DNA of 64,000 nt, from positions 3,171,505-3,235,504 of the forward strand of contig NZ_CP056123.1 in assembly GCF_018219155.1 (NCBI RefSeq). Direction: 5' to 3'. The position numbers were made by a program, and so were the translations under genes. Source of the DNA: Moritella sp. 24. GTDB lineage: Bacteria; Pseudomonadota; Gammaproteobacteria; Enterobacterales; Moritellaceae. Below are positions 1-64,000 of the stretch, one piece after another; the stretch's first letter is position 1; every line of letters begins with the position of its first letter. Under the pieces are notes generated by a model that did no database searches, was not told the DNA's origin, and worked only from the letters and a program-made list of their open reading frames with translations.

Positions 1-448
1 TACCCACTGCATCATGAATCGGTTTTAATGCAACAAGCATTTGAATTGTTGAGCAATTTGGATTTGCGATAATGCCACGATTTGTATATTGCGCAATTGC
101 TTCTGGGTTTACTTCAGGTACAACTAATGGAATATCATCGTCATAGCGGAACTGTGATGTATTATCAATAACAACAACACCAGCATCGGCAGCGATTGGT
201 GCCCATTTTTCTGATACTGAACCACCAGCAGAAAACAAACCGATTTGAACTTGTGTCCAATCGAAGTTATCAACGTCTAATACTTCAACTTGTTTATTAT
301 TAAAGGTAATTGTACCACCAGCACTACGGCTACTTGCTAATGGATAGATCTTACCAATTGGAAATTTACGTTCCTGTAAAATTTCCAACATCATTTGCCC
401 TACGGCACCCGTTGCACCTAATACTGCAACATCATATAGTTGACTCAT
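1..448 (-). CDS. asd: aspartate-semialdehyde dehydrogenase (N-terminal part; cut by window edge)
   Basis: This enzyme reduces aspartyl phosphate to aspartate semialdehyde, the branch point to lysine/diaminopimelate, threonine and methionine. Only the first ~149 residues lie in the window; the frame is open at the left edge. The translation from the ATG at 448 shows the nucleotide-binding GATGAVG loop (residues 11-17) and the active-site cysteine in NPNCST (Cys132). The gene sits 17 bp after pdxB on the same strand, so co-transcription is likely. Family assignment is secure from these two motifs; nothing can be said about the C-terminal half. Confidence 0.95.
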   Translation of the reverse strand, partial: MSQLYDVAVLGATGAVGQMMLEILQERKFPIGKIYPLASSRSAGGTITFNNKQVEVLDVDNFDWTQVQIGLFSAGGSVSEKWAPIAADAGVVVIDNTSQFRYDDDIPLVVPEVNPEAIAQYTNRGIIANPNCSTIQMLVALKPIHDAVG

Positions 449-465
449 CAACGACTCCTAAAAAA

Positions 466-1587
466 TTATTTGGCAAAACCAAGTTGATACAACGACTCTA
501 CCGCATAATGTGACTCATTTACTAGCCTCAATGAGGAAAATTCTCTTCTTTCTAGGTAATTTTTACGCATTTCATCAAAACTACCCGCTTTCATTATGTT
601 TTTTCTAAAAATAGCGTCATCTCGACGCACATCGTATACCAAATGCACCAAACTTTTGACGAATGTTTGATCGGCACTTTGATTAATATCGATGCGGCTT
701 ATCGCTGGTATAGGTAAGATGTCGCTTATACTACGGTCTGCTTGTTGGCCTATAAATTGTGCGTAGGCTTGATAGATCATCTCAGTACCGCGCGCTTTTC
801 CTTCTAAGCTGTAACCTGCAATATGCGGTGTCGCAATCGCAGCATAAGGGATAAGCTCAAGTAATGGTGTTGGTTCATTTTCCCATACATCCAGTACTAA
901 CGTCATACCGTGCCCAGCTTGTTTCAATTCGAGTAATGCTTGGTTATCAATCACATCACCGCGACCGCTATTAACTAAGATGGCATCTTGCGCAATACCA
1001 GCAAGTAATTCTGCCGTTAATAAATGTTTCGTTTGATGACTACCGGTTTTCACCAATGGTACATGTAAACAAATAATATCTGCTTGTAAGGCTTTTTCTA
1101 AGCTAACAAAACCCGCTAGTCCTTCTTTCTCGACACGCGGTGGATCGCATAACATCACATCAGCACCTAATGCGGTTAATCGACTTACTGTTTGTGCGCC
1201 CGTATTCCCCACACCAATAACCGCAATTGATTTATCTGCGAATGTAAAACCTTGTTGCTCCGCTAATACTAATAATGCGCTACACACATAGTCGCCAACA
1301 GACACTGCATTACAGCCCGGTGCATTCGTGTATTCAATATTGCGTTGTTGTAGTAAAGGCTGATCTAAATGGTCAATACCAATCGTCGCAGTTCCCACGA
1401 ATGCTAATTTATTCGCTTGAGCTAACAAGGCTTCATTGACCTGAGTTACAGAACGTACCATCAAGGCATCGACATCATGCAAATCTGCAGCACTAATTGT
1501 TCGACCAGATAAAGGGATCACATCACCAAACTGAGAAAACAGTTCAGCTGCATAAGGCATATTTTCATCAACTACGATCTTCATCAT
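466..1587 (-). CDS. pdxB: erythronate-4-phosphate dehydrogenase
   Basis: PdxB oxidises 4-phosphoerythronate in the DXP-dependent pyridoxal phosphate pathway. The 373-residue product has the 2-hydroxyacid dehydrogenase layout: substrate domain, central Rossmann segment with VIGVGNTG, then the catalytic Arg (NSGRGD), Glu (WENEP) and His (TPHIAGYS). The C-terminal VYDVRRDDA and KNYLERREFSSL segments are typical of the PdxB dimerisation domain and separate it from SerA-type enzymes. Two ATGs are adjacent (1587 and 1584); an AAGAGA element 8 bp upstream favours the first, while the usual PdxB start (MKI..VDENMPYA) corresponds to the second. It lies directly before asd. Confidence 0.95.
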   Translation of the reverse strand: MMKIVVDENMPYAAELFSQFGDVIPLSGRTISAADLHDVDALMVRSVTQVNEALLAQANKLAFVGTATIGIDHLDQPLLQQRNIEYTNAPGCNAVSVGDYVCSALLVLAEQQGFTFADKSIAVIGVGNTGAQTVSRLTALGADVMLCDPPRVEKEGLAGFVSLEKALQADIICLHVPLVKTGSHQTKHLLTAELLAGIAQDAILVNSGRGDVIDNQALLELKQAGHGMTLVLDVWENEPTPLLELIPYAAIATPHIAGYSLEGKARGTEMIYQAYAQFIGQQADRSISDILPIPAISRIDINQSADQTFVKSLVHLVYDVRRDDAIFRKNIMKAGSFDEMRKNYLERREFSSLRLVNESHYAVESLYQLGFAK

Positions 1588-1666
1588 TTAAGCATTCTCT
1601 TAATAATACGATTAGAGTCATTTCCGCTTTATAACGGTAAAGCATCATTTTGCGCGTTGTGAAGGG

Positions 1667-1707
1667 AAAAAAAAAGCCCATTTATCAATAATCTGATAAA
1701 TGGGCTT
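1667..1707 (-). terminator. rho-independent terminator downstream of fabB
   Basis: A perfect 14-bp inverted repeat (1674-1687 with 1694-1707, 6-nt loop) is followed on the minus strand by a run of T (A run 1667-1675 on the plus strand). It lies 56 bp after the fabB stop codon. Confidence 0.9.
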
Positions 1708-1762
1708 ACATTGTTCTCTTCATCATAGAAAACGTATTACGCCTTCCTTAATGAATCGAAAA

Positions 1763-2980
1763 CTATTTAGCGAATTTACTAAATACTAATGTCGCATTCG
1801 TGCCGCCGAAACCAAAGCTGTTCGACATTACGTTTTTAAGTTCAGCATCAACTGCTTGACCAGCAACAATATCTAGACCTTCTGCTTTTTCATCAAGATC
1901 TTGAATATTTGCGCTTGCTGCGATGAAGTTATTTTCCATCATGATTAATGAATAAATTGCTTCATGTACACCCGCCGCACCCAGTGCGTGACCAGTCAAT
2001 GCTTTAGTCGCACTGATTTTAGGTGATTTATGACCAAACACAGCTTGAATTGCTTCAAGTTCTTTTGTATCACCTACAGGCGTTGATGTACCGTGTGTAT
2101 TCAGGTAATCAATCTCACCCGTCACTGTTTCAAGTGCTTGTTGCATACAACGTACAGCGCCTTCGCCAGACGGTGCTACCATGTCATAGCCATCTGATGT
2201 TGCACCGTAGCCAGTAATTTCAGCATAGATAGTTGCGCCACGTGCAAGTGCATGTTCTAGTTCTTCAACAACAACCATACCGCCGCCACCAGAGATAACG
2301 AAACCATCGCGGTTTGCGTCATATGTACGTGATGCTTGTTGTGGTGTGTCGTTATACTTCGTTGAAAGTGCACCCATCGCATCAAATTCTAATGCCAGAG
2401 TCCAATCAATTTCTTCGCCGCCACCAGCAAAGACAACATCTTGTTTACCCAATTGAATTTGTTCTACTGCATGGCCGATACAATGCGCACTCGTTGCACA
2501 TGCAGAAGTAATTGAATAGCTTGGGCCTTTAATTTTGAATGGTGTAGCAAGACAAGCAGAGATTGTGCTCGACATAGTACGAGTCACCATATACGGACCC
2601 ACACGCTTCACGCTTTTATTACGAGCGATATCAACAGAATCAACAACGTTCTTTGATGATGCACCACCAGAACCTGCAATAAGGCCAGTACGTACATTAG
2701 AAACTTGTTCTTCTGTTAAACCTGAATCATCAATAGCTTCTTGCATTGCAATATAGCTATAAGCAGCCGCATCACCCATGAAACGCATTGCTTTACGATC
2801 AATGATTTCTTTAGGATCAAGATTAACAGTACCGCAGACATGGCTACGTAAGTTTTGTTCAGCAAATTGTGGTTCAAATTCGATACCACTGTTACCCGCT
2901 TTCAGTGACTCACATACTTCTGCTTTATTGTTACCGATACTTGATACAATACCGATACCTGTTATAACCGCTCTTTTCAT
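1763..2980 (-). CDS. fabB: 3-oxoacyl-[acyl-carrier-protein] synthase I
   Basis: FabB condenses malonyl-ACP with acyl-ACP and is the elongating enzyme needed for unsaturated fatty acids. The 405-residue protein carries the thiolase-fold catalytic set: Cys161 in SACATSAH, one His in [11 protein letters not shown] and a second in [10 protein letters not shown], plus the C-terminal [10 protein letters not shown] loop. The Cys-His-His triad distinguishes it from the initiating FabH type. Start at 2980 is supported by an AGGGAA element a few bases upstream. It is a single-gene unit ending in the hairpin at 1667-1707; in E. coli this gene is controlled by FadR and FabR, but I see no convincing full operator here. 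Confidence 0.95.
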
Positions 2981-3439
2981 GATATTCCCTAATATAAGAT
3001 TATTACGTTATTCTTACTTATTTTTTAACGTCATCTGGTCTGCTTTCCCTATAATCAGATAAGATTGTGACCGTTTTATTAAATTTGAGCCTATAGATTA
3101 ATTATTTCTACATCCTCAAATATCAGTCTCAACTCCCTAGAAGCCCGACGAGACTCGCTGTCGCATCTACCTTCAGTATAGCAAAGCGTTAATTATCCAG
3201 TATCCCATTGCTAATCACGATTGTCACCGCTTAAAATTTGCGTGTGATCAAATCATCTTCAATTGCTGTCATTTCTGCTGCTAAAACAACCGTACATGTC
3301 CTTTCTGACCTGAATACAATGCATTGTAAAGTTGGCAATTTAAGTCAATGTAAACAATCATTAATAGTTATCACATTATACCAATAACCCGTGTGACAGA
3401 TATAACATAAATTCAAGAGAGAATGTCTAAGGAGAGGAT
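2981..3439. other. intergenic region between divergent fabB and the PhnD-like gene
   Basis: This 459-bp AT-rich stretch must hold the promoters of fabB (leftward) and of the binding-protein/kinase pair (rightward). I see no open frame, tRNA or strong hairpin in it. A seven-base match to one half of the FadR operator lies at 3033-3039, but the other half does not fit. Confidence 0.6.
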
Positions 3440-4339
3440 ATGCCAACGCGACTATTCGTTAACTCAAGGAGGACCTTTAAAGCCCTCACTCACTCATTAA
3501 TCATCTTTATATCGATACTGTTTAGTATATCCAGTCACGCTGAAATCAACCTTGTTTTTGGCTTGTATACCTCCGACAAACCCACCACGATGGTCACTAA
3601 ATTCCGACCCTTTATTAATACACTTGAAGCACAAATGACCCACGCATTAAAACAACCCGTCCGTATAAAAATGCACATATCCAGTAACTATAATGATGGT
3701 GTTCGCGCACTAACCAGCGGCAAAGTTGACTTTTCCCGACTAGGGCCAGCCTCATACATTACAGCCAAAAATATCAATCCTGATTTACAACTATTGGCGA
3801 TTGAAGCTAAAAAAGGCAAAAAACGTTTCTACGGCATTATTGCGGTGCAAAGTGACAGTTCCATCACTGAACCTGAACAATTAATCGGGAAACGGTTTGC
3901 ATTTGGATCTGAGCAATCAACAATTGGCCGCTATCTGTCACAAACTTACCTTGCAGACCACAATATATTCGCAACAGATTTAGCGAAATATGATTACTTA
4001 GACAGGCATGATGCAGTAGGTGCGTCAGTTGCAGCAGGTCGCTATGATGCAGGCGCATTAAAAGAAGGCACATTTAAAAAGTTACGGAATAAAGGGGTGC
4101 TTTTACGAGAAATAGCCCGCTTCCCAAATGTCACAAAACCTTGGGTGGCGAAAGCTGGGTTAAATGACGAAATAGCACAAACACTATCCGCACTGCTCAT
4201 CGCCAGCAGTGAATCAAATGCACTATACAAAAATTCATTTAGTAAAAATGGATTTTTAGCGGGTAATGACAGTGATTACAACATAATACGTAAGTCGATG
4301 ATTGACAATCGTTTTTTTGAAGTAAGCTCAATTAAATGA
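3440..4339 (+). CDS. PhnD-like periplasmic substrate-binding protein
   Basis: The 299-residue product begins with a signal peptide (basic start, hydrophobic stretch at about residues 18-31, likely cleavage after SSHA). The mature part follows the PhnD/TorT-type type-II binding-protein fold, with LVFGLYTSDKPT, then LTSGKVDFSRLGPASY, then a IGKRFAFGSEQST segment that usually lines the ligand cleft. Such proteins bind phosphonates, phosphate-like anions or other small ligands. No transporter permease or ATPase follows; instead the stop overlaps the start of a hybrid kinase by 4 bp, which suggests a sensor role. An AAGGAGAGG element precedes the ATG. The ligand is unknown. Confidence 0.85.
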   Translation: MPTRLFVNSRRTFKALTHSLIIFISILFSISSHAEINLVFGLYTSDKPTTMVTKFRPFINTLEAQMTHALKQPVRIKMHISSNYNDGVRALTSGKVDFSRLGPASYITAKNINPDLQLLAIEAKKGKKRFYGIIAVQSDSSITEPEQLIGKRFAFGSEQSTIGRYLSQTYLADHNIFATDLAKYDYLDRHDAVGASVAAGRYDAGALKEGTFKKLRNKGVLLREIARFPNVTKPWVAKAGLNDEIAQTLSALLIASSESNALYKNSFSKNGFLAGNDSDYNIIRKSMIDNRFFEVSSIK

Positions 4340-6165
4340 TCAAGCGGTTCAACCACTTTCCACTTTGGTCGAAGATCCTAGCCGCCACATTGTGTATTAC
4401 AATGTTAATCAGTCTGGCGGCTGGTGAATTAGCACGACGCTTTGAATACAACTACCTAACGAATAATTTAACCATACAAATACAACAAACATTCAACCTT
4501 TTATCAGCCACGACGATTGATAGTTTGATCACCGAAGATATCCCCCTGCTTGAAACAATCATGCTACAAATATCATCAAATTATCCAGACATCGAATTTT
4601 TCGCGATTTATAATGAGCTTCATACCGTATTAGTGAGTTCGGGAGAATTACCAGAAGAAGATCTACAGCATCAAATCTTTCAGCAGGCCGTATCATTCGG
4701 TGGAGAAACCTTTGGTTATATGCAAATAGCAGTGAGTACTGCACATCTACAAGATGACATTACAGAGCATGTGAACTTAATTCGTCTACTGATTGCATTA
4801 ATATTAATATGCTTAGCACTCGCAATTTCGTTATTACTACATTCTTCAGTGCTAAAGCCCATCACACACATCAACAATCGCTTATTACGCTTATCCCAAT
4901 TGCATCAGGTTGATGAACAGATAACTTTAGTTTCAACCAATGAATTAGATCGTTTAAATGAATCCGTAGACCTCATTCAAGATCTCACTCATAAACAAAA
5001 GCACCGAGAACAACAACTACGTGTAGCAAAAGAACAAGCAATCAATGCGAATACGACAAAATCGACCTTTCTTGCAACCATGAGCCATGAAATAAGAAAT
5101 CCAATGCATGCTATTTTAGGTGCATTATCACTATTAGATAAAAGCAAACTGGATATTGAACAGCAACATTTTATTGATACCAGTCTAAAGTCAGCAAATA
5201 TACTACTCGGCTTACTCAATAATATTCTTGATATGTCTAAAATTGAAGCGGGTAAACTGCAACTAGAGCATAGACCATTTGATATCCAAGGGATATTACT
5301 GGGCGTCACCAGCGTTCTTGAGCCTTTAGCACAGAAAAAAAGCATCACGCTTCAGCATTCAAGTAATATCGAAGAACCATTGTGGCTATTGGGTGATGAT
5401 AATAGATTAACGCAAATACTCATCAACTTAACGAATAATGCAATAAAGTTCACCCAACAAGGTCACGTCGATGTCATCATGCATGCCGTTACACAATCTA
5501 ATCACACCCAACTGTGTTTCACTGTCAAAGATACTGGGATAGGTATACCCGAAAATAAACTGAAACATATTTTCGACGATTTTGTACAATCAGATAGTTC
5601 TTTTTCACGAGAATACGGCGGTTCTGGCTTAGGCCTTGCTATTTCTAAACAGCTTATTACTTTAATGAAGGGGGCAATTACGGTCACCAGTCAGATAGAT
5701 ACTGGTAGTGAATTCACGATTAAACTCACATTAGAAAATACATCAGCACCAATAATTGAAGCACCCGTACCGCAAATTAAAGTGCAATTTGATGATACTC
5801 CAACGCACTTATTGTTAGTTGAAGACAATAAAGCCAATCAATTCATTACAAAGACCATTTTGCAACGTGCAGGTTATGCCGTCGATGTAGCGGGTAATGG
5901 TTTACTTGCTATCGAAGCCTGTGAGAAGAAACGTTATCAATTAATCTTAATGGATTTACAAATGCCTGAAATGGACGGTTTTGGCGCAACAAAAGGGATA
6001 CGTCAGGTCAGTAATATAAATCGAGACACTCCTATTATCGCCATGACAGCAAATGCAACGACCGAAGATCGAGAGAATACCCTTGCGGTTGGTATGAATG
6101 ACTTTTTAATGAAGCCCGCCCGTGAAGACCAACTAATGAAAAAAATAAATCACTGGTTAAATTGA
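4336..6165 (+). CDS. hybrid sensor histidine kinase / response regulator
   Basis: This 609-residue inner-membrane kinase has a membrane segment near residues 12-30, a periplasmic domain of about 115 residues, a second membrane segment (147-170), a HAMP-like linker, then HisKA with His251 in MSHEIRNP. The ATP-binding domain shows NLTNNAIKF, DTGIGIP and GSGLGLAIS. A C-terminal receiver domain has LLVEDNKANQ and the phosphoacceptor Asp540 in LMDLQMPEMDG. There is no Hpt domain and no adjacent response regulator, so the downstream partner is elsewhere. The ATGA overlap with the preceding binding-protein gene implies translational coupling and a joint sensing unit. Confidence 0.93.
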   Translation: MIKRFNHFPLWSKILAATLCITMLISLAAGELARRFEYNYLTNNLTIQIQQTFNLLSATTIDSLITEDIPLLETIMLQISSNYPDIEFFAIYNELHTVLVSSGELPEEDLQHQIFQQAVSFGGETFGYMQIAVSTAHLQDDITEHVNLIRLLIALILICLALAISLLLHSSVLKPITHINNRLLRLSQLHQVDEQITLVSTNELDRLNESVDLIQDLTHKQKHREQQLRVAKEQAINANTTKSTFLATMSHEIRNPMHAILGALSLLDKSKLDIEQQHFIDTSLKSANILLGLLNNILDMSKIEAGKLQLEHRPFDIQGILLGVTSVLEPLAQKKSITLQHSSNIEEPLWLLGDDNRLTQILINLTNNAIKFTQQGHVDVIMHAVTQSNHTQLCFTVKDTGIGIPENKLKHIFDDFVQSDSSFSREYGGSGLGLAISKQLITLMKGAITVTSQIDTGSEFTIKLTLENTSAPIIEAPVPQIKVQFDDTPTHLLLVEDNKANQFITKTILQRAGYAVDVAGNGLLAIEACEKKRYQLILMDLQMPEMDGFGATKGIRQVSNINRDTPIIAMTANATTEDRENTLAVGMNDFLMKPAREDQLMKKINHWLN

Positions 6166-6209
6166 TTACTTAAAACAATCTAACCAGCCTTCTTTCTACT
6201 TGTTCATAC

Positions 6210-7223
6210 TTAGCTAAATTGTTGATTAAATTTAATCACAGATTCCGTTGTATCTTGCCATAAACGACTCATTTTAAGCTCGTCTAATGAGAAATCACTT
6301 CTGTGCTTAAGATTAAAATCAGGCGTGGTTAAATTATTATCCAAACCATCAAGCAAGGTCTCAACGCCCGTGCGATCATTGCAGGCAAGTAATAAGTTAC
6401 AACCCGCCCACATAGCTTGCTCTGCGCGTTCTAAATAATTACCCGCGACACTTGCGCCATGCATAGATAAATCATCAGAAAAAATAGCGCCTTTAAATCC
6501 GAGCTGCTGTCTTAATACCGTCTGTAACCAGTACTGAGAAAACCCAGCCGCTTTACTATCAACCTGCTGATAAATCACATGTGCAGGCATAATTGCATCT
6601 AATTGTGCATCAGCAATCAAGGCTTTAAATGGTAATAAATCTGTCGCCGTTATTTCTGCTAAGCTGCGCTCATCAATCGGTAATGCAATATGAGAATCCG
6701 CTAATACACTGCCATGACCAGGGAAATGTTTTCCTGTCGTTTTCATTCCCGCATTATGCATACCAATACAAAGCTGCGTTGAAAGGTCTGTAACCCAACT
6801 TGGGTCGGTATGAAATGAACGGTCGCCAATAACCTGACTGCCACGCTCTAAATCTAATACAGGTGCAAAGCTTAGATCAATATCAAATGCGAGTAATTCA
6901 GCAGCAAGTAACCAACCACATTGCTGTGTGAATTGTTTCGCCGTCTCACGATCATCAGCATACAACTCTGCTATTTTACCCATCGCAGGAATACGCGTAA
7001 ATTGTTCACGAAAACGTTGAACTCGCCCACCTTCGTGATCAACCGAAATCACAATTGGTGAGTCCGCTGCTTTACGAATTGATTTAATTAATGCGTTTAG
7101 CTGAGCATGATCACCATAGTTACGGCTAAACAAAATCAATCCACCAGTGAGGGGATGCGCTAAGATTTCTTTGTCTTCTGCTGTTAGTTCATAACCGTTA
7201 ACATCTACTACTATTGGTCCCAC
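6210..7223 (-). CDS. nagZ: beta-N-acetylhexosaminidase
   Basis: NagZ is a cytoplasmic glycoside hydrolase family 3 enzyme that removes GlcNAc from anhydromuropeptides during cell-wall recycling. The 337-residue single-domain protein has the family motifs DHEGGRVQR, KHFPGHG and SDDLSMHG, the last holding the nucleophilic Asp. The start at 7223 overlaps the end of the upstream kinase gene by 13 bp, so translation is probably coupled. The order lipoprotein-thiK-nagZ matches the E. coli ycfM-ycfN-ycfO locus, which supports the assignment. Confidence 0.95.
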   Translation of the reverse strand: MGPIVVDVNGYELTAEDKEILAHPLTGGLILFSRNYGDHAQLNALIKSIRKAADSPIVISVDHEGGRVQRFREQFTRIPAMGKIAELYADDRETAKQFTQQCGWLLAAELLAFDIDLSFAPVLDLERGSQVIGDRSFHTDPSWVTDLSTQLCIGMHNAGMKTTGKHFPGHGSVLADSHIALPIDERSLAEITATDLLPFKALIADAQLDAIMPAHVIYQQVDSKAAGFSQYWLQTVLRQQLGFKGAIFSDDLSMHGASVAGNYLERAEQAMWAGCNLLLACNDRTGVETLLDGLDNNLTTPDFNLKHRSDFSLDELKMSRLWQDTTESVIKFNQQFS

Positions 7224-8095
7224 TTTGAATCCTTCCTCAATCGATTAATTTTGTCTTTAATGGCACAGTCAGATTGCTGCCACAACGTCAGATAGGTGCT
7301 GTCTCTATCTTGCTGGTACATAACAATACACCACAATAATGTCATCATCTCAACCACAACATCCATCACATCTAATTGTGATAAGGTGACTTTAGCGCCG
7401 GAATGATAATGATTGTAATATTTTAAAAACAATACCTTCTGTGGATGCTGCCAAGCGAACGTCTGAAATAGGGTCGTAATGTCAAAATCACAATGCCCTG
7501 CCGCTGCAAACTCCCAATCCAGCAAATATAATTTAGCTTGTTCATTGATAATAAAATTCAACGGGTTCATATCATGGTGGCAAAAGCCATGTCTATTACG
7601 CGCTAATTTATGCTCGATTAAATCGACAACAAGTTGCAGTTGTTGCTCAAGCGCCGTCGTTTTAAATTCTGGTAATAATTGCTGATAATAATGCTGCAAC
7701 CGTACAGTCATATCAAGGTGATACTCAGGTACAGGTTGTTGATGAAGGTTTGCCACAAGTTGGGCGAGTTTCTCAATATTACAGCCTTCAGTTTGTTCTA
7801 TTAGCTCCCAATGCTTACCCGCTATCCAATCGCAAATAATGCCTTGTTCATATTGCGCAATAATATTTGGTGCGATACCGACATTCGCCGCTTGTATTTG
7901 CGCTGCACATTCGTGCTTAACATCATTATCCATGTCATTGTAAGTCGCAGAAAACTGCCTAACAAAATAACGATGGTCTAATCCTTGTTTTTGGAAATCC
8001 AAACGATAATTATGATTACTCAATCCACCTGAAACAGGCTGTAAAGAAAATAACACAGGACTAAAATGTACAACAAAATCAGGGGGACTTATCAT
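7211..8095 (-). CDS. thiamine kinase-like aminoglycoside phosphotransferase family protein
   Basis: The 294-residue product has the APH/choline-kinase fold: an N-lobe starting with QPVSGGLSNHNYRL, the catalytic HHDMNPLNF (HxDxxxxN) and the metal-binding DWEFAAAGHCDFD. In E. coli the gene at this place is thiK (thiamine kinase), and position between a lipoprotein gene and nagZ suggests the same here. Sequence alone does not separate thiamine, choline and aminosugar kinases. It overlaps the upstream lipoprotein gene by 4 bp (ATGA) and nagZ by 13 bp, giving a tight three-gene unit. Confidence 0.8.
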   Translation of the reverse strand: MISPPDFVVHFSPVLFSLQPVSGGLSNHNYRLDFQKQGLDHRYFVRQFSATYNDMDNDVKHECAAQIQAANVGIAPNIIAQYEQGIICDWIAGKHWELIEQTEGCNIEKLAQLVANLHQQPVPEYHLDMTVRLQHYYQQLLPEFKTTALEQQLQLVVDLIEHKLARNRHGFCHHDMNPLNFIINEQAKLYLLDWEFAAAGHCDFDITTLFQTFAWQHPQKVLFLKYYNHYHSGAKVTLSQLDVMDVVVEMMTLLWCIVMYQQDRDSTYLTLWQQSDCAIKDKINRLRKDSKWDQ

Positions 8096-8583
8096 AAAGA
8101 AACGATACTATTCACGTGGGCTTCAACCGTTTTAAAACGATTATTTATCAATTCTATCGTTAACATATGTTTATTTAGCTCTCGGCTAACAGGATCTACA
8201 TTAATCACCAGCGAATACCCATACATAATACGCTCTAGATGTGATTGGGACTCAATTTCTGTTAACGTTTGAATATCAAACCAACCTAAACGATCCAATG
8301 TTTCTGCGCTTGCTCGTTGTAACTCATTCGATGTCGTAGGCAGCACTGAGGCAGTATCAGGGTGAGTTATAAATAACGCTTCCCCATGTTCAAAACTACC
8401 TTGAACAAAATAGGGTTGTTGTAATAATTGCCAACTTAACTCTCTCACTTTAGTCGTGAGAGGATGCTCAATAATAGCCTCGAGAGGGGCTGATAATAAC
8501 TGTCGCTCAGGTTTTGCTTGTGATGTACAACCCGTGACAAATAGCGCACTCGATATATAAATCAGTGTGAGTATCCATTTCAT
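8092..8583 (-). CDS. lipoprotein at the LpoB position
   Basis: The 163-residue protein has a type II signal peptide with lipobox VTGC (Cys19), then about 140 residues of mixed character without membrane spans. The segment RASAETLDRLGWFDIQTL loosely recalls the LpoB pattern of a small domain that ends by naming a gene product's 'loss of L and F' surface, but I cannot confirm homology. In E. coli the lipoprotein before thiK is LpoB, the outer-membrane activator of PBP1B, so an LpoB-like or YcfL-like role is a synteny-based inference. It begins the coupled unit with thiK-like and nagZ. Confidence 0.7.
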   Translation of the reverse strand: MKWILTLIYISSALFVTGCTSQAKPERQLLSAPLEAIIEHPLTTKVRELSWQLLQQPYFVQGSFEHGEALFITHPDTASVLPTTSNELQRASAETLDRLGWFDIQTLTEIESQSHLERIMYGYSLVINVDPVSRELNKHMLTIELINNRFKTVEAHVNSIVSL

Positions 8584-8712
8584 GTAATAGTCTCCTCAAC
8601 GTGACTGAAAGTTAATGGGATGACCTATGCGGTGCATTGTGAGTTATTACTTACCACCAACGTAAACGATCATCTCCATACTGTGTATCAAATCGCTAGA
8701 TAACTATAGCCA

Positions 8713-9066
8713 CTAGTATGTTGTAACCATCACACCTAATTGCTCACCACCAACAAGATGCATATGTAAATGATATACTTCTTGTCCGCCATGTTTATTA
8801 CAATTCACAATCAAGCGATAACCATTTTCAGCGATGCCCTCTTGTTCAGCAATTTTTCTTGCCACTGTGAACAAACGTCCAAGTGCAAGTTCATCTTCTT
8901 CCTGTACGTCATTCGTCGTTGGAATCAACTTATTCGGAATAATTAAAACATGCGTTGATGCTTTTGGACTAATATCACGAAATGCAGTCACTAATTCATC
9001 TTGATAAAGAATATCAGCAGGGATCTCTTTATCTATAATCTTACGAAAAATCGTTTCTTCTGCCAT
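8713..9066 (-). CDS. hinT: HIT-family purine nucleoside phosphoramidase
   Basis: HinT hydrolyses AMP-lysine-type phosphoramidates and aminoacyl-adenylates in the cytoplasm. The 117-residue protein has the family start ([15 protein letters not shown]), the ISPKAS and VLIIPN segments, and the histidine triad in [10 protein letters not shown] near the C terminus. It is upstream of the lipoprotein-thiK-nagZ unit as in E. coli, separated by 129 bp in which I see no hairpin. Confidence 0.95.
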
Positions 9067-9190
9067 TTGTTTAGCTCCATTACAAAATTAAGTTATTCAA
9101 TCATATGTGAAAAAATAAATAAATACACCCACTATCCATCATCGTTCATTATCTATACCCAAACAATTATCAAGAAAAGAGAGCCATAAC

Positions 9191-9238
9191 AAAAAAGCCC
9201 ACTACACCCTACAGCTTAGTGTAGTTTGTAATGGGCTT
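9191..9238 (-). terminator. rho-independent terminator downstream of the pterin-synthase gene
   Basis: AAGCCCA (9195-9201) pairs with TGGGCTT (9232-9238), with an inner CTACAC/GTGTAG stem, and is followed on the minus strand by a T run (A run from 9191). It lies just after the stop at 9257. Confidence 0.85.
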
Positions 9239-9256
9239 AACGATTAAATAGGCTTA

Positions 9257-10129
9257 TTAAGCAGACGCAATCGCGCCTTTACCGACACCTTCATAAGCAA
9301 AAACAGTTAATGAATCACTGCAATCTTTTGCTAATGTATCCGCAATATATTGCGCTATATTCTCAACCGTTGTTTCTGTTGGCATAATTTCTACAATTGA
9401 TTTACCAATCGCAAGTTGAAATTCACCTTGAGGTGCTTGGTATTTAAAGCAGTAATGCTCAGGCGTAATCGCTGCCATACCAGAACGAGACAATGAAAGC
9501 TCTGATGCTGAAACCATATCGCATTGCTCAGCAAGATAAATATCTTCCCATCGCTTAGCCCAGCTCGTTTCTAATGCCGCATCTCGCTCATCATTACGCA
9601 AGATCTCAATAGTAGAACGGTGACCATGGGCAATACGCTGGCAATTACCAAGGTGTTTACGTAAACCATGGCTGTAACAGTACTCAGCACCGTCAATCTT
9701 CTCTTCACGTAACTTAACATCTAATTTTTTAACGTTGTTTGGTAAACGTAACATTAGCTGCTCAGTTAAATAAGCTTCTAAAATCTCTAGTGTGATTTGC
9801 TCTGCTGGTATCAACGCAAATGCTTGGTCAGGACAGGCTAAATGAATTGAATCACTGTGTTCACGCCATGCATCAACATACGTAAATGAACCGTCACTCA
9901 TTACATCACAAAACTTAGCATGTGCAGGCACAATCAGCTTATGATCAACTAATTCATCAACAGTCGATTTAATCAGTTTTTTCACGATTCCAAAATCAAG
10001 GATCATGCTTTGTTCATTTAAGTCACCATGCAGAACAATATCCACTAACCAACTTTGGCCAATAATGCCACGTGAATAATCTAATACTGAAGAATCGATA
10101 ACAGTAAGATCTTTGACGAATAGTTTCAT
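9257..10129 (-). CDS. tandem 6-pyruvoyl-tetrahydropterin synthase / QueD-like protein
   Basis: The 290-residue product contains two PTPS-like halves. The first (about 1-115) keeps LHGDLN, MILDFGIVKK and a later DHK, but lacks the zinc-binding His pair. The second (about 140-290) has YSHGLRKHLGNCQRIAHGH, with the zinc ligands and the CxxxxHGH Cys, then PTETTVENIAQYI and a terminal YEGVGKG with the conserved Glu. Single-domain QueD is ~120 residues, so this is a fused or duplicated form. Members convert dihydroneopterin triphosphate to 6-carboxytetrahydropterin or related pterins; no other queuosine genes are nearby. The gene stands alone. Confidence 0.8.
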   Translation of the reverse strand: MKLFVKDLTVIDSSVLDYSRGIIGQSWLVDIVLHGDLNEQSMILDFGIVKKLIKSTVDELVDHKLIVPAHAKFCDVMSDGSFTYVDAWREHSDSIHLACPDQAFALIPAEQITLEILEAYLTEQLMLRLPNNVKKLDVKLREEKIDGAEYCYSHGLRKHLGNCQRIAHGHRSTIEILRNDERDAALETSWAKRWEDIYLAEQCDMVSASELSLSRSGMAAITPEHYCFKYQAPQGEFQLAIGKSIVEIMPTETTVENIAQYIADTLAKDCSDSLTVFAYEGVGKGAIASA

Positions 10130-10191
10130 CTAAATTTTGTCCTTTATGGTAACTAAATAGGTAATCGCGTGCTTATTCTTATTAATGATAA

Positions 10192-10584
10192 TTACTTCTG
10201 TGCGTCGTATTCATCTTTAAATGAAGCATTTAATTCTTCACTGTCAACAACAACAACGTCTTGACCTGCTTTCGGGAATACAGAAATAACAACGCCATCT
10301 GCAGCAAGACCCGGTAGCCAGTTGTTACGCCACGCGCCCATTTCAATTTTAAGCGGCTGACATTCAGACCAATCACCTTGGATCCATTCACTTGCAAATT
10401 CAGCATGTGGCCAAACAGGAATACTTCTTTCGCCTTCTGCTTCGCTAACAACAAAACCGTTCGCATCCGCTAATGTCCATACTTCTTCAGACTTAACTGC
10501 ACGAAATACGAAATAGTTAAAACGAGCTTCAGGTGATTTTTCAACTGCGTCAGCAGTTTGCTTGTCATGAATTTTAAATGTCAT
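10192..10584 (-). CDS. DUF2750 domain-containing protein
   Basis: This 130-residue soluble, acidic protein shows the DUF2750 pattern: RFNYFVFRAVKSEEVWTL, the IPVWPHAEFASEW block, then GDWSEC and WLPGLAADGVVISVFP. Function is unknown. It has no signal peptide or membrane span. A second member of the same family with the same length is at 35455-35847. It is 62 bp upstream of the pterin-synthase gene on the same strand, so they may share a transcript. Confidence 0.85.
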   Translation of the reverse strand: MTFKIHDKQTADAVEKSPEARFNYFVFRAVKSEEVWTLADANGFVVSEAEGERSIPVWPHAEFASEWIQGDWSECQPLKIEMGAWRNNWLPGLAADGVVISVFPKAGQDVVVVDSEELNASFKDEYDAQK

Positions 10585-10762
10585 AATCTTCTCTCAAGAA
10601 ACCACGTTCGCAGTTTCAAATAATGTTTATAATAAAGCAGCAGCGGATTGTACGCTGCACAATAATAAATACCAAGGATAAATACTAAGAATAAATAGTA
10701 AAAATCTGTATTACTTTATGATGCAAATAAGCATAGGTGTTGTAAGTCCAGCATCTGCAACT

Positions 10763-11695
10763 TTATTTCACAAATGCCAACTTGCGCAAATAACGTGGCA
10801 ACATCGTTTCATTACCTTGTAATCCACCCTGGTGTATATACAAAATGGGGCGTTTATCTGCACTTTCAAGTTCATCGCTATTTTCGCTGAACTCACGTTG
10901 TAAACATAACCAAGCCAGCGGATCATAAAGCAGCTCAAATTCAATATTGGTGGCTTGCTTTAACCCAGCCCAAATATGATAAAAAGGTAAATAAAGCTTA
11001 CCAAAGTGATATTTCTTTGCTGTTGTAAGTATTGTTGGGTGCTGTGACTCATCTTCACACAATTCTAAAAACTGTTGTTTTAAATAAGATTCACCACCAA
11101 CACATGCGCATGTTTGAACTTCAAAAGGTACGTTTTTTTGTAAGAATAACGCGGTTGTACCAGTCCCAGAAGGTAACACAACTCGCACATCAGCATAAGA
11201 TTTTGAAGCAGCCCAATCAATAATCTCATCAGCCAATATTTTTAATCCGGTTTCAGCATACTCACAGCGGCCTCCTTCAGGAATAAACACGGCAGATTGC
11301 CCTCGAGCTTCAAGTGCCGGTAGTACAAACTGCTCTATATGTTCAATAACCGATACTGCACTTGATTCTGCTACAATAATATTTGCGCCATTTTCTAACG
11401 CAGCACGGTAATTACCTTGCGGGTTATCAATAAGATACTGTGGTAAGTGGTCAACATAATAGTCGAGTTGGCAGTCCTTCAACATCGCTAATACAGACAG
11501 TGAGTACAGAGAATTAGCTTGCGCAGAGCCGTGACCAACAAGTCTATCGACCTGTGATAAATCTTGTTGTAAAAAATGGTAAAACTTACGGGCTTTATTA
11601 CCGCTAAACGCCTCGTCTAATAAATCATCGCGTTTAACGTAAATTTGACGGCCTAAAAATTCGACTTCATCTACAGGTGTATTACGTAATTCCAA
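10763..11695 (-). CDS. ACC deaminase / D-cysteine desulfhydrase family PLP enzyme
   Basis: The 310-residue protein is a fold-type II PLP enzyme. The N-terminal YVKRDDLLDEAFSGNKARKF segment contains the Schiff-base lysine (SGNKARK), and the phosphate-binding Gly/Thr loop is LPSGTGTTALF. Family members deaminate 1-aminocyclopropane-1-carboxylate or desulfurate D-cysteine; at this length and in this group the D-cysteine-type reaction is more likely, but substrate cannot be read from sequence. It lies 21 bp after btuD on the same strand and may be at the end of the btuCD transcript. Confidence 0.8.
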   Translation of the reverse strand: MELRNTPVDEVEFLGRQIYVKRDDLLDEAFSGNKARKFYHFLQQDLSQVDRLVGHGSAQANSLYSLSVLAMLKDCQLDYYVDHLPQYLIDNPQGNYRAALENGANIIVAESSAVSVIEHIEQFVLPALEARGQSAVFIPEGGRCEYAETGLKILADEIIDWAASKSYADVRVVLPSGTGTTALFLQKNVPFEVQTCACVGGESYLKQQFLELCEDESQHPTILTTAKKYHFGKLYLPFYHIWAGLKQATNIEFELLYDPLAWLCLQREFSENSDELESADKRPILYIHQGGLQGNETMLPRYLRKLAFVK

Positions 11696-11715
11696 AGCGG
11701 GATCCTACTATCTAA

Positions 11716-12561
11716 CTAATCTGACGCAGGCAGTGCTGCAGAAACAATAAAATGACGACCATTAACCGCAAGTAATTCTGTATCAACATCATAAACGTGC
11801 TTGATGGTATCAACCGTTAATACCTGACTCGCACTCCCCTGCCCCACAACACGCCCTGCATTTAACAGTAACACTTCAGAAGCATAATTAAGTGCTAGGT
11901 TGAGATCATGAATAGAGGCAATCACTGTTATACCTTGATCCGCAAACTCTTGTAAGATCTGTAGCACTTCAATTTGATGCTTCAAATCTAACCCTGTTAA
12001 CGGTTCATCCAATAAACACAGAATTGACTGCTTATTTAATAGTGGTGACACTTGTACTAATGTACGTGCGATAAGCACTCGTTGCCATTCACCACCCGAT
12101 AATTGGTCACAATTACGCTCTACTAATTTGGCTATATCCAAACGTGATAGTAGCTGATTGATAACCTGACAAGCTTCTTCATTCTCTAGATTCACGCCTA
12201 AAGGGTGTAGACCTAAAGCAATAAATTGATAAACCGGAATAGCAAAAGGAGGGGGAGAGACTTGCGGTAGCCATGCTCGCTGACGTGCAAGTTCAGCAAT
12301 CGGATAATCAAGAATAGAACGACCTGCTAATAAATATGCACCGCTGCATGCTTTCACATGCCCTGCAAGAATAGATAATAAGGTGCTTTTACCACACCCA
12401 TTCGGCCCGAGTAAAAACAGGCAGCACCCTTTATTAATCGAAACATGAATATCATCTAACCGTTGCTGATATTGGATCTCAGCTAACTGCACTATATTTG
12501 ATTTCACTATATCTGAGTTAAGTAGGTCTGATTGATTCATCGATTGATTTAATTTGTCCAT
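11716..12561 (-). CDS. btuD: vitamin B12 ABC transporter ATPase BtuD-like
   Basis: This 281-residue ATPase has Walker A GPNGCGKST (about residues 52-60), the signature LSGGEWQRV and Walker B ILCLLDEP, with a switch His in VIASIHDLN. Partnered with the FecCD-type permease just upstream (12 bp apart), it fits BtuD of the cobalamin importer; haem or siderophore importers have similar ATPases. An in-frame GTG lies at 12567, but GAAG spaced 5 bp before the ATG at 12561 supports the latter. The ~25 residues before the first beta strand are longer than in E. coli BtuD. No binding protein BtuF is nearby. Confidence 0.85.
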   Translation of the reverse strand: MDKLNQSMNQSDLLNSDIVKSNIVQLAEIQYQQRLDDIHVSINKGCCLFLLGPNGCGKSTLLSILAGHVKACSGAYLLAGRSILDYPIAELARQRAWLPQVSPPPFAIPVYQFIALGLHPLGVNLENEEACQVINQLLSRLDIAKLVERNCDQLSGGEWQRVLIARTLVQVSPLLNKQSILCLLDEPLTGLDLKHQIEVLQILQEFADQGITVIASIHDLNLALNYASEVLLLNAGRVVGQGSASQVLTVDTIKHVYDVDTELLAVNGRHFIVSAALPASD

Positions 12562-12573
12562 AATCACTTCAAT

Positions 12574-13593
12574 TTATACATCTTGTTTACGTAATAACAA
12601 ATAGATAAAGAAGGGCGCACCAAGGCTTGCTGTAATCGCGCCTACGGGAAGCTCTGCCGTCGCGAACATACTACGTGCGATTAAATCTGCAAGTAATAAA
12701 AAACTAGCACCTAATAATGCGGATGCAGGTATAAGAAAACGTAACTGGCTCGTCACCAGTATTCTTAAAATATGTGGAATAACTAAACCGATAAAACTAA
12801 TCACGCCCGCCATTGATACAGATATCCCCGTCAGTACCGCCACGCATAAAATAAGTTGGATGCGTAACTTAGGGACATCGATACCAGATTGAAATGCCCC
12901 CTGCTCACCAAACTGTAATAAATTTAACGCATCAATACGGCGCATGATCCACAGAAAGCTCAAACCTAAAGGCAGGATCGCGATATAGATAAGATCTGAT
13001 CCATAAGCTAAATTACCCATCATCCAATACAGCATTTGTCGCATGCTGCTGTCATCAGAAAAATACAATAACCACGTCATGATCGCACCAGAGAAGATCC
13101 CGATCGCAACACCAAGCAATAAGATCTTTGTCGTAGGCAAGTTATTCTTCGTCACTTGATACAGTAGGAATGTAACTAAACTCGCCCCCGTAAAAGCAGA
13201 CAATGGCAAAATATAATGCTGAAATCCGATCCATTCTGGAAAAAGAGTATCAAGTAATACAATCGATAAGACAGCAAACAAACTGGCAAACGATGAGATA
13301 CCAATCACCCCTGGTTCAGCTAACGAGTTCGCTAATAAAACTTGTAAAATACAGCCCGCAACCGCGAGTGCTGCGCCAACTAAAATAGCCGTAATAATAC
13401 GAGGAAAACGTAAATCAAATAGTACTTGCTGTTGTAGAGGCGTTAAGCCATTAAGGAAGTCATCAATACCAATACTAAAGTTACCTGACGCAAGAGAAAT
13501 GAAAATAACGGCAACAAGGCAAATCGATAAAAATAGCAGAGTAGTTCGACTTTTTTGTGCACTAGCACGCTGTAATTTAAGCAGGTCGATCAT
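12574..13593 (-). CDS. btuC: vitamin B12 ABC transporter permease BtuC-like
   Basis: The 339-residue protein is a FecCD-family permease with about ten membrane segments. Typical motifs are DLRFPRIITAILVGAALA, GISSFASLFAV, GVISFIGLVIPHI and the C-terminal ELPVGAITASLGAPFFIYLL. Together with the ATPase 12 bp downstream it forms the membrane core of a cobalamin-type importer. No ribosome-binding site is obvious before the ATG. I do not recognise a cobalamin riboswitch in the ~100 bp between it and seqA. Confidence 0.85.
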   Translation of the reverse strand: MIDLLKLQRASAQKSRTTLLFLSICLVAVIFISLASGNFSIGIDDFLNGLTPLQQQVLFDLRFPRIITAILVGAALAVAGCILQVLLANSLAEPGVIGISSFASLFAVLSIVLLDTLFPEWIGFQHYILPLSAFTGASLVTFLLYQVTKNNLPTTKILLLGVAIGIFSGAIMTWLLYFSDDSSMRQMLYWMMGNLAYGSDLIYIAILPLGLSFLWIMRRIDALNLLQFGEQGAFQSGIDVPKLRIQLILCVAVLTGISVSMAGVISFIGLVIPHILRILVTSQLRFLIPASALLGASFLLLADLIARSMFATAELPVGAITASLGAPFFIYLLLRKQDV

Positions 13594-13695
13594 AATTTAA
13601 GAGGAGGAATATTAAGGAAAAATAGACAAGGTATCTGCAATAACGTCAGCAACAAGCTTAAACATATTTTAGACACCCTGTCGAAAGGCTGCGAA

Positions 13696-14310
13696 TTAGA
13701 TTGATTTACTTACTGCATCAATCAGCGCATGGGTATAGCCCATTTCAGCCATTAGTTGTGTAACAATGTTACGTTTACGACCTGTATTGGTATTAGTGAT
13801 AACCCAATACGGCGTATTTTCAATTTGACGCGGTTTTGTTGTACTGCCAGCACTCAGTAATTCACTTTCCGATTTTGCAAAGTAAATACGTTTACGGCCT
13901 TTAATATCTGTCGCGCTATCAAACTCTTTCGGGCTTTCTGCATAAAGTACAGATAAGATCTGTATAAACTTAGTAACCGAAACAGTTGTTTCTTTAAATT
14001 TCTTACTTTTAATAAGCTTATCGATACTGGCAGGCAATGTAGAATGGCTAACAACCTCTGGTTCTACAGCAACAGGTGCTGCAACAGGGGCTGGCTCTAC
14101 TACTGCCGGTGATTTAGTTACCGTTTGCTTAGTCTCACTGTTGATGTTCTCTACAGGCTGTTGCAATACTTCAACGTTTGTTAAATCTGCACAGGCACTA
14201 TCGGGTACTTCAAGTAAGCGACGTAAAATATCTGATGCACTTTCGCCAATATCTTTCGTTTGACTAGCAATATAACGATATAGGTCGTCTTCAAGCTCAA
14301 TCGTCTTCAT
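13696..14310 (-). CDS. seqA: negative modulator of replication initiation SeqA
   Basis: SeqA binds hemimethylated GATC sites after replication and delays re-initiation at oriC. The 204-residue protein has the N-terminal oligomerisation motif (MKTIELEDDLYRYIASQT, then ESASDILRRLL), a long Pro/Val/Glu-rich linker (about 60-110) and the C-terminal DNA-binding domain with GRKRIYFA, TPYWVITNTNTGRKR and MAEMGY. Linker length is greater than in E. coli (181 residues). An AAGGAT element precedes the start. It diverges from ybfF as in E. coli, and its presence implies Dam methylation in this organism. Confidence 0.95.
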   Translation of the reverse strand: MKTIELEDDLYRYIASQTKDIGESASDILRRLLEVPDSACADLTNVEVLQQPVENINSETKQTVTKSPAVVEPAPVAAPVAVEPEVVSHSTLPASIDKLIKSKKFKETTVSVTKFIQILSVLYAESPKEFDSATDIKGRKRIYFAKSESELLSAGSTTKPRQIENTPYWVITNTNTGRKRNIVTQLMAEMGYTHALIDAVSKSI

Positions 14311-14480
14311 ATTTAACTAGTAAATCCTTGCTTATAAATTTGGTTTAATTATACCTTGTGAATAGATTTCTCTCTATGCTTATAGAAAAAATATTACCTC
14401 TGTGATGCATTTATCAACGATTCATACACGACAATGACGTAATTATTGCGGTAGAATCAGCCACAATAACGGAGAGATAT

Positions 14481-15248
14481 ATGTTACTTAATCACAAAAT
14501 ATACGGTCAGGGTGATCCTGTTATCGTGATCCATGGCTTATTTGGCAGTGCCACTAACTTAGGCATGCTAATAAAACAATTAAAAACGGATCACCAAGTG
14601 ATCGCCGTTGATGTTCGAAATCATGGATCTTCTATGCGCCATAATAGTATGCATTATGATGATATGGCAAATGATATTATTCAGCTAATGGATCATTTAA
14701 CGATCCACGCCGCTCATCTTATCGGTCATTCAATGGGTGGGAAGATCGCAATGCGCGCTGCAATTAACTTTCCAGCACGAGTGAAAAGCTTAGCCGTGGC
14801 AGATATTGCCCCAGTTAATTACCCCCCTCGTCACGATAATGTATTTACTGGATTAAAAAATATCCCACTTAACGATATAACCACGCGTAGTCAGGCACAA
14901 GCTAAGCTCGCAGAATACGTGGAAGACCCCGGTGTACAGCAATTTTTGCTTAAAGGGCTATATAAAAACGAGCAAGGTAAATTTGATTTTCACTATGATT
15001 TAAATACGATCATTGCAGAGTATGATGCGATATCTGACTGGCCAGAAGTAAATAAACAGTATGATAAACCAGTACTATTTATTAAAGGCATGAATTCAGA
15101 CTACATAACAAATGAGCATAAATCAGCCATCGCCAAGTATTTCCCATCAGCGAAAGCAAAATTAGTGCAAGGTGCTGGACACTGGCTACATGCCGAAAAA
15201 CCTGCGATATTTAACAAAATAATAGTCGACTTTTTATTTAGTCATTAG
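14481..15248 (+). CDS. ybfF: alpha/beta-hydrolase esterase YbfF
   Basis: The 255-residue cytoplasmic protein has the alpha/beta-hydrolase layout: HGLFGSATN oxyanion region, DVRNHGSS, the nucleophile elbow GHSMGG, and the catalytic His in GAGHWLHAEKP near the C terminus. E. coli YbfF hydrolyses short acyl esters including acyl-CoA. CGGAGAGAT precedes the ATG. The gene leads the ybfF-DUF2788-ybfE-fldA run and diverges from seqA, matching E. coli order. Confidence 0.93.
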   Translation: MLLNHKIYGQGDPVIVIHGLFGSATNLGMLIKQLKTDHQVIAVDVRNHGSSMRHNSMHYDDMANDIIQLMDHLTIHAAHLIGHSMGGKIAMRAAINFPARVKSLAVADIAPVNYPPRHDNVFTGLKNIPLNDITTRSQAQAKLAEYVEDPGVQQFLLKGLYKNEQGKFDFHYDLNTIIAEYDAISDWPEVNKQYDKPVLFIKGMNSDYITNEHKSAIAKYFPSAKAKLVQGAGHWLHAEKPAIFNKIIVDFLFSH

Positions 15249-15295
15249 CCACATTGTGATATATTTGCACATTCGTACTTTAGGTGAATATTGAT

Positions 15296-15511
15296 ATGTT
15301 GTATGAATACATCGACTTAATTGAAACTGTCGGCATTAAGTTATTCTTTGTTGCACTGTTTTTCTTAATCGGAATGGCAATTCAAGATGTGCTGAAAAAA
15401 GGTAACGTACCTCAGTTTGGGCGTGTTGCTGTTTGGTTTGTACTTTGTTTCGGTATGGCCGGTTTTGTTTTTAAAGAAGTATTGATCGCAGTCTGGGAAA
15501 CCCAGATTTAA
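15296..15511 (+). CDS. DUF2788 family small membrane protein
   Basis: This 71-residue protein has two hydrophobic segments (about 10-30 and 45-62) separated by a short hydrophilic loop with KKGNVPQFGR, the pattern of DUF2788. Function is unknown. An in-frame GTG occurs at 15284, but the AGGTGA at 15282-15287 is better placed as the ribosome-binding site for the ATG at 15296, so I chose the latter. It lies between ybfF and ybfE, where E. coli has no such gene. Confidence 0.85.
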   Translation: MLYEYIDLIETVGIKLFFVALFFLIGMAIQDVLKKGNVPQFGRVAVWFVLCFGMAGFVFKEVLIAVWETQI

Positions 15512-15546
15512 TTACTCAACATATTAACTGCAATGGCGAATATAAC

Positions 15547-15819
15547 GTGGCAAAGGAAAGTTTCGATAGAACGACGATTGACCTTTTTGCTGAAGAGAAG
15601 CGTGCTGGCAGACCCAAAACCAACCCGCTCTCACGTAAAGAGCAGTTGAAACAAAATAAACGAAATCAATTAAGCCGAGATAAGGCTAATGGATTAAAAC
15701 GTATTGAATTAAAGGTCGAACAAGACCTATTTGATATGTTAAATATGAAAGCAAAAAGTGCTAATATGACGCGCAGTGAATATATACAAGCATTACTGCA
15801 AACTCATGTAGCAAAATAA
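15547..15819 (+). CDS. ybfE: LexA-regulated family protein YbfE
   Basis: The 90-residue basic protein ends in a ribbon-helix-helix-like segment (KRIELKVEQDLFDMLNMKA then NMTRSEYIQALL), preceded by a lysine/asparagine-rich stretch and a GRPKTNPLSRKEQL motif. This matches E. coli YbfE, a small protein of unknown role in the LexA regulon. The start is GTG at 15547. I searched the upstream region by eye for CTG-N10-CAG and did not find one here. It lies 32 bp before fldA, and co-transcription is likely. Confidence 0.88.
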   Translation: MAKESFDRTTIDLFAEEKRAGRPKTNPLSRKEQLKQNKRNQLSRDKANGLKRIELKVEQDLFDMLNMKAKSANMTRSEYIQALLQTHVAK

Positions 15820-15851
15820 GTTTAAATTAAAACTATTAGGATAATTTAAGA

Positions 15852-16379
15852 ATGGCTAGCGTAGGCTTATTTTTTGGTAGTGACACTGGTAACACTGAAG
15901 TAGTTGCTAAAATGATCCAGAAACAACTGGGTAAACAACTTGTTGATGTTAAAGATATTGCAAAATCAACAACAGCAGATATTAACGAGTTCAGCCTATT
16001 AATTTTAGGTATTCCAACTTGGTATTATGGCGAATCTCAATGTGATTGGGATGATTTCATGCCTTCACTAGAAGAAATTGATTTTTCTGACAAGCTAGTT
16101 GCAATCTTCGGTTGTGGTGACCAAGAAGATTACGCTGAGTACTTCCTTGACGCAATGGGCACGTTACGTGACGTTGTAGAAGCTAAAGGTGGTACATTAA
16201 TCGGTGAATGGTCAACTGAAGGTTACGATTACGAAGCATCAAAAGCACTGACAGATGATAACCATTTTGTTGGTCTAGGTATCGATGAAGATCGCCAACC
16301 AGAACTAACAGCAGAGCGTGTTGAAGCTTGGGTTAAACAAATCCACAGCGAAATGTGTCTTGCAGAACTAGAAGACTAG
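15852..16379 (+). CDS. fldA: flavodoxin FldA
   Basis: FldA is a soluble FMN electron carrier for radical-SAM and other reductive enzymes. The 175-residue protein has the phosphate-binding loop GSDTGNTE (residues 9-16), the WYYGESQCDWDDF stretch beside the isoalloxazine ring, and FGCGDQEDYAEYF, all standard for long-chain flavodoxins. TTAGGATAA precedes the ATG. It is next to fur, the arrangement seen in enterobacteria and vibrios, and ends in a strong hairpin. Confidence 0.96.
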   Translation: MASVGLFFGSDTGNTEVVAKMIQKQLGKQLVDVKDIAKSTTADINEFSLLILGIPTWYYGESQCDWDDFMPSLEEIDFSDKLVAIFGCGDQEDYAEYFLDAMGTLRDVVEAKGGTLIGEWSTEGYDYEASKALTDDNHFVGLGIDEDRQPELTAERVEAWVKQIHSEMCLAELED

Positions 16380-16394
16380 TCTTTTAGTTTATAC

Positions 16395-16441
16395 AGTAAA
16401 AGGTAAATAGCGTTCTTATCACGTTATTTACCTTTTACTCT
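16395..16441 (+). terminator. terminator after fldA
   Basis: An 18-bp stem with one mismatch (16395-16412 with 16422-16439, 9-nt loop) lies 16 bp after the fldA stop. Its descending arm ends CTTTTACT and runs on into a T-rich stretch, so release of polymerase is plausible. Confidence 0.75.
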
Positions 16442-16634
16442 TTTCTATCCCCCTTTCTAAAATATCCTCTATCTAAATCGTTCCAGCTAAATATCTACCT
16501 CTATTTTTCCAGGCATATCCAGCATTCCCTATTTATACGACAAACAACGCCAACTAGCCCAAGTTAATATCTCTATTTGTGAATTTAAATCCCGCTTTAA
16601 CAAATATGAGGTTTATTGTTTTTGCGTCTCGTCA

Positions 16635-16653
16635 TATAATGATAAAGAATATA
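16635..16653. promoter_or_regulatory. candidate Fur box upstream of fur
   Basis: Bases 16635-16653 match the 19-bp Fur consensus at 14 positions, including ten consecutive ones (ATAATGATAA). It lies 40 bp before the fur start, which fits autoregulation. The right half is the weaker one. Confidence 0.55.
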
Positions 16654-16692
16654 AAGAAAAAATACTCTTCTCTATTTAAAAATGAGTACGTT

Positions 16693-17115
16693 ATGACTGA
16701 TAGAAAAACCGCATTAAAAAAAGCTGGGTTAAAAATAACTCTGCCAAGAATTAAAATTTTAGAATTATTACAACTCCCTAGCAGTCAACATGTCAGCGCT
16801 GAAGAATTATATAAGCAATTACTAAGTAAAGGCGAAGAAATAGGGCTAGCAACGGTATACCGAGTGCTTAACCAATTTGATGATGCAGGTATCGTTACCC
16901 GTCACTATTTTGAAGGTGGTAAATCTGTTTTTGAATTGGCAACTCAAAATCACCATGACCATCTAGTGTGCCTTGACTGTGGCCACGTAATTGAATTCCA
17001 TGATGACTTGATCGAAGATCGTCAACGTGAAATTGCAGCAGAAAATAGCATGTCATTACAAGCCCACAGCTTATACCTGTATGGTCGTTCACTCGATGGT
17101 AAATGTGAACACTAA
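16693..17115 (+). CDS. fur: ferric uptake regulator Fur
   Basis: Fur is the Fe(II)-dependent repressor of iron acquisition. The 140-residue protein has the winged-helix domain (KAGLKITLPRIKILELL, then EIGLATVYRVLNQFDDAGIV), the HHDHLVCLDCGHVIEF metal/cysteine region and a C-terminal AHSLYLYGR. The open frame extends 38 codons further upstream with another ATG, but the ATG at 16693 gives the standard MTDRKTALKKAGL start. The C terminus stops shortly after CEH, lacking the long His/Asp-rich tail of E. coli Fur. A Fur-box-like site precedes it and a hairpin terminator follows. Confidence 0.96.
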   Translation: MTDRKTALKKAGLKITLPRIKILELLQLPSSQHVSAEELYKQLLSKGEEIGLATVYRVLNQFDDAGIVTRHYFEGGKSVFELATQNHHDHLVCLDCGHVIEFHDDLIEDRQREIAAENSMSLQAHSLYLYGRSLDGKCEH

Positions 17116-17142
17116 TTATCATGTACTAAACTGTAGATAAAC

Positions 17143-17169
17143 AAAAAGGAGCCAATAGCTCCTTTTTTT
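17143..17169 (+). terminator. rho-independent terminator of fur
   Basis: AAAAGGAGC pairs with GCTCCTTTT around a 5-nt loop, followed by seven T. It is 28 bp after the fur stop. Confidence 0.9.
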
Positions 17170-17190
17170 ATACCTATGATTCGGTTAAAT

Positions 17191-17221
17191 AAAGCCAAGT
17201 GATAAACAACCACTTGGCTTT
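17191..17221 (-). terminator. terminator of glnS
   Basis: A perfect 11-bp stem (17191-17201 with 17211-17221, 9-nt loop) lies 22 bp after the glnS stop. The T run on the minus strand is short, so it could also act for fur read-through on the plus strand. Confidence 0.75.
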
Positions 17222-17243
17222 AATAACTAACACATAATACTAA

Positions 17244-18887
17244 TTAGCCGCGTAAAGACACTGTACGGTTAAATATAAGCTTATCTGCTGTTGAATCTTT
17301 ATCTGCACAGAAGTAACCTTCACGTTCAAACTGGTATGCACTTGCAGCTTGTGCAGCAACAAGACCCGGTTCAACTTTAGCTGTTTTGATAACAACTAAT
17401 GATTCTTCATTCAGTGCTTCTTCTAATGTTTCAACACTTGCAGGATCTTCTATTTTAAATAGACGATCATAAACACGTACTTCTGCATCAACAGAATCGG
17501 TAGCTGACACCCAGTGAATAACACCTTTTGCTTTACGACCATCACTTGGGTTTTTGCCCAGTGTTTCATCGTCGTAAGTACAGTGAATTTCAGTGATGTT
17601 ACCTTCGTCATCTTTTACAACGTCGTCGGCTCTAACGATATATGCATTACGTAAGCGTACTTCTTTACCTAATACTAAACGTTTGTATTTCTTGTTCGCT
17701 TCTTCACGGAAATCCGCGCGATCAATAAATAGTTCACGGCCAAATGGCAGAGTACGGTTACCCATTTCTAATTTAGGGTGAGCAGGCGCAATTAATTGCT
17801 CTGTTTGATCTTCAGGGTAATTAGTAATCACTAATTTAATCGGATCAAGTACAGCCATTGCACGTGGTGCAGCATTTTCTAAATCTTCACGGATACACGC
17901 TTCTAGCATACCCATTTCGATTGTATTAATTTGTTTCGTCACACCAATACGTTTGCAGAATTCACGAATTGACGCAGCAGTATAACCACGACGACGTAAA
18001 CCAGCAATTGTTGGCATACGTGGGTCATCCCAACCACTTACATGGTTTTCTGTCACTAATGCATTAAGCTTACGCTTAGACATCATCGTATATTCAATAT
18101 TTAAACGTGAGAATTCGTATTGACGCGGACGACAATCAATTGAGATATTATCTAATACCCAATCATAAACTCGACGGTTATCTTGGAATTCTAATGTACA
18201 GATAGAGTGTGAGATACCTTCTATCGCATCAGAAATACAATGCGTAAAATCGTACATTGGGTAAATGCACCATTTATCACCAGTTTGGTGATGATGAGCA
18301 CGCTTAATACGGTAAATAACCGGATCACGCATACACATGAACGATGAACTCATGTCAATTTTAGCACGTAAACAACATTCACCATCAGCAAAGCCAGCAT
18401 CACGCATTTTGTTAAATAGCGCTAAGTTTTCTTCGATACTAGTTTCACGGAATGGGCTGTTCTTACCTGGCTTGTTAAGCGTACCACGGTACTCACGTGT
18501 TTCTTCTGCATTTAAGAAGCAAACGTACGCTTTACCCGCTTGGATAAGCTCGACTGCATATTCGAATAATTTATCGAAATAATTTGATGAGTAACGAACC
18601 TCTCCATCCCAGTTGAAGCCTAACCATTTTACGTCTTCTTGAATTGCGTGAACGTAATCAATGTCTTCTTTTTCTGGGTTTGTATCATCAAAACGTAGAT
18701 TACACTGTCCCTGGTAATCGTCAGCAATACCAAAATTCAAACAAATAGATTTGGCATGACCAATGTGCAAAAAGCCATTCGGCTCCGGCGGAAAACGCGT
18801 GTGCACATTAGTGTGTTTGCCGGAATTTAAATCTTCATCAATAATCTGACGAATAAAGTTCGTTGGGCGTACTTCGGCCTGACTCAT
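17244..18887 (-). CDS. glnS: glutaminyl-tRNA synthetase
   Basis: GlnS charges tRNA-Gln directly. The 547-residue class I synthetase has the HIGH motif in [15 protein letters not shown] (about residues 34-48), the catalytic region [19 protein letters not shown], the KMSKS equivalent MMSKRKL, and a two-barrel C-terminal anticodon domain. Length equals the E. coli enzyme (~554). It sits convergent to fur, as in many gammaproteobacteria, with paired terminators between them. Confidence 0.97.
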
Positions 18888-19107
18888 TCCTTACCTCAAA
18901 CAGTAAATTTTTAATAAAATAGTGAGCAATGATCTAACAAAATGACGCCAGACACAACAACTAAATGCGAATGCAAGCTAGTTAGCCTTGTTCAATAGCA
19001 ATTAGCCTCAGCCTAAACACAATCCCTATCACAACACTGCTTAAAACATCATCAACGGAAAGGGGACTACCTAGACTCAAGGCAACTTAATAATAGTGGA
19101 GAGTACA

Positions 19108-19488
19108 ATGCATAAACGATTAACATTATCTGGTTTTACACTGATTGAATTACTAACAACCCTATCCGTCATGAGTATTTTGGTTGGTATGGCAATACCA
19201 AACTACCAACAAAGCATATTAACGACACACCGCGATCAGGCTAAAATGAAATTAACAACAATCAGTTTATTACAAACGGATCATTTTAGTCGGCATCAGA
19301 CGTACCTTGAATTAAAGAATTTAGCGATCGACCTCAGTAGCAGCACATACCAATACAGCATTGATATTACCGATAATAATCAATATAAAATAACAGCAAC
19401 ATCCATAGGTAATCAGCGTAATGATGAGGACTGTAAGGAGATGAGCTTAAATCATAATTTAGCGCAGCTGCCCACACTCTGCTGGTAA
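19108..19488 (+). CDS. type IV pilin-like protein
   Basis: The 126-residue protein has a class III (prepilin) signal: short basic leader, cleavage site G|FTLIELL, Glu5 and a hydrophobic helix to about residue 35. The C-terminal part is short and has two cysteines (DEDCKE and PTLCW) that probably form the D-region disulfide. This resembles PilE/ComP-type minor pilins. The upstream GTG at 19096 overlaps the GGAGAG ribosome-binding site, so the ATG at 19108 is used. No other pilus gene is adjacent, so partners must be elsewhere. Confidence 0.85.
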   Translation: MHKRLTLSGFTLIELLTTLSVMSILVGMAIPNYQQSILTTHRDQAKMKLTTISLLQTDHFSRHQTYLELKNLAIDLSSSTYQYSIDITDNNQYKITATSIGNQRNDEDCKEMSLNHNLAQLPTLCW

Positions 19489-19526
19489 TATTGCAGGGGT
19501 AATAGGAAGATATAAAAAAGAGTGAT

Positions 19527-19560
19527 AGAGAATAGCCTCATTAAGGTGAGACTATTTTCT
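19527..19560 (-). terminator. hairpin between pilin gene and rfaH
   Basis: A 14-bp stem with one mismatch and one G-T pair (19527-19540 with 19547-19560) lies between the convergent genes. On the minus strand a run of six T follows a few bases later, so it best fits termination of rfaH; it may serve both genes. Confidence 0.6.
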
Positions 19561-19573
19561 ATTAGGCTTGATA

Positions 19574-20116
19574 TTAAGCTTCAGGCTTATTTTTAATTTC
19601 AGCGTTAGCGATACTCATTTCAGCCGTTTTATTAATCAAATTAATCAATAATATTGAGCGTTCCAATCCATCTTTGCATTGGTAAATGGCCTCAATACCT
19701 TTAAACGCACCGTCTTGAATAACCACCTTATCACCGTGGTTAAATAAGCTCGTCTCATTCGGCGCTTTATCACGTAACAATTGCTTGGATTTTAGCTCTG
19801 TAATTAATGACGTAGGTACTTTCGTGTAATTAGCGCCACATTTAACAAAGTCGATTACACCACGCGTAGAGCGAATACTATTAAAATTAGCGGTTTGAGC
19901 ATCTATTTCAACAAATAAATAGTTGGGAAATATCACCACATCAACACACGTTAATTTTTTGCGGACAACTTTTTCCACCTTCATCGTCGGGAAGAAACTA
20001 TCAATACCTTGATTTTTAAGGTTAGTCAATGCTCTAACCTCTTCCTTACCCTTGCAATAGAGTAAGTACCAACCTCTTTGATTTTCCATCATTGTTGCTT
20101 TGATTATCCTAATCAT
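19574..20116 (-). CDS. rfaH: transcription antitermination factor RfaH
   Basis: RfaH is the specialised NusG paralogue that binds ops-paused polymerase and promotes transcription and translation of long surface-polysaccharide or toxin operons. The 180-residue product has the NGN domain (GWYLLYCKGKEEVRA, then FPNYLFVEID and TRGVIDFVK) and a C-terminal KOW domain (NHGDKVVIQDGAFKGIEAIY, LLINLINK). The family normally starts just before WYLLYCK, which would fit an internal ATG at 20092 or 20089; the ATG at 20116 has a GTGAG element closer to it. No ops-dependent operon lies in this window. Confidence 0.92.
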   Translation of the reverse strand: MIRIIKATMMENQRGWYLLYCKGKEEVRALTNLKNQGIDSFFPTMKVEKVVRKKLTCVDVVIFPNYLFVEIDAQTANFNSIRSTRGVIDFVKCGANYTKVPTSLITELKSKQLLRDKAPNETSLFNHGDKVVIQDGAFKGIEAIYQCKDGLERSILLINLINKTAEMSIANAEIKNKPEA

Positions 20117-20414
20117 GATCTCACTTTTAATTCTACTTCATAATAAATGAAATTAAAGTCGAAATTTAAATTAATCATAAACGCATATATATCAACCATA
20201 AAGAACCATAAAAGCAACATATAAACAACAAATGATTGGCAAATGTAGAACAAAAACTCAGTTTATGGTGATTCAGCTCTTAGAATTGAAATTTGCGCTT
20301 GTTACACACTTCCAAAAGGGATATAAAAGAATGAATACACTGATAACAGATAAATTATCAGCATAAAAATACAAATATAAAAAACAAATACAAAAATACA
20401 AAACAGGCGATATT

Positions 20415-21863
20415 ATGAATCCTAATAATTCAGATACTTTTATGGGGCACCCAAAGGGCTTATTCCTTTTGTTTAGTACAGAAATGATGGAACGCTTCAG
20501 CTATTATGGCATGCGTGCGATCCTCGTTCTTTTTCTTGTTTCAGTTACTCAAGATCAGCAAGCTGCTGCATTATTAACCGATCCTAACTACCAAGCAGGT
20601 ATTCCAGGCTTAGGTTGGACTCAAGCAGATGCTCTTTCTCTCTACGGTACATACACAGGTTTAGTTTATATCACACCACTTATTGGTGGTTGGTTAGCTG
20701 ACAACTTCTTAGGACAACGTAAAAGTGTCTTAATTGGTGGTGTGCTAATGGCACTTGGGCAATTAATCTTATTCGTACCTGAAAGTATTTTACCTTTAAG
20801 CAGTACTGCTAGCCTTTACTTAGGCCTTGCATTCCTTATTGCTGGTAATGGTATGTTCAAACCAAACATTTCAACTATGGTTGGTGATCTATATGAAGAT
20901 GGTGATAACCGTCGTGACGGCGCGTTCACTATCTTCTATATGGGTATTAACATTGGTGCTTTCCTATCAGGTATTATGGTTGGTGCTGTTGTTGTTTATA
21001 CTGGCGATTACAAATTCGGCTTCTTAATGTCTGCAATCGCAATGGTATTAAGTGTTGTATTACAAAAATTATTCGCTAATAAATACCTTGGTAATGTCGG
21101 TATTGAAGCTGCAGCTAAAAAAGAACGTGCTGCGAATAAAGGTAAGAAACCAACGCTAACAGCGATTGAAGTTGACCGTATTAAAGTTATCTTAATTTTA
21201 GGCTTATTTGTTATCATTTTCTGGGCTGGTTTTGAACAAGCCGGTGGTCTAATGAACCTTTACGCCAATGATTATACAGACCGTATGATTGGTGATTTTG
21301 AAGTACCAGTTGCATGGTTCCAATCGCTTAACCCATTCTTCATTATTACCTTTGCACCAATCGTGAGTATGATTTGGGTTAAAATGGGTCCTAAAGAACC
21401 AACATCACCAGTTAAATTTGCAATGGCACTATTGATGCTCGCAATTGGTTTTGTGTTCATGATCTTCGCAACACTAGAACAAGGTGGCGACTTAACTGTT
21501 AAAACAAGCATGTACTGGTTAATTGGCGCGTACTTCTTCCATACAATGGGTGAATTATGTCTTTCTCCAATTGGTCTATCTATGATTACTAAATTAGCAC
21601 CGCTACGTTTAGCATCATTAATGATGGGTGCTTGGTTTGGCTTTAACGCGATTGCAAATAAAGTTGCTGGTATGATTGGCGCACAAATTGGTGAAGCGGG
21701 TCCAATGGCTATCTTTGGTGGTATCGCTATCGCCGCTGTTATTTCTTCTCTAATCTTATTTGCATCAGCACGCAAACTGATTTACTGGATGCATGGTGCA
21801 GAAGGTCAAGTTATTGAGAAAGATGAAACATCAAATCAAAAGCCAGTAATAGCAAACGCTTAA
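20415..21863 (+). CDS. proton-dependent oligopeptide transporter (POT family)
   Basis: The 482-residue inner-membrane protein has about 14 membrane segments. The ExxERFxYYG proton-coupling motif is present as EMMERFSYYG, followed by GMRAILVLFL, LADNFLGQRKSVLIGG and GNGMFKPNIS, which are POT/PTR2 hallmarks. Such proteins import di- and tripeptides with protons, and the closest E. coli relatives are DtpA/DtpB. It is a single gene with a long upstream region (~300 bp, no features seen) and a strong terminator. Confidence 0.93.
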   Translation: MNPNNSDTFMGHPKGLFLLFSTEMMERFSYYGMRAILVLFLVSVTQDQQAAALLTDPNYQAGIPGLGWTQADALSLYGTYTGLVYITPLIGGWLADNFLGQRKSVLIGGVLMALGQLILFVPESILPLSSTASLYLGLAFLIAGNGMFKPNISTMVGDLYEDGDNRRDGAFTIFYMGINIGAFLSGIMVGAVVVYTGDYKFGFLMSAIAMVLSVVLQKLFANKYLGNVGIEAAAKKERAANKGKKPTLTAIEVDRIKVILILGLFVIIFWAGFEQAGGLMNLYANDYTDRMIGDFEVPVAWFQSLNPFFIITFAPIVSMIWVKMGPKEPTSPVKFAMALLMLAIGFVFMIFATLEQGGDLTVKTSMYWLIGAYFFHTMGELCLSPIGLSMITKLAPLRLASLMMGAWFGFNAIANKVAGMIGAQIGEAGPMAIFGGIAIAAVISSLILFASARKLIYWMHGAEGQVIEKDETSNQKPVIANA

Positions 21864-21890
21864 TACTGATAAATTGATTTAAAGAAATGT

Positions 21891-21921
21891 AAAAACAGCC
21901 TCATCACGAGGCTGTTTTTTT
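21891..21921 (+). terminator. rho-independent terminator of the peptide transporter gene
   Basis: A 12-bp stem (AAAAACAGCCTC with GAGGCTGTTTTT, loop ATCAC) is followed by T. It is 28 bp after the stop codon. Confidence 0.93.
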
Positions 21922-21979
21922 ATATCTATAGTTTTCATGGTAAACTGATCTAAATCATTAGCCGTGAGCCAAAAACTAT

Positions 21980-22525
21980 ATGAAACAATTTAATGAATTT
22001 ATTCCCCTGATCGTCTTTTTCGCTATGTATAAAATGTACGATATTTACGCCGCTACAGCAGGGTTAATCGTAGTAACAGCATGCACACTGATTTTTAGCT
22101 GGTTCAAATACCGTAAAGTTGAAAAAATGCAATTAATCACCTTCGCGATGGTAACCATATTTGGTGGTATTACGCTATTCACTCAGGATTCTAGTTTCAT
22201 TAAATGGAAAGTAACGGTTATTTACTGCTTATTTTCAATTGTCTTATTGGTTAGCCAGTATTCCTTCAAGCAGAACTTACTTAAAAAAATGCTGGGCAAA
22301 GAGATGGTTTTACCTGAATTTGTCTGGTCTCGCGTAAACACTGCGTGGGCAATATTCTTTCTCGCGCTTGCTGGTTTAAACCATTACATCGCATTTAACA
22401 TGTCTGAAGAGGTGTGGGTTGATTTTAAAGTCTTTGGTGTTCTTGGTATTATGCTGGTATTCACCATATTGACAGTTGCGTACCTATATCGCTACATGCC
22501 TAAAGAAAACAGCGAAAATAAATAA
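21980..22525 (+). CDS. yciB: inner membrane-spanning protein YciB (intracellular septation protein A)
   Basis: The 181-residue protein is highly hydrophobic with about five membrane segments and the family motifs FIPLIVFFAMYKMYDIYAAT and FIKWKVTVIYCLFS. YciB (IspZ/IspA) is an inner-membrane protein linked to envelope homeostasis and septation; its biochemical role is not settled. The ATG at 21980 follows closely on the transporter terminator, so it has its own promoter in the ~60 bp between. Confidence 0.93.
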   Translation: MKQFNEFIPLIVFFAMYKMYDIYAATAGLIVVTACTLIFSWFKYRKVEKMQLITFAMVTIFGGITLFTQDSSFIKWKVTVIYCLFSIVLLVSQYSFKQNLLKKMLGKEMVLPEFVWSRVNTAWAIFFLALAGLNHYIAFNMSEEVWVDFKVFGVLGIMLVFTILTVAYLYRYMPKENSENK

Positions 22526-22540
22526 TTCTAAATAATATCT

Positions 22541-22582
22541 AAGTACTGTATTTGATTTAATCATTAATCAAATGCAGTACTT
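22541..22582 (+). terminator. candidate terminator of yciB
   Basis: A 17-bp stem with one wobble pair (22541-22557 with 22566-22582, 8-nt loop) follows the yciB stop by 15 bp. The 3' side is pyrimidine-rich rather than a pure T run. Confidence 0.55.
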
Positions 22583-22771
22583 CTCTTCTCATATTACCCG
22601 CCTCTGTGTCCTACTACTTTTCTCATACTACGAATTTGAGCCCCGATATGATTCTATATAGCGGTATGTGATATCTCGCACAACTGGGCTATTCCCCATA
22701 ACAAAACTAACCCTGAGCACTACAGTTTGATTCTGAATAGATCATAAATCATCATTATGAAAGGAATATCA

Positions 22772-23152
22772 ATGCTGAAGAAAATCGCTCGAATGGCTCT
22801 CTACGTGACTATAGCTACACCTTTACTAATCCCCTCACTCGCTAATGCAGAACAATCCCCATCATTAACTGAGATTAATGTAACCCCAATAGCCACATCT
22901 ACAACAGCTTTTGATTTGAGTCATTCATCAATATCACGAGATTCATTATTAATACCACTCAATATCAATACCGCCAGTAAATTAGAACTCACGGCATTAT
23001 CAGGTATTGGAGAACAAAAAGCGTTACGCATCATAGAATGGCGAGAACGTCATGGTGAATTTAAAAGCACTGCAGAGTTAAGCAAAATAAAGGGGATCGG
23101 CAAAGCAACTGTCGCAAGACTAGCTAGCTCAATTACGGCCACTGAACAATAG
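22772..23152 (+). CDS. ComEA-family helix-hairpin-helix DNA-binding protein
   Basis: The 126-residue product has an N-terminal signal peptide (hydrophobic to about residue 25, LANAEQ) and a C-terminal ComEA-type double helix-hairpin-helix: LNINTASKLELTALSGIGEQKA and then LSKIKGIGKATVARL. Secreted single-domain versions bind incoming DNA in the periplasm for transformation. The upstream in-frame ATG at 22757 is ignored because AAAGGA lies 7 bp before the ATG at 22772. It is preceded by ~190 bp with no other feature, and shares a hairpin with nadA. Confidence 0.9.
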   Translation: MLKKIARMALYVTIATPLLIPSLANAEQSPSLTEINVTPIATSTTAFDLSHSSISRDSLLIPLNINTASKLELTALSGIGEQKALRIIEWRERHGEFKSTAELSKIKGIGKATVARLASSITATEQ

Positions 23153-23172
23153 CCACAGCTCAACTTGCAGGA

Positions 23173-23205
23173 ATAAAAAAAGCCTGAAGAAAATCTTCAG
23201 GCTTT
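23173..23205 (-). terminator. bidirectional terminator between comEA-like gene and nadA
   Basis: A 12-bp perfect stem (23179-23190 with 23194-23205, loop of three A) lies between the convergent genes. The minus strand continues into a run of T, so termination of nadA is best supported; the plus strand continues with a shorter T stretch. Confidence 0.85.
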
Positions 23206-23261
23206 AATATCAAAGCAATCGCTTAAAGGCTCTCGCCCCTACACTAAATCGTGACAAATTA

Positions 23262-24290
23262 TTAATTTGATACGTTAAAGTTCAGCATACGCTCTAATGG
23301 AATAAGGGCTTTAACTCGCACGTCTTCATCAACAAAAACTTCATGACCTTCATCATTAACCAATGAATCTTCAATCGATTTAAGGCCGTTCATTCCCATC
23401 CAAGGGCACATTGCACAGCTACGACAACTTGCGCCATTACCACCTGTTGGGGCTGCGATCATTTCTTTGCCAGGACACGCTTGCTGCATCTTAAAGAAAA
23501 TACCTTTATCAGTCGCTACAATGAGCTTCTGCTGTGGTAATTCTTTCGCTGCTTTAATCAGTTGGCTTGTTGAACCAACGGCATCAGCAAGATCAATCAC
23601 TTCAGCAGGTGATTCAGGGTGAACAAGAATCGCTGCATCAGGGTTTTCATCTTTCAAACGTTTTAGTGCTGACGCTTTAAATTCATCATGTACGATGCAA
23701 GCACCCTGCCAACGAACCATTTTAGCGCCAGTTTGCTTTTCAATCCACGCACCTAAATGACGATCTGGACCCCAGATTAATTTTTTTCCTTCGCTGTCTA
23801 GATGATCAACCACATCTAACGCAATACTTGACGTTACAATCCAATCAGCACGTGCTTTAACGGCTGCTGATGTATTCGCGTAAACGACAACAGTATGCTC
23901 TGGGTGTGCATCACAGAACTCAGAGAACTCTTCAACAGGACAACCAAGATCTAATGAACACGTTGCATCTAACGCTGGCATGATAATGCGTTTAGTTGGT
24001 GCTAGAATCTTTGCTGTTTCGCCCATAAAGCGAACACCAGCAATGATTAACGTTTTAGCTGGGTGATTGTTCCCAAAGCGAGCCATTTCTAAAGAGTCAG
24101 CAACACAGCCGCCAGTCTCTTCTGCAAGTGCTTGGATCTCAGGATCTGTATAATAGTGTGCAATTAATACTGCATCTTTTTCTTTTAAAAGCTGTTTGAT
24201 ACGAGCTTTATATTCCAGTTTTTCTTCTGCCGATAACGGAACTGGTTTTTGTGGGAATGGGTATTCCATTTCTACTACATTGGGAATCAT
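23262..24290 (-). CDS. nadA: quinolinate synthase
   Basis: NadA condenses iminoaspartate and dihydroxyacetone phosphate to quinolinate in de novo NAD synthesis, using a [4Fe-4S] cluster. The 342-residue protein has [18 protein letters not shown], the three cluster-cysteine regions ([30 protein letters not shown]) and HPESPAEV. Its place just downstream of a Lys/Val tRNA array and the tol-pal operon is the same as in E. coli, though there is a strong terminator between the tRNAs and nadA. Confidence 0.96.
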
Positions 24291-24386
24291 AGCTAATTAC
24301 TCAGTGCTCAAAAAATATAACTTCGCGTATTATACATGGCATTGTCATGAAAACGTAATTTAGCGTGAACTTTTTTCAGCACAAAC

Positions 24387-24417
24387 AAAAAAGCCTCGCT
24401 AATAGCGAGGCTTTTTT
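24387..24417 (-). terminator. rho-independent terminator of the tRNA array
   Basis: A perfect 14-bp stem with a 3-nt loop (24387-24400 with 24404-24417) includes A and T runs on both sides. It is 50 bp beyond the last tRNA-Lys gene and upstream of nadA. Confidence 0.93.
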
Positions 24418-24466
24418 GTTTTATTCTTGATTCTACTTTCATTCGTAAAAATGAGTGTAGTAAAAG

Positions 24467-24542
24467 TGGTGGGCTGTGAAGGATTTGAACCTTCGACCAA
24501 TTGATTAAAAGTCAACTGCTCTACCAACTGAGCTAACAGCCC
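24467..24542 (-). tRNA. tRNA-Lys (TTT), copy 1
   Basis: A 76-nt cloverleaf including encoded CCA. It begins GGGCTGTTAGC on the minus strand, has anticodon TTT in GACTTTTAATC and a TTCAAATCC T-loop. It is the most promoter-distal tRNA of the array. Confidence 0.97.
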
Positions 24543-24613
24543 TTTACTTTTATTGTTTCTTTTACAAGAAACTTTGTTGTGTATGTCTTATGACATGATC
24601 ACCACAATAATAG

Positions 24614-24689
24614 TGGTGGGTCCTACTGGGCTTGAACCAGTGACCCTCGCCTTGTAAGGGCGATGCTCTCCCAACTGAGCTAAGGACCC
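24614..24689 (-). tRNA. tRNA-Val (TAC), copy 1
   Basis: A 76-nt cloverleaf with encoded CCA, starting GGGTCCTTAGC on the minus strand, anticodon TAC within CCCTTACAAGG. Confidence 0.97.
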
Positions 24690-24728
24690 ACATTATTTTT
24701 TAGCGATAGTTGTGTCTATCGTTTTAAC

Positions 24729-24805
<77 letters not shown>

Positions 24806-24851
24806 ACAATTCTGTATAATATAAAGTCCATATTACTTATAAAAAGTAAAG

Positions 24852-24927
24852 TGGTGGGCTGTGAAGGATTTGAACCTTCGACCAATTGATTAAAAGTCAA
24901 CTGCTCTACCAACTGAGCTAACAGCCC
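24852..24927 (-). tRNA. tRNA-Lys (TTT), copy 2
   Basis: Identical to copy 1 by eye, 76 nt with CCA. Confidence 0.97.
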
Positions 24928-24997
24928 TTTACTTTATTGTTTCTTTTACAAGAAACTTTGTTGTGTATGCCTTATGACATAATCACCACAATAATAG

Positions 24998-25073
24998 TGG
25001 TGGGTCCTACTGGGCTTGAACCAGTGACCCTCGCCTTGTAAGGGCGATGCTCTCCCAACTGAGCTAAGGACCC
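24998..25073 (-). tRNA. tRNA-Val (TAC), copy 2
   Basis: Identical to copy 1 by eye, 76 nt with CCA. Confidence 0.97.
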
Positions 25074-25112
25074 ACATTATTTTTTAGCGATAGTTGTGTC
25101 TATCGTTTTAAC

Positions 25113-25189
<77 letters not shown>

Positions 25190-25235
25190 ACAATTCTGTA
25201 TAATATAAAGTCCATATTACTTATAAAAAGTAAAG

Positions 25236-25311
25236 TGGTGGGCTGTGAAGGATTTGAACCTTCGACCAATTGATTAAAAGTCAACTGCTCTACCAACTGA
25301 GCTAACAGCCC
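25236..25311 (-). tRNA. tRNA-Lys (TTT), copy 3
   Basis: Identical to copy 1 by eye, 76 nt with CCA. Confidence 0.97.
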
Positions 25312-25381
25312 TTTACTTTATTGTTTCTTTTACAAGAAACTTTGTTGTGTATGCCTTATGACATAATCACCACAATAATAG

Positions 25382-25457
25382 TGGTGGGTCCTACTGGGCT
25401 TGAACCAGTGACCCTCGCCTTGTAAGGGCGATGCTCTCCCAACTGAGCTAAGGACCC
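25382..25457 (-). tRNA. tRNA-Val (TAC), copy 3
   Basis: Identical to copy 1 by eye, 76 nt with CCA. Confidence 0.97.
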
Positions 25458-25496
25458 ACATTATTTTTTAGCGATAGTTGTGTCTATCGTTTTAAC

Positions 25497-25573
<77 letters not shown>

Positions 25574-25619
25574 ACAATTCTGTATAATATAAAGTCCATA
25601 TTACTTATAAAAAGTAAAG

Positions 25620-25695
25620 TGGTGGGCTGTGAAGGATTTGAACCTTCGACCAATTGATTAAAAGTCAACTGCTCTACCAACTGAGCTAACAGCCC
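25620..25695 (-). tRNA. tRNA-Lys (TTT), copy 4
   Basis: Identical to copy 1 by eye, 76 nt with CCA. Confidence 0.97.
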
Positions 25696-25765
25696 TTTAC
25701 TTTATTGTTTCTTTTACAAGAAACTTTGTTGTGTATGCCTTATGACATAATCACCACAATAATAG

Positions 25766-25841
25766 TGGTGGGTCCTACTGGGCTTGAACCAGTGACCCTC
25801 GCCTTGTAAGGGCGATGCTCTCCCAACTGAGCTAAGGACCC
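25766..25841 (-). tRNA. tRNA-Val (TAC), copy 4
   Basis: Identical to copy 1 by eye, 76 nt with CCA. Confidence 0.97.
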
Positions 25842-25880
25842 ACATTATTTTTTAGCGATAGTTGTGTCTATCGTTTTAAC

Positions 25881-25957
<77 letters not shown>

Positions 25958-25996
25958 ACAATTCTGTGTCTTACGTTACGTAAGTAATAAAGAAAG

Positions 25997-26072
25997 TGGT
26001 GGGCTGTGAAGGATTTGAACCTTCGACCAATTGATTAAAAGTCAACTGCTCTACCAACTGAGCTAACAGCCC
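25997..26072 (-). tRNA. tRNA-Lys (TTT), copy 5
   Basis: Same 76-nt gene body as the other copies, but with different flanking spacers. Confidence 0.97.
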
Positions 26073-26140
26073 CAAATTCTTTCTTTATTATAAAGTCTCG
26101 TTATTTATCTTAATAAGATATAACCAAACTTAATAATTTG

Positions 26141-26216
26141 TGGTGGGTCCTACTGGGCTTGAACCAGTGACCCTCGCCTTGTAAGGGCGATGCTCTCCCA
26201 ACTGAGCTAAGGACCC
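26141..26216 (-). tRNA. tRNA-Val (TAC), copy 5
   Basis: Same 76-nt gene body as the other copies, with different flanking spacers. Confidence 0.97.
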
Positions 26217-26249
26217 ACAAATTGCGCCACTAAATGGCTATAGATTTGT

Positions 26250-26326
<77 letters not shown>

Positions 26327-26393
26327 ACAATCTATAATCAAGAAAACTATCTAAACAACGATGTTGTTGCGACAACCCCTCTCGATGGCGGCT

Positions 26394-26421
26394 ATAATAC
26401 TTTTTTCAGAAAACTCTGCAA
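26394..26421 (-). promoter_or_regulatory. candidate sigma-70 promoter of the tRNA array
   Basis: On the minus strand TTGCAG (26416-26421) and TATTAT (26394-26399) are 16 bp apart, and the -10 is followed by AGCCGCC, a GC-rich discriminator typical of stable-RNA promoters under stringent control. An A/T-rich stretch precedes the -35. Confidence 0.7.
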
Positions 26422-26503
26422 GTAAAATCTGCTCGAAATCACAATTCAATGATAAAACTCTGAATTCCGTTCAGTTTAACGCCAATAAGATGGCAAATAA
26501 TAC

Positions 26504-26534
26504 AAGCAGATAGAATTGCAAAATTTATCTGCTT
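26504..26534 (-). terminator. weak hairpin after cpoB
   Basis: A 9-bp stem (AAGCAGATA with TATCTGCTT) with a 13-nt loop lies just after the cpoB stop codon. There is no clear T run, so it may only attenuate or stabilise the tol-pal transcript. Confidence 0.4.
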
Positions 26535-26541
26535 CAAATTA

Positions 26542-27327
26542 TTACTTCAGTGTCGCTAATTCCTGTTTCGCAAGTTTCGCAACTGCATCATTAGGGTAAT
26601 CTTTAATCACTAAGTTAAAATAACGCTTAGCTTCACTCGTTGAACCAGCTAACTTCGCTAATTGGCCCAGTTTCTGTAAAGAATCTGCACGCTTATTGGA
26701 TTTAGGGTATTTCGTCACAATTTTTTCGAATTCAGCTTTTGCTTCATCGTTCTTATTGTCTTTACGTAAAAGTAGCCCTAGCCAGTAATGTGCATTCGCA
26801 GCAAGTTCAGATTCTGGATAAGTAGAAATGAAACTCTGCAGCGCAGGAATAGCTTCGTCATACTTACGCTCATTTTTGATCAGTTTGATCGCGTAATTAT
26901 AAGAATCTTTACCTGTTAAATTGACGGGTTGATTTGTCGCACTCAGAATATTTTGATCTGCTACAACAGGAACGACAGGTTTAGCAACAAGCGTTGTACG
27001 TATACGCTCAATATCATTGAGAATATCACGTTGGCGTTTGGTGATTTTAGTTTGCTCTAGATTGCTTTCTTCAATTGCACCCTGCAAATTCATCAATTCA
27101 ATCGATAATTGATCAAGTCTTTGCTGTGTTTCCAATTGTGCTCTAGTGCGGGCTTTTAAGATGTTCTCTATGCGGGTTAGGCGTTGCTCAACAGAGCGTT
27201 TAGGTTTGCTCGTAACAACCTGCTCAGTACTATCATTAACATCAAGAACTGTAGCAGGTGCCGCGTGCCCGAATCCACTATAAAGAACGGCCATCATAAT
27301 GGCCGCTTTCGTATTAATTCGATTCAA
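26542..27327 (-). CDS. cpoB: cell division coordinator CpoB (YbgF)
   Basis: CpoB is a periplasmic protein that links Tol-Pal constriction with PBP1B activity at the septum. The 261-residue product has a signal peptide (to about residue 22), an N-terminal coiled coil (VEQRLTRIENILKAR through RDILNDIERI) for trimerisation, and a C-terminal TPR domain with three repeats marked by YPES, YPKSN and YPND. It is the last gene of the tol-pal operon, 12 bp after pal, as in E. coli. Confidence 0.95.
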   Translation of the reverse strand: MNRINTKAAIMMAVLYSGFGHAAPATVLDVNDSTEQVVTSKPKRSVEQRLTRIENILKARTRAQLETQQRLDQLSIELMNLQGAIEESNLEQTKITKRQRDILNDIERIRTTLVAKPVVPVVADQNILSATNQPVNLTGKDSYNYAIKLIKNERKYDEAIPALQSFISTYPESELAANAHYWLGLLLRKDNKNDEAKAEFEKIVTKYPKSNKRADSLQKLGQLAKLAGSTSEAKRYFNLVIKDYPNDAVAKLAKQELATLK

Positions 27328-27339
27328 GGTGACTAATCC

Positions 27340-27924
27340 TTAGTAAACTAGCACTGCGCGTCGGTTTTTAGAGAATGCTGCGTCAGTATGAGAAGTATCA
27401 ACTGGTTTCTCTTCGCCATAACTTACTGTTGAAATTTGGCTTGAAGACACACCTAGATTGTTTAGGTATTTAACAACTGCATCAGCACGGCGTTCGCCTA
27501 GTGCGATGTTATAACCTGGTGTACCACGTTCATCCGCATGGCCTTCAATTAATACTTTAACCGCTGGGTTATCGATTAAGAAGTTAGCGTGATCTTGTAA
27601 TAGTTCGCCATATTCAGCTGTAACAGCTTGCTGATCAAAACCAAAGTAAACTACGTGACGTTTACGTAATTCATCAATCACTTGTTTTTTAACTTCTTCA
27701 GCAGTTAAGTTTTCAACTGGATCAATACTTACGTCAGTATCACTACCAACAACAACATTTGAACCAGATTCAGCATTCGCTGTTGAATCATTTAGTGTTT
27801 GTTGTGCAGAGCTTTCAACTGCATCATTTGCAGTTTTATCAGTTGTTGAGCTACATGCAGCCAATGTCAGCATTGGTAACGCAATCACTAAACTTTTTAA
27901 GATTTTATTTAGTTGCATTTTCAT
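27340..27924 (-). CDS. pal: peptidoglycan-associated lipoprotein Pal
   Basis: Pal anchors the outer membrane to peptidoglycan and is moved to the septum by Tol. The 194-residue precursor has lipobox LAACS (Cys24), a Ser/Thr/Asp-rich linker to about residue 75, and an OmpA-like domain with VYFGFDQQAVTAEY, VLIEGHADERGTPGYN and the peptidoglycan-binding LGERRADAV. It is 14 bp after tolB. Confidence 0.97.
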   Translation of the reverse strand: MKMQLNKILKSLVIALPMLTLAACSSTTDKTANDAVESSAQQTLNDSTANAESGSNVVVGSDTDVSIDPVENLTAEEVKKQVIDELRKRHVVYFGFDQQAVTAEYGELLQDHANFLIDNPAVKVLIEGHADERGTPGYNIALGERRADAVVKYLNNLGVSSSQISTVSYGEEKPVDTSHTDAAFSKNRRAVLVY

Positions 27925-27938
27925 TTTCCTATCAATAA

Positions 27939-29309
27939 TTAATTCTTTTTAGATGTCAAGAAAGGTGACCAAGCTGGTGCTTTTACTTCTCCATCACTTG
28001 CTGGTAAAACCGCTTTAAAACGTCCATCCATTGAGACTAGCGACAATACCTGTTTTCCCTTAACAACCGTGCTGTAAATCACCATACTGCCGTTTGGCGC
28101 AATACTTGGTGACTTATCAAGACGACCGTTAGTCAGTTTTTGAACATATCCATCTGACAAATCCTGCTTAGTTATACTATACTTGCCTTTTTGCAAACTG
28201 ACCATCACTAAATTCTTGCCATCAGGAGTAATTGAAGAATTTAAGTTTGCGTTCCCCTCAAAGGTAAGTCGTTTAATTTTCTTACTTTCTAAATTAATTT
28301 GGTAAATCTGTGGGCGACCGCCACGTTCCGATGTGAATACAATCGACTTACCATCTGGCGTCCACGTAGCTTCCGTGTCAATACCGCGATTTTTAGTCAG
28401 TCTTTCTAACCCTTTTGTCTTTAAATCATAAACGTAGACATCAGCTTGGCCCGACTTAGAGAGTATCATCGCGAGTTTTGTGCCATCCGGTGAAAATACC
28501 GGTAAAATATTGCTACCTTTGTATGGTTCAATCAGCTCTCGTTTTTGAGTAACAAGATCATAAATCCAGATTTCATGTTTTTTATCTTCCATGCTCATGT
28601 ACGCTAACTTTTTACCTGTCGGATCCCATGATGGAGACATAACAGGCTCAGTTGAGCGGAACAATACATGCTGATTCATGCCATCATAATCAGAAATTAA
28701 TAATTTAAATGGATATTTATCATCATAGTTAATAGACACATAAGCAATACGAGTTAAGAAAGCACCACGTGTACCCGTTAGATTTTCAAAAATATAATCA
28801 CTTAAGCGATGCGAAATATGACGAGGACGACGTGTCGAAAAGTTACCTTTTAAATTAAGTTTAATATGGTCGGTATTTTTCACTAACTGCTCATCAATCT
28901 TTTGCGGTGTTTGATTTTTAAATCCAGACAACACATTAATTAACTGAAAGTGAATTTGTAAACGGCCATTACTTAACGGCTTTATCGTACCAATGACAAT
29001 CGCTTCAACACCCGTTTCTTTCCAGGCAGCATAATCAACCGCACTTTCTGTTGCAGGTGTTTGCGGCATCAAATTACGTTCTAACGGTGAGAAACGACCA
29101 CTATTACGTAGATCATCAGCAATAATACTGGCAAAGTCCGTCATATCCTTTGGTTGAGGCTGTGCACCTAACCACTTAAACGGTACCACAGCAACAGGTC
29201 TAGCGCTGTTTGTACCTTCTGTGATCACAATTTCTAATGCTGCATACGCGATTTGAATCTGCATGAAACATAAAATAAAAAAAGATAAAAATCGTTTAGT
29301 CATTCTCAT
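27939..29309 (-). CDS. tolB: Tol-Pal system protein TolB
   Basis: TolB is the periplasmic beta-propeller that binds Pal and TolA. The 456-residue precursor has a signal peptide (to AYAALE), an N-terminal alpha/beta domain ([26 protein letters not shown]) and a six-bladed propeller with repeated [17 protein letters not shown] and APNGSMVIY elements. Two possible ATGs exist (29309 and 29303); AGAGA spaced 6 bp from the first favours it. The start is one base after the tolA stop, so translation is likely coupled. Confidence 0.97.
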
Positions 29310-29310
29310 A

Positions 29311-30429
29311 TTAAATCTCTGGTCTAAAAATCAAATTAATATTTTTAAGTTTGCTGGCAACATCTGGATCCGCAGACATAGGTAACGAACCCGCTTTATT
29401 TACGGCATTAACACCGGCTCTACAAACAACGTTATCACCTTTACCACTCGTAACACTTAACACCAACCCAGAGTTAGATAAACGAATATTAAGCGCACAT
29501 GATTTACCTTTCATCGCATCACTTGTTAACATATTTCGTTGAATTGAGCTTTGAATTCGTGCGGTGTACTTGTCTACTTCACTCAATACCTCTTGCTGAC
29601 GTACAGCATCAAGTTGTTGAATTTCACTATCAAGTTCAGACGCAAATTCAGCTTCAATCTGGGCTTGCATTAACTTCTCTTGTCTATCTCGTTCTATTTT
29701 AGCTAAACGTTGACGTTCTTTTTCTGCAGCTTTACGTTTCTGCTCTGCAACACGTTTCTTTTCAGCCTCTTGACGTTTACGCTCCTGCTCAGCCTTCAGC
29801 TTGGCTTCTTCTGCCTTTTTACGCTTCTTCTCTGCAGCAACTTCAGCCTGACGCTTACGCTCTTTCTCTTCAGCTACAAGGCGTTTTTTCTCCGCCGCTG
29901 CGGCTGCTTGCTCTGATTTTTTACGCTCTAACTCTTTTTTAGCACGTTGCTGTTCGGCTTTTTTCGTTTCAGCTTCCGCTTTTTTACGTTCTTCTACTTT
30001 TTTCAAGCGTTGTTGCTCTGCTTTAACCGCCGCAGCTTCCGCTAATTTACGCTCAACTTCCTTTTCTGCTCGTTTAGTTTCAGCGCGTTTTGCCGCTTGT
30101 TCTGCTTTTAACTGTTGGTTTTTAGCTTTTACAATTGCAGCTTCTTTCTGTCGACGCTCTTCATTCAACTTTTTAATGCGATCTTCCGCTTGCTGTAAAC
30201 GCTGTTGTTCTTTTCTACGTTTATCTTGTTCTGTACGTTTAATACGTTCAGCGTGCTGTTTAACCGCTTGCTCATTCACGACCACGGCCTGAATCGCTTG
30301 CGCTTTTGGTTTTGGCTGTGGTTTTAATGGTGTAGATGTGGCGCTAAGGCCTAACACTATAAGCAGTACAGCATGTAGCCCTACTGAAACAATAACTGCA
30401 ACCGAGTACTTAGACTGATTATCCTTCAT
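29311..30429 (-). CDS. tolA: Tol-Pal system protein TolA
   Basis: TolA spans the periplasm and couples inner-membrane proton-motive force to Pal. The 372-residue protein has one N-terminal membrane helix (about residues 9-27, [19 protein letters not shown]), a very long Ala/Lys/Glu/Arg-rich helical domain (about 45-265) and a C-terminal globular domain (about 285-372) with the conserved disulfide pair Cys312/Cys337 region (KSCALNI, VVCRAGV). Length is shorter than the 421 residues in E. coli. Confidence 0.96.
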
Positions 30430-30460
30430 CTTTATATATACCCTACTATAACCCTACTCT

Positions 30461-30886
30461 TTACTCTACAGGGTCAGTCATTAGACCAACAGAGGGAGCG
30501 CCAGCTTGCTGTAAAACAACCATTAAACGAATAACTTGTTCATAAGCAACAGACCCATCCCCTTTAACTACAACAGGTGTGTCCGGTTGTAATTTCAAGT
30601 GTGCAGCAACCAAAGTAGCTAAATCATCTGGAGACATAGGTGACTTATCACCATCGCCCACATCAAGATAATACAGACCGTCTTTATCAACAGAAGCAAC
30701 AATTGGCGGCTTACTGTCTTCTGATAATGCTTCAGCTTGTGCTTGAGGTAAATCAACAAGCACACCTTGAGTAACTAATGGTGCTGTCACCATAAAGATA
30801 ATAAGTAGTACCAACATCACATCGATGTAAGGTACGACATTAATTTCCGCAACAGGTCGTCTACGTTTGCGTTGATAAGGCTGCAT
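30461..30886 (-). CDS. tolR: Tol-Pal system protein TolR
   Basis: TolR is an ExbD-family inner-membrane protein that forms the proton channel with TolQ. The 141-residue product has a short cytoplasmic Arg-rich start, a single membrane helix with the functional Asp (VPYIDVMLVLLIIFMVTAP), and a periplasmic domain ending in GDGSVAYEQVIRLMVVLQQAG. Only 3 bp separate it from tolQ. Confidence 0.97.
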   Translation of the reverse strand: MQPYQRKRRRPVAEINVVPYIDVMLVLLIIFMVTAPLVTQGVLVDLPQAQAEALSEDSKPPIVASVDKDGLYYLDVGDGDKSPMSPDDLATLVAAHLKLQPDTPVVVKGDGSVAYEQVIRLMVVLQQAGAPSVGLMTDPVE

Positions 30887-30889
30887 CGC

Positions 30890-31582
30890 TTAGTCCTGCG
30901 TTCGTTTAGCCAATGTTTGGCGATGTAAAATACTTGAGAACTCTTCCATGAAGTTAGCGTAATTATTTTCTATTCTCATGACAGTATTAGAGAATCGGTT
31001 ATAAGCTATAACAGCAGGAATAGCGGCAAATAAGCCCATTGCGGTTGCAATCAACGCTTCTGCAATACCCGGTGCAACCATCGCAAGAGTGGCTTGTTGT
31101 ACAGCACCTAACGCAATAAATGAACTCATGATACCCCATACAGTCCCGAATAGACCGATATAAGGACTAATAGAACCTATGGTCGCCAAGTTATTTAAAT
31201 TAACTTCAAGATCATCAACTTCACGAGATAAAGCCACTCGCATCGCACGATGACTGCCATCCATGATCGCATCTGTATTCTCTTGGTTTGCATTATGAAT
31301 ACGTACATATTCTCTAAAGCCAGAGTGGAAAATTAATTCCATTCCTTGAATATTATTCTTTCGGGCTTCACTTTCTTTATATAATTTTGATAAGTCGATA
31401 CCAGACCAAAATCTATCTTCAAATCGCTTTGACGCTTCACTTGCTTGCGTTAAAACTTTTGAACGATGAAAAATCATAGCCCATGATGCTACGGACATGG
31501 AAAGCAATAATAGCATTACCGCTTTAACCAATAGGCTAGCTTCCCAAAAAAGACCAAAAAATGAAATGTCAGCAGGTTCCAC
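30890..31582 (-). CDS. tolQ: Tol-Pal system protein TolQ
   Basis: TolQ is the ExbB/MotA-family channel subunit with three membrane helices (about 15-37, 133-155 and 167-190). Diagnostic motifs are [21 protein letters not shown] and [22 protein letters not shown]. The 230-residue length equals that of E. coli. Its start overlaps the end of ybgC by 14 bp, so the whole ybgC-cpoB unit is tightly linked. Confidence 0.97.
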
Positions 31583-31988
31583 TGGTAAGTTTCCTTATAA
31601 TTTCTGTCGGCATCGCACAAGGTTTCTTATGTGATAATTGAATGCACGCCACTTTAACTGTTAATTCTGATAACAACTTACCATTTTCATGATAAATACT
31701 CTGAGAAAAGACCAGAGATGCGCGTTTTAGTTCCTTGATATGTGATTTTATAATTAATAAATCGTCAAGGTATGCGGAATAACGATAATCTATATCTATT
31801 TTGCGAACCACAAATGCAATGTCACTCTGTAATAGTTGCGCTTGCGAAAAGCCCTTATTACGTAACATTTCGGTTCTTGCGCGTTCAGCGTAATTTAAAT
31901 AATTACTGTGATAAACCACGCCACCAGCATCAGTATCTTCAAAATAAACTCGCACATTGAATTCATTTTGTACTATTTCATTTTGCAT
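31569..31988 (-). CDS. ybgC: Tol-Pal system-associated acyl-CoA thioesterase YbgC
   Basis: YbgC is a hot-dog-fold thioesterase whose physiological substrate, an acyl-CoA or acyl-ACP, is uncertain. The 139-residue product has the catalytic loop [17 protein letters not shown] with its Asp, and [16 protein letters not shown]. The frame extends to a GTG at 32003, but TTGAGA 5-6 bp before the ATG at 31988 and family length favour the ATG. It is the first gene of the tol-pal operon; ruvB lies ~140 bp upstream on the same strand. Confidence 0.94.
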
Positions 31989-32128
31989 TATTCTCAAGTC
32001 CACATTTCTAACACTACAGGCCTAACTTATAACGCTACAATCGCGTTGTTTTACGTTATAAGTTTATTAATATACCTGACAAAAATTAGATATGAAATTG
32101 ATTTAATGTGAAGAATACGTTTCTACAC

Positions 32129-33136
32129 TTACTTTTCTGGGTAATCGAAGCCTAAATGCAGATAAGCACGCGGTGTTGCAATACGTCCACGCGGTGTACG
32201 TTGTAAAAAACCTTGTTGAATAAGGTAAGGTTCAAGTACATCTTCAATCGTTTCACGCTCTTCACCAATTGCAGCTGCCACGTTATCTAAACCAACAGGG
32301 CCACCAGAGAAGGTATCAACAATCGCAATTAACAGTTTACGATCCATGTAATCAAAACCACAGGTATCAACATCAAGCATGCTGAGTGCAGCTGATGAGA
32401 TCTCGGCATCGATATCGCCATCGTGTTTAACTTCCGCGTAATCACGTACACGGCGTAACAAGCGGTTAGCAATACGTGGTGTTCCACGTGAGCGTCTCGC
32501 TATTTCTAACGCACCAGCACTGTCCATGTTCAATTCTAAACAATTTGCCGAACGTAAAACGATATCTTGTAGATCTTCAACTTTATAAAACTCAAGGCGC
32601 TGAACAATACCAAAGCGGTCACGCAATGGCGATGTTAATGAACCTGCACGTGTCGTTGCACCGATAAGTGTGAAAGGCGGTAAATCAAGCTTGATAGAAC
32701 GTGCAGACGGGCCTTCACCAATCATGATATCTAATTGATAATCTTCCATTGCTGGATATAGTATTTCTTCAATTGATGGATTAAGACGGTGGATCTCATC
32801 AATAAATAATACGTCATGGGGTTCAAGATTCGTTAACAACGCAGCTAAATCGCCTGCTTTCTCTAATACCGGCCCAGATGTGGTTTTAATGCTCACACCC
32901 ATCTCGTTCGCCACAATATTTGCTAATGTGGTTTTACCTAATCCGGGTGGACCAAAAATTAATAAATGATCCAATGCATCATCACGACGTTTACTGGCTT
33001 CAATAAAAATTTCCATTTGATCACGTACGTGATCTTGACCTTGGTAATCCGATAACATCTTAGGTCGGATTGCACGGTCTATGACTTCTTCTTCGCGGAT
33101 AACACCGCCAGAAATTAATCGATCAGCTTCAATCAC
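32129..33136 (-). CDS. ruvB: Holliday junction branch-migration helicase RuvB
   Basis: RuvB is the AAA+ motor that drives branch migration with RuvA. The 335-residue protein has Walker [10 protein letters not shown], Walker B FIDEIHRL, the sensor [18 protein letters not shown] and a C-terminal winged helix with [10 protein letters not shown] that contacts DNA. It starts 17 bp after ruvA, so the two are co-transcribed and probably share the LexA box upstream of ruvA. Confidence 0.98.
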
Positions 33137-33153
33137 TAAAGTAACTTCCTAAA

Positions 33154-33774
33154 TTAATTCTGTAAGGTAGCGCGTAATGCAAGACGAATGATATCTTCAC
33201 AACTCATGCTTGGTTGTGCAACTTGTTTAATCATCTTCGCAACTTGAGCTGGTTTATAACCAAGTCCAACCAAGGCATCTTCAGCTTCTTCAATCGCATT
33301 TGACGACGTATTGCCATAACCTTGTAATTGCGCTTTATCTGCTTCTGGTGTAAATAAATCTTGAGTAACCCAGTTTTTCAGACGATCACGCATTTCCACC
33401 AATAAACGTTCCGCAGTCTTTTTACCCACACCAGGTAACTTAACCAAACTGTTAATATCATCATGTTCAACACAGTGTGCAAACTGATTGGCTGTCATGC
33501 CAGACAAAATAGCGAGCGCTAACTTAGGACCAACACCGTTTACTTTAATTAATTCACGGAACATCAAACGTTCCATTTTATTATTAAAACCGTAAAGTAA
33601 TTGCGCATCTTCTCGAACAACAAAGTGGGTGTAAACAATCACTTCTGAATCGACATCGCCCAATTCATAAAAACAGCTCATCGGTAATTGAACTTCATAA
33701 CCGACACCGTTTACTTCAAGTAAAATCTCTGGTGGTTGCTTTTCTAATAAGGTGCCACGTAAACGTCCAATCAC
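33154..33774 (-). CDS. ruvA: Holliday junction-binding protein RuvA
   Basis: RuvA tetramers hold the Holliday junction for RuvB. The product has the OB domain ([27 protein letters not shown]), tandem helix-hairpin-helix motifs ([18 protein letters not shown] and [19 protein letters not shown]) and the C-terminal RuvB-binding domain ([12 protein letters not shown]). An ATG in frame at 33789 would add five residues, but the GTG at 33774 gives the family start (M)IGRLRG and has GGAA 8 bp upstream, so I use it (206 residues). A LexA box lies ~54 bp upstream. Confidence 0.95.
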
Positions 33775-33827
33775 AATTATTTCCAACATTTTTTAAAACG
33801 AATATAATGTTCAGTAGCATAATAAAA

Positions 33828-33847
33828 TACTGGTTAAATATCCAGAT
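33828..33847 (-). promoter_or_regulatory. LexA (SOS) box upstream of ruvA
   Basis: TACTG-N10-CAGAT at 33828-33847 has the exact CTG-N10-CAG core with an AT-rich middle (GTTAAATATC). It is in the ruvC-ruvA gap at promoter distance from ruvA, matching the SOS control of ruvAB known in E. coli. Confidence 0.8.
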
Positions 33848-33878
33848 CATTTTATTTTGCTATCACGACACCACACGA

Positions 33879-34400
33879 TTAATTAAAGCGACCACGTGCA
33901 GTGCCCTTCACTTTACCAGCCATGTTTATTAAGGTGCGTAAGCTCTGAGCGTGACATAAAGCAACCGCTAATCCATCCGCAGCATCTGCTTGTGGTGTAC
34001 CCGCTAGTTTAAGCAGATTAACGACCATTTGCTGAACTTGCTCTTTATCCGCCCCACCATTACCAACAACAGCTTGTTTAATCTGCCTAGCGGTATACTC
34101 ACCCACTTCTAAATCAGCTGATACAGCTGCAACAATTGCAGCACCACGGGCTTGACCCAATTTTAATGCTGACGCGGCATTCTTACCCATAAATACATCT
34201 TCAATCGCAAATTTATCAGGTTGAAATTGAATAATAATTTCACTTACCCCTGCATGAATTTGTTTTAACCGCTCAGGTAACGAGTCACCCGATGTACGGA
34301 TACAACCACTGCCTAGATACTGAAATTTGCCCTGTACATGCCGGATCACACCGTATCCAGTGATTCGAGAACCCGGATCAATACCAAGAATAATGCTCAT
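33879..34400 (-). CDS. ruvC: crossover junction endodeoxyribonuclease RuvC
   Basis: RuvC resolves Holliday junctions. The 173-residue protein has the four acidic catalytic positions: Asp7 in [14 protein letters not shown], Glu in [10 protein letters not shown], and the Asp pair in [15 protein letters not shown]. Three extra in-frame residues are possible from an ATG at 34409, but the ATG at 34400 gives the usual length and start. The gene precedes ruvAB but is separated by 104 bp that hold the SOS box, so it is probably outside the SOS unit. Confidence 0.96.
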
Positions 34401-34657
34401 CTTTATCATCTTTAAAAGTCATGTTTATAATTACAGTATACCTGTCCCATCCTTTGAAACCCAAAGGCTAAATGATTATGACTAATCAATTGAGATAACG
34501 CATATAAATTAAACAATAAAAATACGATGCTATAACGTGCTGCCAGTTCTATTTTGTAAAGAAGTGTATTTCAAATCGTTTGGCGATATTGATACATTGT
34601 GAATAAATGTTAGCTTGTTATAATGCGCGTTTTTACAGCATACCTTGTGGGGCTAAA

Positions 34658-34885
34658 ATGAAAAGAGTCGTATTATATACGCAAAAGAAGTGTCCAAATT
34701 GTGATACGGCAAAGCGCTACTTAGATGAGAAGAAAATCCCTTACCGCTTATGCAGCGTGAATGAACCACGCGGCAGTAAAGAACTCGCTTCAATTGGTGG
34801 CCGTGGTGTACCAACACTCAAGATAGGCGATCAAGTACTACGTGGTTTTTCAATCAAATCATTTGAAAGCATGTATCGCAGTTAA
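34658..34885 (+). CDS. glutaredoxin-family protein
   Basis: The 75-residue protein is a minimal thioredoxin fold: VVLYTQKKCPNCDTAKRYL with a CPNC redox centre, a cis-proline loop GVPTLKI, and GFSIKSFESM in place of the usual glutathione-binding GG-D segment. The CxxC plus this end recalls NrdH/GrxA-type small redoxins. An upstream in-frame ATG (34607) is possible but would add a poorly conserved 17-residue leader. The gene diverges from ruvC and is followed by a cytochrome-like gene. Confidence 0.85.
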   Translation: MKRVVLYTQKKCPNCDTAKRYLDEKKIPYRLCSVNEPRGSKELASIGGRGVPTLKIGDQVLRGFSIKSFESMYRS

Positions 34886-34961
34886 ATCCCCTGTACGAAT
34901 AGGCTGTTAGTGCCCTTGTCATTAACAGCAGCATTTAATCATTACTATATGGATATGAATC

Positions 34962-35369
34962 ATGAAAAACCGTTTTGCTCAGATAGGTCTTATCATTACT
35001 TTATTGTTTTCAACGTTTGTAAATAGCGCAGAAATAGACAGTATCGACCTTAAAGTCACCATGAAACAAATGAGATTAGCGTATACTCAAGCAATGAAAA
35101 CCACATCTGCGGATGAGTTTAACGTGCGTATTGATGAAATGAGTAAAATGCTTGCCGTTGCACAAAGCTATAACTTTTCACCAGATCGCGCAGAGATGTC
35201 AAATCAAGGTTTAAATAAAGTTGAGTCTGTGCTTAATAGCATTCAAAAAGTGGATGTAACTGAAGCCAACTTAGACCTTGCTAAAAGTAAGTTGGAGCAA
35301 GTTGATAGCTTAAGAAAAGAATACCACAAGAAAAGTAAGCCTAGCGTTTGGCAACTGATTTTTGGTTAA
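34962..35369 (+). CDS. cytochrome b562 family protein
   Basis: The 135-residue precursor has a signal peptide (cleavage after NSA at residue 22) and a predicted all-helical, four-helix-bundle mature domain. The pattern matches soluble cytochrome b562: an early Met (TMKQM, candidate axial ligand), a central FNVRIDEMSKML, and a late LRKEYHKK with the candidate His ligand. Not every family member binds haem, and the Met is displaced by a few residues relative to E. coli, so haem binding is an inference. It is likely periplasmic. Confidence 0.65.
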   Translation: MKNRFAQIGLIITLLFSTFVNSAEIDSIDLKVTMKQMRLAYTQAMKTTSADEFNVRIDEMSKMLAVAQSYNFSPDRAEMSNQGLNKVESVLNSIQKVDVTEANLDLAKSKLEQVDSLRKEYHKKSKPSVWQLIFG

Positions 35370-35454
35370 TTAACGCTTAAGTCTTCGCGAATAAACAATG
35401 AAATATCGGTGATGAATATTTACCGTCATATGAATAAAATTAGGAACAGACTGC

Positions 35455-35847
35455 ATGTCAAAGACTCTCGATGAGAACCAAATAGCAACAATTCAAGCTT
35501 ACGATGAAGAGAAGCGCCTTAGCTATTTATTAAAAGAAGTAACAAGCGAACGTAAAATCTGGATCTTAACGGATGAACACGGTTGTGTAATGCTAAATAA
35601 CGATGACGAAGATTGTGTGCCAGTATGGCCTAACGCAGAGTTTGCACAAGCTTGGGCAACAGGCGAATGGAAAGATTGTAAAACAGAATCGATTTCATTA
35701 GCTAAATGGCAAAGCCGTTGGACATCAGGTTTAATGGATGACGACTTAGCTATCGTTGTTTTCCCAAATCTTGATGACGAAGGTCTTATTATGTTCCCAG
35801 ACGAATTTGATATGGCACTACAGAAACAAGCAAAGAAAAACCGCTAG
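35455..35847 (+). CDS. DUF2750 domain-containing protein (second copy)
   Basis: This 130-residue acidic cytoplasmic protein is a paralogue of the product at 10192-10584, with the same blocks: RLSYLLKEVTSERKIWIL, VPVWPNAEFAQAWATGEW, and WTSGLMDDDLAIVVFPN. By eye about one third of positions match. Function is unknown. It stands alone between the cytochrome-like gene and a hydrolase, with no partner that would reveal its role. Confidence 0.85.
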   Translation: MSKTLDENQIATIQAYDEEKRLSYLLKEVTSERKIWILTDEHGCVMLNNDDEDCVPVWPNAEFAQAWATGEWKDCKTESISLAKWQSRWTSGLMDDDLAIVVFPNLDDEGLIMFPDEFDMALQKQAKKNR

Positions 35848-36054
35848 AACGCAGTAACGCTATCGTATAAAGCATGTCGCGGTGAATTACCTAGGCATGC
35901 CTCTTATCACACCGCCTACTTTAATGCCGCACCTTAAAACCAATCTCGTCCTCTCATAATATGCCCCTCCATATCGCTAAGTTAAATTAATGTTATTTTA
36001 TTTGTCATGAATCTAAGGTATGGTTTGATATTCACGAGCAACCGGCCTAACGAT

Positions 36055-36993
36055 ATGATTTCAAACAAACTAAGATTATTCACTCTCTTTATATGTTTCT
36101 CATTACTTTCTGGCTGCTCTATTGTTCGATGGCAGATAGATAGCGCTGAAGAACACCTTAAATCAGTGGGTTTTGAGCAGCATAGTCTTGCCCTAGAAGA
36201 AGGTGGCACGCTGAGTTATTGGCGTGGTGGTAAAGGTCAACCTCTACTGCTTATCCACGGTTTTGGCGGTAATGCAGTCACTACGTGGAAAAATGAAATG
36301 TTTGAGCTAAGTAAAAACTATCAAGTCATTGCACCTGATCTTACTTGGTTTGGTGACTCATTCAGTGCGGGTGAAGCGAATCTAACAACACAAACACAAG
36401 CTATCTGGCAGCTAATCGATGACCTGCAACTCGATAACGTCAATATTGCCAGTATCTCTTATGGTGGCTTTATCACTTTCAACATGCTGAACAATAACCT
36501 CCAAGATGAGCGAATTAATAAAGCCATTATTATCGCCAGTCCTGGGCCTTATTTTAGTGATGATGATCTTGCCGCATTAAACCAACGTTTTTCTGTTGAT
36601 AGTCCTGAAGATTTTTTTGTTCCGAAGAATAGTGATGAATTACGCCGTTTATTTGATGGCATACTCGTTGCGCCTAAAATGATGCCTGATTTTATTGCAG
36701 ACCAAATCTATCAAAATTACTTTTCTGCGTGGCACAAACAAAAAATTGCTATGATCCAATCACTGCAAGACGACCGAGACGCCTTACTAGAAATACCCAT
36801 AACGCCAACCCCAACACTGCTGATCTGGGGAGAAAAAGATCGCATCTTTCCCGTCGAAAATGGCATTTACCTGAGTAAAAAAATACAAGCTCCACTGGTT
36901 GTAATACCAAATACCGGCCACGGGGTAACAAATGAACAGCCCGATATGGTTGTGCATTTAATTAAAACCTTTATTGAAAGTGAAACGCTATAA
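36055..36993 (+). CDS. alpha/beta-hydrolase lipoprotein
   Basis: The 312-residue product has an N-terminal lipoprotein signal (LFTLFICFSLLSGC, Cys about residue 20) and an alpha/beta-hydrolase domain. Motifs are LLIHGFGGNAVTTW, the acid/strand DLTWFGDS, a nucleophile elbow SISYGG with Ser, a catalytic-acid region IWGEKDRIFP and the final His in IPNTGHGVTNEQP. The nucleophile elbow SxSxGG is a variant of the usual GxSxG. Substrate is unknown. An ATG at 36007 is also in frame, but the one at 36055 starts right before the signal peptide. Confidence 0.85.
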   Translation: MISNKLRLFTLFICFSLLSGCSIVRWQIDSAEEHLKSVGFEQHSLALEEGGTLSYWRGGKGQPLLLIHGFGGNAVTTWKNEMFELSKNYQVIAPDLTWFGDSFSAGEANLTTQTQAIWQLIDDLQLDNVNIASISYGGFITFNMLNNNLQDERINKAIIIASPGPYFSDDDLAALNQRFSVDSPEDFFVPKNSDELRRLFDGILVAPKMMPDFIADQIYQNYFSAWHKQKIAMIQSLQDDRDALLEIPITPTPTLLIWGEKDRIFPVENGIYLSKKIQAPLVVIPNTGHGVTNEQPDMVVHLIKTFIESETL

Positions 36994-37114
36994 TCACTGC
37001 GCTAACATCACTTTATGACGCGTGATTTATGTACAATACTGTGGTTATAGTTGGTAATTTGAGTGAAGACATTTATTATTTAGTGATTACACTTTAAGAG
37101 TATTAAATTGAGTT

Positions 37115-37909
37115 ATGAGTAAAAAACATTACGTAGTGTGGAAAGGTGTTAAAACAGGTGTGTTTGACAACTGGTCTGAAACCAAAGCACAGATTGATGG
37201 TCGTAGCGATGCCCAATACATGGGGTTTCCATCAAAAGACGAAGCTGATCAAGCATTCGCCTCAACCTATACCCGTGCATTAATGAAACGCTCATTAGCA
37301 AAAGAAGGGTCAACGGGTTCTGGTGTTAAACCAAAAACAACTCGCTCATCAAGTGCACCAAAGTCTATTTTGTCTGCCGCACCACAAGTAGCAGACTTAA
37401 ATATCTATTGTGACGGCGCTTGTTCACCTAACCCGGGTAAATCCGGTACGGGCATGGCTGTCTATGAGAAAGAACAGCTTACGCAGCTTTGGTATGGCCT
37501 ATATGAAGCAAACGGCACGAATAACTCTGCGGAATTAAATGGTTTGTTGGTTGCTTTTCGCTTTGCGGCTTCTCATATCCAACAAGGTAAAACAGTACAG
37601 GTCTTGTCTGATTCAAGATATTCAATTGACTGCATCACTAAGTGGGCAAAAGGCTGGAAAAATAAAGGTTGGAAACGGGGTAAAAATGAAGAAATTAAAA
37701 ACCTCGCGATTATTCAACAATGTTTTACTTTGTATGAGCAACTAAAATCTAATTTAATTATTTCTCATGTAAAAGGCCACGCAAATATTGAAGGCAACGA
37801 ACTATCAGATCGCATGGCTGTATTAGCACGTAGTCAGCAAGAACCTAAACTAGTGCAATATACAAAGAGTATTAACATTAGTGAAATTCTAGCGATGCCA
37901 TCAGGCTAA
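37115..37909 (+). CDS. ribonuclease HI with N-terminal hybrid-binding (viroplasmin) domain
   Basis: This 264-residue enzyme degrades the RNA of RNA-DNA hybrids. It has an N-terminal HBD/viroplasmin domain (KHYVVWKGVKTGVFDNW, then DAQYMGFPSKDEADQAF), a short Ser/Lys linker, and the RNase HI domain with the DEDD set: Asp in IYCDGACSPNPG, Glu in NSAELNGLL, Asp in VLSDSRYS, and Asp in LSDRMA, plus HVKGHANIEGNE. E. coli RnhA lacks the first domain, so this is the eukaryote-like RNase H1 arrangement. It may be an addition to a standard rnhA elsewhere. Confidence 0.92.
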   Translation: MSKKHYVVWKGVKTGVFDNWSETKAQIDGRSDAQYMGFPSKDEADQAFASTYTRALMKRSLAKEGSTGSGVKPKTTRSSSAPKSILSAAPQVADLNIYCDGACSPNPGKSGTGMAVYEKEQLTQLWYGLYEANGTNNSAELNGLLVAFRFAASHIQQGKTVQVLSDSRYSIDCITKWAKGWKNKGWKRGKNEEIKNLAIIQQCFTLYEQLKSNLIISHVKGHANIEGNELSDRMAVLARSQQEPKLVQYTKSINISEILAMPSG

Positions 37910-37940
37910 GTTGACGATAACGTCGATTCCTACCTAATAT

Positions 37941-37981
37941 AATAAAACAAGCTAAACAACTGTGTATCAGCTTGTTTTATT
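37941..37981 (+). terminator. bidirectional terminator after the RNase HI gene
   Basis: A perfect 13-bp stem (37941-37953 with 37969-37981, 15-nt loop) with AT-rich flanks lies between convergent genes, and could end both transcripts. Confidence 0.7.
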
Positions 37982-38004
37982 ACTCAAATATGACACCCAT
38001 TGTC

Positions 38005-38313
38005 TTAAATAATAGGGCCACATCCTTTCAGTAGCAGAGCCACGTTGGCACTGGATTTAGCTTGTGCATAATAGGCGTCAGTAGTCGTTGCTGCACCTTG
38101 AGTCATCGTACCGACATCCGCAGAAATAAGCGGAGCGATCACAGTTAACGCATTGGCCGATTGACGGTCAGCTTCATAAGCAATGAATGCTTTACTGATC
38201 TCACTACACGAAAATGCATCCGCACCTTGCTGCGCCATACTGTAAGCTTGAGATGATGTTTCACAGCCAGCCAATGAACCAGCAAACAACGCTATTGCTA
38301 TAATCTTATGCAT
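38005..38313 (-). CDS. small lipoprotein of unknown function
   Basis: The 102-residue product has a lipoprotein signal (IIAIALFAGSLAGC, Cys near residue 17) and a small mature domain with two further cysteines (FSCSE and LKGCGP) that could form a disulfide. The body is Ala/Ser/Thr-rich and probably helical. The frame begins one codon earlier with TTG, but the ATG at 38313 has AAGGAA 7 bp upstream. I do not recognise the family. Confidence 0.75.
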   Translation of the reverse strand: MHKIIAIALFAGSLAGCETSSQAYSMAQQGADAFSCSEISKAFIAYEADRQSANALTVIAPLISADVGTMTQGAATTTDAYYAQAKSSANVALLLKGCGPII

Positions 38314-38522
38314 CAATACTTCCTTATCTTCATAAACGACATAATATTTTAATCTCTAATGTCCAATCCAGTATAGGTTACAAAATCAAGGTAAGTAGTG
38401 ATAAACAGTACAAAATAAGAACAAACGCATAATAATGAGCACCAAATAAAGCCTTGATGTATTTACATTTATTACATCAAGGTTAAGATGAAATTCACAC
38501 ATGACTAAATGAATGGAAACAT

Positions 38523-39440
38523 ATGTCAACCCTTTGGTTTAAAACACTAATCCCAGTAATTATTGGTAGTGCTTCATTATCAGTATCTGCAGCAAACATC
38601 TCTGAATTATCACAACAAGTATGTAATGCAATGGCTGATGCAGGAACAATGTCGCCAGCAGCACCTGTGCAATGTGACCGATTAAGAGAAGTACAATTTA
38701 ACTATGTCGATTTTCAGGGTAAGCAGCATAATGATGGTTCGATTATCGTCATGGATGCAGTATCACCCTACATCGCTGCCATTTTTGATCGTTTATACAC
38801 GTTAGAATTCCCGATCAATAAAGCGGTACCGATACGCCATTATCAAGGTGATGATAATTTATCAATGGCAGACAATAACACCTCTGCATTTAATTACCGC
38901 CCTATCGCAGGCAAGCGTTCGCTATCAGTACACGCTTATGGTTTAGCCATCGATATTAATCCAAAGCAAAATCCATTCATTGAATTTGGTGAGCAAGGAG
39001 AGGCGACATTTAAACCTGAAGAAGGCTCTAAATATGCAAATAGAATGCAGTTTAGATATGGTAAAGATGAACGCCAAGGCTTTGCTGAAGATGTATTAGC
39101 AACCTTTGCTGATAATGGCTTTTTATATTGGGGTGGTTTTTGGAATACGCCTATCGACTACCAACATTTTCAAGTAAGTCGAAATATGGCTAATTTAATG
39201 TCGACAATGCCTGCGGATAACGCAAGCCAGTTCTTTGACAATTATGTGCAGTGGTATCAATCATGTAAAGCAAGCTATCCAGCAGCTTACGCGCAACATA
39301 AAGTAAATGACTACGTGCGTTATTTAGAAGCTAAACTGGATGTTGATTCACTTAGTACTGCGTTTACCCAATCACCAGAAAAAGTAATAGCGGCGATACA
39401 ACAGCCGCTTAAAACCTCATCTGTTTGTGTGAGAGATTAA
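38523..39440 (+). CDS. secreted M15-family metallopeptidase-like protein
   Basis: The 305-residue precursor has a signal peptide (cleavage after VSAA near residue 24) and a domain of the M15 D-Ala-D-Ala carboxypeptidase/L-Ala-D-Glu endopeptidase type. Probable zinc ligands are the His and Asp of SLSVHAYGLAIDINP and the His of PIDYQHFQVS, with the WGGFW stretch before it. Two pairs of Cys (VCNAM/QCDRL and SCKAS/SVCVR) may form disulfides. It is likely to act on peptidoglycan in the periplasm; the exact bond is unknown. It stands alone. Confidence 0.85.
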   Translation: MSTLWFKTLIPVIIGSASLSVSAANISELSQQVCNAMADAGTMSPAAPVQCDRLREVQFNYVDFQGKQHNDGSIIVMDAVSPYIAAIFDRLYTLEFPINKAVPIRHYQGDDNLSMADNNTSAFNYRPIAGKRSLSVHAYGLAIDINPKQNPFIEFGEQGEATFKPEEGSKYANRMQFRYGKDERQGFAEDVLATFADNGFLYWGGFWNTPIDYQHFQVSRNMANLMSTMPADNASQFFDNYVQWYQSCKASYPAAYAQHKVNDYVRYLEAKLDVDSLSTAFTQSPEKVIAAIQQPLKTSSVCVRD

Positions 39441-39460
39441 GGCCTAATTCAAGACAGTTG

Positions 39461-39874
39461 TTATTCGTCGCCCAGCGATTTATACGGCCAATAAAAGTGG
39501 CCAGCACGGATAATAACTGTCGATACAGCCAATACTAATGCCGCAATAGCAAGCCATACAACATCCACGCTCTGCAGTTCTTTCATACCTAACGTCACAT
39601 AACGCGCAATTGCCATGATCGCGATATAGATAGGATAACGAACAGGTATCTTGCCATTAACAACAAACTGTTGAATCATCGCAAGTACTTCTAGGTAAAT
39701 AAACATTAATAAAATATCAGTTAACTTTACCGTTCTTTCTTCGTAAACATGGAAAAAATCATTCGCCATCGCATAGATGGTGGCAATCGTAATCGCAACA
39801 AGTAGCACTGCTTCGACATAACTAAATAGCTTTAAAAATACCTGACTAAATTTTTTAGGTAAATGAGATGGCAT
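39461..39874 (-). CDS. phosphate-starvation-inducible PsiE family protein
   Basis: The 137-residue inner-membrane protein has four hydrophobic segments (about 18-38, 48-68, 80-97, 105-125). Motifs matching PsiE are LLMFIYLEVLAMIQQFV and the PVRYPIYIAIMAIARY block. Its role is unknown beyond induction in phosphate starvation in E. coli. No pho box is obvious upstream, where a 391-bp gene-free region begins. Confidence 0.9.
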   Translation of the reverse strand: MPSHLPKKFSQVFLKLFSYVEAVLLVAITIATIYAMANDFFHVYEERTVKLTDILLMFIYLEVLAMIQQFVVNGKIPVRYPIYIAIMAIARYVTLGMKELQSVDVVWLAIAALVLAVSTVIIRAGHFYWPYKSLGDE

Positions 39875-40265
39875 AATTGCTCCGTAATATAAATATAATC
39901 CTCATTTTAAATAATGAGTTAGTCTACAATACTACAATATATCGATTAAAAAGAGTATATTCCGATGATGACTATCCCCTCTCGCTGATACCTACGACTG
40001 AATCCCACTACAACTCCAATTTAGTTACAACGATATTAATCCCAGTCACTCGCACAACAACAAGTCATAACAACAAGTCATAACAACAAGTCATAACAAC
40101 AAGTCATAACAATCATTATATAATCACTAAATAGCATTCGTGTTATTATGGTCAGAATGAATAGCTGTTAAATCAGCATATTAAAGTATCATTATTATAT
40201 TTTTTTAAATCACTTCATTCTATACTCTCAATTCATATGACGAGTGGTCGCAAAGGGAGAGGTAA
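39875..40265. other. intergenic region between psiE and the diguanylate cyclase gene
   Basis: This AT-rich stretch contains the four-copy 13-bp repeat at 40056-40107. I see no gene here; the one frame that crosses it is formed largely by the repeat. Confidence 0.6.
40056..40107 (+). repeat. four tandem copies of a 13-bp repeat
   Basis: The unit AACAACAAGTCAT occurs four times head to tail without mismatch (40056, 40069, 40082, 40095), followed by a partial fifth. It lies ~160 bp before the diguanylate cyclase start. Perfect copies suggest slippage or a repeated binding site. Confidence 0.95.
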
Positions 40266-41573
40266 GTGCGAAATATTCAAAAAATAACAATCGGAATTGT
40301 TATCGTCACCCTAATTATATTAGTGTGGTATCACTTCCGCGCGAATACTAAAACCTACACGATCACACCAGATAACTTTCGCTTCATGAATATAGACGAT
40401 AGCAGTAAAGGCGGTTTAAGCAGTTCTGCAATCAAATTTAAAGAGGGAAAGGCGTACATTACCTGTGAGGTTGTAAAAAACTCAGATTATCCATGGCCAT
40501 ATTGTGAATTAGAAATCAGCCTTTCAGATAATGTTTTTCAAGGCATCGATTTTTCAGAATATAATAAGATCAGTCTTGATATTGATTATACAACCAGCCA
40601 CCCAAATAAACGACTGCGTGTATATATCCGCAATAGCCATCCCGCCTATACGCGCGCAGATGAAAGAACCTCATTAAAATTTAATGGCATTGAATACTCC
40701 CCAGGTTTTGGTGATGGAAAAAAAGCCATTAACCTCGATACTTTTCAAGTATTAACATGGTGGATCGCAGATAATAATATCGACATAGAGCATGCATCAA
40801 CTGACTTTTCCAATGTGCCTATTATTGAAATTGCGACCGCATCGGGTGTCACCGAGGGCTCGTTTGAAATCATCGTAAACAGCATTGAGTTTCAAGGAGT
40901 ATGGATCAAAGAATCAACCATGCTAAAAATACTGCTATACACTTGGCTATTATTAATCATTGGTTTTATTTTATATGAGCAAAGCAAACTACATCAGAGA
41001 TTGAGAAAAAGTCACCAAAGGGCAGCCAAGTTATTTAAATTAAACCAGCGCCTAACTGAAAAAAATGTCAAATTTTCTGAATTAGCCAATAGAGATCCAC
41101 TCACCGGAGCCTTAAATAGAAATGCAGTACAAGATTGGCTAAAAGAGATGTCACAACAAGTACGCTGGGATAAACAAGATTTCTCTGCACTCTTTATCGA
41201 CATAGATAATTTTAAACATGTTAATGATAGATATGGGCATCAGGTTGGAGATGATATCTTACGTGAGTTTGTATTGCTTATATCGGCTAACATTCGTAGT
41301 AGCGATTATTTGGTTCGCTGGGGTGGTGAAGAGTTTATCGTATTCTTTCCAGAAACTAATAGCCACCAAGCGAAGCATCGGGCTGAAAGGATTAGAAATA
41401 TCGTCGCAACACATCAATGGTGTCATCATAATGAGTTAACTTGCAGTATCGGTATCGCTCAAATGGGAGACGAACGTATAACGGAAATGATAGCTCGTGC
41501 TGATGAAGCCCTTTACAAAGCAAAAAGTAACGGTCGGAATCAAGTTATCAGTGCTAACCCAGTACTTAGCTAA
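40266..41573 (+). CDS. membrane diguanylate cyclase with periplasmic sensor domain
   Basis: This protein makes cyclic di-GMP. The 435-residue product has a membrane helix at about 7-23, a ~190-residue periplasmic domain that looks like a beta-rich, carbohydrate-binding-like fold (SLDIDYTTSHPNKRLRVYIR, NSIEFQGVWI), a second helix at about 218-238, a short coiled coil and a GGDEF domain. The active site reads WGGEEF, and an inhibitory I-site RSSD lies five residues before it. Start is GTG with GGGAGAGG closely upstream. There is no EAL domain. The sensory ligand is unknown. Confidence 0.93.
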   Translation: MRNIQKITIGIVIVTLIILVWYHFRANTKTYTITPDNFRFMNIDDSSKGGLSSSAIKFKEGKAYITCEVVKNSDYPWPYCELEISLSDNVFQGIDFSEYNKISLDIDYTTSHPNKRLRVYIRNSHPAYTRADERTSLKFNGIEYSPGFGDGKKAINLDTFQVLTWWIADNNIDIEHASTDFSNVPIIEIATASGVTEGSFEIIVNSIEFQGVWIKESTMLKILLYTWLLLIIGFILYEQSKLHQRLRKSHQRAAKLFKLNQRLTEKNVKFSELANRDPLTGALNRNAVQDWLKEMSQQVRWDKQDFSALFIDIDNFKHVNDRYGHQVGDDILREFVLLISANIRSSDYLVRWGGEEFIVFFPETNSHQAKHRAERIRNIVATHQWCHHNELTCSIGIAQMGDERITEMIARADEALYKAKSNGRNQVISANPVLS

Positions 41574-41579
41574 CATGAT

Positions 41580-41608
41580 AAAAAGCCAGCGATATACGCT
41601 GGCTTTTT
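41580..41608. terminator. bidirectional terminator between diguanylate cyclase gene and fruA
   Basis: An 11-bp perfect stem (AAAAGCCAGCG with CGCTGGCTTTT, loop ATATA) lies between convergent stop codons with T runs in both directions. Confidence 0.9.
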
Positions 41609-41630
41609 AATGCACAGAAAACACTTCGTT

Positions 41631-43361
41631 TTATGCTGTTACAGCTTGTTCCTCTGACTTTTTAAGCATCGCATAACTTACGCCTGTCACTAACGTACCT
41701 GCTGCGATAGCAACTAAGTACATTAATACCGGTGTAATTGCATTTGGAATAAGTAATACAAATAAGCCACCGTGTGGTGCCATTAACTCTGCACCAAAGT
41801 ACATAGATAATGCACCAGTTAACGCACCACCAGCAATACAGCTTGGAATTACACGCATTGGATCGCGTGCAGCAAACGGGATTGCACCTTCAGAGATGAA
41901 GCACAGACCTAACACAAACGAGGCTTTACCCGCTTCTTGCTCACTGTTATTGAATTTACGTTTCGCAAGCAGTGTCGCTAAACCCATACCTAACGCAGGT
42001 ACCATACCCGCAGCCATAACAGCAGCCATCGGTGCATATGTTTGTGATGCAAGTAAACCCACACCAAACGTATAAGCCGTTTTGTTTACTGGACCACCCA
42101 GATCGAAACACATCATGCCGCCAAGAATAATACCCAATAACACAGCATTAGCTGAGCCCATGTTATTCAAGAATTCAGTTAGTGCATTCATTGCTGCTGA
42201 TACTGGACCACCAACCACATAGATCATGACTAGACCAGTAATTAACGAGGCTGCTAACGGAATAATTAAGATTGGTTTTAACGCTTCCATTGATTGTGGC
42301 AACTGTACTTTCTCTGCAATCCACTTAGCCGTATAACCCGCAAGGAAACCTGCAACAATACCACCTAAGAAACCAGCACCCGTTGAGCTAGCTAGCATAC
42401 CGCCAATCAGACCCGGAGCAAGACCCGGTCGGTCAGCAATAGAGAATGCAATAAAACCAGCAAGAACAGGGATCATTAATGCAAATGCAGAGCCTCCACC
42501 AATCGTCATTAATGCAGCAGCTAATGTACCTTCTTCTTTAAATGCTTCGATACCAAATACAAACGATAACGCAATAGCCAAACCACCCGCAACAACCAGT
42601 GGTAGCATGTGCGATACGCCTGTCATTAGATGCTTATAAGCACCCGTTTTTTCAGTACTTGCCTGCTCACTTGTCGCTGCTTTACCGTGGCTGTAAACTT
42701 GCGCGTCATTAAACGCATTATCCATTGTTTGTTTGGTTTTCTTTAATGCTAAACCAGTACTGGTTTTAAACACTTTTTTACCATCAAAACGTGCTAAGTC
42801 GATATCAATATCGGCGGCAATAATAACGACATCAGCCGCAGCAATCTCGTCACTCGTTAATTGGTTTTTAGCACCCACAGAGCCACGCGTTTCTACTTTA
42901 ATAGCATGACCTAAACGTTGACCTTCTTGCTCTAACGCTTCAGCAGCCATAAAGGTATGTGCGACACCCGTTGGGCATGCTGTGATAGCCACGATATTTT
43001 TACCGTGACTCACTGTATCAGCAGTAATGAGTGTTGACTCATCACTGGCAGCAAGCACTTCTGCATTGTTCGCAGCATATTCTAAATATGTCTTTGCATC
43101 TGTAAATACCGCATCAACCTCTGAACGATACACTTTATGTCCAATAAAGCGCGTATCATCAATATTTGCGCTAGCAGCAATAATAATACAGTCAGCATCT
43201 GTGATTTGCTTACCGCTTAATGGGGTAACAGGGGCGACAGATGAATGACACTCGATATCCGCCTGCCAATTTAGCTCTGTCACTGCTTTTTCTAATAATC
43301 CAGCAGCAATAAGGCTACTTGCAATGCCACTTGGGCATGCTGTTACAATTGCAATTTTCAT
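41631..43361 (-). CDS. fruA: PTS fructose transporter subunit IIB'BC
   Basis: FruA imports and phosphorylates fructose at position 1. The 576-residue protein has two IIB domains and one IIC domain. The first IIB domain (about 1-100) has VTACPSGIASS and the second (about 125-225) has ITACPTGVAHTFMAAEAL, each with a candidate phosphocysteine. The IIC part (about 245-570) has ~9 membrane helices with FGIEAFKEEGTLAAALM and FISEGAIPFAARDP. In E. coli the first IIB copy has lost its Cys, here it is kept. It is the last gene of fruBKA. Confidence 0.96.
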   Translation of the reverse strand: MKIAIVTACPSGIASSLIAAGLLEKAVTELNWQADIECHSSVAPVTPLSGKQITDADCIIIAASANIDDTRFIGHKVYRSEVDAVFTDAKTYLEYAANNAEVLAASDESTLITADTVSHGKNIVAITACPTGVAHTFMAAEALEQEGQRLGHAIKVETRGSVGAKNQLTSDEIAAADVVIIAADIDIDLARFDGKKVFKTSTGLALKKTKQTMDNAFNDAQVYSHGKAATSEQASTEKTGAYKHLMTGVSHMLPLVVAGGLAIALSFVFGIEAFKEEGTLAAALMTIGGGSAFALMIPVLAGFIAFSIADRPGLAPGLIGGMLASSTGAGFLGGIVAGFLAGYTAKWIAEKVQLPQSMEALKPILIIPLAASLITGLVMIYVVGGPVSAAMNALTEFLNNMGSANAVLLGIILGGMMCFDLGGPVNKTAYTFGVGLLASQTYAPMAAVMAAGMVPALGMGLATLLAKRKFNNSEQEAGKASFVLGLCFISEGAIPFAARDPMRVIPSCIAGGALTGALSMYFGAELMAPHGGLFVLLIPNAITPVLMYLVAIAAGTLVTGVSYAMLKKSEEQAVTA

Positions 43362-43377
43362 TATTAATATCCTTTAA

Positions 43378-44322
43378 TTAGCAAATATCGATGCGTTTAC
43401 TTAACGTCTGTACCGAATTTATATCTTCTACGCCTACACCAACCTGTGTCACAGCTAACGCTGATAATGCCGTTGCAAAGCGTAATGTTTCCGTCTTACC
43501 CCAATTATTTAAATGTCCCCAGCACATACCAGCAACTAAGGTGTCACCTGCACCGACCGTACTAACAACAGTCATCTTAGGCGGTTTAGCCTGTAACCAA
43601 CCAGCTTGGTCTAGCCACATAACACCCTCAGCACCAAGCGATACCACCACATTGGCAATGCCTGTACTTGATAATTGTTCCGCGATTTCTGTTAATGACT
43701 TATCTGCTTGTGACGCACTTTCTGCCCACTGTATTAACTCTTCATCATTTGGTTTGATTAACCAAGGCTGCACTGTAAGTCCAGCAGTGAGTGCGGCATT
43801 ACTGCTATCAAAAAAGACTTTCTTACCCGCTTGTTGCAATTTTTCTATCCAGCCAGCACACATTTCAGGCGTAATACCGACAGGTAAACTACCTGCGATA
43901 ACAAAAACATCATGCGTGAGAGACAAGTCAAATAACATCGTTTCGAACTCAGCCATCGCAGCTGCGGTGACATTCACACCCGGAAAGTTAATATCGCTAA
44001 CCTGACTACTGGCTTCGACTAACTTCACATTGATGCGTGTTGAGCCTTGTACTCGAACAAATTTATCCAAAACATTAATATCATCAAAAAGCTGACAAAA
44101 TGGCGCTTCGTTTTCAATGCCCAAAAAGCCGGTAGCCGTGACATCTGCGCCCAGCTCTGCTAATACTTTTGCAACATTAACGCCCTTACCTGCAGGCTTG
44201 AGAGCACTGCGTTCAACTTGGTTTACTGTTCCTGTTGTTAATGCTTGCAAGTGACCAGTTAAATCCAATGCTGGGTTTAACGTCACAGTGACGACTTTTA
44301 GATTTGTTGTTTGCATTGTCAT
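43378..44322 (-). CDS. fruK: 1-phosphofructokinase
   Basis: FruK converts fructose 1-phosphate to fructose 1,6-bisphosphate. The 314-residue PfkB-family enzyme has the N-terminal VTLNPALDLTG, the PAGKGVNVAKVLAELG substrate loop, and the catalytic GAGDTLVAG near residue 250. The start ATG shares one base with the fruB stop (TAATG), so translation is coupled; AAGGT precedes it. Alternative start at 44316 would remove two residues. Confidence 0.96.
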   Translation of the reverse strand: MTMQTTNLKVVTVTLNPALDLTGHLQALTTGTVNQVERSALKPAGKGVNVAKVLAELGADVTATGFLGIENEAPFCQLFDDINVLDKFVRVQGSTRINVKLVEASSQVSDINFPGVNVTAAAMAEFETMLFDLSLTHDVFVIAGSLPVGITPEMCAGWIEKLQQAGKKVFFDSSNAALTAGLTVQPWLIKPNDEELIQWAESASQADKSLTEIAEQLSSTGIANVVVSLGAEGVMWLDQAGWLQAKPPKMTVVSTVGAGDTLVAGMCWGHLNNWGKTETLRFATALSALAVTQVGVGVEDINSVQTLSKRIDIC

Positions 44323-45434
44323 TATTTACCTTCACCTAAACCAGCTTCAATACCTTCACCGATGGCTGTCAGTGCTAATGCAGCATCGCCACCTTTCGCA
44401 GTAAAAATCAGTGATTCACCACAACGCACACCCAATGACATTAACTTCATCAAGCTTTTTACATTCGTCGATTTTCCTGCTTGATTTGTAACTTGAATAT
44501 CAGCCTTAAATTTCTTCGCAATACTCACCAACATCGCGCTTGGTCGTGCATGTAAACCATGGCTATTATGAATAATAAATGAAGCACTTAAACCACTCGG
44601 TTTTACATCCGTTAATAGGCTAATAACCGACTCTGCATCCGCATTAAATAACTGATTAATTTGTTGCTTATAAATAAGGTCAACAACGCATTGCATATTA
44701 TTTAGATGTAAGTTGTTAGCACTCGCTAGCATAATCAGCCCCTGAACAGGCACTCCACCCTGTTGTAACTCATGATCAGGTGTCACAAATGAAATTGCCG
44801 TTGTTGCTACCGACTTCGCTGTCTTCGCTAACCACAAGCCTTGTCCAAGGTGGGTTGCCGATGTTGTAATTGCATCTGCAACACCGATATTGTCGATACA
44901 GTGATGATGCTTAAGTAAGCCAGCTGCAACAGCTGTTAACTGTGATAGGTCTTGAGCAGGAAAATTCAGTTGCACTAACTCAGTCGTTAACAATGTTTCT
45001 GATTGTTGACTACCATTCAGCAAAGCAATGATGGATTCAGCACTGTCACACTGCTGTAATTGTTGCTCGATACCGTCAGCGCTTAATACTTTAGTCAGCT
45101 GTTTTAAAATCGATAAATGCTCATCTGACTTAGCTGCGATCGCAATCGCTAAATACACAATTTGCCCTTCCCCCCAATTCACGCCTTGTGGGAAATGATG
45201 TAATTGCACGCCTGTTTTATTCACTAAGTCACGTGTTGCAACTGTGCCGTGTGGTATCGCTATGCCATTACCTAAATAAGTCGAGTTCTGCGCTTCACGA
45301 GCCAGCATCCCTTCAACATAATTTGCTTCAACATACGTTTTGTTAGCGAGATCCTGCGCGAGGGATTTAATGGCTTGCTGTTTATTCGATGCAGATTTAT
45401 TTAATTTAATGTCATTCGAAGATAGTGACAACAT
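44322..45434 (-). CDS. fruB: fused PTS fructose transporter subunit IIA / HPr
   Basis: FruB relays phosphate from enzyme I to FruA. The 370-residue protein has an N-terminal IIA domain (active His in NGIAIPHGTVATRD, about residue 60), a middle domain with a second degenerate IIA-like pattern, and a C-terminal FPr/HPr domain with the phospho-His in SHGLHARPSAML and the regulatory-Ser region NVKSLMKLMSLGV. It is the first gene of fruBKA, divergent from cra with two Cra operators between. Confidence 0.96.
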   Translation of the reverse strand: MLSLSSNDIKLNKSASNKQQAIKSLAQDLANKTYVEANYVEGMLAREAQNSTYLGNGIAIPHGTVATRDLVNKTGVQLHHFPQGVNWGEGQIVYLAIAIAAKSDEHLSILKQLTKVLSADGIEQQLQQCDSAESIIALLNGSQQSETLLTTELVQLNFPAQDLSQLTAVAAGLLKHHHCIDNIGVADAITTSATHLGQGLWLAKTAKSVATTAISFVTPDHELQQGGVPVQGLIMLASANNLHLNNMQCVVDLIYKQQINQLFNADAESVISLLTDVKPSGLSASFIIHNSHGLHARPSAMLVSIAKKFKADIQVTNQAGKSTNVKSLMKLMSLGVRCGESLIFTAKGGDAALALTAIGEGIEAGLGEGK

Positions 45435-45548
45435 AACGTTACTCCATAATAGCGTTGTTCATAACACCGCTTATAATTTGCTTTAACCTTGCTTTCGATT
45501 AGCTGACGACTTGTTTTACAATCTGTTTTACAATTTGCTTTACAGTCA

Positions 45549-45564
45549 GCTGAATCGTTTCAGC
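45549..45564. promoter_or_regulatory. Cra/FruR operator 1
   Basis: GCTGAATCGTTTCAGC is a near-perfect palindrome matching the Cra core TGAA-N4-TTCA. It lies 115 bp upstream of fruB and ~160 bp upstream of cra, so it could control both. Confidence 0.85.
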
Positions 45565-45616
45565 AACAAGGTGGTAAAAAAGGCTTCAGTGATGCAAAAT
45601 GATTATAAATGGCATT

Positions 45617-45632
45617 GCTGAAACCTTTCAGC
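45617..45632. promoter_or_regulatory. Cra/FruR operator 2
   Basis: GCTGAAACCTTTCAGC is a second near-perfect Cra palindrome, 68 bp from the first (six to seven helical turns). A weaker, half-matching TGAAGTGTTTCT follows at 45641-45652. Confidence 0.85.
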
Positions 45633-45727
45633 TAATATATTGAAGTGTTTCTGAGCAGATTACAATTTTCAATAACAAATCATGTGAGAAACTATGAGCA
45701 AGCGCACAATTTTGGGGACGAGTGAAT

Positions 45728-46714
45728 ATGACATTAGATGAAATAGCCAAACTAGCAGGTGTATCACGCACTACGGCCAGTTATGTAATCAACGGTAAAG
45801 CCAGTAAATACCGTATTAGTGAAAAAACACAGACAAAAGTAATGGCTGTCGTTAATGAACATAATTACCGTCCTGATCATGCTGCGCAATCTTTGCGTGC
45901 TGGCAGTAACCGGTCACTTGGGTTAATCATTCCTGATCTTGAAAATAGCAGTTATGCCAAATTAGCTAAATTACTTGAACGTGATGCTCGCAAAGCCGGA
46001 TACCAACTCATTATCTCTTGCTCTGATGATGACGTAGATACTGAAATGAAAGTAGCAGAAACTTTACTCAGTCGTCGTATTGATGCATTACTTGTAGCAA
46101 GTGCCTTGCCCATCGATCATGATTATTACCGTAAAGTCCAAGCCAATGGCGTACCTGTTATCGGGTTAGACCGCGCGATGGATGATGATATATTTTCTTG
46201 TGTAATAAGTGAGGACTTAGATGGTGCTTATGAGCTGACTCAAGCATTGCTCGCACAAGGCGTTAACAGTATTGGCCTCGTTGGTGCAGTCGCTGAATTG
46301 GGTATCTCGAAAGAACGTGAACAAGGATTCCTTTCTGCCATTAGTCAGCACAATTCATTAATTACACAGCAAATTGCCTACGGTGATCACTTTAGCCAAG
46401 AACAAGGCCAAGCCCAAGTACAGCACTGGATTGATAATGACACATTTCCCGACGCGATCTTGGCGACCTCGTATACCTTATTCGAAGGTGTGCTTGATTG
46501 CTTGATTTTGAATCCCAATTTAATGGCAACAACCAAACTGGCGACTTTTGGTGATAACCGTTTACTCGACTTTTTACCAAGTAAGATACAATCATTACCA
46601 CAACAGTTTGAATTAATCGCCGAACACGCTCTAAAAATGGCGCTAAATGCGGCAAACGGACGCCATCAAGCAGGTGTAGAAGTTGTGTCTCGAAAAATGA
46701 TCCATCGTAAATAG
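45728..46714 (+). CDS. cra: catabolite repressor/activator Cra (FruR)
   Basis: Cra is the LacI-family regulator that loses DNA affinity when it binds fructose 1-phosphate (or FBP). The 328-residue protein has the N-terminal helix-turn-helix (LDEIAKLAGVSRTTASYVING) and hinge (HNYRPDHAAQSLRAGSN), and a periplasmic-binding-fold effector domain. The frame opens at a GTG six bases earlier, but the ATG at 45728 gives the standard MxLDEIAKLAGVS start with GGGGACGAG upstream. It diverges from fruBKA, the arrangement found in vibrios and pseudomonads. Confidence 0.95.
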   Translation: MTLDEIAKLAGVSRTTASYVINGKASKYRISEKTQTKVMAVVNEHNYRPDHAAQSLRAGSNRSLGLIIPDLENSSYAKLAKLLERDARKAGYQLIISCSDDDVDTEMKVAETLLSRRIDALLVASALPIDHDYYRKVQANGVPVIGLDRAMDDDIFSCVISEDLDGAYELTQALLAQGVNSIGLVGAVAELGISKEREQGFLSAISQHNSLITQQIAYGDHFSQEQGQAQVQHWIDNDTFPDAILATSYTLFEGVLDCLILNPNLMATTKLATFGDNRLLDFLPSKIQSLPQQFELIAEHALKMALNAANGRHQAGVEVVSRKMIHRK

Positions 46715-46732
46715 CAGGCTATTAATGATTGT

Positions 46733-47620
46733 TCACTCTCTGTAGGGTTCAAATAAAGGCAATAGCCAGTCAATAAATGTTTGAACTTTAAGCGGTAATG
46801 GACTGGCTGTTGGGGTAAGCAAATAATAACAATAAGGGCTAATAAACCCAGCTGAAAATGGAATAACCAGCGAGCCATCTTCAAGTTGCTGTTGAACAAA
46901 AAATCGGGGGATAAGCGCGACCCCCATACTGCTTGCCGCTGCTTGACTGAGCATATAAAAGTGCTCCATACCAAACTTGTTGTCCGTCGTTAATTCCATA
47001 CCGATATCATCAGCCCAATAACGCCATAAACCCGGCCTTGACGTATGCTCAAGCAACGTCATGTTGTTAATATCTTGCAATGACGTCATCTGTTTTGCTA
47101 ATTGCGGCGAACAAACAAGGCACAGATCTTCATCCATTAACTTAATAACGTTACACCCTTGCGGTAATGTCGTTGCACTGCGTATCGCAATGTCATATTG
47201 ATGCTGCCTAAAATCAATGTTGAAATCACCAATGGATAAATCAACATATAGATTAGGATTACTGATTTTAAAGCTTTCTAAACTTGGTATTAACCAATTA
47301 ATCGTTAAGCTTGGTAACACGTTAATTGATAAACGCTGGGCTAATTGAGGTTGAGTAATCAGCTCTTGTGTCGCACTATTAATGGTTTGCAATGCACCTT
47401 GCACTTTCATTAAATAAGGCTTTGCCTCTTCAGTAAGCACTAACTTACGATGCTGCCTGATAAATAAAGTAACCCCGAGGTACTCCTCCAGAATCTTTAC
47501 CTGTTTACTCACTGCACCGTGGGTCACAAACAGCTCTTTCGCTGCAAGCGTAAAACTCACATTTCGAGCTGCGGATTCAAATGCACGCATTGCATTTAAT
47601 GGTGGTAAATTAGGATACAT
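46733..47620 (-). CDS. LysR-family transcriptional regulator (GcvA-like)
   Basis: The 295-residue product has the N-terminal winged helix (LPPLNAMRAFESAARNVSF, then AAKELFVTHGAVSKQVKILEEYLGV) of the GcvA/AmpR-like LysR branch and a C-terminal effector domain. It is divergent from the TauE/SafE exporter gene at 47742 with ~120 bp between, a layout in which a LysR regulator usually controls its neighbour. The frame begins with an upstream TTG, but GAGG before the ATG at 47620 supports that start. The effector is unknown. Confidence 0.9.
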   Translation of the reverse strand: MYPNLPPLNAMRAFESAARNVSFTLAAKELFVTHGAVSKQVKILEEYLGVTLFIRQHRKLVLTEEAKPYLMKVQGALQTINSATQELITQPQLAQRLSINVLPSLTINWLIPSLESFKISNPNLYVDLSIGDFNIDFRQHQYDIAIRSATTLPQGCNVIKLMDEDLCLVCSPQLAKQMTSLQDINNMTLLEHTSRPGLWRYWADDIGMELTTDNKFGMEHFYMLSQAAASSMGVALIPRFFVQQQLEDGSLVIPFSAGFISPYCYYLLTPTASPLPLKVQTFIDWLLPLFEPYRE

Positions 47621-47741
47621 GAAAATACGCCTCAATTAATTAGTGTGAGAATATCTCACGCATGGAAGAAGATAACTCCTTTGCGTTACCTGTGCAAATA
47701 AGATTATATTGCCCACTCAAATTACGCAGGAGTACAACATC

Positions 47742-48509
47742 ATGGTTTTGGATATGTCCTTACAATTATCAACAGAGATAGTCAGCATGCTGTTTATCGT
47801 CGCTGTCATCGCTGGTTTTATTGATGCGATTGCAGGCGGTGGCGGATTATTAACAATTCCAGCACTCTTATGGGCAGGCCTTCCCCCTGCGACGGCCCTT
47901 GCTACTAACAAACTGCAAGCCTGCGGTGGAAGCTTCTTCGCTAGTTTTTACTTTATTCGTAAGGGCATGGTCGATATAAAGAAAATGAAACTCGCCATCG
48001 CTTGTACCTTTGTAGGCTCAGCCCTCGGCAGTATCGCCATCCAATCTATTGATCCAAGTATATTAGAAGTCATCTTACCTTTTCTTATTCTTGCTATCGG
48101 TGGGTACTTCTTATTTTCAAAGCAAGTCACCGATGAAGATAAACACCAAGTACTCACCCCGACACTGTTTGCTGTTACTGCTGCCTTTGGTGTGGGTTTA
48201 TATGATGGCTTTTTTGGCCCAGGGACAGGCAGTTTCTTTGCAATGGCATTTGTATCATTAGCAGGGTTTGGATTAGCGAAAGCAACCGCTCACGCCAAAG
48301 TACTTAACTTCACGACTAATATTGCATCATTAATGTTTTTCGCATTAGGTGGCAAGGTATTATGGGTTTTAGGTGGCGTGATGCTAGTAGGCCAAGCGTT
48401 AGGGGCAACGCTTGGCTCACGTTTAGTACTATCAAAAGGCGTTAAAATCATTAAGCCATTAATGGTCACTATGTCTATCGCAATGAGTTTAAAACTGCTC
48501 TATTCATAG
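47742..48509 (+). CDS. TauE/SafE (TSUP) family anion exporter
   Basis: The 255-residue inner-membrane protein has about eight membrane segments and two related halves. Motifs are FIDAIAGGGGLLTIPALLW in the first half and YDGFFGPGTGSFFAMAFV in the second, both TSUP hallmarks. Members carry sulfite, sulfoacetate or other small organic anions. An upstream TTG is in frame, but CAGGAG 9 bp before the ATG at 47742 supports this start. Control by the divergent LysR protein is likely. Confidence 0.9.
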   Translation: MVLDMSLQLSTEIVSMLFIVAVIAGFIDAIAGGGGLLTIPALLWAGLPPATALATNKLQACGGSFFASFYFIRKGMVDIKKMKLAIACTFVGSALGSIAIQSIDPSILEVILPFLILAIGGYFLFSKQVTDEDKHQVLTPTLFAVTAAFGVGLYDGFFGPGTGSFFAMAFVSLAGFGLAKATAHAKVLNFTTNIASLMFFALGGKVLWVLGGVMLVGQALGATLGSRLVLSKGVKIIKPLMVTMSIAMSLKLLYS

Positions 48510-48548
48510 TTCTTTGAACGCCTATTTTAAACCAATAGAGTACACAAA

Positions 48549-48860
48549 CTAGGATACCGTTATCTGCCACTGGTGCTCTGACGCTGCCACTTGCAGGTAA
48601 CGGTCAAAATTTTGTAACAGGGTATCTGCACAACTCGATAGTTCGACATACGACTTCCCTTCTTCAGGAAAAGTATGCACCGCAGCATGGCTTTCAGCCA
48701 ATAACCACAACGCTGTATAACCTTGTGGCTGAAAGTAGTGTTCTACAAAGTTCAATACGGTAAAACCCGCGGCTTCGAGATCCGCTGAAATAACACGTTT
48801 CAACGCTTCACTATCACAACAGCTTAACCACCAGCGTTGATTATATATTTTTGCTTCCAT
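48549..48860 (-). CDS. S-adenosylmethionine decarboxylase-like proenzyme (SpeD family, minimal)
   Basis: The 103-residue protein resembles the small class of AdoMet decarboxylases found in Thermotoga and Bacillus. Ser57 in LAESHAAVHTF, His62 and Cys77 (ELSSCA) are spaced +5 and +20, exactly as the cleavage Ser, processing His and catalytic Cys of that class. The usual FTCG is replaced by SSCA. It would yield a pyruvoyl enzyme that makes decarboxylated AdoMet, the aminopropyl donor for the aminopropyltransferase encoded 56 bp upstream. The ATG at 48860 is chosen over a GTG at 48872. Confidence 0.75.
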   Translation of the reverse strand: MEAKIYNQRWWLSCCDSEALKRVISADLEAAGFTVLNFVEHYFQPQGYTALWLLAESHAAVHTFPEEGKSYVELSSCADTLLQNFDRYLQVAASEHQWQITVS

Positions 48861-48916
48861 AATTATATTCACTTACTAAAATACTTTATGCTTGATAACG
48901 AATGGCTAATTAACCG

Positions 48917-50665
48917 CTAATTCTTATATAGCTCTGATTCTGTTTGCCATGCTTCGCGATTATAATCGTATAACACACCAGAACCTAAACGATTAATTTC
49001 AATGGTATCCATCTTGTCATAGAAGTTACCAGGGAACACAAAAGAAGCTAACAAGAACTCCTTATTCAACCAGTTCGATGGCACAGGCAAGGTTTCCACA
49101 TCACCAATACGTCGACTCGGTGATTTACCTCGTGTCGTGGCAATCGTCCAGCCCCACTGCCCAAATGAGGGAATATTGCGTTGGTACTGTTCAACATGTA
49201 AAAAGCCTGCTTGTTTCACTGTTTTACCAATACTTAAAAAGGCTTTTTGCGCATGATAAGGTGATGTCGATTGTATTGCTAACGCACCATCAGCCGCCAA
49301 TAATTGGCGCACCTGATTATAAAAATAATCACTGTAAAGCTTATTCAAATCAGGATGATTCGGATCAGGTAAGTCAATAATGATGGTATCGAATTTAGCC
49401 CCTTCATCGAGTAGTTTTTCAATTTGTAAAAATGCATCTGTCGCATAAAGCGTTAAACGAGAGTCTTGTAACGACGCTTCGTTTAGCTTCAGCATACGTT
49501 GCTTGATCGCTTCTGGCGCCGCGTAATCAACCGTATCGGCACCAAATAACGCCAATAGTTCCGCATCTAAATCGACTAAGGTCACCGCTTTAACAGGCCA
49601 GCGCAGTACATTACGTAGTGCTAAACCATCACCACCACCAATAATCAAAATATTATCATGACGGTTTGATGCAAGCATGGCCGGATACACTAATAAATCA
49701 TGATACAACTGCTCATCCACACTCGAAAATTGTAAATGACCATTAATAAATAAATCCGTCACAGGGTCTACTTGGTTTTTCAAATAACGCTCTGTCACCA
49801 CCACATGCTGGTATTTTGTTGACTGTGAATAAATCACTTTGTCTTTATACAGTACACTACTTAATTGAGCTAACCAGCCTGTCCCTAAAGTTAAAATAAC
49901 CGTAAATAAAACAATTAATAACAGGTGACAGACGAATAGTAATTTAGCCCAACGGATCTTATCTTGATAACGCCATAGAAACGCCAGTCCCGCAATAATA
50001 TTAAATAATGCAGTCCACGCTGCCGCCTCCATAATCGGTAACGACAACATGATTAGAACCCAAATAGCCGCACCAATACCCGCACCAATATAATCAGCGC
50101 CGTAAATAGTACCCGCATTATTTTCTAAAAAATGACCATAAACTTGCTGGCGAACACGTGCAATCAGCGGGATTTCCATACCAATAAAAATACCGAGGAT
50201 TAACCCGAATACATAAGGCATGAACTTCGCTATTTTTTCCAACTGTTGCGGCAAATAACCATCAAGTACAATGTTACTGGGTAAATTAAACGTCGCCGAT
50301 AACAACTGTGGTAAGCTATAACTTACAGCAATCATCGCCGAAATAACCAAAATACAGCTCATGCCGATTAATGCAATTAAAGCCTCTAGCCACGCGAATG
50401 CAGTAAACGCATCTTTAAACCAGCGCGCTAAAAATGCACCGATACCCATCGCTACAATCATGGTGCCAATCATCGCATAAATGGCGCTTTCAACAGAACC
50501 TAATACCCTACCCGCATAATGCGACAGCAAGTATTCGTAAATCAAACCGCACCCTGCAAGTACAATCATGACTGAAATTAATAATACATCGTGAAACAAC
50601 AATGTACGTTTACGATCCTGTGCCTGCTTTGTTTTATTATCACTATTTACAACTGAGTGTGTCAC
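48917..50665 (-). CDS. membrane-anchored spermidine synthase-like aminopropyltransferase
   Basis: The 582-residue protein has an N-terminal membrane domain of about seven helices (residues 25-265) fused to a C-terminal SpeE-like methyltransferase-fold domain. The domain has a small beta-hairpin start (KYQHVVVTERY), the nucleotide-binding IIGGGDGLALRNVLRW, then TLVDLDAEL and FDTIIIDLPDPNHPDLNKLYS. The acidic residue after the sixth strand (IIIDLPDP) stands where SpeE has its catalytic Asp (usually D-x-TDP). The membrane half is of the kind seen in two-domain SpeE homologues. Substrate is unknown; pairing with a SpeD-like gene supports aminopropyl transfer. Confidence 0.8.
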   Translation of the reverse strand: MTHSVVNSDNKTKQAQDRKRTLLFHDVLLISVMIVLAGCGLIYEYLLSHYAGRVLGSVESAIYAMIGTMIVAMGIGAFLARWFKDAFTAFAWLEALIALIGMSCILVISAMIAVSYSLPQLLSATFNLPSNIVLDGYLPQQLEKIAKFMPYVFGLILGIFIGMEIPLIARVRQQVYGHFLENNAGTIYGADYIGAGIGAAIWVLIMLSLPIMEAAAWTALFNIIAGLAFLWRYQDKIRWAKLLFVCHLLLIVLFTVILTLGTGWLAQLSSVLYKDKVIYSQSTKYQHVVVTERYLKNQVDPVTDLFINGHLQFSSVDEQLYHDLLVYPAMLASNRHDNILIIGGGDGLALRNVLRWPVKAVTLVDLDAELLALFGADTVDYAAPEAIKQRMLKLNEASLQDSRLTLYATDAFLQIEKLLDEGAKFDTIIIDLPDPNHPDLNKLYSDYFYNQVRQLLAADGALAIQSTSPYHAQKAFLSIGKTVKQAGFLHVEQYQRNIPSFGQWGWTIATTRGKSPSRRIGDVETLPVPSNWLNKEFLLASFVFPGNFYDKMDTIEINRLGSGVLYDYNREAWQTESELYKN

Positions 50666-50850
50666 GCAATGCCTTATTGGATTTTAATTGATGTTTAGCG
50701 GATTAAGCCAAGGGTTAAAACTTAAAAAGCCCAAACTCAAACACACTATCAGCATGACGAATACTGAGTAACGTAATTGAATTTGAGCATATCTATTATT
50801 TAACGATGAAACCTATTACTTAGTAATGCGAGCTGTACTTTAATAAGTCA

Positions 50851-51741
50851 TTAGCTACCAAGTAATGTTGCCATTGTTAAGCCGACTGAAAACGACACGG
50901 TTGCAGAAATAACAGCAACACCAATGTTCTTTTGACGAATAACCTCATCCGCAATATCCACACCAGAGAGAATCACTTTGATGGTGATTAATTGTAGAAT
51001 CGAAAAGATAATCACACTGATAACAGCAAAGAATGCCCAATACATCAGACTTAAACCAATGTTATCGGCAGCATACGGAGCAAGACCCGTCGCAGCAGTG
51101 ATAGCCAGACCTGAACCAACAAGGAAACCAGCATAGCGAATACCAACAGCAAGGTTATCATCTAAGATAAGCTGTTGTAGACAATCGCCTGTACGTTTAA
51201 ATAAGCGCACGCGGTATTTACTGACCAATAACATAATGACGTTTGCCACAACAAATGCCGCTATCACAACAGGTAATCCATGCCAGCCTTCCGTTAATAC
51301 CCAAATCAACGCAGAACGTACAACGATAGCAACAGTCACAACATGACCAAAATCAACAAAGGCAGCTGTCACATTGCCTTTCACAATTTCATCATGCAGA
51401 CTGACTTTTTGTAATGTCACTTTATCTTGGAAAAAATGACCAGCTTTAATTAAGGCGATAGCTAATAAACCATAACCAGTCATCTGTGTTGCTTCTTCAA
51501 ATAATGAATCAGCAAAATCGCCACTTGTCACACCCGTTAATACGATAGCAAGTCCTGCTAAGCCTGCGGCAAAGCTGATACCAAAAGCAAAGTTATCGCG
51601 TTTTGCAATCTCATCATTGGCATGCAGGTTTGATACCCAGCCTTTAATCATTTTTAAACTAACGAATAAAGCAATAATGATAATAAAATCAATAATCAGT
51701 GCTTGTGTCGTCCACATAGTCAATCCATCAAACTCGTACAT
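50851..51741 (-). CDS. DUF350 domain-containing membrane protein
   Basis: The 296-residue protein has eight hydrophobic segments and two repeated DUF350 (YjfL-like) units; the repeats share NFAFGISFAAGLAGLAIVL in the first and NLAVGIRYAGFLVGSGLAI in the second. Function of DUF350 is unknown. E. coli YjfL is a single-unit version in a locus with a glutathionylspermidine-synthase-like gene. GGAGAG is well placed before the ATG at 51741. It lies between the SpeE-like gene (185 bp) and the lipoprotein gene (60 bp), all in one direction. Confidence 0.85.
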   Translation of the reverse strand: MYEFDGLTMWTTQALIIDFIIIIALFVSLKMIKGWVSNLHANDEIAKRDNFAFGISFAAGLAGLAIVLTGVTSGDFADSLFEEATQMTGYGLLAIALIKAGHFFQDKVTLQKVSLHDEIVKGNVTAAFVDFGHVVTVAIVVRSALIWVLTEGWHGLPVVIAAFVVANVIMLLVSKYRVRLFKRTGDCLQQLILDDNLAVGIRYAGFLVGSGLAITAATGLAPYAADNIGLSLMYWAFFAVISVIIFSILQLITIKVILSGVDIADEVIRQKNIGVAVISATVSFSVGLTMATLLGS

Positions 51742-51801
51742 ACTTAACTCTCCATAACTGTTCTATCTGTTTACTCACGGTCATCTTTTATTACGGTTTT
51801 T

Positions 51802-52794
51802 TTATTTACCGCGACTGACACCACGTGATGTACGACTGCCACTATTACGGAATGACCCCGTATTGCTTGTGGCCTTGTTACTCGCTGGTTTATTGCTACT
51901 CGTGAACGACTTTTTCGGTTTCGCATAACTACTCACCGTTTTAGTCGGGGTGTAACTAGATCGGCTTAAACCCGCAGACCCAGTACGTTTCTTCGCATAA
52001 GGCGAGCTAAACGATTGGCCTTTACGTTGGAACGATTTACGCGTTCGCGTTTCAACAGCAGCTTGCTGAACACTTTGTTTAGGGCTGGTATAACGCGAAC
52101 GTCCATAATCGCTATAATAGCTATAACGACGGTTACGACTCCAGTTTGAATACTCAACACGATTCGTTAAATCACCAAACATACGGTACATGCCGTACCA
52201 TTGCCAAAAGCTGGTGCCACCACTACCCGATTGCCAGCCACCATAGTTTGGATTACCAACCATTTGGCTACCAGCGCCATAGTCTGTACCATCACCACCG
52301 CTTTTTTCTGCCATTTGGCTAATCGCACCGACACGCGCCAGTTGACCATCAGACATATCAGCTAATACATTGATCGGATCGGTTAACGCATCATTAAACA
52401 AGCTAAGCTTAGCGGCTTCTTGGATACGAGTTATTTCATCAAGTAACGCATTTGCATTCTCTAATGTTACCGTTTCAGATTGAACATCACCCAAACGCAT
52501 CGTCAGGTTTTGATATAATGGTCCCTGTCGGGTTGCATCTTCAGCAATCAGGTTCGCGATACGTGTTAATTCTGGTTTTTGCTGTTTTAAAACAGCGGCA
52601 TACTCGGCCAGTAACCGTGCATTACGTACACTACCTCGTTCAATGGCTTGGCCTAGCCTATCGATATCACCCTGTGTTTTAGTGATCCCTTGCGTTATTG
52701 TAACTTGAGTTTGCTCTAATTTTGATTCACAGCCAGCTAACAGCTGTAAAATAAATAACAGACTTATTAACTTCCATGGTTTAATCATTGACAT
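51802..52794 (-). CDS. lipoprotein with coiled coil and low-complexity Arg/Ser/Tyr-rich tail
   Basis: The 330-residue product has lipobox LLAGC (Cys22), a helical region to about residue 150 with coiled-coil periodicity, then a Gly/Trp/Tyr-rich segment (PNYGGWQSGSGG, FWQWYGMYRMFG) and a C-terminal ~110 residues dominated by Ser, Arg, Lys, Thr, Tyr and Gly (YSDYGRSRYTSP, GSRTSRGVSRGK). The tail is strongly basic and probably disordered. I do not recognise the family. Genomic place suggests a periplasmic partner of the DUF350/SpeE-like genes. AGGTGG precedes the ATG. Confidence 0.75.
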   Translation of the reverse strand: MSMIKPWKLISLLFILQLLAGCESKLEQTQVTITQGITKTQGDIDRLGQAIERGSVRNARLLAEYAAVLKQQKPELTRIANLIAEDATRQGPLYQNLTMRLGDVQSETVTLENANALLDEITRIQEAAKLSLFNDALTDPINVLADMSDGQLARVGAISQMAEKSGGDGTDYGAGSQMVGNPNYGGWQSGSGGTSFWQWYGMYRMFGDLTNRVEYSNWSRNRRYSYYSDYGRSRYTSPKQSVQQAAVETRTRKSFQRKGQSFSSPYAKKRTGSAGLSRSSYTPTKTVSSYAKPKKSFTSSNKPASNKATSNTGSFRNSGSRTSRGVSRGK

Positions 52795-52942
52795 AAATGG
52801 CCACCTATCTTGCCTGCCGACTCTAATATAATCGCGCCATACCTTGTACGGACATCGATTTTCACTTCGTATTCTGGCGCTATAACACCCTGTTACTTTA
52901 CGTTTTAAGCATCAAAAAATCAATTAGTTATCATGTTGGAAA

Positions 52943-55348
52943 TTATCTATTTTGTAAGCGATTATAATCTAACAAGCCCGCATTAATAGGCTGTAATTGT
53001 TGGTTTAGCGCTTGAATCATATCGCTGTGTTGCCAGAATCGAGGATCTGAACGCCTTACGCCATAATTGTCTAACCAAGCAGCATAATCATCAGCCGTTC
53101 TCATCGCCGCTAAATGTGCCACAAATGTCGGTAACTTGTCAGCTTCAACCGTTAAATACACACTTGGGTAATCACCAATAATGCCACTCACCACAGTTAG
53201 CGTATCTTCAGCTGGTAATAAGTTTGACTCCTCATCCAGTAAACTCGACATATTACTGTGGGCAACATTTTTCAATAATGTATAAACACGCTTTTTACTG
53301 CCATCATTAACGAGTAATACCGAGATCTCTGGCAATTGGTTAATTGGAGCCCCCTCAAGCGCGGTTAATACCCGCATCAATGCGGTTTCTTTACTTGGCG
53401 TGCCCGGTTGAAGCAACGCATATTGACTCGGTAATACTTTAGCCAAGCGCTGCTCTAATAGGCCAAATAGTTCCGTTTTATGATCTTTTGTTTTGTAATT
53501 AATATCCGTATCTTTCGCCACAAAATGATCATTATCTTCTAAGTATTCTTTTAGGTTAATGCCTTCATCACGGTACCAGTAATCATGTTCTTTTTGACGG
53601 CTTTCTTTAGGCAGCAGATTTAAAAAGTTAAACTCCGCTTCCATACGTAAAAAGTCCATATATAAACGCGTATTCAGCTGATGACCGACATTACCATATA
53701 CATCAAAACCAGCGACTAACAAATAGTGAATGCGTTCAAGTAGTGGATAGTCAATTAACCACGCTGTTTTAGGCTGCTGACCGACTAACCCTTTAACGAC
53801 CGTCGCACTATCAAAATGACGGAAAATAGTCAGAGCCGCATTATCATTGCCCTTTTTATCTTGGTTAGCTTTTGTTAGATTTCGGCCATCCCAAATCAAA
53901 TGTAAATCAAGCAATGAATCCTGTTCAAATAATTCATTCACCTTCTGCTGTTTGGCATCTAAATAGTTATTTTGTGCTTGCGAATATTGGAACCAGTTAA
54001 CCACTAAACCAGCGTCACTTTCAGACTCTGCTGGTAGGCGTAAATGTGCCTTTTGCTGAGACAAGAAGTTGTCACTATTAAGTCCAGCTTGTGCCTCGCG
54101 TGCGACAAAAAATACCCAAAAATGATCGTCAATCACATTCACCGCTATCTGACCACGACACACAGGCCCTTTAATAAAGCCCATAATGGTATTTTGAGCC
54201 TCTTGTAGCATGAACTTATAACGAGACTGTGGTGGAATCGCTTCAAACGTGATGAAAGGATTTGAGGCGACCTCCGCTTTGTAGCTTGGGAAATGAGTTA
54301 CGTTATAGTTAGGCTGATAAAATATCTCTTCAAATGTCGACATACGAGCGGTATTAAGCGCATAAGGTAAATGCGTTTTAGCTAAAATAGTTTCACGTTC
54401 ACGCTGTAAACGGTAATACACACGGTCAACCTTAGGGTCGTCATAAGGTCGACGAGTGGCAATAATATCAATGGGCTGACCGGGAGGCGTTTTAGAACGG
54501 ACAAGCTTAAAGTAGTCCATATCTAACTGAGTAGAATACGCTGCATCTAACTCACTAAAATACATATGGGATAAAAACAAATGTTCATAGATATAACGAG
54601 AGACTAGCTGGTTCTTGAGTGATGGTTGATTTAACCACGTTTCCCAATACGTGATTTGAGCAAGAATATCTTCAGATAACGCAGGTAATGGCGACATCTT
54701 TGCGCCCTTCGTTAACCATGACGATAATAATGAAAACTCATCATTGTTTAATGCCGGTAAACCATAAGGCATCCCGCCTGTTGGGTGTTTTAATTCATAT
54801 TCATCAAATTCGTTAATCGTACTGCATTGCTGTTCTCGGTTAAGTGAAAAATCATAACTGTCAGGCAATACCTTACCCGAGACAGCTTGACCGCTTAACG
54901 CATCTCGCTGTTTTAGCACCAATGAGCGATACAGTACACTTGCCATTAGGTTTGCTTCTTCAACTTGTTTTCGCTCATTTAAAACAGATGTAAAACCTTT
55001 TTCACGCCACGCTTGTATTGACGTTGCGTCATCATATAACCGCGTAGGAAGTACAGATCGTAATCGAGAACCACTGTGAACCAATGCTTTACTTAATCCA
55101 CGGTCAATTCCCTCTGGAGAGGTGAGTTTTAGCTGACAAGGCGCATCATAACAACCGTGACAAACAACACAGCGCTGATTTAACAAGGGTTGTACATCAT
55201 TAAGGTAAGTTGACGCTTGTGAACTTAAAGGAGGAACAATTCGGTCCTGAACCTCTTCAGCACCATACATCACATCATAGTTTACAACGAGCACGCCCGC
55301 GCAACCTGACAGCAGCATAAACAAAATAAAAAAGACAGAACGAGACAT
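52943..55348 (-). CDS. cti: fatty acid cis/trans isomerase
   Basis: Cti converts cis to trans unsaturated phospholipid acyl chains in place, stiffening the membrane under solvent, heat or pressure stress. The 801-residue product has an N-terminal membrane anchor/lipobox-like start (LLSGCAG), a cytochrome c-type haem site CVVCH (about residues 60-64) and long helical domains with the family motifs GGMPYGLPALN and FISFEA-like FITFEAIPPQSRYKF. The frame starts six bases earlier, but AAAGGA spaced 6 bp from the ATG at 55348 supports the latter. It lies 148 bp upstream of the lipoprotein gene and could be in the same unit. Confidence 0.92.
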   Translation of the reverse strand: MSRSVFFILFMLLSGCAGVLVVNYDVMYGAEEVQDRIVPPLSSQASTYLNDVQPLLNQRCVVCHGCYDAPCQLKLTSPEGIDRGLSKALVHSGSRLRSVLPTRLYDDATSIQAWREKGFTSVLNERKQVEEANLMASVLYRSLVLKQRDALSGQAVSGKVLPDSYDFSLNREQQCSTINEFDEYELKHPTGGMPYGLPALNNDEFSLLSSWLTKGAKMSPLPALSEDILAQITYWETWLNQPSLKNQLVSRYIYEHLFLSHMYFSELDAAYSTQLDMDYFKLVRSKTPPGQPIDIIATRRPYDDPKVDRVYYRLQRERETILAKTHLPYALNTARMSTFEEIFYQPNYNVTHFPSYKAEVASNPFITFEAIPPQSRYKFMLQEAQNTIMGFIKGPVCRGQIAVNVIDDHFWVFFVAREAQAGLNSDNFLSQQKAHLRLPAESESDAGLVVNWFQYSQAQNNYLDAKQQKVNELFEQDSLLDLHLIWDGRNLTKANQDKKGNDNAALTIFRHFDSATVVKGLVGQQPKTAWLIDYPLLERIHYLLVAGFDVYGNVGHQLNTRLYMDFLRMEAEFNFLNLLPKESRQKEHDYWYRDEGINLKEYLEDNDHFVAKDTDINYKTKDHKTELFGLLEQRLAKVLPSQYALLQPGTPSKETALMRVLTALEGAPINQLPEISVLLVNDGSKKRVYTLLKNVAHSNMSSLLDEESNLLPAEDTLTVVSGIIGDYPSVYLTVEADKLPTFVAHLAAMRTADDYAAWLDNYGVRRSDPRFWQHSDMIQALNQQLQPINAGLLDYNRLQNR

Positions 55349-55791
55349 TAGCATCCTTTCACAGTCAGTACTTAATTAAAAACGTAAAACACTAAGTGCT
55401 TTATAACAAAAGACTGATCATGATATACCGAGCCAAGTTACAAATACAAGTTGAGGCTCGACTAGCCTATTCAGCGACCAGCATAAAATATACCGCCAAC
55501 TTATGTATTATGGTTAATCAGCGCCCATTTCCCCACGATAAATTAATTTTATTGTAAGAAGTTGTCAGCGAAAAGTCGGTATAAAGGTATTTATCAAACT
55601 AAATAGTACAATTAATCATAATAAAGTACTTAAATATGCTAAAAATTCGCATTAAAAATAACACATATTGTGACAACGATTCCCATACCAATTACGGATA
55701 GGTTACATAGTTTTAAATATGTTTATAATCCACCAAACTATTTAGTGCGGACAGACCGACACTCTACATTAAACTATCCAAGGTAGGACAA
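55349..55791. other. intergenic region between cti and the two-component system
   Basis: This 443-bp AT-rich region must hold promoters for cti (leftward) and the response regulator (rightward). I see no gene in it. A candidate sigma-70 promoter is at 55702-55729. Confidence 0.6.
55702..55729 (+). promoter_or_regulatory. candidate promoter of the rstAB-like pair
   Basis: GTTACA (55702-55707) and a perfect TATAAT (55724-55729) are 16 bp apart, 62 bp before the response-regulator start. Confidence 0.5.
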
Positions 55792-56481
55792 ATGCCTAAA
55801 ACTAGAATATTAATTGTCGAAGATGACCACGAAATTGCCCGATTAACTGCAATGTATTTAAACAGTGAAGGCTATGAAACGAAAGTTATCAATGATGGTG
55901 CGATAGCATTAAGTACCATCAAGCAATACCAACCTAACCTGCTCATTTTAGATTTAATGCTGCCAGGATTATCTGGCATGGAGATTTGTGCGCAAGCGAG
56001 AAATTTTTTCAAAGAACCTATTCTCGTATTAACAGCTTGTGATGATGAACTAAGCGAAGTGAGCTTGCTCAAGTTGGGCGCTGATGATTACCTGACAAAA
56101 CCTGTGCGCCCACATATTATGGCAGCACGCATTACAGCATTATTACGTCGCACAACAAGACACCAAAAAAGTAGATATAACACAATAGAACTCAAACGCC
56201 TTAAAATAGACCCAAGAAGACAGCGTGTTGAATTTAGAGGAAAGGCCTTAGAGCTCACCGACTCTGAATATGATCTATTATTATTATTAACCAAAAATGT
56301 TGGGCAAATCATTTCTCGAGAAGAATGCTGTCAGCAGCTACGTGGTATCGACCATGATTTTTCGGATCGTTCTATTGATATGCGAATTTCAGGCTTGCGT
56401 AAAAAGCTCAATATTGATTGTTCTACCCAACAAATAATCAAAACAGTGCGTAATAAAGGCTATATGCTAATCAATGAATAA
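55792..56481 (+). CDS. OmpR-family response regulator, RstA-like
   Basis: The 229-residue protein has a receiver domain (ILIVEDDHE, phosphoacceptor Asp in LLILDLMLPGLSG near residue 52, conserved Lys in DDYLTKPV) and a C-terminal winged helix with QLRGIDHDFSDRSIDM, RISGLRKKL and IKTVRNKGYML. The LRG-x5-DRS block matches RstA better than OmpR or PhoB. It overlaps its kinase gene by 8 bp. Targets are unknown. AGG precedes the start. Confidence 0.92.
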   Translation: MPKTRILIVEDDHEIARLTAMYLNSEGYETKVINDGAIALSTIKQYQPNLLILDLMLPGLSGMEICAQARNFFKEPILVLTACDDELSEVSLLKLGADDYLTKPVRPHIMAARITALLRRTTRHQKSRYNTIELKRLKIDPRRQRVEFRGKALELTDSEYDLLLLLTKNVGQIISREECCQQLRGIDHDFSDRSIDMRISGLRKKLNIDCSTQQIIKTVRNKGYMLINE

Positions 56482-57817
56482 TCGTATCACCTCACTATTT
56501 TCGCATATTTATATATGCATAGTGATCGCCATCTGCGCTTGTATTTTATTAACCGTGTGGTTAATGAATATATTTGCCTATCAAAAAGATACTGAGCATT
56601 TTTATACCAACACGATGCAAGTTTATCGAGAGCTAGAGTCTCAGCGTAATAGTGTGTCAATGAGTGCTGATGATTTTTATCAGCGCGCTGAAATAGATTT
56701 ATATAACTACAATATTGAAAAAATAACGTTATTAAAAAGCCTATCTCCTTGCCAGAAATGTGAATATATAAAGACGATGAATAAAGTCGATATTTACATG
56801 CAAGAGAGTAACGAATACTTAGCGGTATACCGACTCAGTAACGCAATTGCAGCGATCACGATCAGTGAAGATCTTTATGATGCAAATGTCGAAAAAGGTG
56901 TGGGTGATGATATCATCTTACTTGGTACCTTTGCTTTCATGTTATTTCTTATCGCGTTAAACCTCTATCGACCGATTCGTAAGTTACAATTACAGATAAA
57001 TCATTTAGTTGCCATCAATCATACCTTCGGTAATGGCGATTTAACTGCGCGCGTTGATATTAAGACAACCCCTTTACTTCATGATTTATCAACGAGCTTT
57101 AATGCGATGGCAAAAGCGATTACCGAACGTGTTGATGAAGGTGCTATATTCGCGCAAGCCTTACCCCATGAGGTAAGAACACCGCTTAGCCGAATACAAC
57201 TCGCAGTGGGTCTATTAAAGCAGGATCTAAAACAAAAGAAACACACCGATTTACTTGATAGTATTGATGATTATGTAGATGACATGGTTGAGTTATCGGA
57301 ACAAATAACCACATTTTCACGCGTAAGTTCTAAACACTCTTGTTGTAATGAAGACGAGCAATCAATTGAATTAGCTCACTTCATTCATTCAAGAATAATG
57401 CTCTATGATACGCACAGTAATATCAATATAAGCTTCCACGCTGAAGACGAATCCACGATTCAAAGCAGCCCAATGTGTTTACGTTTAGCCTTTGATAACT
57501 TACTAAAAAATATGTTAAATCACGCTAGTTCTCACGTTGAAGTCAACGTCATTCAACTTGCTAAAACCATTAAAATCACCGTGGAAGATGACGGTCCCGG
57601 TATACCGCCAGAAAACTATCACCAGATTTTCATTCCTTTTGCGCGTTTAGATAAAAGCCGCAGCCGTAAAACCGGTGGTTTAGGCCTCGGCTTACCCATT
57701 GCCAAAAGCGCATCAAAACGCTTAGGCGGGCGAATTATCGTATCAAAAAGCAAACTAGGAGGGGCTAAGTTCACACTCATCATTCCCACCCAGGCGAAAA
57801 AACAAGGACTCATATAG
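56474..57817 (+). CDS. sensor histidine kinase, RstB-like, with periplasmic CxxC
   Basis: The 447-residue kinase has membrane helices at about 10-32 and 145-165, a periplasmic domain of ~110 residues, a HAMP domain, HisKA with the phospho-His in LPHEVRTPLSR and an ATP-binding domain with NLLKNMLNHA, EDDGPGIPPE and GGLGLGLPIA. The periplasmic part contains SPCQKCEYIK, a CxxC pair that could be a disulfide or metal site. The gene overlaps the regulator by 8 bp. The stimulus is unknown; in E. coli RstB responds through PhoPQ. Confidence 0.9.
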   Translation: MNNRITSLFSHIYICIVIAICACILLTVWLMNIFAYQKDTEHFYTNTMQVYRELESQRNSVSMSADDFYQRAEIDLYNYNIEKITLLKSLSPCQKCEYIKTMNKVDIYMQESNEYLAVYRLSNAIAAITISEDLYDANVEKGVGDDIILLGTFAFMLFLIALNLYRPIRKLQLQINHLVAINHTFGNGDLTARVDIKTTPLLHDLSTSFNAMAKAITERVDEGAIFAQALPHEVRTPLSRIQLAVGLLKQDLKQKKHTDLLDSIDDYVDDMVELSEQITTFSRVSSKHSCCNEDEQSIELAHFIHSRIMLYDTHSNINISFHAEDESTIQSSPMCLRLAFDNLLKNMLNHASSHVEVNVIQLAKTIKITVEDDGPGIPPENYHQIFIPFARLDKSRSRKTGGLGLGLPIAKSASKRLGGRIIVSKSKLGGAKFTLIIPTQAKKQGLI

Positions 57818-57821
57818 GCGA

Positions 57822-58442
57822 TTAATTGGTATAACGGCTTAACACTTTATCCACTGATTTTTTTGGTGTTTTAGCGATCTTTTGCACCAAGGTAAACGGG
57901 ACAATCGCTAAGTTACAACGAGACTTTATTTCATCTAACATGACTAACCAAAGCTTAGTCGTCATTTCAGAATCAAATAAAGCCCGGTGAAACCCACCCT
58001 CTGAAGGTATATTGGTGTACTTAATCAGTTCACCTAATTTGTGGCTGGGCGCATCTTGAAGTATGCGCCTTGCCACCAGCAATGAACAACTGAATTCACC
58101 GTCATAGTGTCGATCAATACGCGTCAGTTCAGCATCTAAAAAACGTTTATCAAATGACGCATTATGCGCGACCAAATTATAACCTTGAATAAAGTCAGCA
58201 AAACGGTGCATTACTTCTTCGCAAGGTGCAGCATCTTCTAACATGCTATTGGTAATGCCCGTATAATTGGCAATAAAACCACTCACTCGTCTACCCGGGT
58301 GCATCAACTCTTGAAAACGTCCTGTGATCTCACCATTTTCGATTTTTACTGCACCGATCTCAATTGCACGATCACCCATGTCAGGTGATAGTCCTGTTGT
58401 CTCGAAATCCAGTATAATAAGGGTATCAGCATTCGCTATCAT
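57822..58442 (-). CDS. DEDDh 3'-5' exonuclease (DNA polymerase III epsilon-like)
   Basis: The 206-residue cytoplasmic protein has the three exonuclease motifs: ILDFETTGLS (Asp/Glu), LVAHNASFDKRFL (Asp), and HRALFDSEMTTKLW (His and Asp). It has no tau-binding tail like DnaQ, so it is an orphan proofreading-type exonuclease, comparable to Vibrio 'exonuclease' homologues. GAGAG precedes the ATG. It converges on the histidine kinase gene with only 4 bp between the stop codons. Confidence 0.9.
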   Translation of the reverse strand: MIANADTLIILDFETTGLSPDMGDRAIEIGAVKIENGEITGRFQELMHPGRRVSGFIANYTGITNSMLEDAAPCEEVMHRFADFIQGYNLVAHNASFDKRFLDAELTRIDRHYDGEFSCSLLVARRILQDAPSHKLGELIKYTNIPSEGGFHRALFDSEMTTKLWLVMLDEIKSRCNLAIVPFTLVQKIAKTPKKSVDKVLSRYTN

Positions 58443-58559
58443 TCAAACTTTCTCTCTTCTTTATTGCTTACAAGCTGGCAGGAAATATAAAACCGTATGC
58501 TAACACAACCGATCTAAGTCTACACTAAGGGTAATAGCTGTTTTATAAGAGGGAACTGT

Positions 58560-60977
58560 ATGTCGATAAAACCTCTAAGTTGTAGCCAGTTATATCGTGC
58601 TTCAACACTGTCAGAACTTTCCGAAAACTGTAAATCCACCAAACATCTACAGCCGTTAGATCAAATCATTGGTCAAGATCGGGCCCAACAAGCCGTCGAA
58701 TTTGCCATGTCGATCAAAGAAAAAGGCTATAACATTTATGCGCTTGGTAATAATGGTTTAGGTAAACGAACCATGGTATTGCGGTATTTAAATCGCCACG
58801 AGCCCAACGGTCATCACAGTAATTTAAATTGTAGTCTCAATAATAGCGCTGTCTTTGATTGGTGTTATGTCGTTAATTTTGATAATGCACGCCACCCCAA
58901 AGTATTGAAACTCCCCGCAGGACAAGGACAGCAATTCAAAAAGGATGTAGAAAACTTAATCCATCGTTTAGTCAAAGCCTTACCCATGGCATTTGATAAT
59001 GAAATCTATTTTGCCCGCTCCGACAAACTAAAAAATCAGCTGGAAGAAAAACAAGAAGCGGTGTTACAAAACCTCACTAAGTTAGCACAGCAACATAGCA
59101 TTAGCCTGACTCTGACAGCCCAAGGAGATTATCAACTCACCGCAGTCGATGCCAAGGGTGAAGCTTATACAGAAGAAGGGTTCGACCAATTAAGCGACAA
59201 AGAAAGGAAGCACTTTGAAACAAACATCAGCGAGTTAGAAAGTAAACTACGAGACATCATCCGCCAATTAACAGTTTGGGAAGAAGAGTTTAGCGATAAA
59301 CTTCAAAAATTAGATGAACAAATCGCTCTTGAAGTATTAGTGCATTGCACCACAACATTAAAAGATAAATACAACCAACAGCCAGAAATAAAAGCACACC
59401 TGAGTGCGATGAATAAAGACATACTCACCAATCTTGAAATATTTATAGAAAGCAGTGACGATGATATTTCCTTAGCTTATGCAGCATTAGACAAAAAAAT
59501 GCCACGCCGGTATCAAGTTAACGTATTAGTGAGTCAAAAAACAGATGGCTTCCCTATCGTGGTAGAAGAAAGTCCCAATTATCATACTATCTTTGGCTAT
59601 ATTGAAAATGCGACATTTAAAGGCACTGTTTTTACCGATGCATCATTGATCCGCAGTGGTAGCTTGCACAAAGCAAACGGTGGTGTATTAATGATGGATG
59701 CAGTCAAAGTACTCGAAAGGCCCTATGTTTGGGACGGGTTAAAGCGGGCATTACGCGCCAACAAATTGAATTTAAGCTCACTAGAACGAGAAGTCAGTTT
59801 ATCAGGCACTATCTCATTAGATCCTGAACCAATCCCTCTGTCTGTTAAGATTATTTTATTCGGAGACTATCAAACTTACCGCCTTTTACAGCAATATGAT
59901 CCCGAATTTAAAGAGCTATTTCGTGTCACTGCAGACTTTGAAGATGTCATGCCCAGAACCCCTATCGCAGAAGCGCATTACGCTCAATTTATATCGAGCA
60001 TCATTCATGATAACAATATGTTGCACTGTGACCGAAAAGCCATGAGTCGAATTATTGAGTACAGCTCTCGACAAGCTGAAGACCAAGATAAATTATCACT
60101 GCACTCTCTCGATATTGCGAACCTTTTACGTGAAACCAATTACTGTGCACGTTTAGCCAATGCCACTCTCATTAGAAAGCACCATGTCGAACAAGCGCTA
60201 GCCAATAAGCAGCAACGCGCGAGTCGACTTCAAGATTACTTATTACAAAGCTTCGTTAACGGCTCAACATTAATTGATATTAGCGGTAAAAAGGTAGGCC
60301 AAATTAATGCCCTATCCGTTATTGCTACATCCGAACATCAATTTGGTATTCCGGGACGGATAACTGCAACAGCATCATTTGGTGAGGGTGAAATATTTGA
60401 TATTGAACGCCAGGTCAAACTCGGCGGTAATATTCATTCCAAAGGAGTTATGATCCTATCTGCGTACCTTGCTTCTGCGTTTGGGAAAACAGCGAAGATC
60501 CCCCTTACAACACGCTTAACCTTCGAGCAATCTTACGGAGAAGTCGATGGTGACAGCGCATCATTAGCCGAATGCTGCGCTATTATCTCAGCCTTTTCAC
60601 AACTGCCCTTACGTCAAGATATAGCCATTACAGGATCCATGGATCAATTTGGCCATGCGCAGCCGATTGGTGGCGTAAATGAAAAAATTGAAGGTTTTTT
60701 TGATGTGTGTGTATCAAAGGGAGCTCTTGCCACTCAAGGCGTCATTATTCCGCAAGCAAATGTGCATAATTTAATGCTGCGTAATGATGTTGTCGAGGCT
60801 GTTGAAAATGAAACATTCCATATTTGGGCTATCGATCATGTAAAAGAAGCCGTGAACCTATTCACCAATATGATCGCCGGAGAAGCCTACGATAATGAGG
60901 AGTACCCTGAACATTCTGTCTTTGGCATTACACAATTACGGCTTAATAAACTACGAGATGTAAAATCAAATACTTAA
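58560..60977 (+). CDS. Lon-family ATP-dependent protease (AAA_32 / YcbZ-like)
   Basis: The 805-residue protein combines an N-terminal domain with a P-loop (LGNNGLGKRT), a coiled-coil middle, an AAA_32 segment (HKANGGVLMMDA, ALRANKLNLSSLERE, DPEPIPLSVKIILFGD) and a C-terminal Lon protease domain. Ser666 in DGDSASLAEC and Lys709 in GVNEKIEGF form the catalytic dyad, 43 residues apart as in E. coli Lon (679/722). The family is distinct from true Lon and close to E. coli YcbZ (LonH), but longer. Substrate is unknown. GAGGGA precedes the start. Confidence 0.92.
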   Translation: MSIKPLSCSQLYRASTLSELSENCKSTKHLQPLDQIIGQDRAQQAVEFAMSIKEKGYNIYALGNNGLGKRTMVLRYLNRHEPNGHHSNLNCSLNNSAVFDWCYVVNFDNARHPKVLKLPAGQGQQFKKDVENLIHRLVKALPMAFDNEIYFARSDKLKNQLEEKQEAVLQNLTKLAQQHSISLTLTAQGDYQLTAVDAKGEAYTEEGFDQLSDKERKHFETNISELESKLRDIIRQLTVWEEEFSDKLQKLDEQIALEVLVHCTTTLKDKYNQQPEIKAHLSAMNKDILTNLEIFIESSDDDISLAYAALDKKMPRRYQVNVLVSQKTDGFPIVVEESPNYHTIFGYIENATFKGTVFTDASLIRSGSLHKANGGVLMMDAVKVLERPYVWDGLKRALRANKLNLSSLEREVSLSGTISLDPEPIPLSVKIILFGDYQTYRLLQQYDPEFKELFRVTADFEDVMPRTPIAEAHYAQFISSIIHDNNMLHCDRKAMSRIIEYSSRQAEDQDKLSLHSLDIANLLRETNYCARLANATLIRKHHVEQALANKQQRASRLQDYLLQSFVNGSTLIDISGKKVGQINALSVIATSEHQFGIPGRITATASFGEGEIFDIERQVKLGGNIHSKGVMILSAYLASAFGKTAKIPLTTRLTFEQSYGEVDGDSASLAECCAIISAFSQLPLRQDIAITGSMDQFGHAQPIGGVNEKIEGFFDVCVSKGALATQGVIIPQANVHNLMLRNDVVEAVENETFHIWAIDHVKEAVNLFTNMIAGEAYDNEEYPEHSVFGITQLRLNKLRDVKSNT

Positions 60978-61098
60978 TAAAAAAGTATAAACATAAATAA
61001 ACCACTCACTTAGGGTTAAAAATGGCTGAATTAAGTTGACATAACTTAGTGAAATTTTATACTGCAGTCTCTTAGGGCAGGGTTAAGTAATAGCAGCA

Positions 61099-63291
61099 AT
61101 GATAAGTCTAAAATGGAATGAAGACATGTGCGTAGGTATCGATGAAATCGATGCTGACCATAAAAAAATCCTCTCTATTATTGCATCTATTATCGACGCT
61201 ATTGAGACGAACAGTAACACTGAAACAATTGATAAACACTTTACTGATTTACTTATTCATACAACCGCCCACTTCAAACATGAAGAAGCATTAATGCAAA
61301 CAATGAACTTCATCGACTTCATTGAGCATCGAAAAGACCATTGTGCATTTCTCAATAAAATACCTGAATTACAAAAACAAATCGTCGACTCAAGCAATGT
61401 CGAAAATGCTGAAGAAGTCTGTCAGTTTTTATATGACTGGGTAATTGAGCATATTCTCATTTCAGACATGGACTACGTACACGCTTTTCATAACGAAACT
61501 CGCCGTTCAACATCATTAAAAACACTCTTCTATCGCTCATCAGAATGGCTCAGTCACCGCGTTAATATTTCGACTCGTGTGCTTATTACTTCTGTGTTAC
61601 CCATTATTGGCGTTCTCATTCTAAGCTTTGTCGCCATTAAAGATAACTACCAGCAATACAAGAATATGCAGCTATTAGAGAACCTAACTCAAATCGTGAT
61701 ACAGGTTAGCTCGCTCACACACAGTTTACAGATTGAACGTGGACTGCTGTCTAGTTATATAAGTTCTGACTTCACCCGCTTCTCTAAAGCGCTAATAACA
61801 AGACAATATAAAAGTACCAATGAAATACACGTATTTTCAACACTGTTAAACTCTCGGGTAGCCTTGTTAAAAGAACCCACACTAGTCGACTTTATTCAAT
61901 CGACACAAGTTGATATCGCAGAACTGATCGAATTCAGAAAAAACGTACTCGACCCATCACTCACAAACGAGCAAATGTTAACGGGTTATAATGACATTAT
62001 TGGCAAGTTATTATCACGCGTTAATCACTTATCACAGATTAAAATGAATGCTCGGTTTGCTAACCATATTACCGCAATTAACGCAATTTCTGGATTAAAG
62101 GAGATCCTCGGACAGCAACGTGAAATAGGCACACTGCTGATCGACGAAAAGATTTCAACACACGATATAATACACAACGAACGTTACAACCAACTTTATA
62201 CGCAACTGGGCATGCAACTTAATGCCATCTTCATTTTCAATTATTCCGCAACTGAAGAACAGAAACAAATTTGTGGCGACTTATGCAACACCATTCAACA
62301 TAAAGCTTTTATTAACAAAACAATATCTGACTTTATGCTACAGCCACTAACGCAGAAAAGTAGTCAATTTTGGTTTGTTCAACTGTCTCAGCGCATTGAT
62401 GATATTAAGATTGTTACCGACAAACTGGTACGCGAACTCGAAGTTAAAACGAAATTAAGACTAAGCAAATTAGAACAACGATTTTATTTCGTGTTAATGC
62501 TAATCACCACGATTGTCATCTTTAATATTTTACTGTTCACCGTCTTATTTCACAGCGTCATTACGCCAATCCGTCGTATCACAAACGCCTTACAAAAAGT
62601 GACGTTAGGTCATTATAATCAGCAAATGGATGACTGCTATTCAAATGATGAAATTGGCGATATGTATGACGCATATGAAACCCTGCGCAGAAAGCTATTA
62701 CAGGCAGACATGGCGAAAAGTCTTATTAAGCGTCAGCAACAATCCTTATTAGATCGCCGTAAAGAACGAGATAAATACCGCGAACTGGCTTCACGCGATA
62801 CCTTAACAGGGGCATTAAACAGACGTAAATTCAATCATATTCTGAAACAAGAAATTGGGTTTGCTAAACAGGACAAGCAAAAACTCTCGTTAATGCTGCT
62901 TGATATTGATCACTTTAAAACAATTAACGATAACTATGGCCATGCAGGTGGCGACCAAGTGTTACGTGATTTTTACGAGGCTTGCTTTAATAGTGTTAAA
63001 TCGTCTGACATCGTCGCACGTATCGGTGGCGAAGAGTTTGCTATCTTAATGCCAGAAACAACGAAACAACAAGCACAGTGTATAGCAGAACGACTACGCC
63101 TTAATATCAGTGAACTAACAGTCCTTTATGGCCAAGCGCATATTCACTTAACAGTCAGTATTGGCCTTGCAGAATGGCATGAGTTCGACTCATTTAATAA
63201 TGATGAGTTTATTGCCTATACAGATAAGTTACTCTACAAAGCTAAAAATAACGGTCGTAATTGCGTGGTGCTAGATCACAATAAAGAATGA
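61099..63291 (+). CDS. diguanylate cyclase with hemerythrin, NIT and HAMP domains
   Basis: The 730-residue protein starts with a bacteriohemerythrin domain (about 1-135) carrying the di-iron ligands: DADHKK, HTTAHFKHEE, HRKDH and HILISDMDY. It is followed by a membrane helix (~158-178), a periplasmic NIT (nitrate/nitrite-sensing) domain with SLQIERGLLSSYI and GQQREIGTLLI, a second helix (~465-490), HAMP, and a GGDEF domain with active-site IGGEEF. The I-site position reads KSSD, so product inhibition is probably lost. It should make cyclic di-GMP in response to oxygen or nitrogen oxides. Confidence 0.93.
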   Translation: MISLKWNEDMCVGIDEIDADHKKILSIIASIIDAIETNSNTETIDKHFTDLLIHTTAHFKHEEALMQTMNFIDFIEHRKDHCAFLNKIPELQKQIVDSSNVENAEEVCQFLYDWVIEHILISDMDYVHAFHNETRRSTSLKTLFYRSSEWLSHRVNISTRVLITSVLPIIGVLILSFVAIKDNYQQYKNMQLLENLTQIVIQVSSLTHSLQIERGLLSSYISSDFTRFSKALITRQYKSTNEIHVFSTLLNSRVALLKEPTLVDFIQSTQVDIAELIEFRKNVLDPSLTNEQMLTGYNDIIGKLLSRVNHLSQIKMNARFANHITAINAISGLKEILGQQREIGTLLIDEKISTHDIIHNERYNQLYTQLGMQLNAIFIFNYSATEEQKQICGDLCNTIQHKAFINKTISDFMLQPLTQKSSQFWFVQLSQRIDDIKIVTDKLVRELEVKTKLRLSKLEQRFYFVLMLITTIVIFNILLFTVLFHSVITPIRRITNALQKVTLGHYNQQMDDCYSNDEIGDMYDAYETLRRKLLQADMAKSLIKRQQQSLLDRRKERDKYRELASRDTLTGALNRRKFNHILKQEIGFAKQDKQKLSLMLLDIDHFKTINDNYGHAGGDQVLRDFYEACFNSVKSSDIVARIGGEEFAILMPETTKQQAQCIAERLRLNISELTVLYGQAHIHLTVSIGLAEWHEFDSFNNDEFIAYTDKLLYKAKNNGRNCVVLDHNKE

Positions 63292-63433
63292 TGATATCGC
63301 TCAGGTGAAATAAGTGAAGTTAACAAAGTCTGAACTTATATTTTGGAATAGGAAGTTGGTTTCAAATGGTAGATTTTAAATGGGCACTCCAAATATGGCT
63401 TAGAGTAACCCACTCATTATGCCCAATACAGTA

Positions 63434-64000
63434 CTAATCCCGTCGCTTATAACTGTCTATCGCGATTAATACCAAGGCCAGCATAATCGCGCCATAGATT
63501 GGCCACTGGATTAGATCAATGCGCTCACCAAGTAATAGACCAACACAAAAAACCAATGTTGGTTCTAAATAGGTCAATAAACCAAACAAGCTAAGTGGAA
63601 GCATCTGTGAGGCGTATAAAAATAATAACATGGGAAGCGTACCTGCAATCCCGAGCCCTAGGTAATAAGCCCAAGATAAGGCTTCGATTTGTAGCCAATC
63701 ATCAAAGGGCTGTAAATAAAACATACCAAACAGTGCGATTGGTAGTAAAAAAATGTTGTCTAAAGTAAATACCAAATCGCTCGCCATTGGATAACGTCGG
63801 CGATTCATAAAGTACAACGGATAACCTAAAGCAACCACAAACACAATCCAAGAGATGCCATCGGCAATGACATAGGCATAAACAACGCCACAAGCAGCGA
63901 TGATACATGCGAGTAACTGTACGCGGGTTAATTTCTCACCATACACAAAATAACCAACGGCAACCAACGTCAAAGGCAACGCAAAATAGCCTAATGCCAC
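63434..64000 (-). CDS. rarD: RarD/EamA-family transporter (N-terminal part cut by window edge)
   Basis: The C-terminal 188 residues are inside the window; the frame is open at the right edge. Membrane helices alternate with motifs typical of RarD: GEKLTRVQLLACIIAACGV, FLYASQMLPLSLFGLLTYLEP and ERIDLIQWPIYG. These proteins are drug/metabolite-superfamily exporters with uncertain substrates (chloramphenicol resistance has been reported for homologues). It is leftward and convergent on the hemerythrin-GGDEF gene. Confidence 0.88.
   Translation of the reverse strand: MALGYFALPLTLVAVGYFVYGEKLTRVQLLACIIAACGVVYAYVIADGISWIVFVVALGYPLYFMNRRRYPMASDLVFTLDNIFLLPIALFGMFYLQPFDDWLQIEALSWAYYLGLGIAGTLPMLLFLYASQMLPLSLFGLLTYLEPTLVFCVGLLLGERIDLIQWPIYGAIMLALVLIAIDSYKRRD

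Follow-up and report, generated by a model that had tools for sequence, protein, structure and literature searches.

Four adjacent genes of Moritella sp. 24 make up a Moritella variant of a module in which an AdoMet decarboxylase (AdoMetDC) is encoded together with a membrane-anchored SpeE and a DUF350 protein. We consider it probable that the SpeD of this unit supplies the membrane-SpeE with its donor for aminopropyl transfer to a membrane acceptor other than a polyamine. Modules of this type are in the literature (Li et al. 2019, as cited by later papers; Ravi et al. 2024, PMC11237479), so the word 'undescribed' in the first-pass annotation is wrong; the Moritella form is a variant of its own. 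The window referred to below is the whole stretch of DNA that was analyzed (64,000 nt).

Composition of the four-gene unit

All four open reading frames (ORFs) are complete and lie on the minus strand, in the transcription order lipoprotein, DUF350 protein, membrane-SpeE and SpeD. Intact ORFs and profile matches bore out these gene calls, which the first-pass annotation had made. The gaps between the genes, in transcription order, are 60 bp (lipoprotein/DUF350), 185 bp (DUF350/SpeE) and 44 bp (SpeE/SpeD). The 185-bp gap ahead of SpeE could hold a promoter. No terminators above chance were found within the unit (seven in the scanned stretch versus 6.5 expected). Upstream on the same strand lies cti, encoding a fatty acid cis/trans isomerase (positions 52943 to 55354; PF06934, 882 bits). 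It was rejected as a fifth member, as it adjoins the unit in only four of the nine Moritella loci laid out. The other neighbor, tauE, is convergent.

The first gene (51802 to 52794) encodes a lipoprotein with a LAGC lipobox and a Ser/Lys/Arg-rich tail, the last 150 residues containing 28 K/R versus 4 D/E. It matched no Pfam family and shares 40–49% identity with the lipoproteins at the same position in 10 further genomes from the order. The second gene (50851 to 51741) encodes a YjfL-type integral membrane protein with two DUF350 repeat units, which matched PF03994 over two stretches (120.3 bits) and has eight hydrophobic segments. An AlphaFold2 model of this protein (six-sequence alignment) was discarded, with a mean pLDDT of 43.4.

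The third gene (48917 to 50665) encodes the 582-aa membrane-SpeE fusion. It scored 600.8 bits against NF002956 (PRK03612; cut-off 472) and 103.6 bits against PF01564 (Spermine_synth) over residues 318–514. A hydrophobic membrane domain (residues ~20–265) precedes a C-terminal aminopropyltransferase domain (~270–545); residues before ~265 are mostly hydrophobic, in segments. The membrane location claimed in the first-pass annotation thus held, given this N-terminal hydrophobic domain fused to a spermidine synthase (SpdSyn)-like domain and the NF002956 score over the cut-off. Solved relatives are 7xif and 1iy9, and the C-terminal domain keeps the GGGDG and D-x-x-D-P motifs (DLPDP in this protein), as do spermidine synthases of known structure. 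All 13 aligned full-length membrane-SpeE copies have GGGDG, the acidic residue that binds ribose and the two Asp residues of D-x-x-D-P, and the enzyme is presumably catalytically active. An AlphaFold2 model (seven-sequence alignment) was discarded (mean pLDDT 49.6).

The last gene (48549 to 48872) encodes SpeD, a short class 1b AdoMetDC proenzyme of 107 aa that starts at GTG, or at ATG at 48860. It scored 57.9 bits against PF02675 (cut-off 25). The pyruvoyl Ser61 (in ESH), His66 and Cys81, equivalent to S63, H68 and C83 of T. maritima, were invariant in the alignment. One alternative casts this protein as a neofunctionalized pyruvoyl ornithine or arginine decarboxylase (ADC) that supplies the acceptor (putrescine or agmatine), not the donor. 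Such descendants of SpeD are widespread, phages included (PMC10407285), and the score of the Moritella protein against the NCBIfam AdoMetDC profile was under the cut-off (49.5 versus 75.65 bits). We nevertheless regard this alternative as very improbable. The closest tested homologue, the SpeD of Croceibacter phage P2559S (54% identity over 90 aa), is a proven AdoMetDC, with which E. coli BL21 delta-speD regains spermidine (PMC9992855). The two central-region prolines are also kept, consistent with the proline that marks AdoMetDC versus ADC (a marker whose exact position is shown in a figure only). The SpeD-derived ornithine and arginine decarboxylases (SpeDC and SpeDA) are told apart by diagnostic Gln, Thr, Phe or Tyr residues or by the absence of that proline.

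Conservation and gene order

DUF350, SpeE and SpeD lie side by side in each of the 11 Moritella genomes searched. The lipoprotein was confirmed at the unit in nine of them, including the window, and these have the full four-gene order. This adjacency is conserved in Moritella far beyond chance. A contig scan with the window SpeE as the lone query yielded six named loci; the closest (92–94% for SpeE) were those of M. dasanensis and Moritella sp. PE36, JT01 and DT_65.

Conservation of the order beyond this strain, on which the first-pass annotation had staked its proposal, therefore held across Moritella. Outside the genus it held for lipoprotein-DUF350-SpeE, present in every one of the 10 genomes from elsewhere in the order that encode a full-length membrane-SpeE, and failed for SpeD, in whose place after SpeE these loci have either DUF2170-PspA or nothing recognized. 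DUF2170-PspA follows SpeE in six of the 10 loci, five of which also carry DUF4178 and RHH. The closest relatives outside Moritella are in Pseudoalteromonas denitrificans and strain NBT06-2 (SpeE 75%, DUF350 77–78% identity), where the unit runs on into DUF2170-PspA-DUF4178-RHH. A fuller form was found in one genome (G096, locus L138), in the order RHH-DUF4178-PspA-DUF2170-SpeE-DUF350-lipoprotein-M50B peptidase-like gene-SpeD.

Decarboxylated AdoMet as the donor

The co-occurrence of AdoMetDC and membrane-SpeE was assessed in 249 Pseudomonadota genomes, 27 of which encode a full-length membrane-SpeE. PF02675 was matched in 22 of these 27 genomes and in 47 of the 222 remaining genomes (odds ratio 16, p 9e-10, by a Fisher test on counts that ignores kinship and counts related genomes separately). 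SpeD was located within 10 kb of membrane-SpeE in 13 of the 27. Neither AdoMetDC family (PF02675 or PF01536) was detected in two of the 27 (G094 and G113), which counts against the pairing.

Within the order, the class 2, eukaryote-type AdoMetDC (PF01536) was found in all seven membrane-SpeE genomes that have no PF02675 match. Among 17 other genomes searched, none matched PF01536 over the cut-off, and one (G059) had a single sub-threshold match. A preliminary count of seven out of 10 related genomes without AdoMetDC, which would have spoken against decarboxylated AdoMet (dcAdoMet) as the donor, was dropped after a weak match in G044 led to the class 2 family, for which all seven proved positive. 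The two Pseudoalteromonas genomes gave only weak matches to the SpeD profile (E ~0.008), in frames of 310 and 294 aa, a length typical of class 1a.

Judged by these matches, all membrane-SpeE genomes of the order that we examined have an AdoMetDC, and classes 1a, 1b and 2 appear interchangeable, which is a new observation. Three enzyme classes with one product accompany the same SpeE. This is the strongest argument for dcAdoMet as the SpeE donor, a conclusion that we consider well supported by the comparison of genomes. The idea of the first-pass annotation that SpeD supplies the donor for SpeE gains support from it, as AdoMetDC co-occurs with membrane-SpeE whatever its class. With this class-independent pairing, the identity of the membrane acceptor becomes directly accessible to experiment.

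The acceptor of the aminopropyl group

The window genome has no second AdoMetDC and no canonical soluble SpeE; its sole other PF01564 match is partial (39 bits). The nspC gene, representing the carboxy(nor)spermidine route, was over the cut-off in all 11 Moritella genomes. According to a later paper of the Li group, experiments showed that bacterial homologues of membrane-SpeE have no part in making spermidine or spermine (PMC12803844). Taken together, these three points make spermidine synthesis by the unit unlikely. The label of a polyamine module, given in the first-pass annotation, is not supported in view of the last of them.

Ordinary polyamine synthesis at the membrane, in which SpeD and SpeE would convert putrescine to spermidine or a different triamine, possibly with a coupling to transport, would account for the intact catalytic domains of both enzymes and the hydrophobic N-terminal domain of SpeE. 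It also has on its side the NCBIfam name of SpeE, an equivalog of polyamine aminopropyltransferase, which counts against a non-polyamine acceptor. Still, (nor)spermidine can be supplied through nspC, the related proteins tested make neither spermidine nor spermine by the account just cited, and the unit is accompanied by DUF350, the lipoprotein and PspA, not by polyamine genes. We consider this reading improbable, and infer that the acceptor in Moritella is not a polyamine.

SpeE could also serve as a sensor, with little or no transfer, whose binding of dcAdoMet or a polyamine would gate the membrane-maintenance machinery of DUF350 and PspA. Ravi et al. proposed either monitoring of polyamine concentration or aminopropylation (PMC11237479), and the recurrent association with PspA, DUF2170 and DUF4178 would fit a sensor. 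A pure sensor would have no need of the complete set of catalytic residues, with the two acidic positions of D-x-x-D-P among them, which is kept at an overall identity of ~50%. This makes a sensor unlikely, though less so than polyamine synthesis, and aminopropylation of a non-polyamine membrane acceptor remains our preferred reading.

The PspA half of the operon

The first-pass annotation had linked DUF350 and SpeE/SpeD homologues to PspA/YjfJ-type loci, a link that the continuation into DUF2170-PspA at related loci supports. Its remark that no PspA gene is seen holds for the 64-kb window only; in the genome, a single PspA is encoded ~1 Mb from the unit in an operon of its own (G000:C1:4262176). 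This second locus (L074), which we checked in five Moritella genomes, reads DUF350-DUF2170-PspA-DUF4178-RHH and carries a second DUF350 gene. A 957-aa gene lies beside the Moritella PspA locus. Genes likened to it by size only (949–985 aa) lie beside the operon at four other loci (L039, L041, L044 and L047), and the L041 copy resembles glnE by eye.

As SpeD replaces DUF2170-PspA after SpeE and the PspA half is ~1 Mb away, the operon is split in Moritella, with the PspA half apart from lipoprotein-DUF350-SpeE-SpeD. This arrangement is newly described here. A functional link of the unit to PspA is suggested by the six of 10 related loci, and the two Pseudoalteromonas loci, that continue into DUF2170-PspA, and by the retention of that half elsewhere in Moritella.

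Phage lineage of the SpeD

In the trimmed alignment, the Moritella SpeD was 49% identical to that of phage P2559S, 41% to that of a Borrelia turcica plasmid and 20–31% to the SpeDs of other SpeE clusters. It was nested within a viral clade with a support of 100, in a tree that included deduplicated viral SpeDs and left out cellular Bacteroidota SpeDs. By this placement, the Moritella SpeD belongs to a phage-type lineage, a relationship new to this work. A bacterial intermediate between the phage and Moritella SpeDs is possible, since the cellular Bacteroidota SpeDs are outside the tree.

Phage P2559S, Pseudomonas phage ZRG1 and the Borrelia plasmid each encode a DNA-methylase-domain protein beside SpeD. 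The P2559S and Borrelia proteins matched PF01555; that of ZRG1 is homologous and carries the annotation of a ParB-domain protein. Among 75 IMG/VR contigs chosen by SpeD alone, 63 carried an N6/N4 DNA-methylase-like homologue, located ≤300 bp from SpeD in 61, where the two genes overlap or adjoin, and no SpeE, DUF350 or PspA was detected in the flanks. Motif I of the methylase-like protein was of the G-D type (GD-VFG) in 53 of these contigs and G-Q in four, and was unscored in five. In a set of 80 contigs for which SpeD-free homologues were the basis of choice, 79 had G-G, nearly all as G-G-S-V-R-G, and none carried SpeD. When contigs were chosen by the P2559S, ZRG1 or Borrelia methylase regardless of SpeD, 71 had the D..F form, 66 of them with SpeD, always ≤300 bp away. 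SpeD was found in none of the remaining seven contigs of this set, five of which (L363, L364, L366, L367 and L373) encode close homologues with a motif lacking the Asp (SG-GAFG or similar). Some contigs occur in more than one set, and related ones do not count as independent events.

Aminopropyltransferases are known to contact the amine of the aminopropyl group of dcAdoMet through the Asp of GGGDG. Judged by the covariation, gain of Asp and loss of Arg in motif I would fit the requirements of a change of donor from AdoMet to dcAdoMet, and the phage SpeD/methylase pair suggests DNA aminopropylation. In the papers searched, whose scope stopped short of preprints and most subscription journals, we found nothing relevant on the SpeD-DNA methylase pair and no description of an aminopropyl group on adenine or cytosine of DNA. 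The phage relatives of SpeD make aminopropylation of adenine or cytosine a candidate DNA modification, with a clear testable sequence signature.

The descent of the Moritella SpeD from a phage lineage that normally neighbors a DNA-modifying enzyme suggests the use of dcAdoMet beyond polyamine synthesis. More tentatively, dcAdoMet may be a general aminopropyl donor outside polyamines. Phage SpeDs would feed a methylase-like enzyme with a changed donor site (Asp for Gly, Phe for Arg), yielding aminopropylated DNA bases, and Moritella would have coupled one phage SpeD to a membrane-SpeE that aminopropylates a membrane acceptor.

Proposed mechanism

In the proposed mechanism, SpeD would cleave itself between Glu60 and Ser61, forming the pyruvoyl group, and would decarboxylate AdoMet to dcAdoMet. 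The membrane-anchored SpeE domain would then move the aminopropyl group from dcAdoMet to the acceptor on the cytoplasmic side of the inner membrane. This acceptor would not be putrescine, and is most likely a lipid head group or a membrane or peptide amine. From their context, DUF350 and the basic-tailed lipoprotein are the likely membrane and periplasmic partners. The PspA/DUF2170/DUF4178 half would act in trans from the second locus, and DUF350, the lipoprotein and PspA would be parts of one membrane-maintenance system.

Comparison with known systems

The abstract by Li et al. from 2019 reportedly describes an MFS-SpdSyn fusion and DUF350 accompanied by AdoMetDC genes of classes 1b and 2, and a failure to complement an SpdSyn deletion in E. 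coli. Clusters of AdoMetDC, a membrane-SpeE (MFS/SpdSyn-like) fusion and DUF350 are attributed to that work (Li et al. 2019, Biochem J 476:2579) in PMC12803844 and PMC11237479. As far as these secondary accounts go, the Moritella unit resembles the clusters in having a class 1b SpeD, a membrane-SpeE fusion and DUF350 together: it encodes an AdoMetDC, an N-terminal membrane domain on an SpdSyn-like domain and an adjacent DUF350. Other members of the clusters have a class 2 AdoMetDC, confirmed here by the PF01536 matches. Unlike in the clusters so described, the Moritella SpeD lies directly 3' of SpeE and is of phage type, with 20–31% identity to the other cluster SpeDs.

The lipoprotein-DUF350-SpeE-PspA operon was described by Ravi et al. 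2024 (PMC11237479) as a CesT/Tir-PspA operon of six to seven genes (Shewanella oneidensis AAN56744-AAN56747). It shares with Moritella the lipoprotein, the 8TM DUF350 protein and the SpeE-TM fusion, in the same order. DUF2170 (a probable CesT/Tir-like member), PspA, DUF4178 and RHH are absent from the Moritella unit, which has SpeD instead.

The SpeD of phage P2559S (gp67) and its relatives belong to the same subfamily as the Moritella SpeD (49–54% identity, nested in the tree). Their partner is usually an N6/N4 DNA-methylase-like protein and, in the flanks examined, never membrane-SpeE, DUF350 or PspA. Finally, the yjfIJKLMC-type operon, whose genes include that of the glutathionylspermidine synthetase-like YjfC, resembles the Moritella unit in combining DUF350 with a polyamine-related enzyme. 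This operon group (PMC11237479) includes PspA and uses an ATP-grasp ligase, whereas the Moritella four-gene unit, which contains no such gene, uses SpeD and SpeE.

Genomic neighbourhood of the unit and of SpeE/PspA clusters

The four-gene unit of Moritella sp. 24 is adjoined by cti, encoding a fatty acid cis/trans isomerase (window positions 52943-55354), and a two-component pair lies nearby, alongside cti (55792-57817). These neighbours may be linked to membrane stress or regulation; their position differs from one Moritella species to another. Two distant genomes shared the placement of a Peptidase_M50B-like membrane protein gene between SpeD on one side and the remaining SpeE/PspA cluster on the other (loci L135, 11217-11885, and L138, 9572-10243).

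AdoMet decarboxylase class

Seven bacterial genomes (G014, G020, G021, G025, G044, G045 and G058; loci L154-L160) were found to combine membrane-SpeE with a class 2 (eukaryote-type) AdoMet decarboxylase, and none of the seven contained a class 1 enzyme. Neither the class 1 (PF02675) nor the class 2 (PF01536) profile was found in genomes G094 and G113, which carry membrane-SpeE loci L145 and L146.

Phage SpeD and its methylase-like partner

Phage SpeD and the methylase-like gene were analysed in loci L095, L096 and L238 and in viral contigs L163-L237 and L326-L403. In 61 of the 75 IMG/VR contigs selected by SpeD alone, the gene that SpeD overlaps or directly borders encodes a ParB/N6_N4 DNA-methylase-like protein. 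Motif I of the methylase reads GD[ST]VFG, with Asp, when SpeD is present versus GGSVRG when it is not, and the Asp is likewise absent from close SpeD-free homologues. Judged from sequence, the pair is a candidate for dcAdoMet-dependent DNA aminopropylation.

Methylase homologues without SpeD also occurred in Mycobacterium phage Vincenzo (L243) and Pseudanabaena phage Pam4 (L245), either overlapping a gene annotated 'carboxylate deaminase' or inside an ORF that carries a PLP-dependent enzyme annotation; these neighbours hint at other DNA modifications derived from AdoMet.
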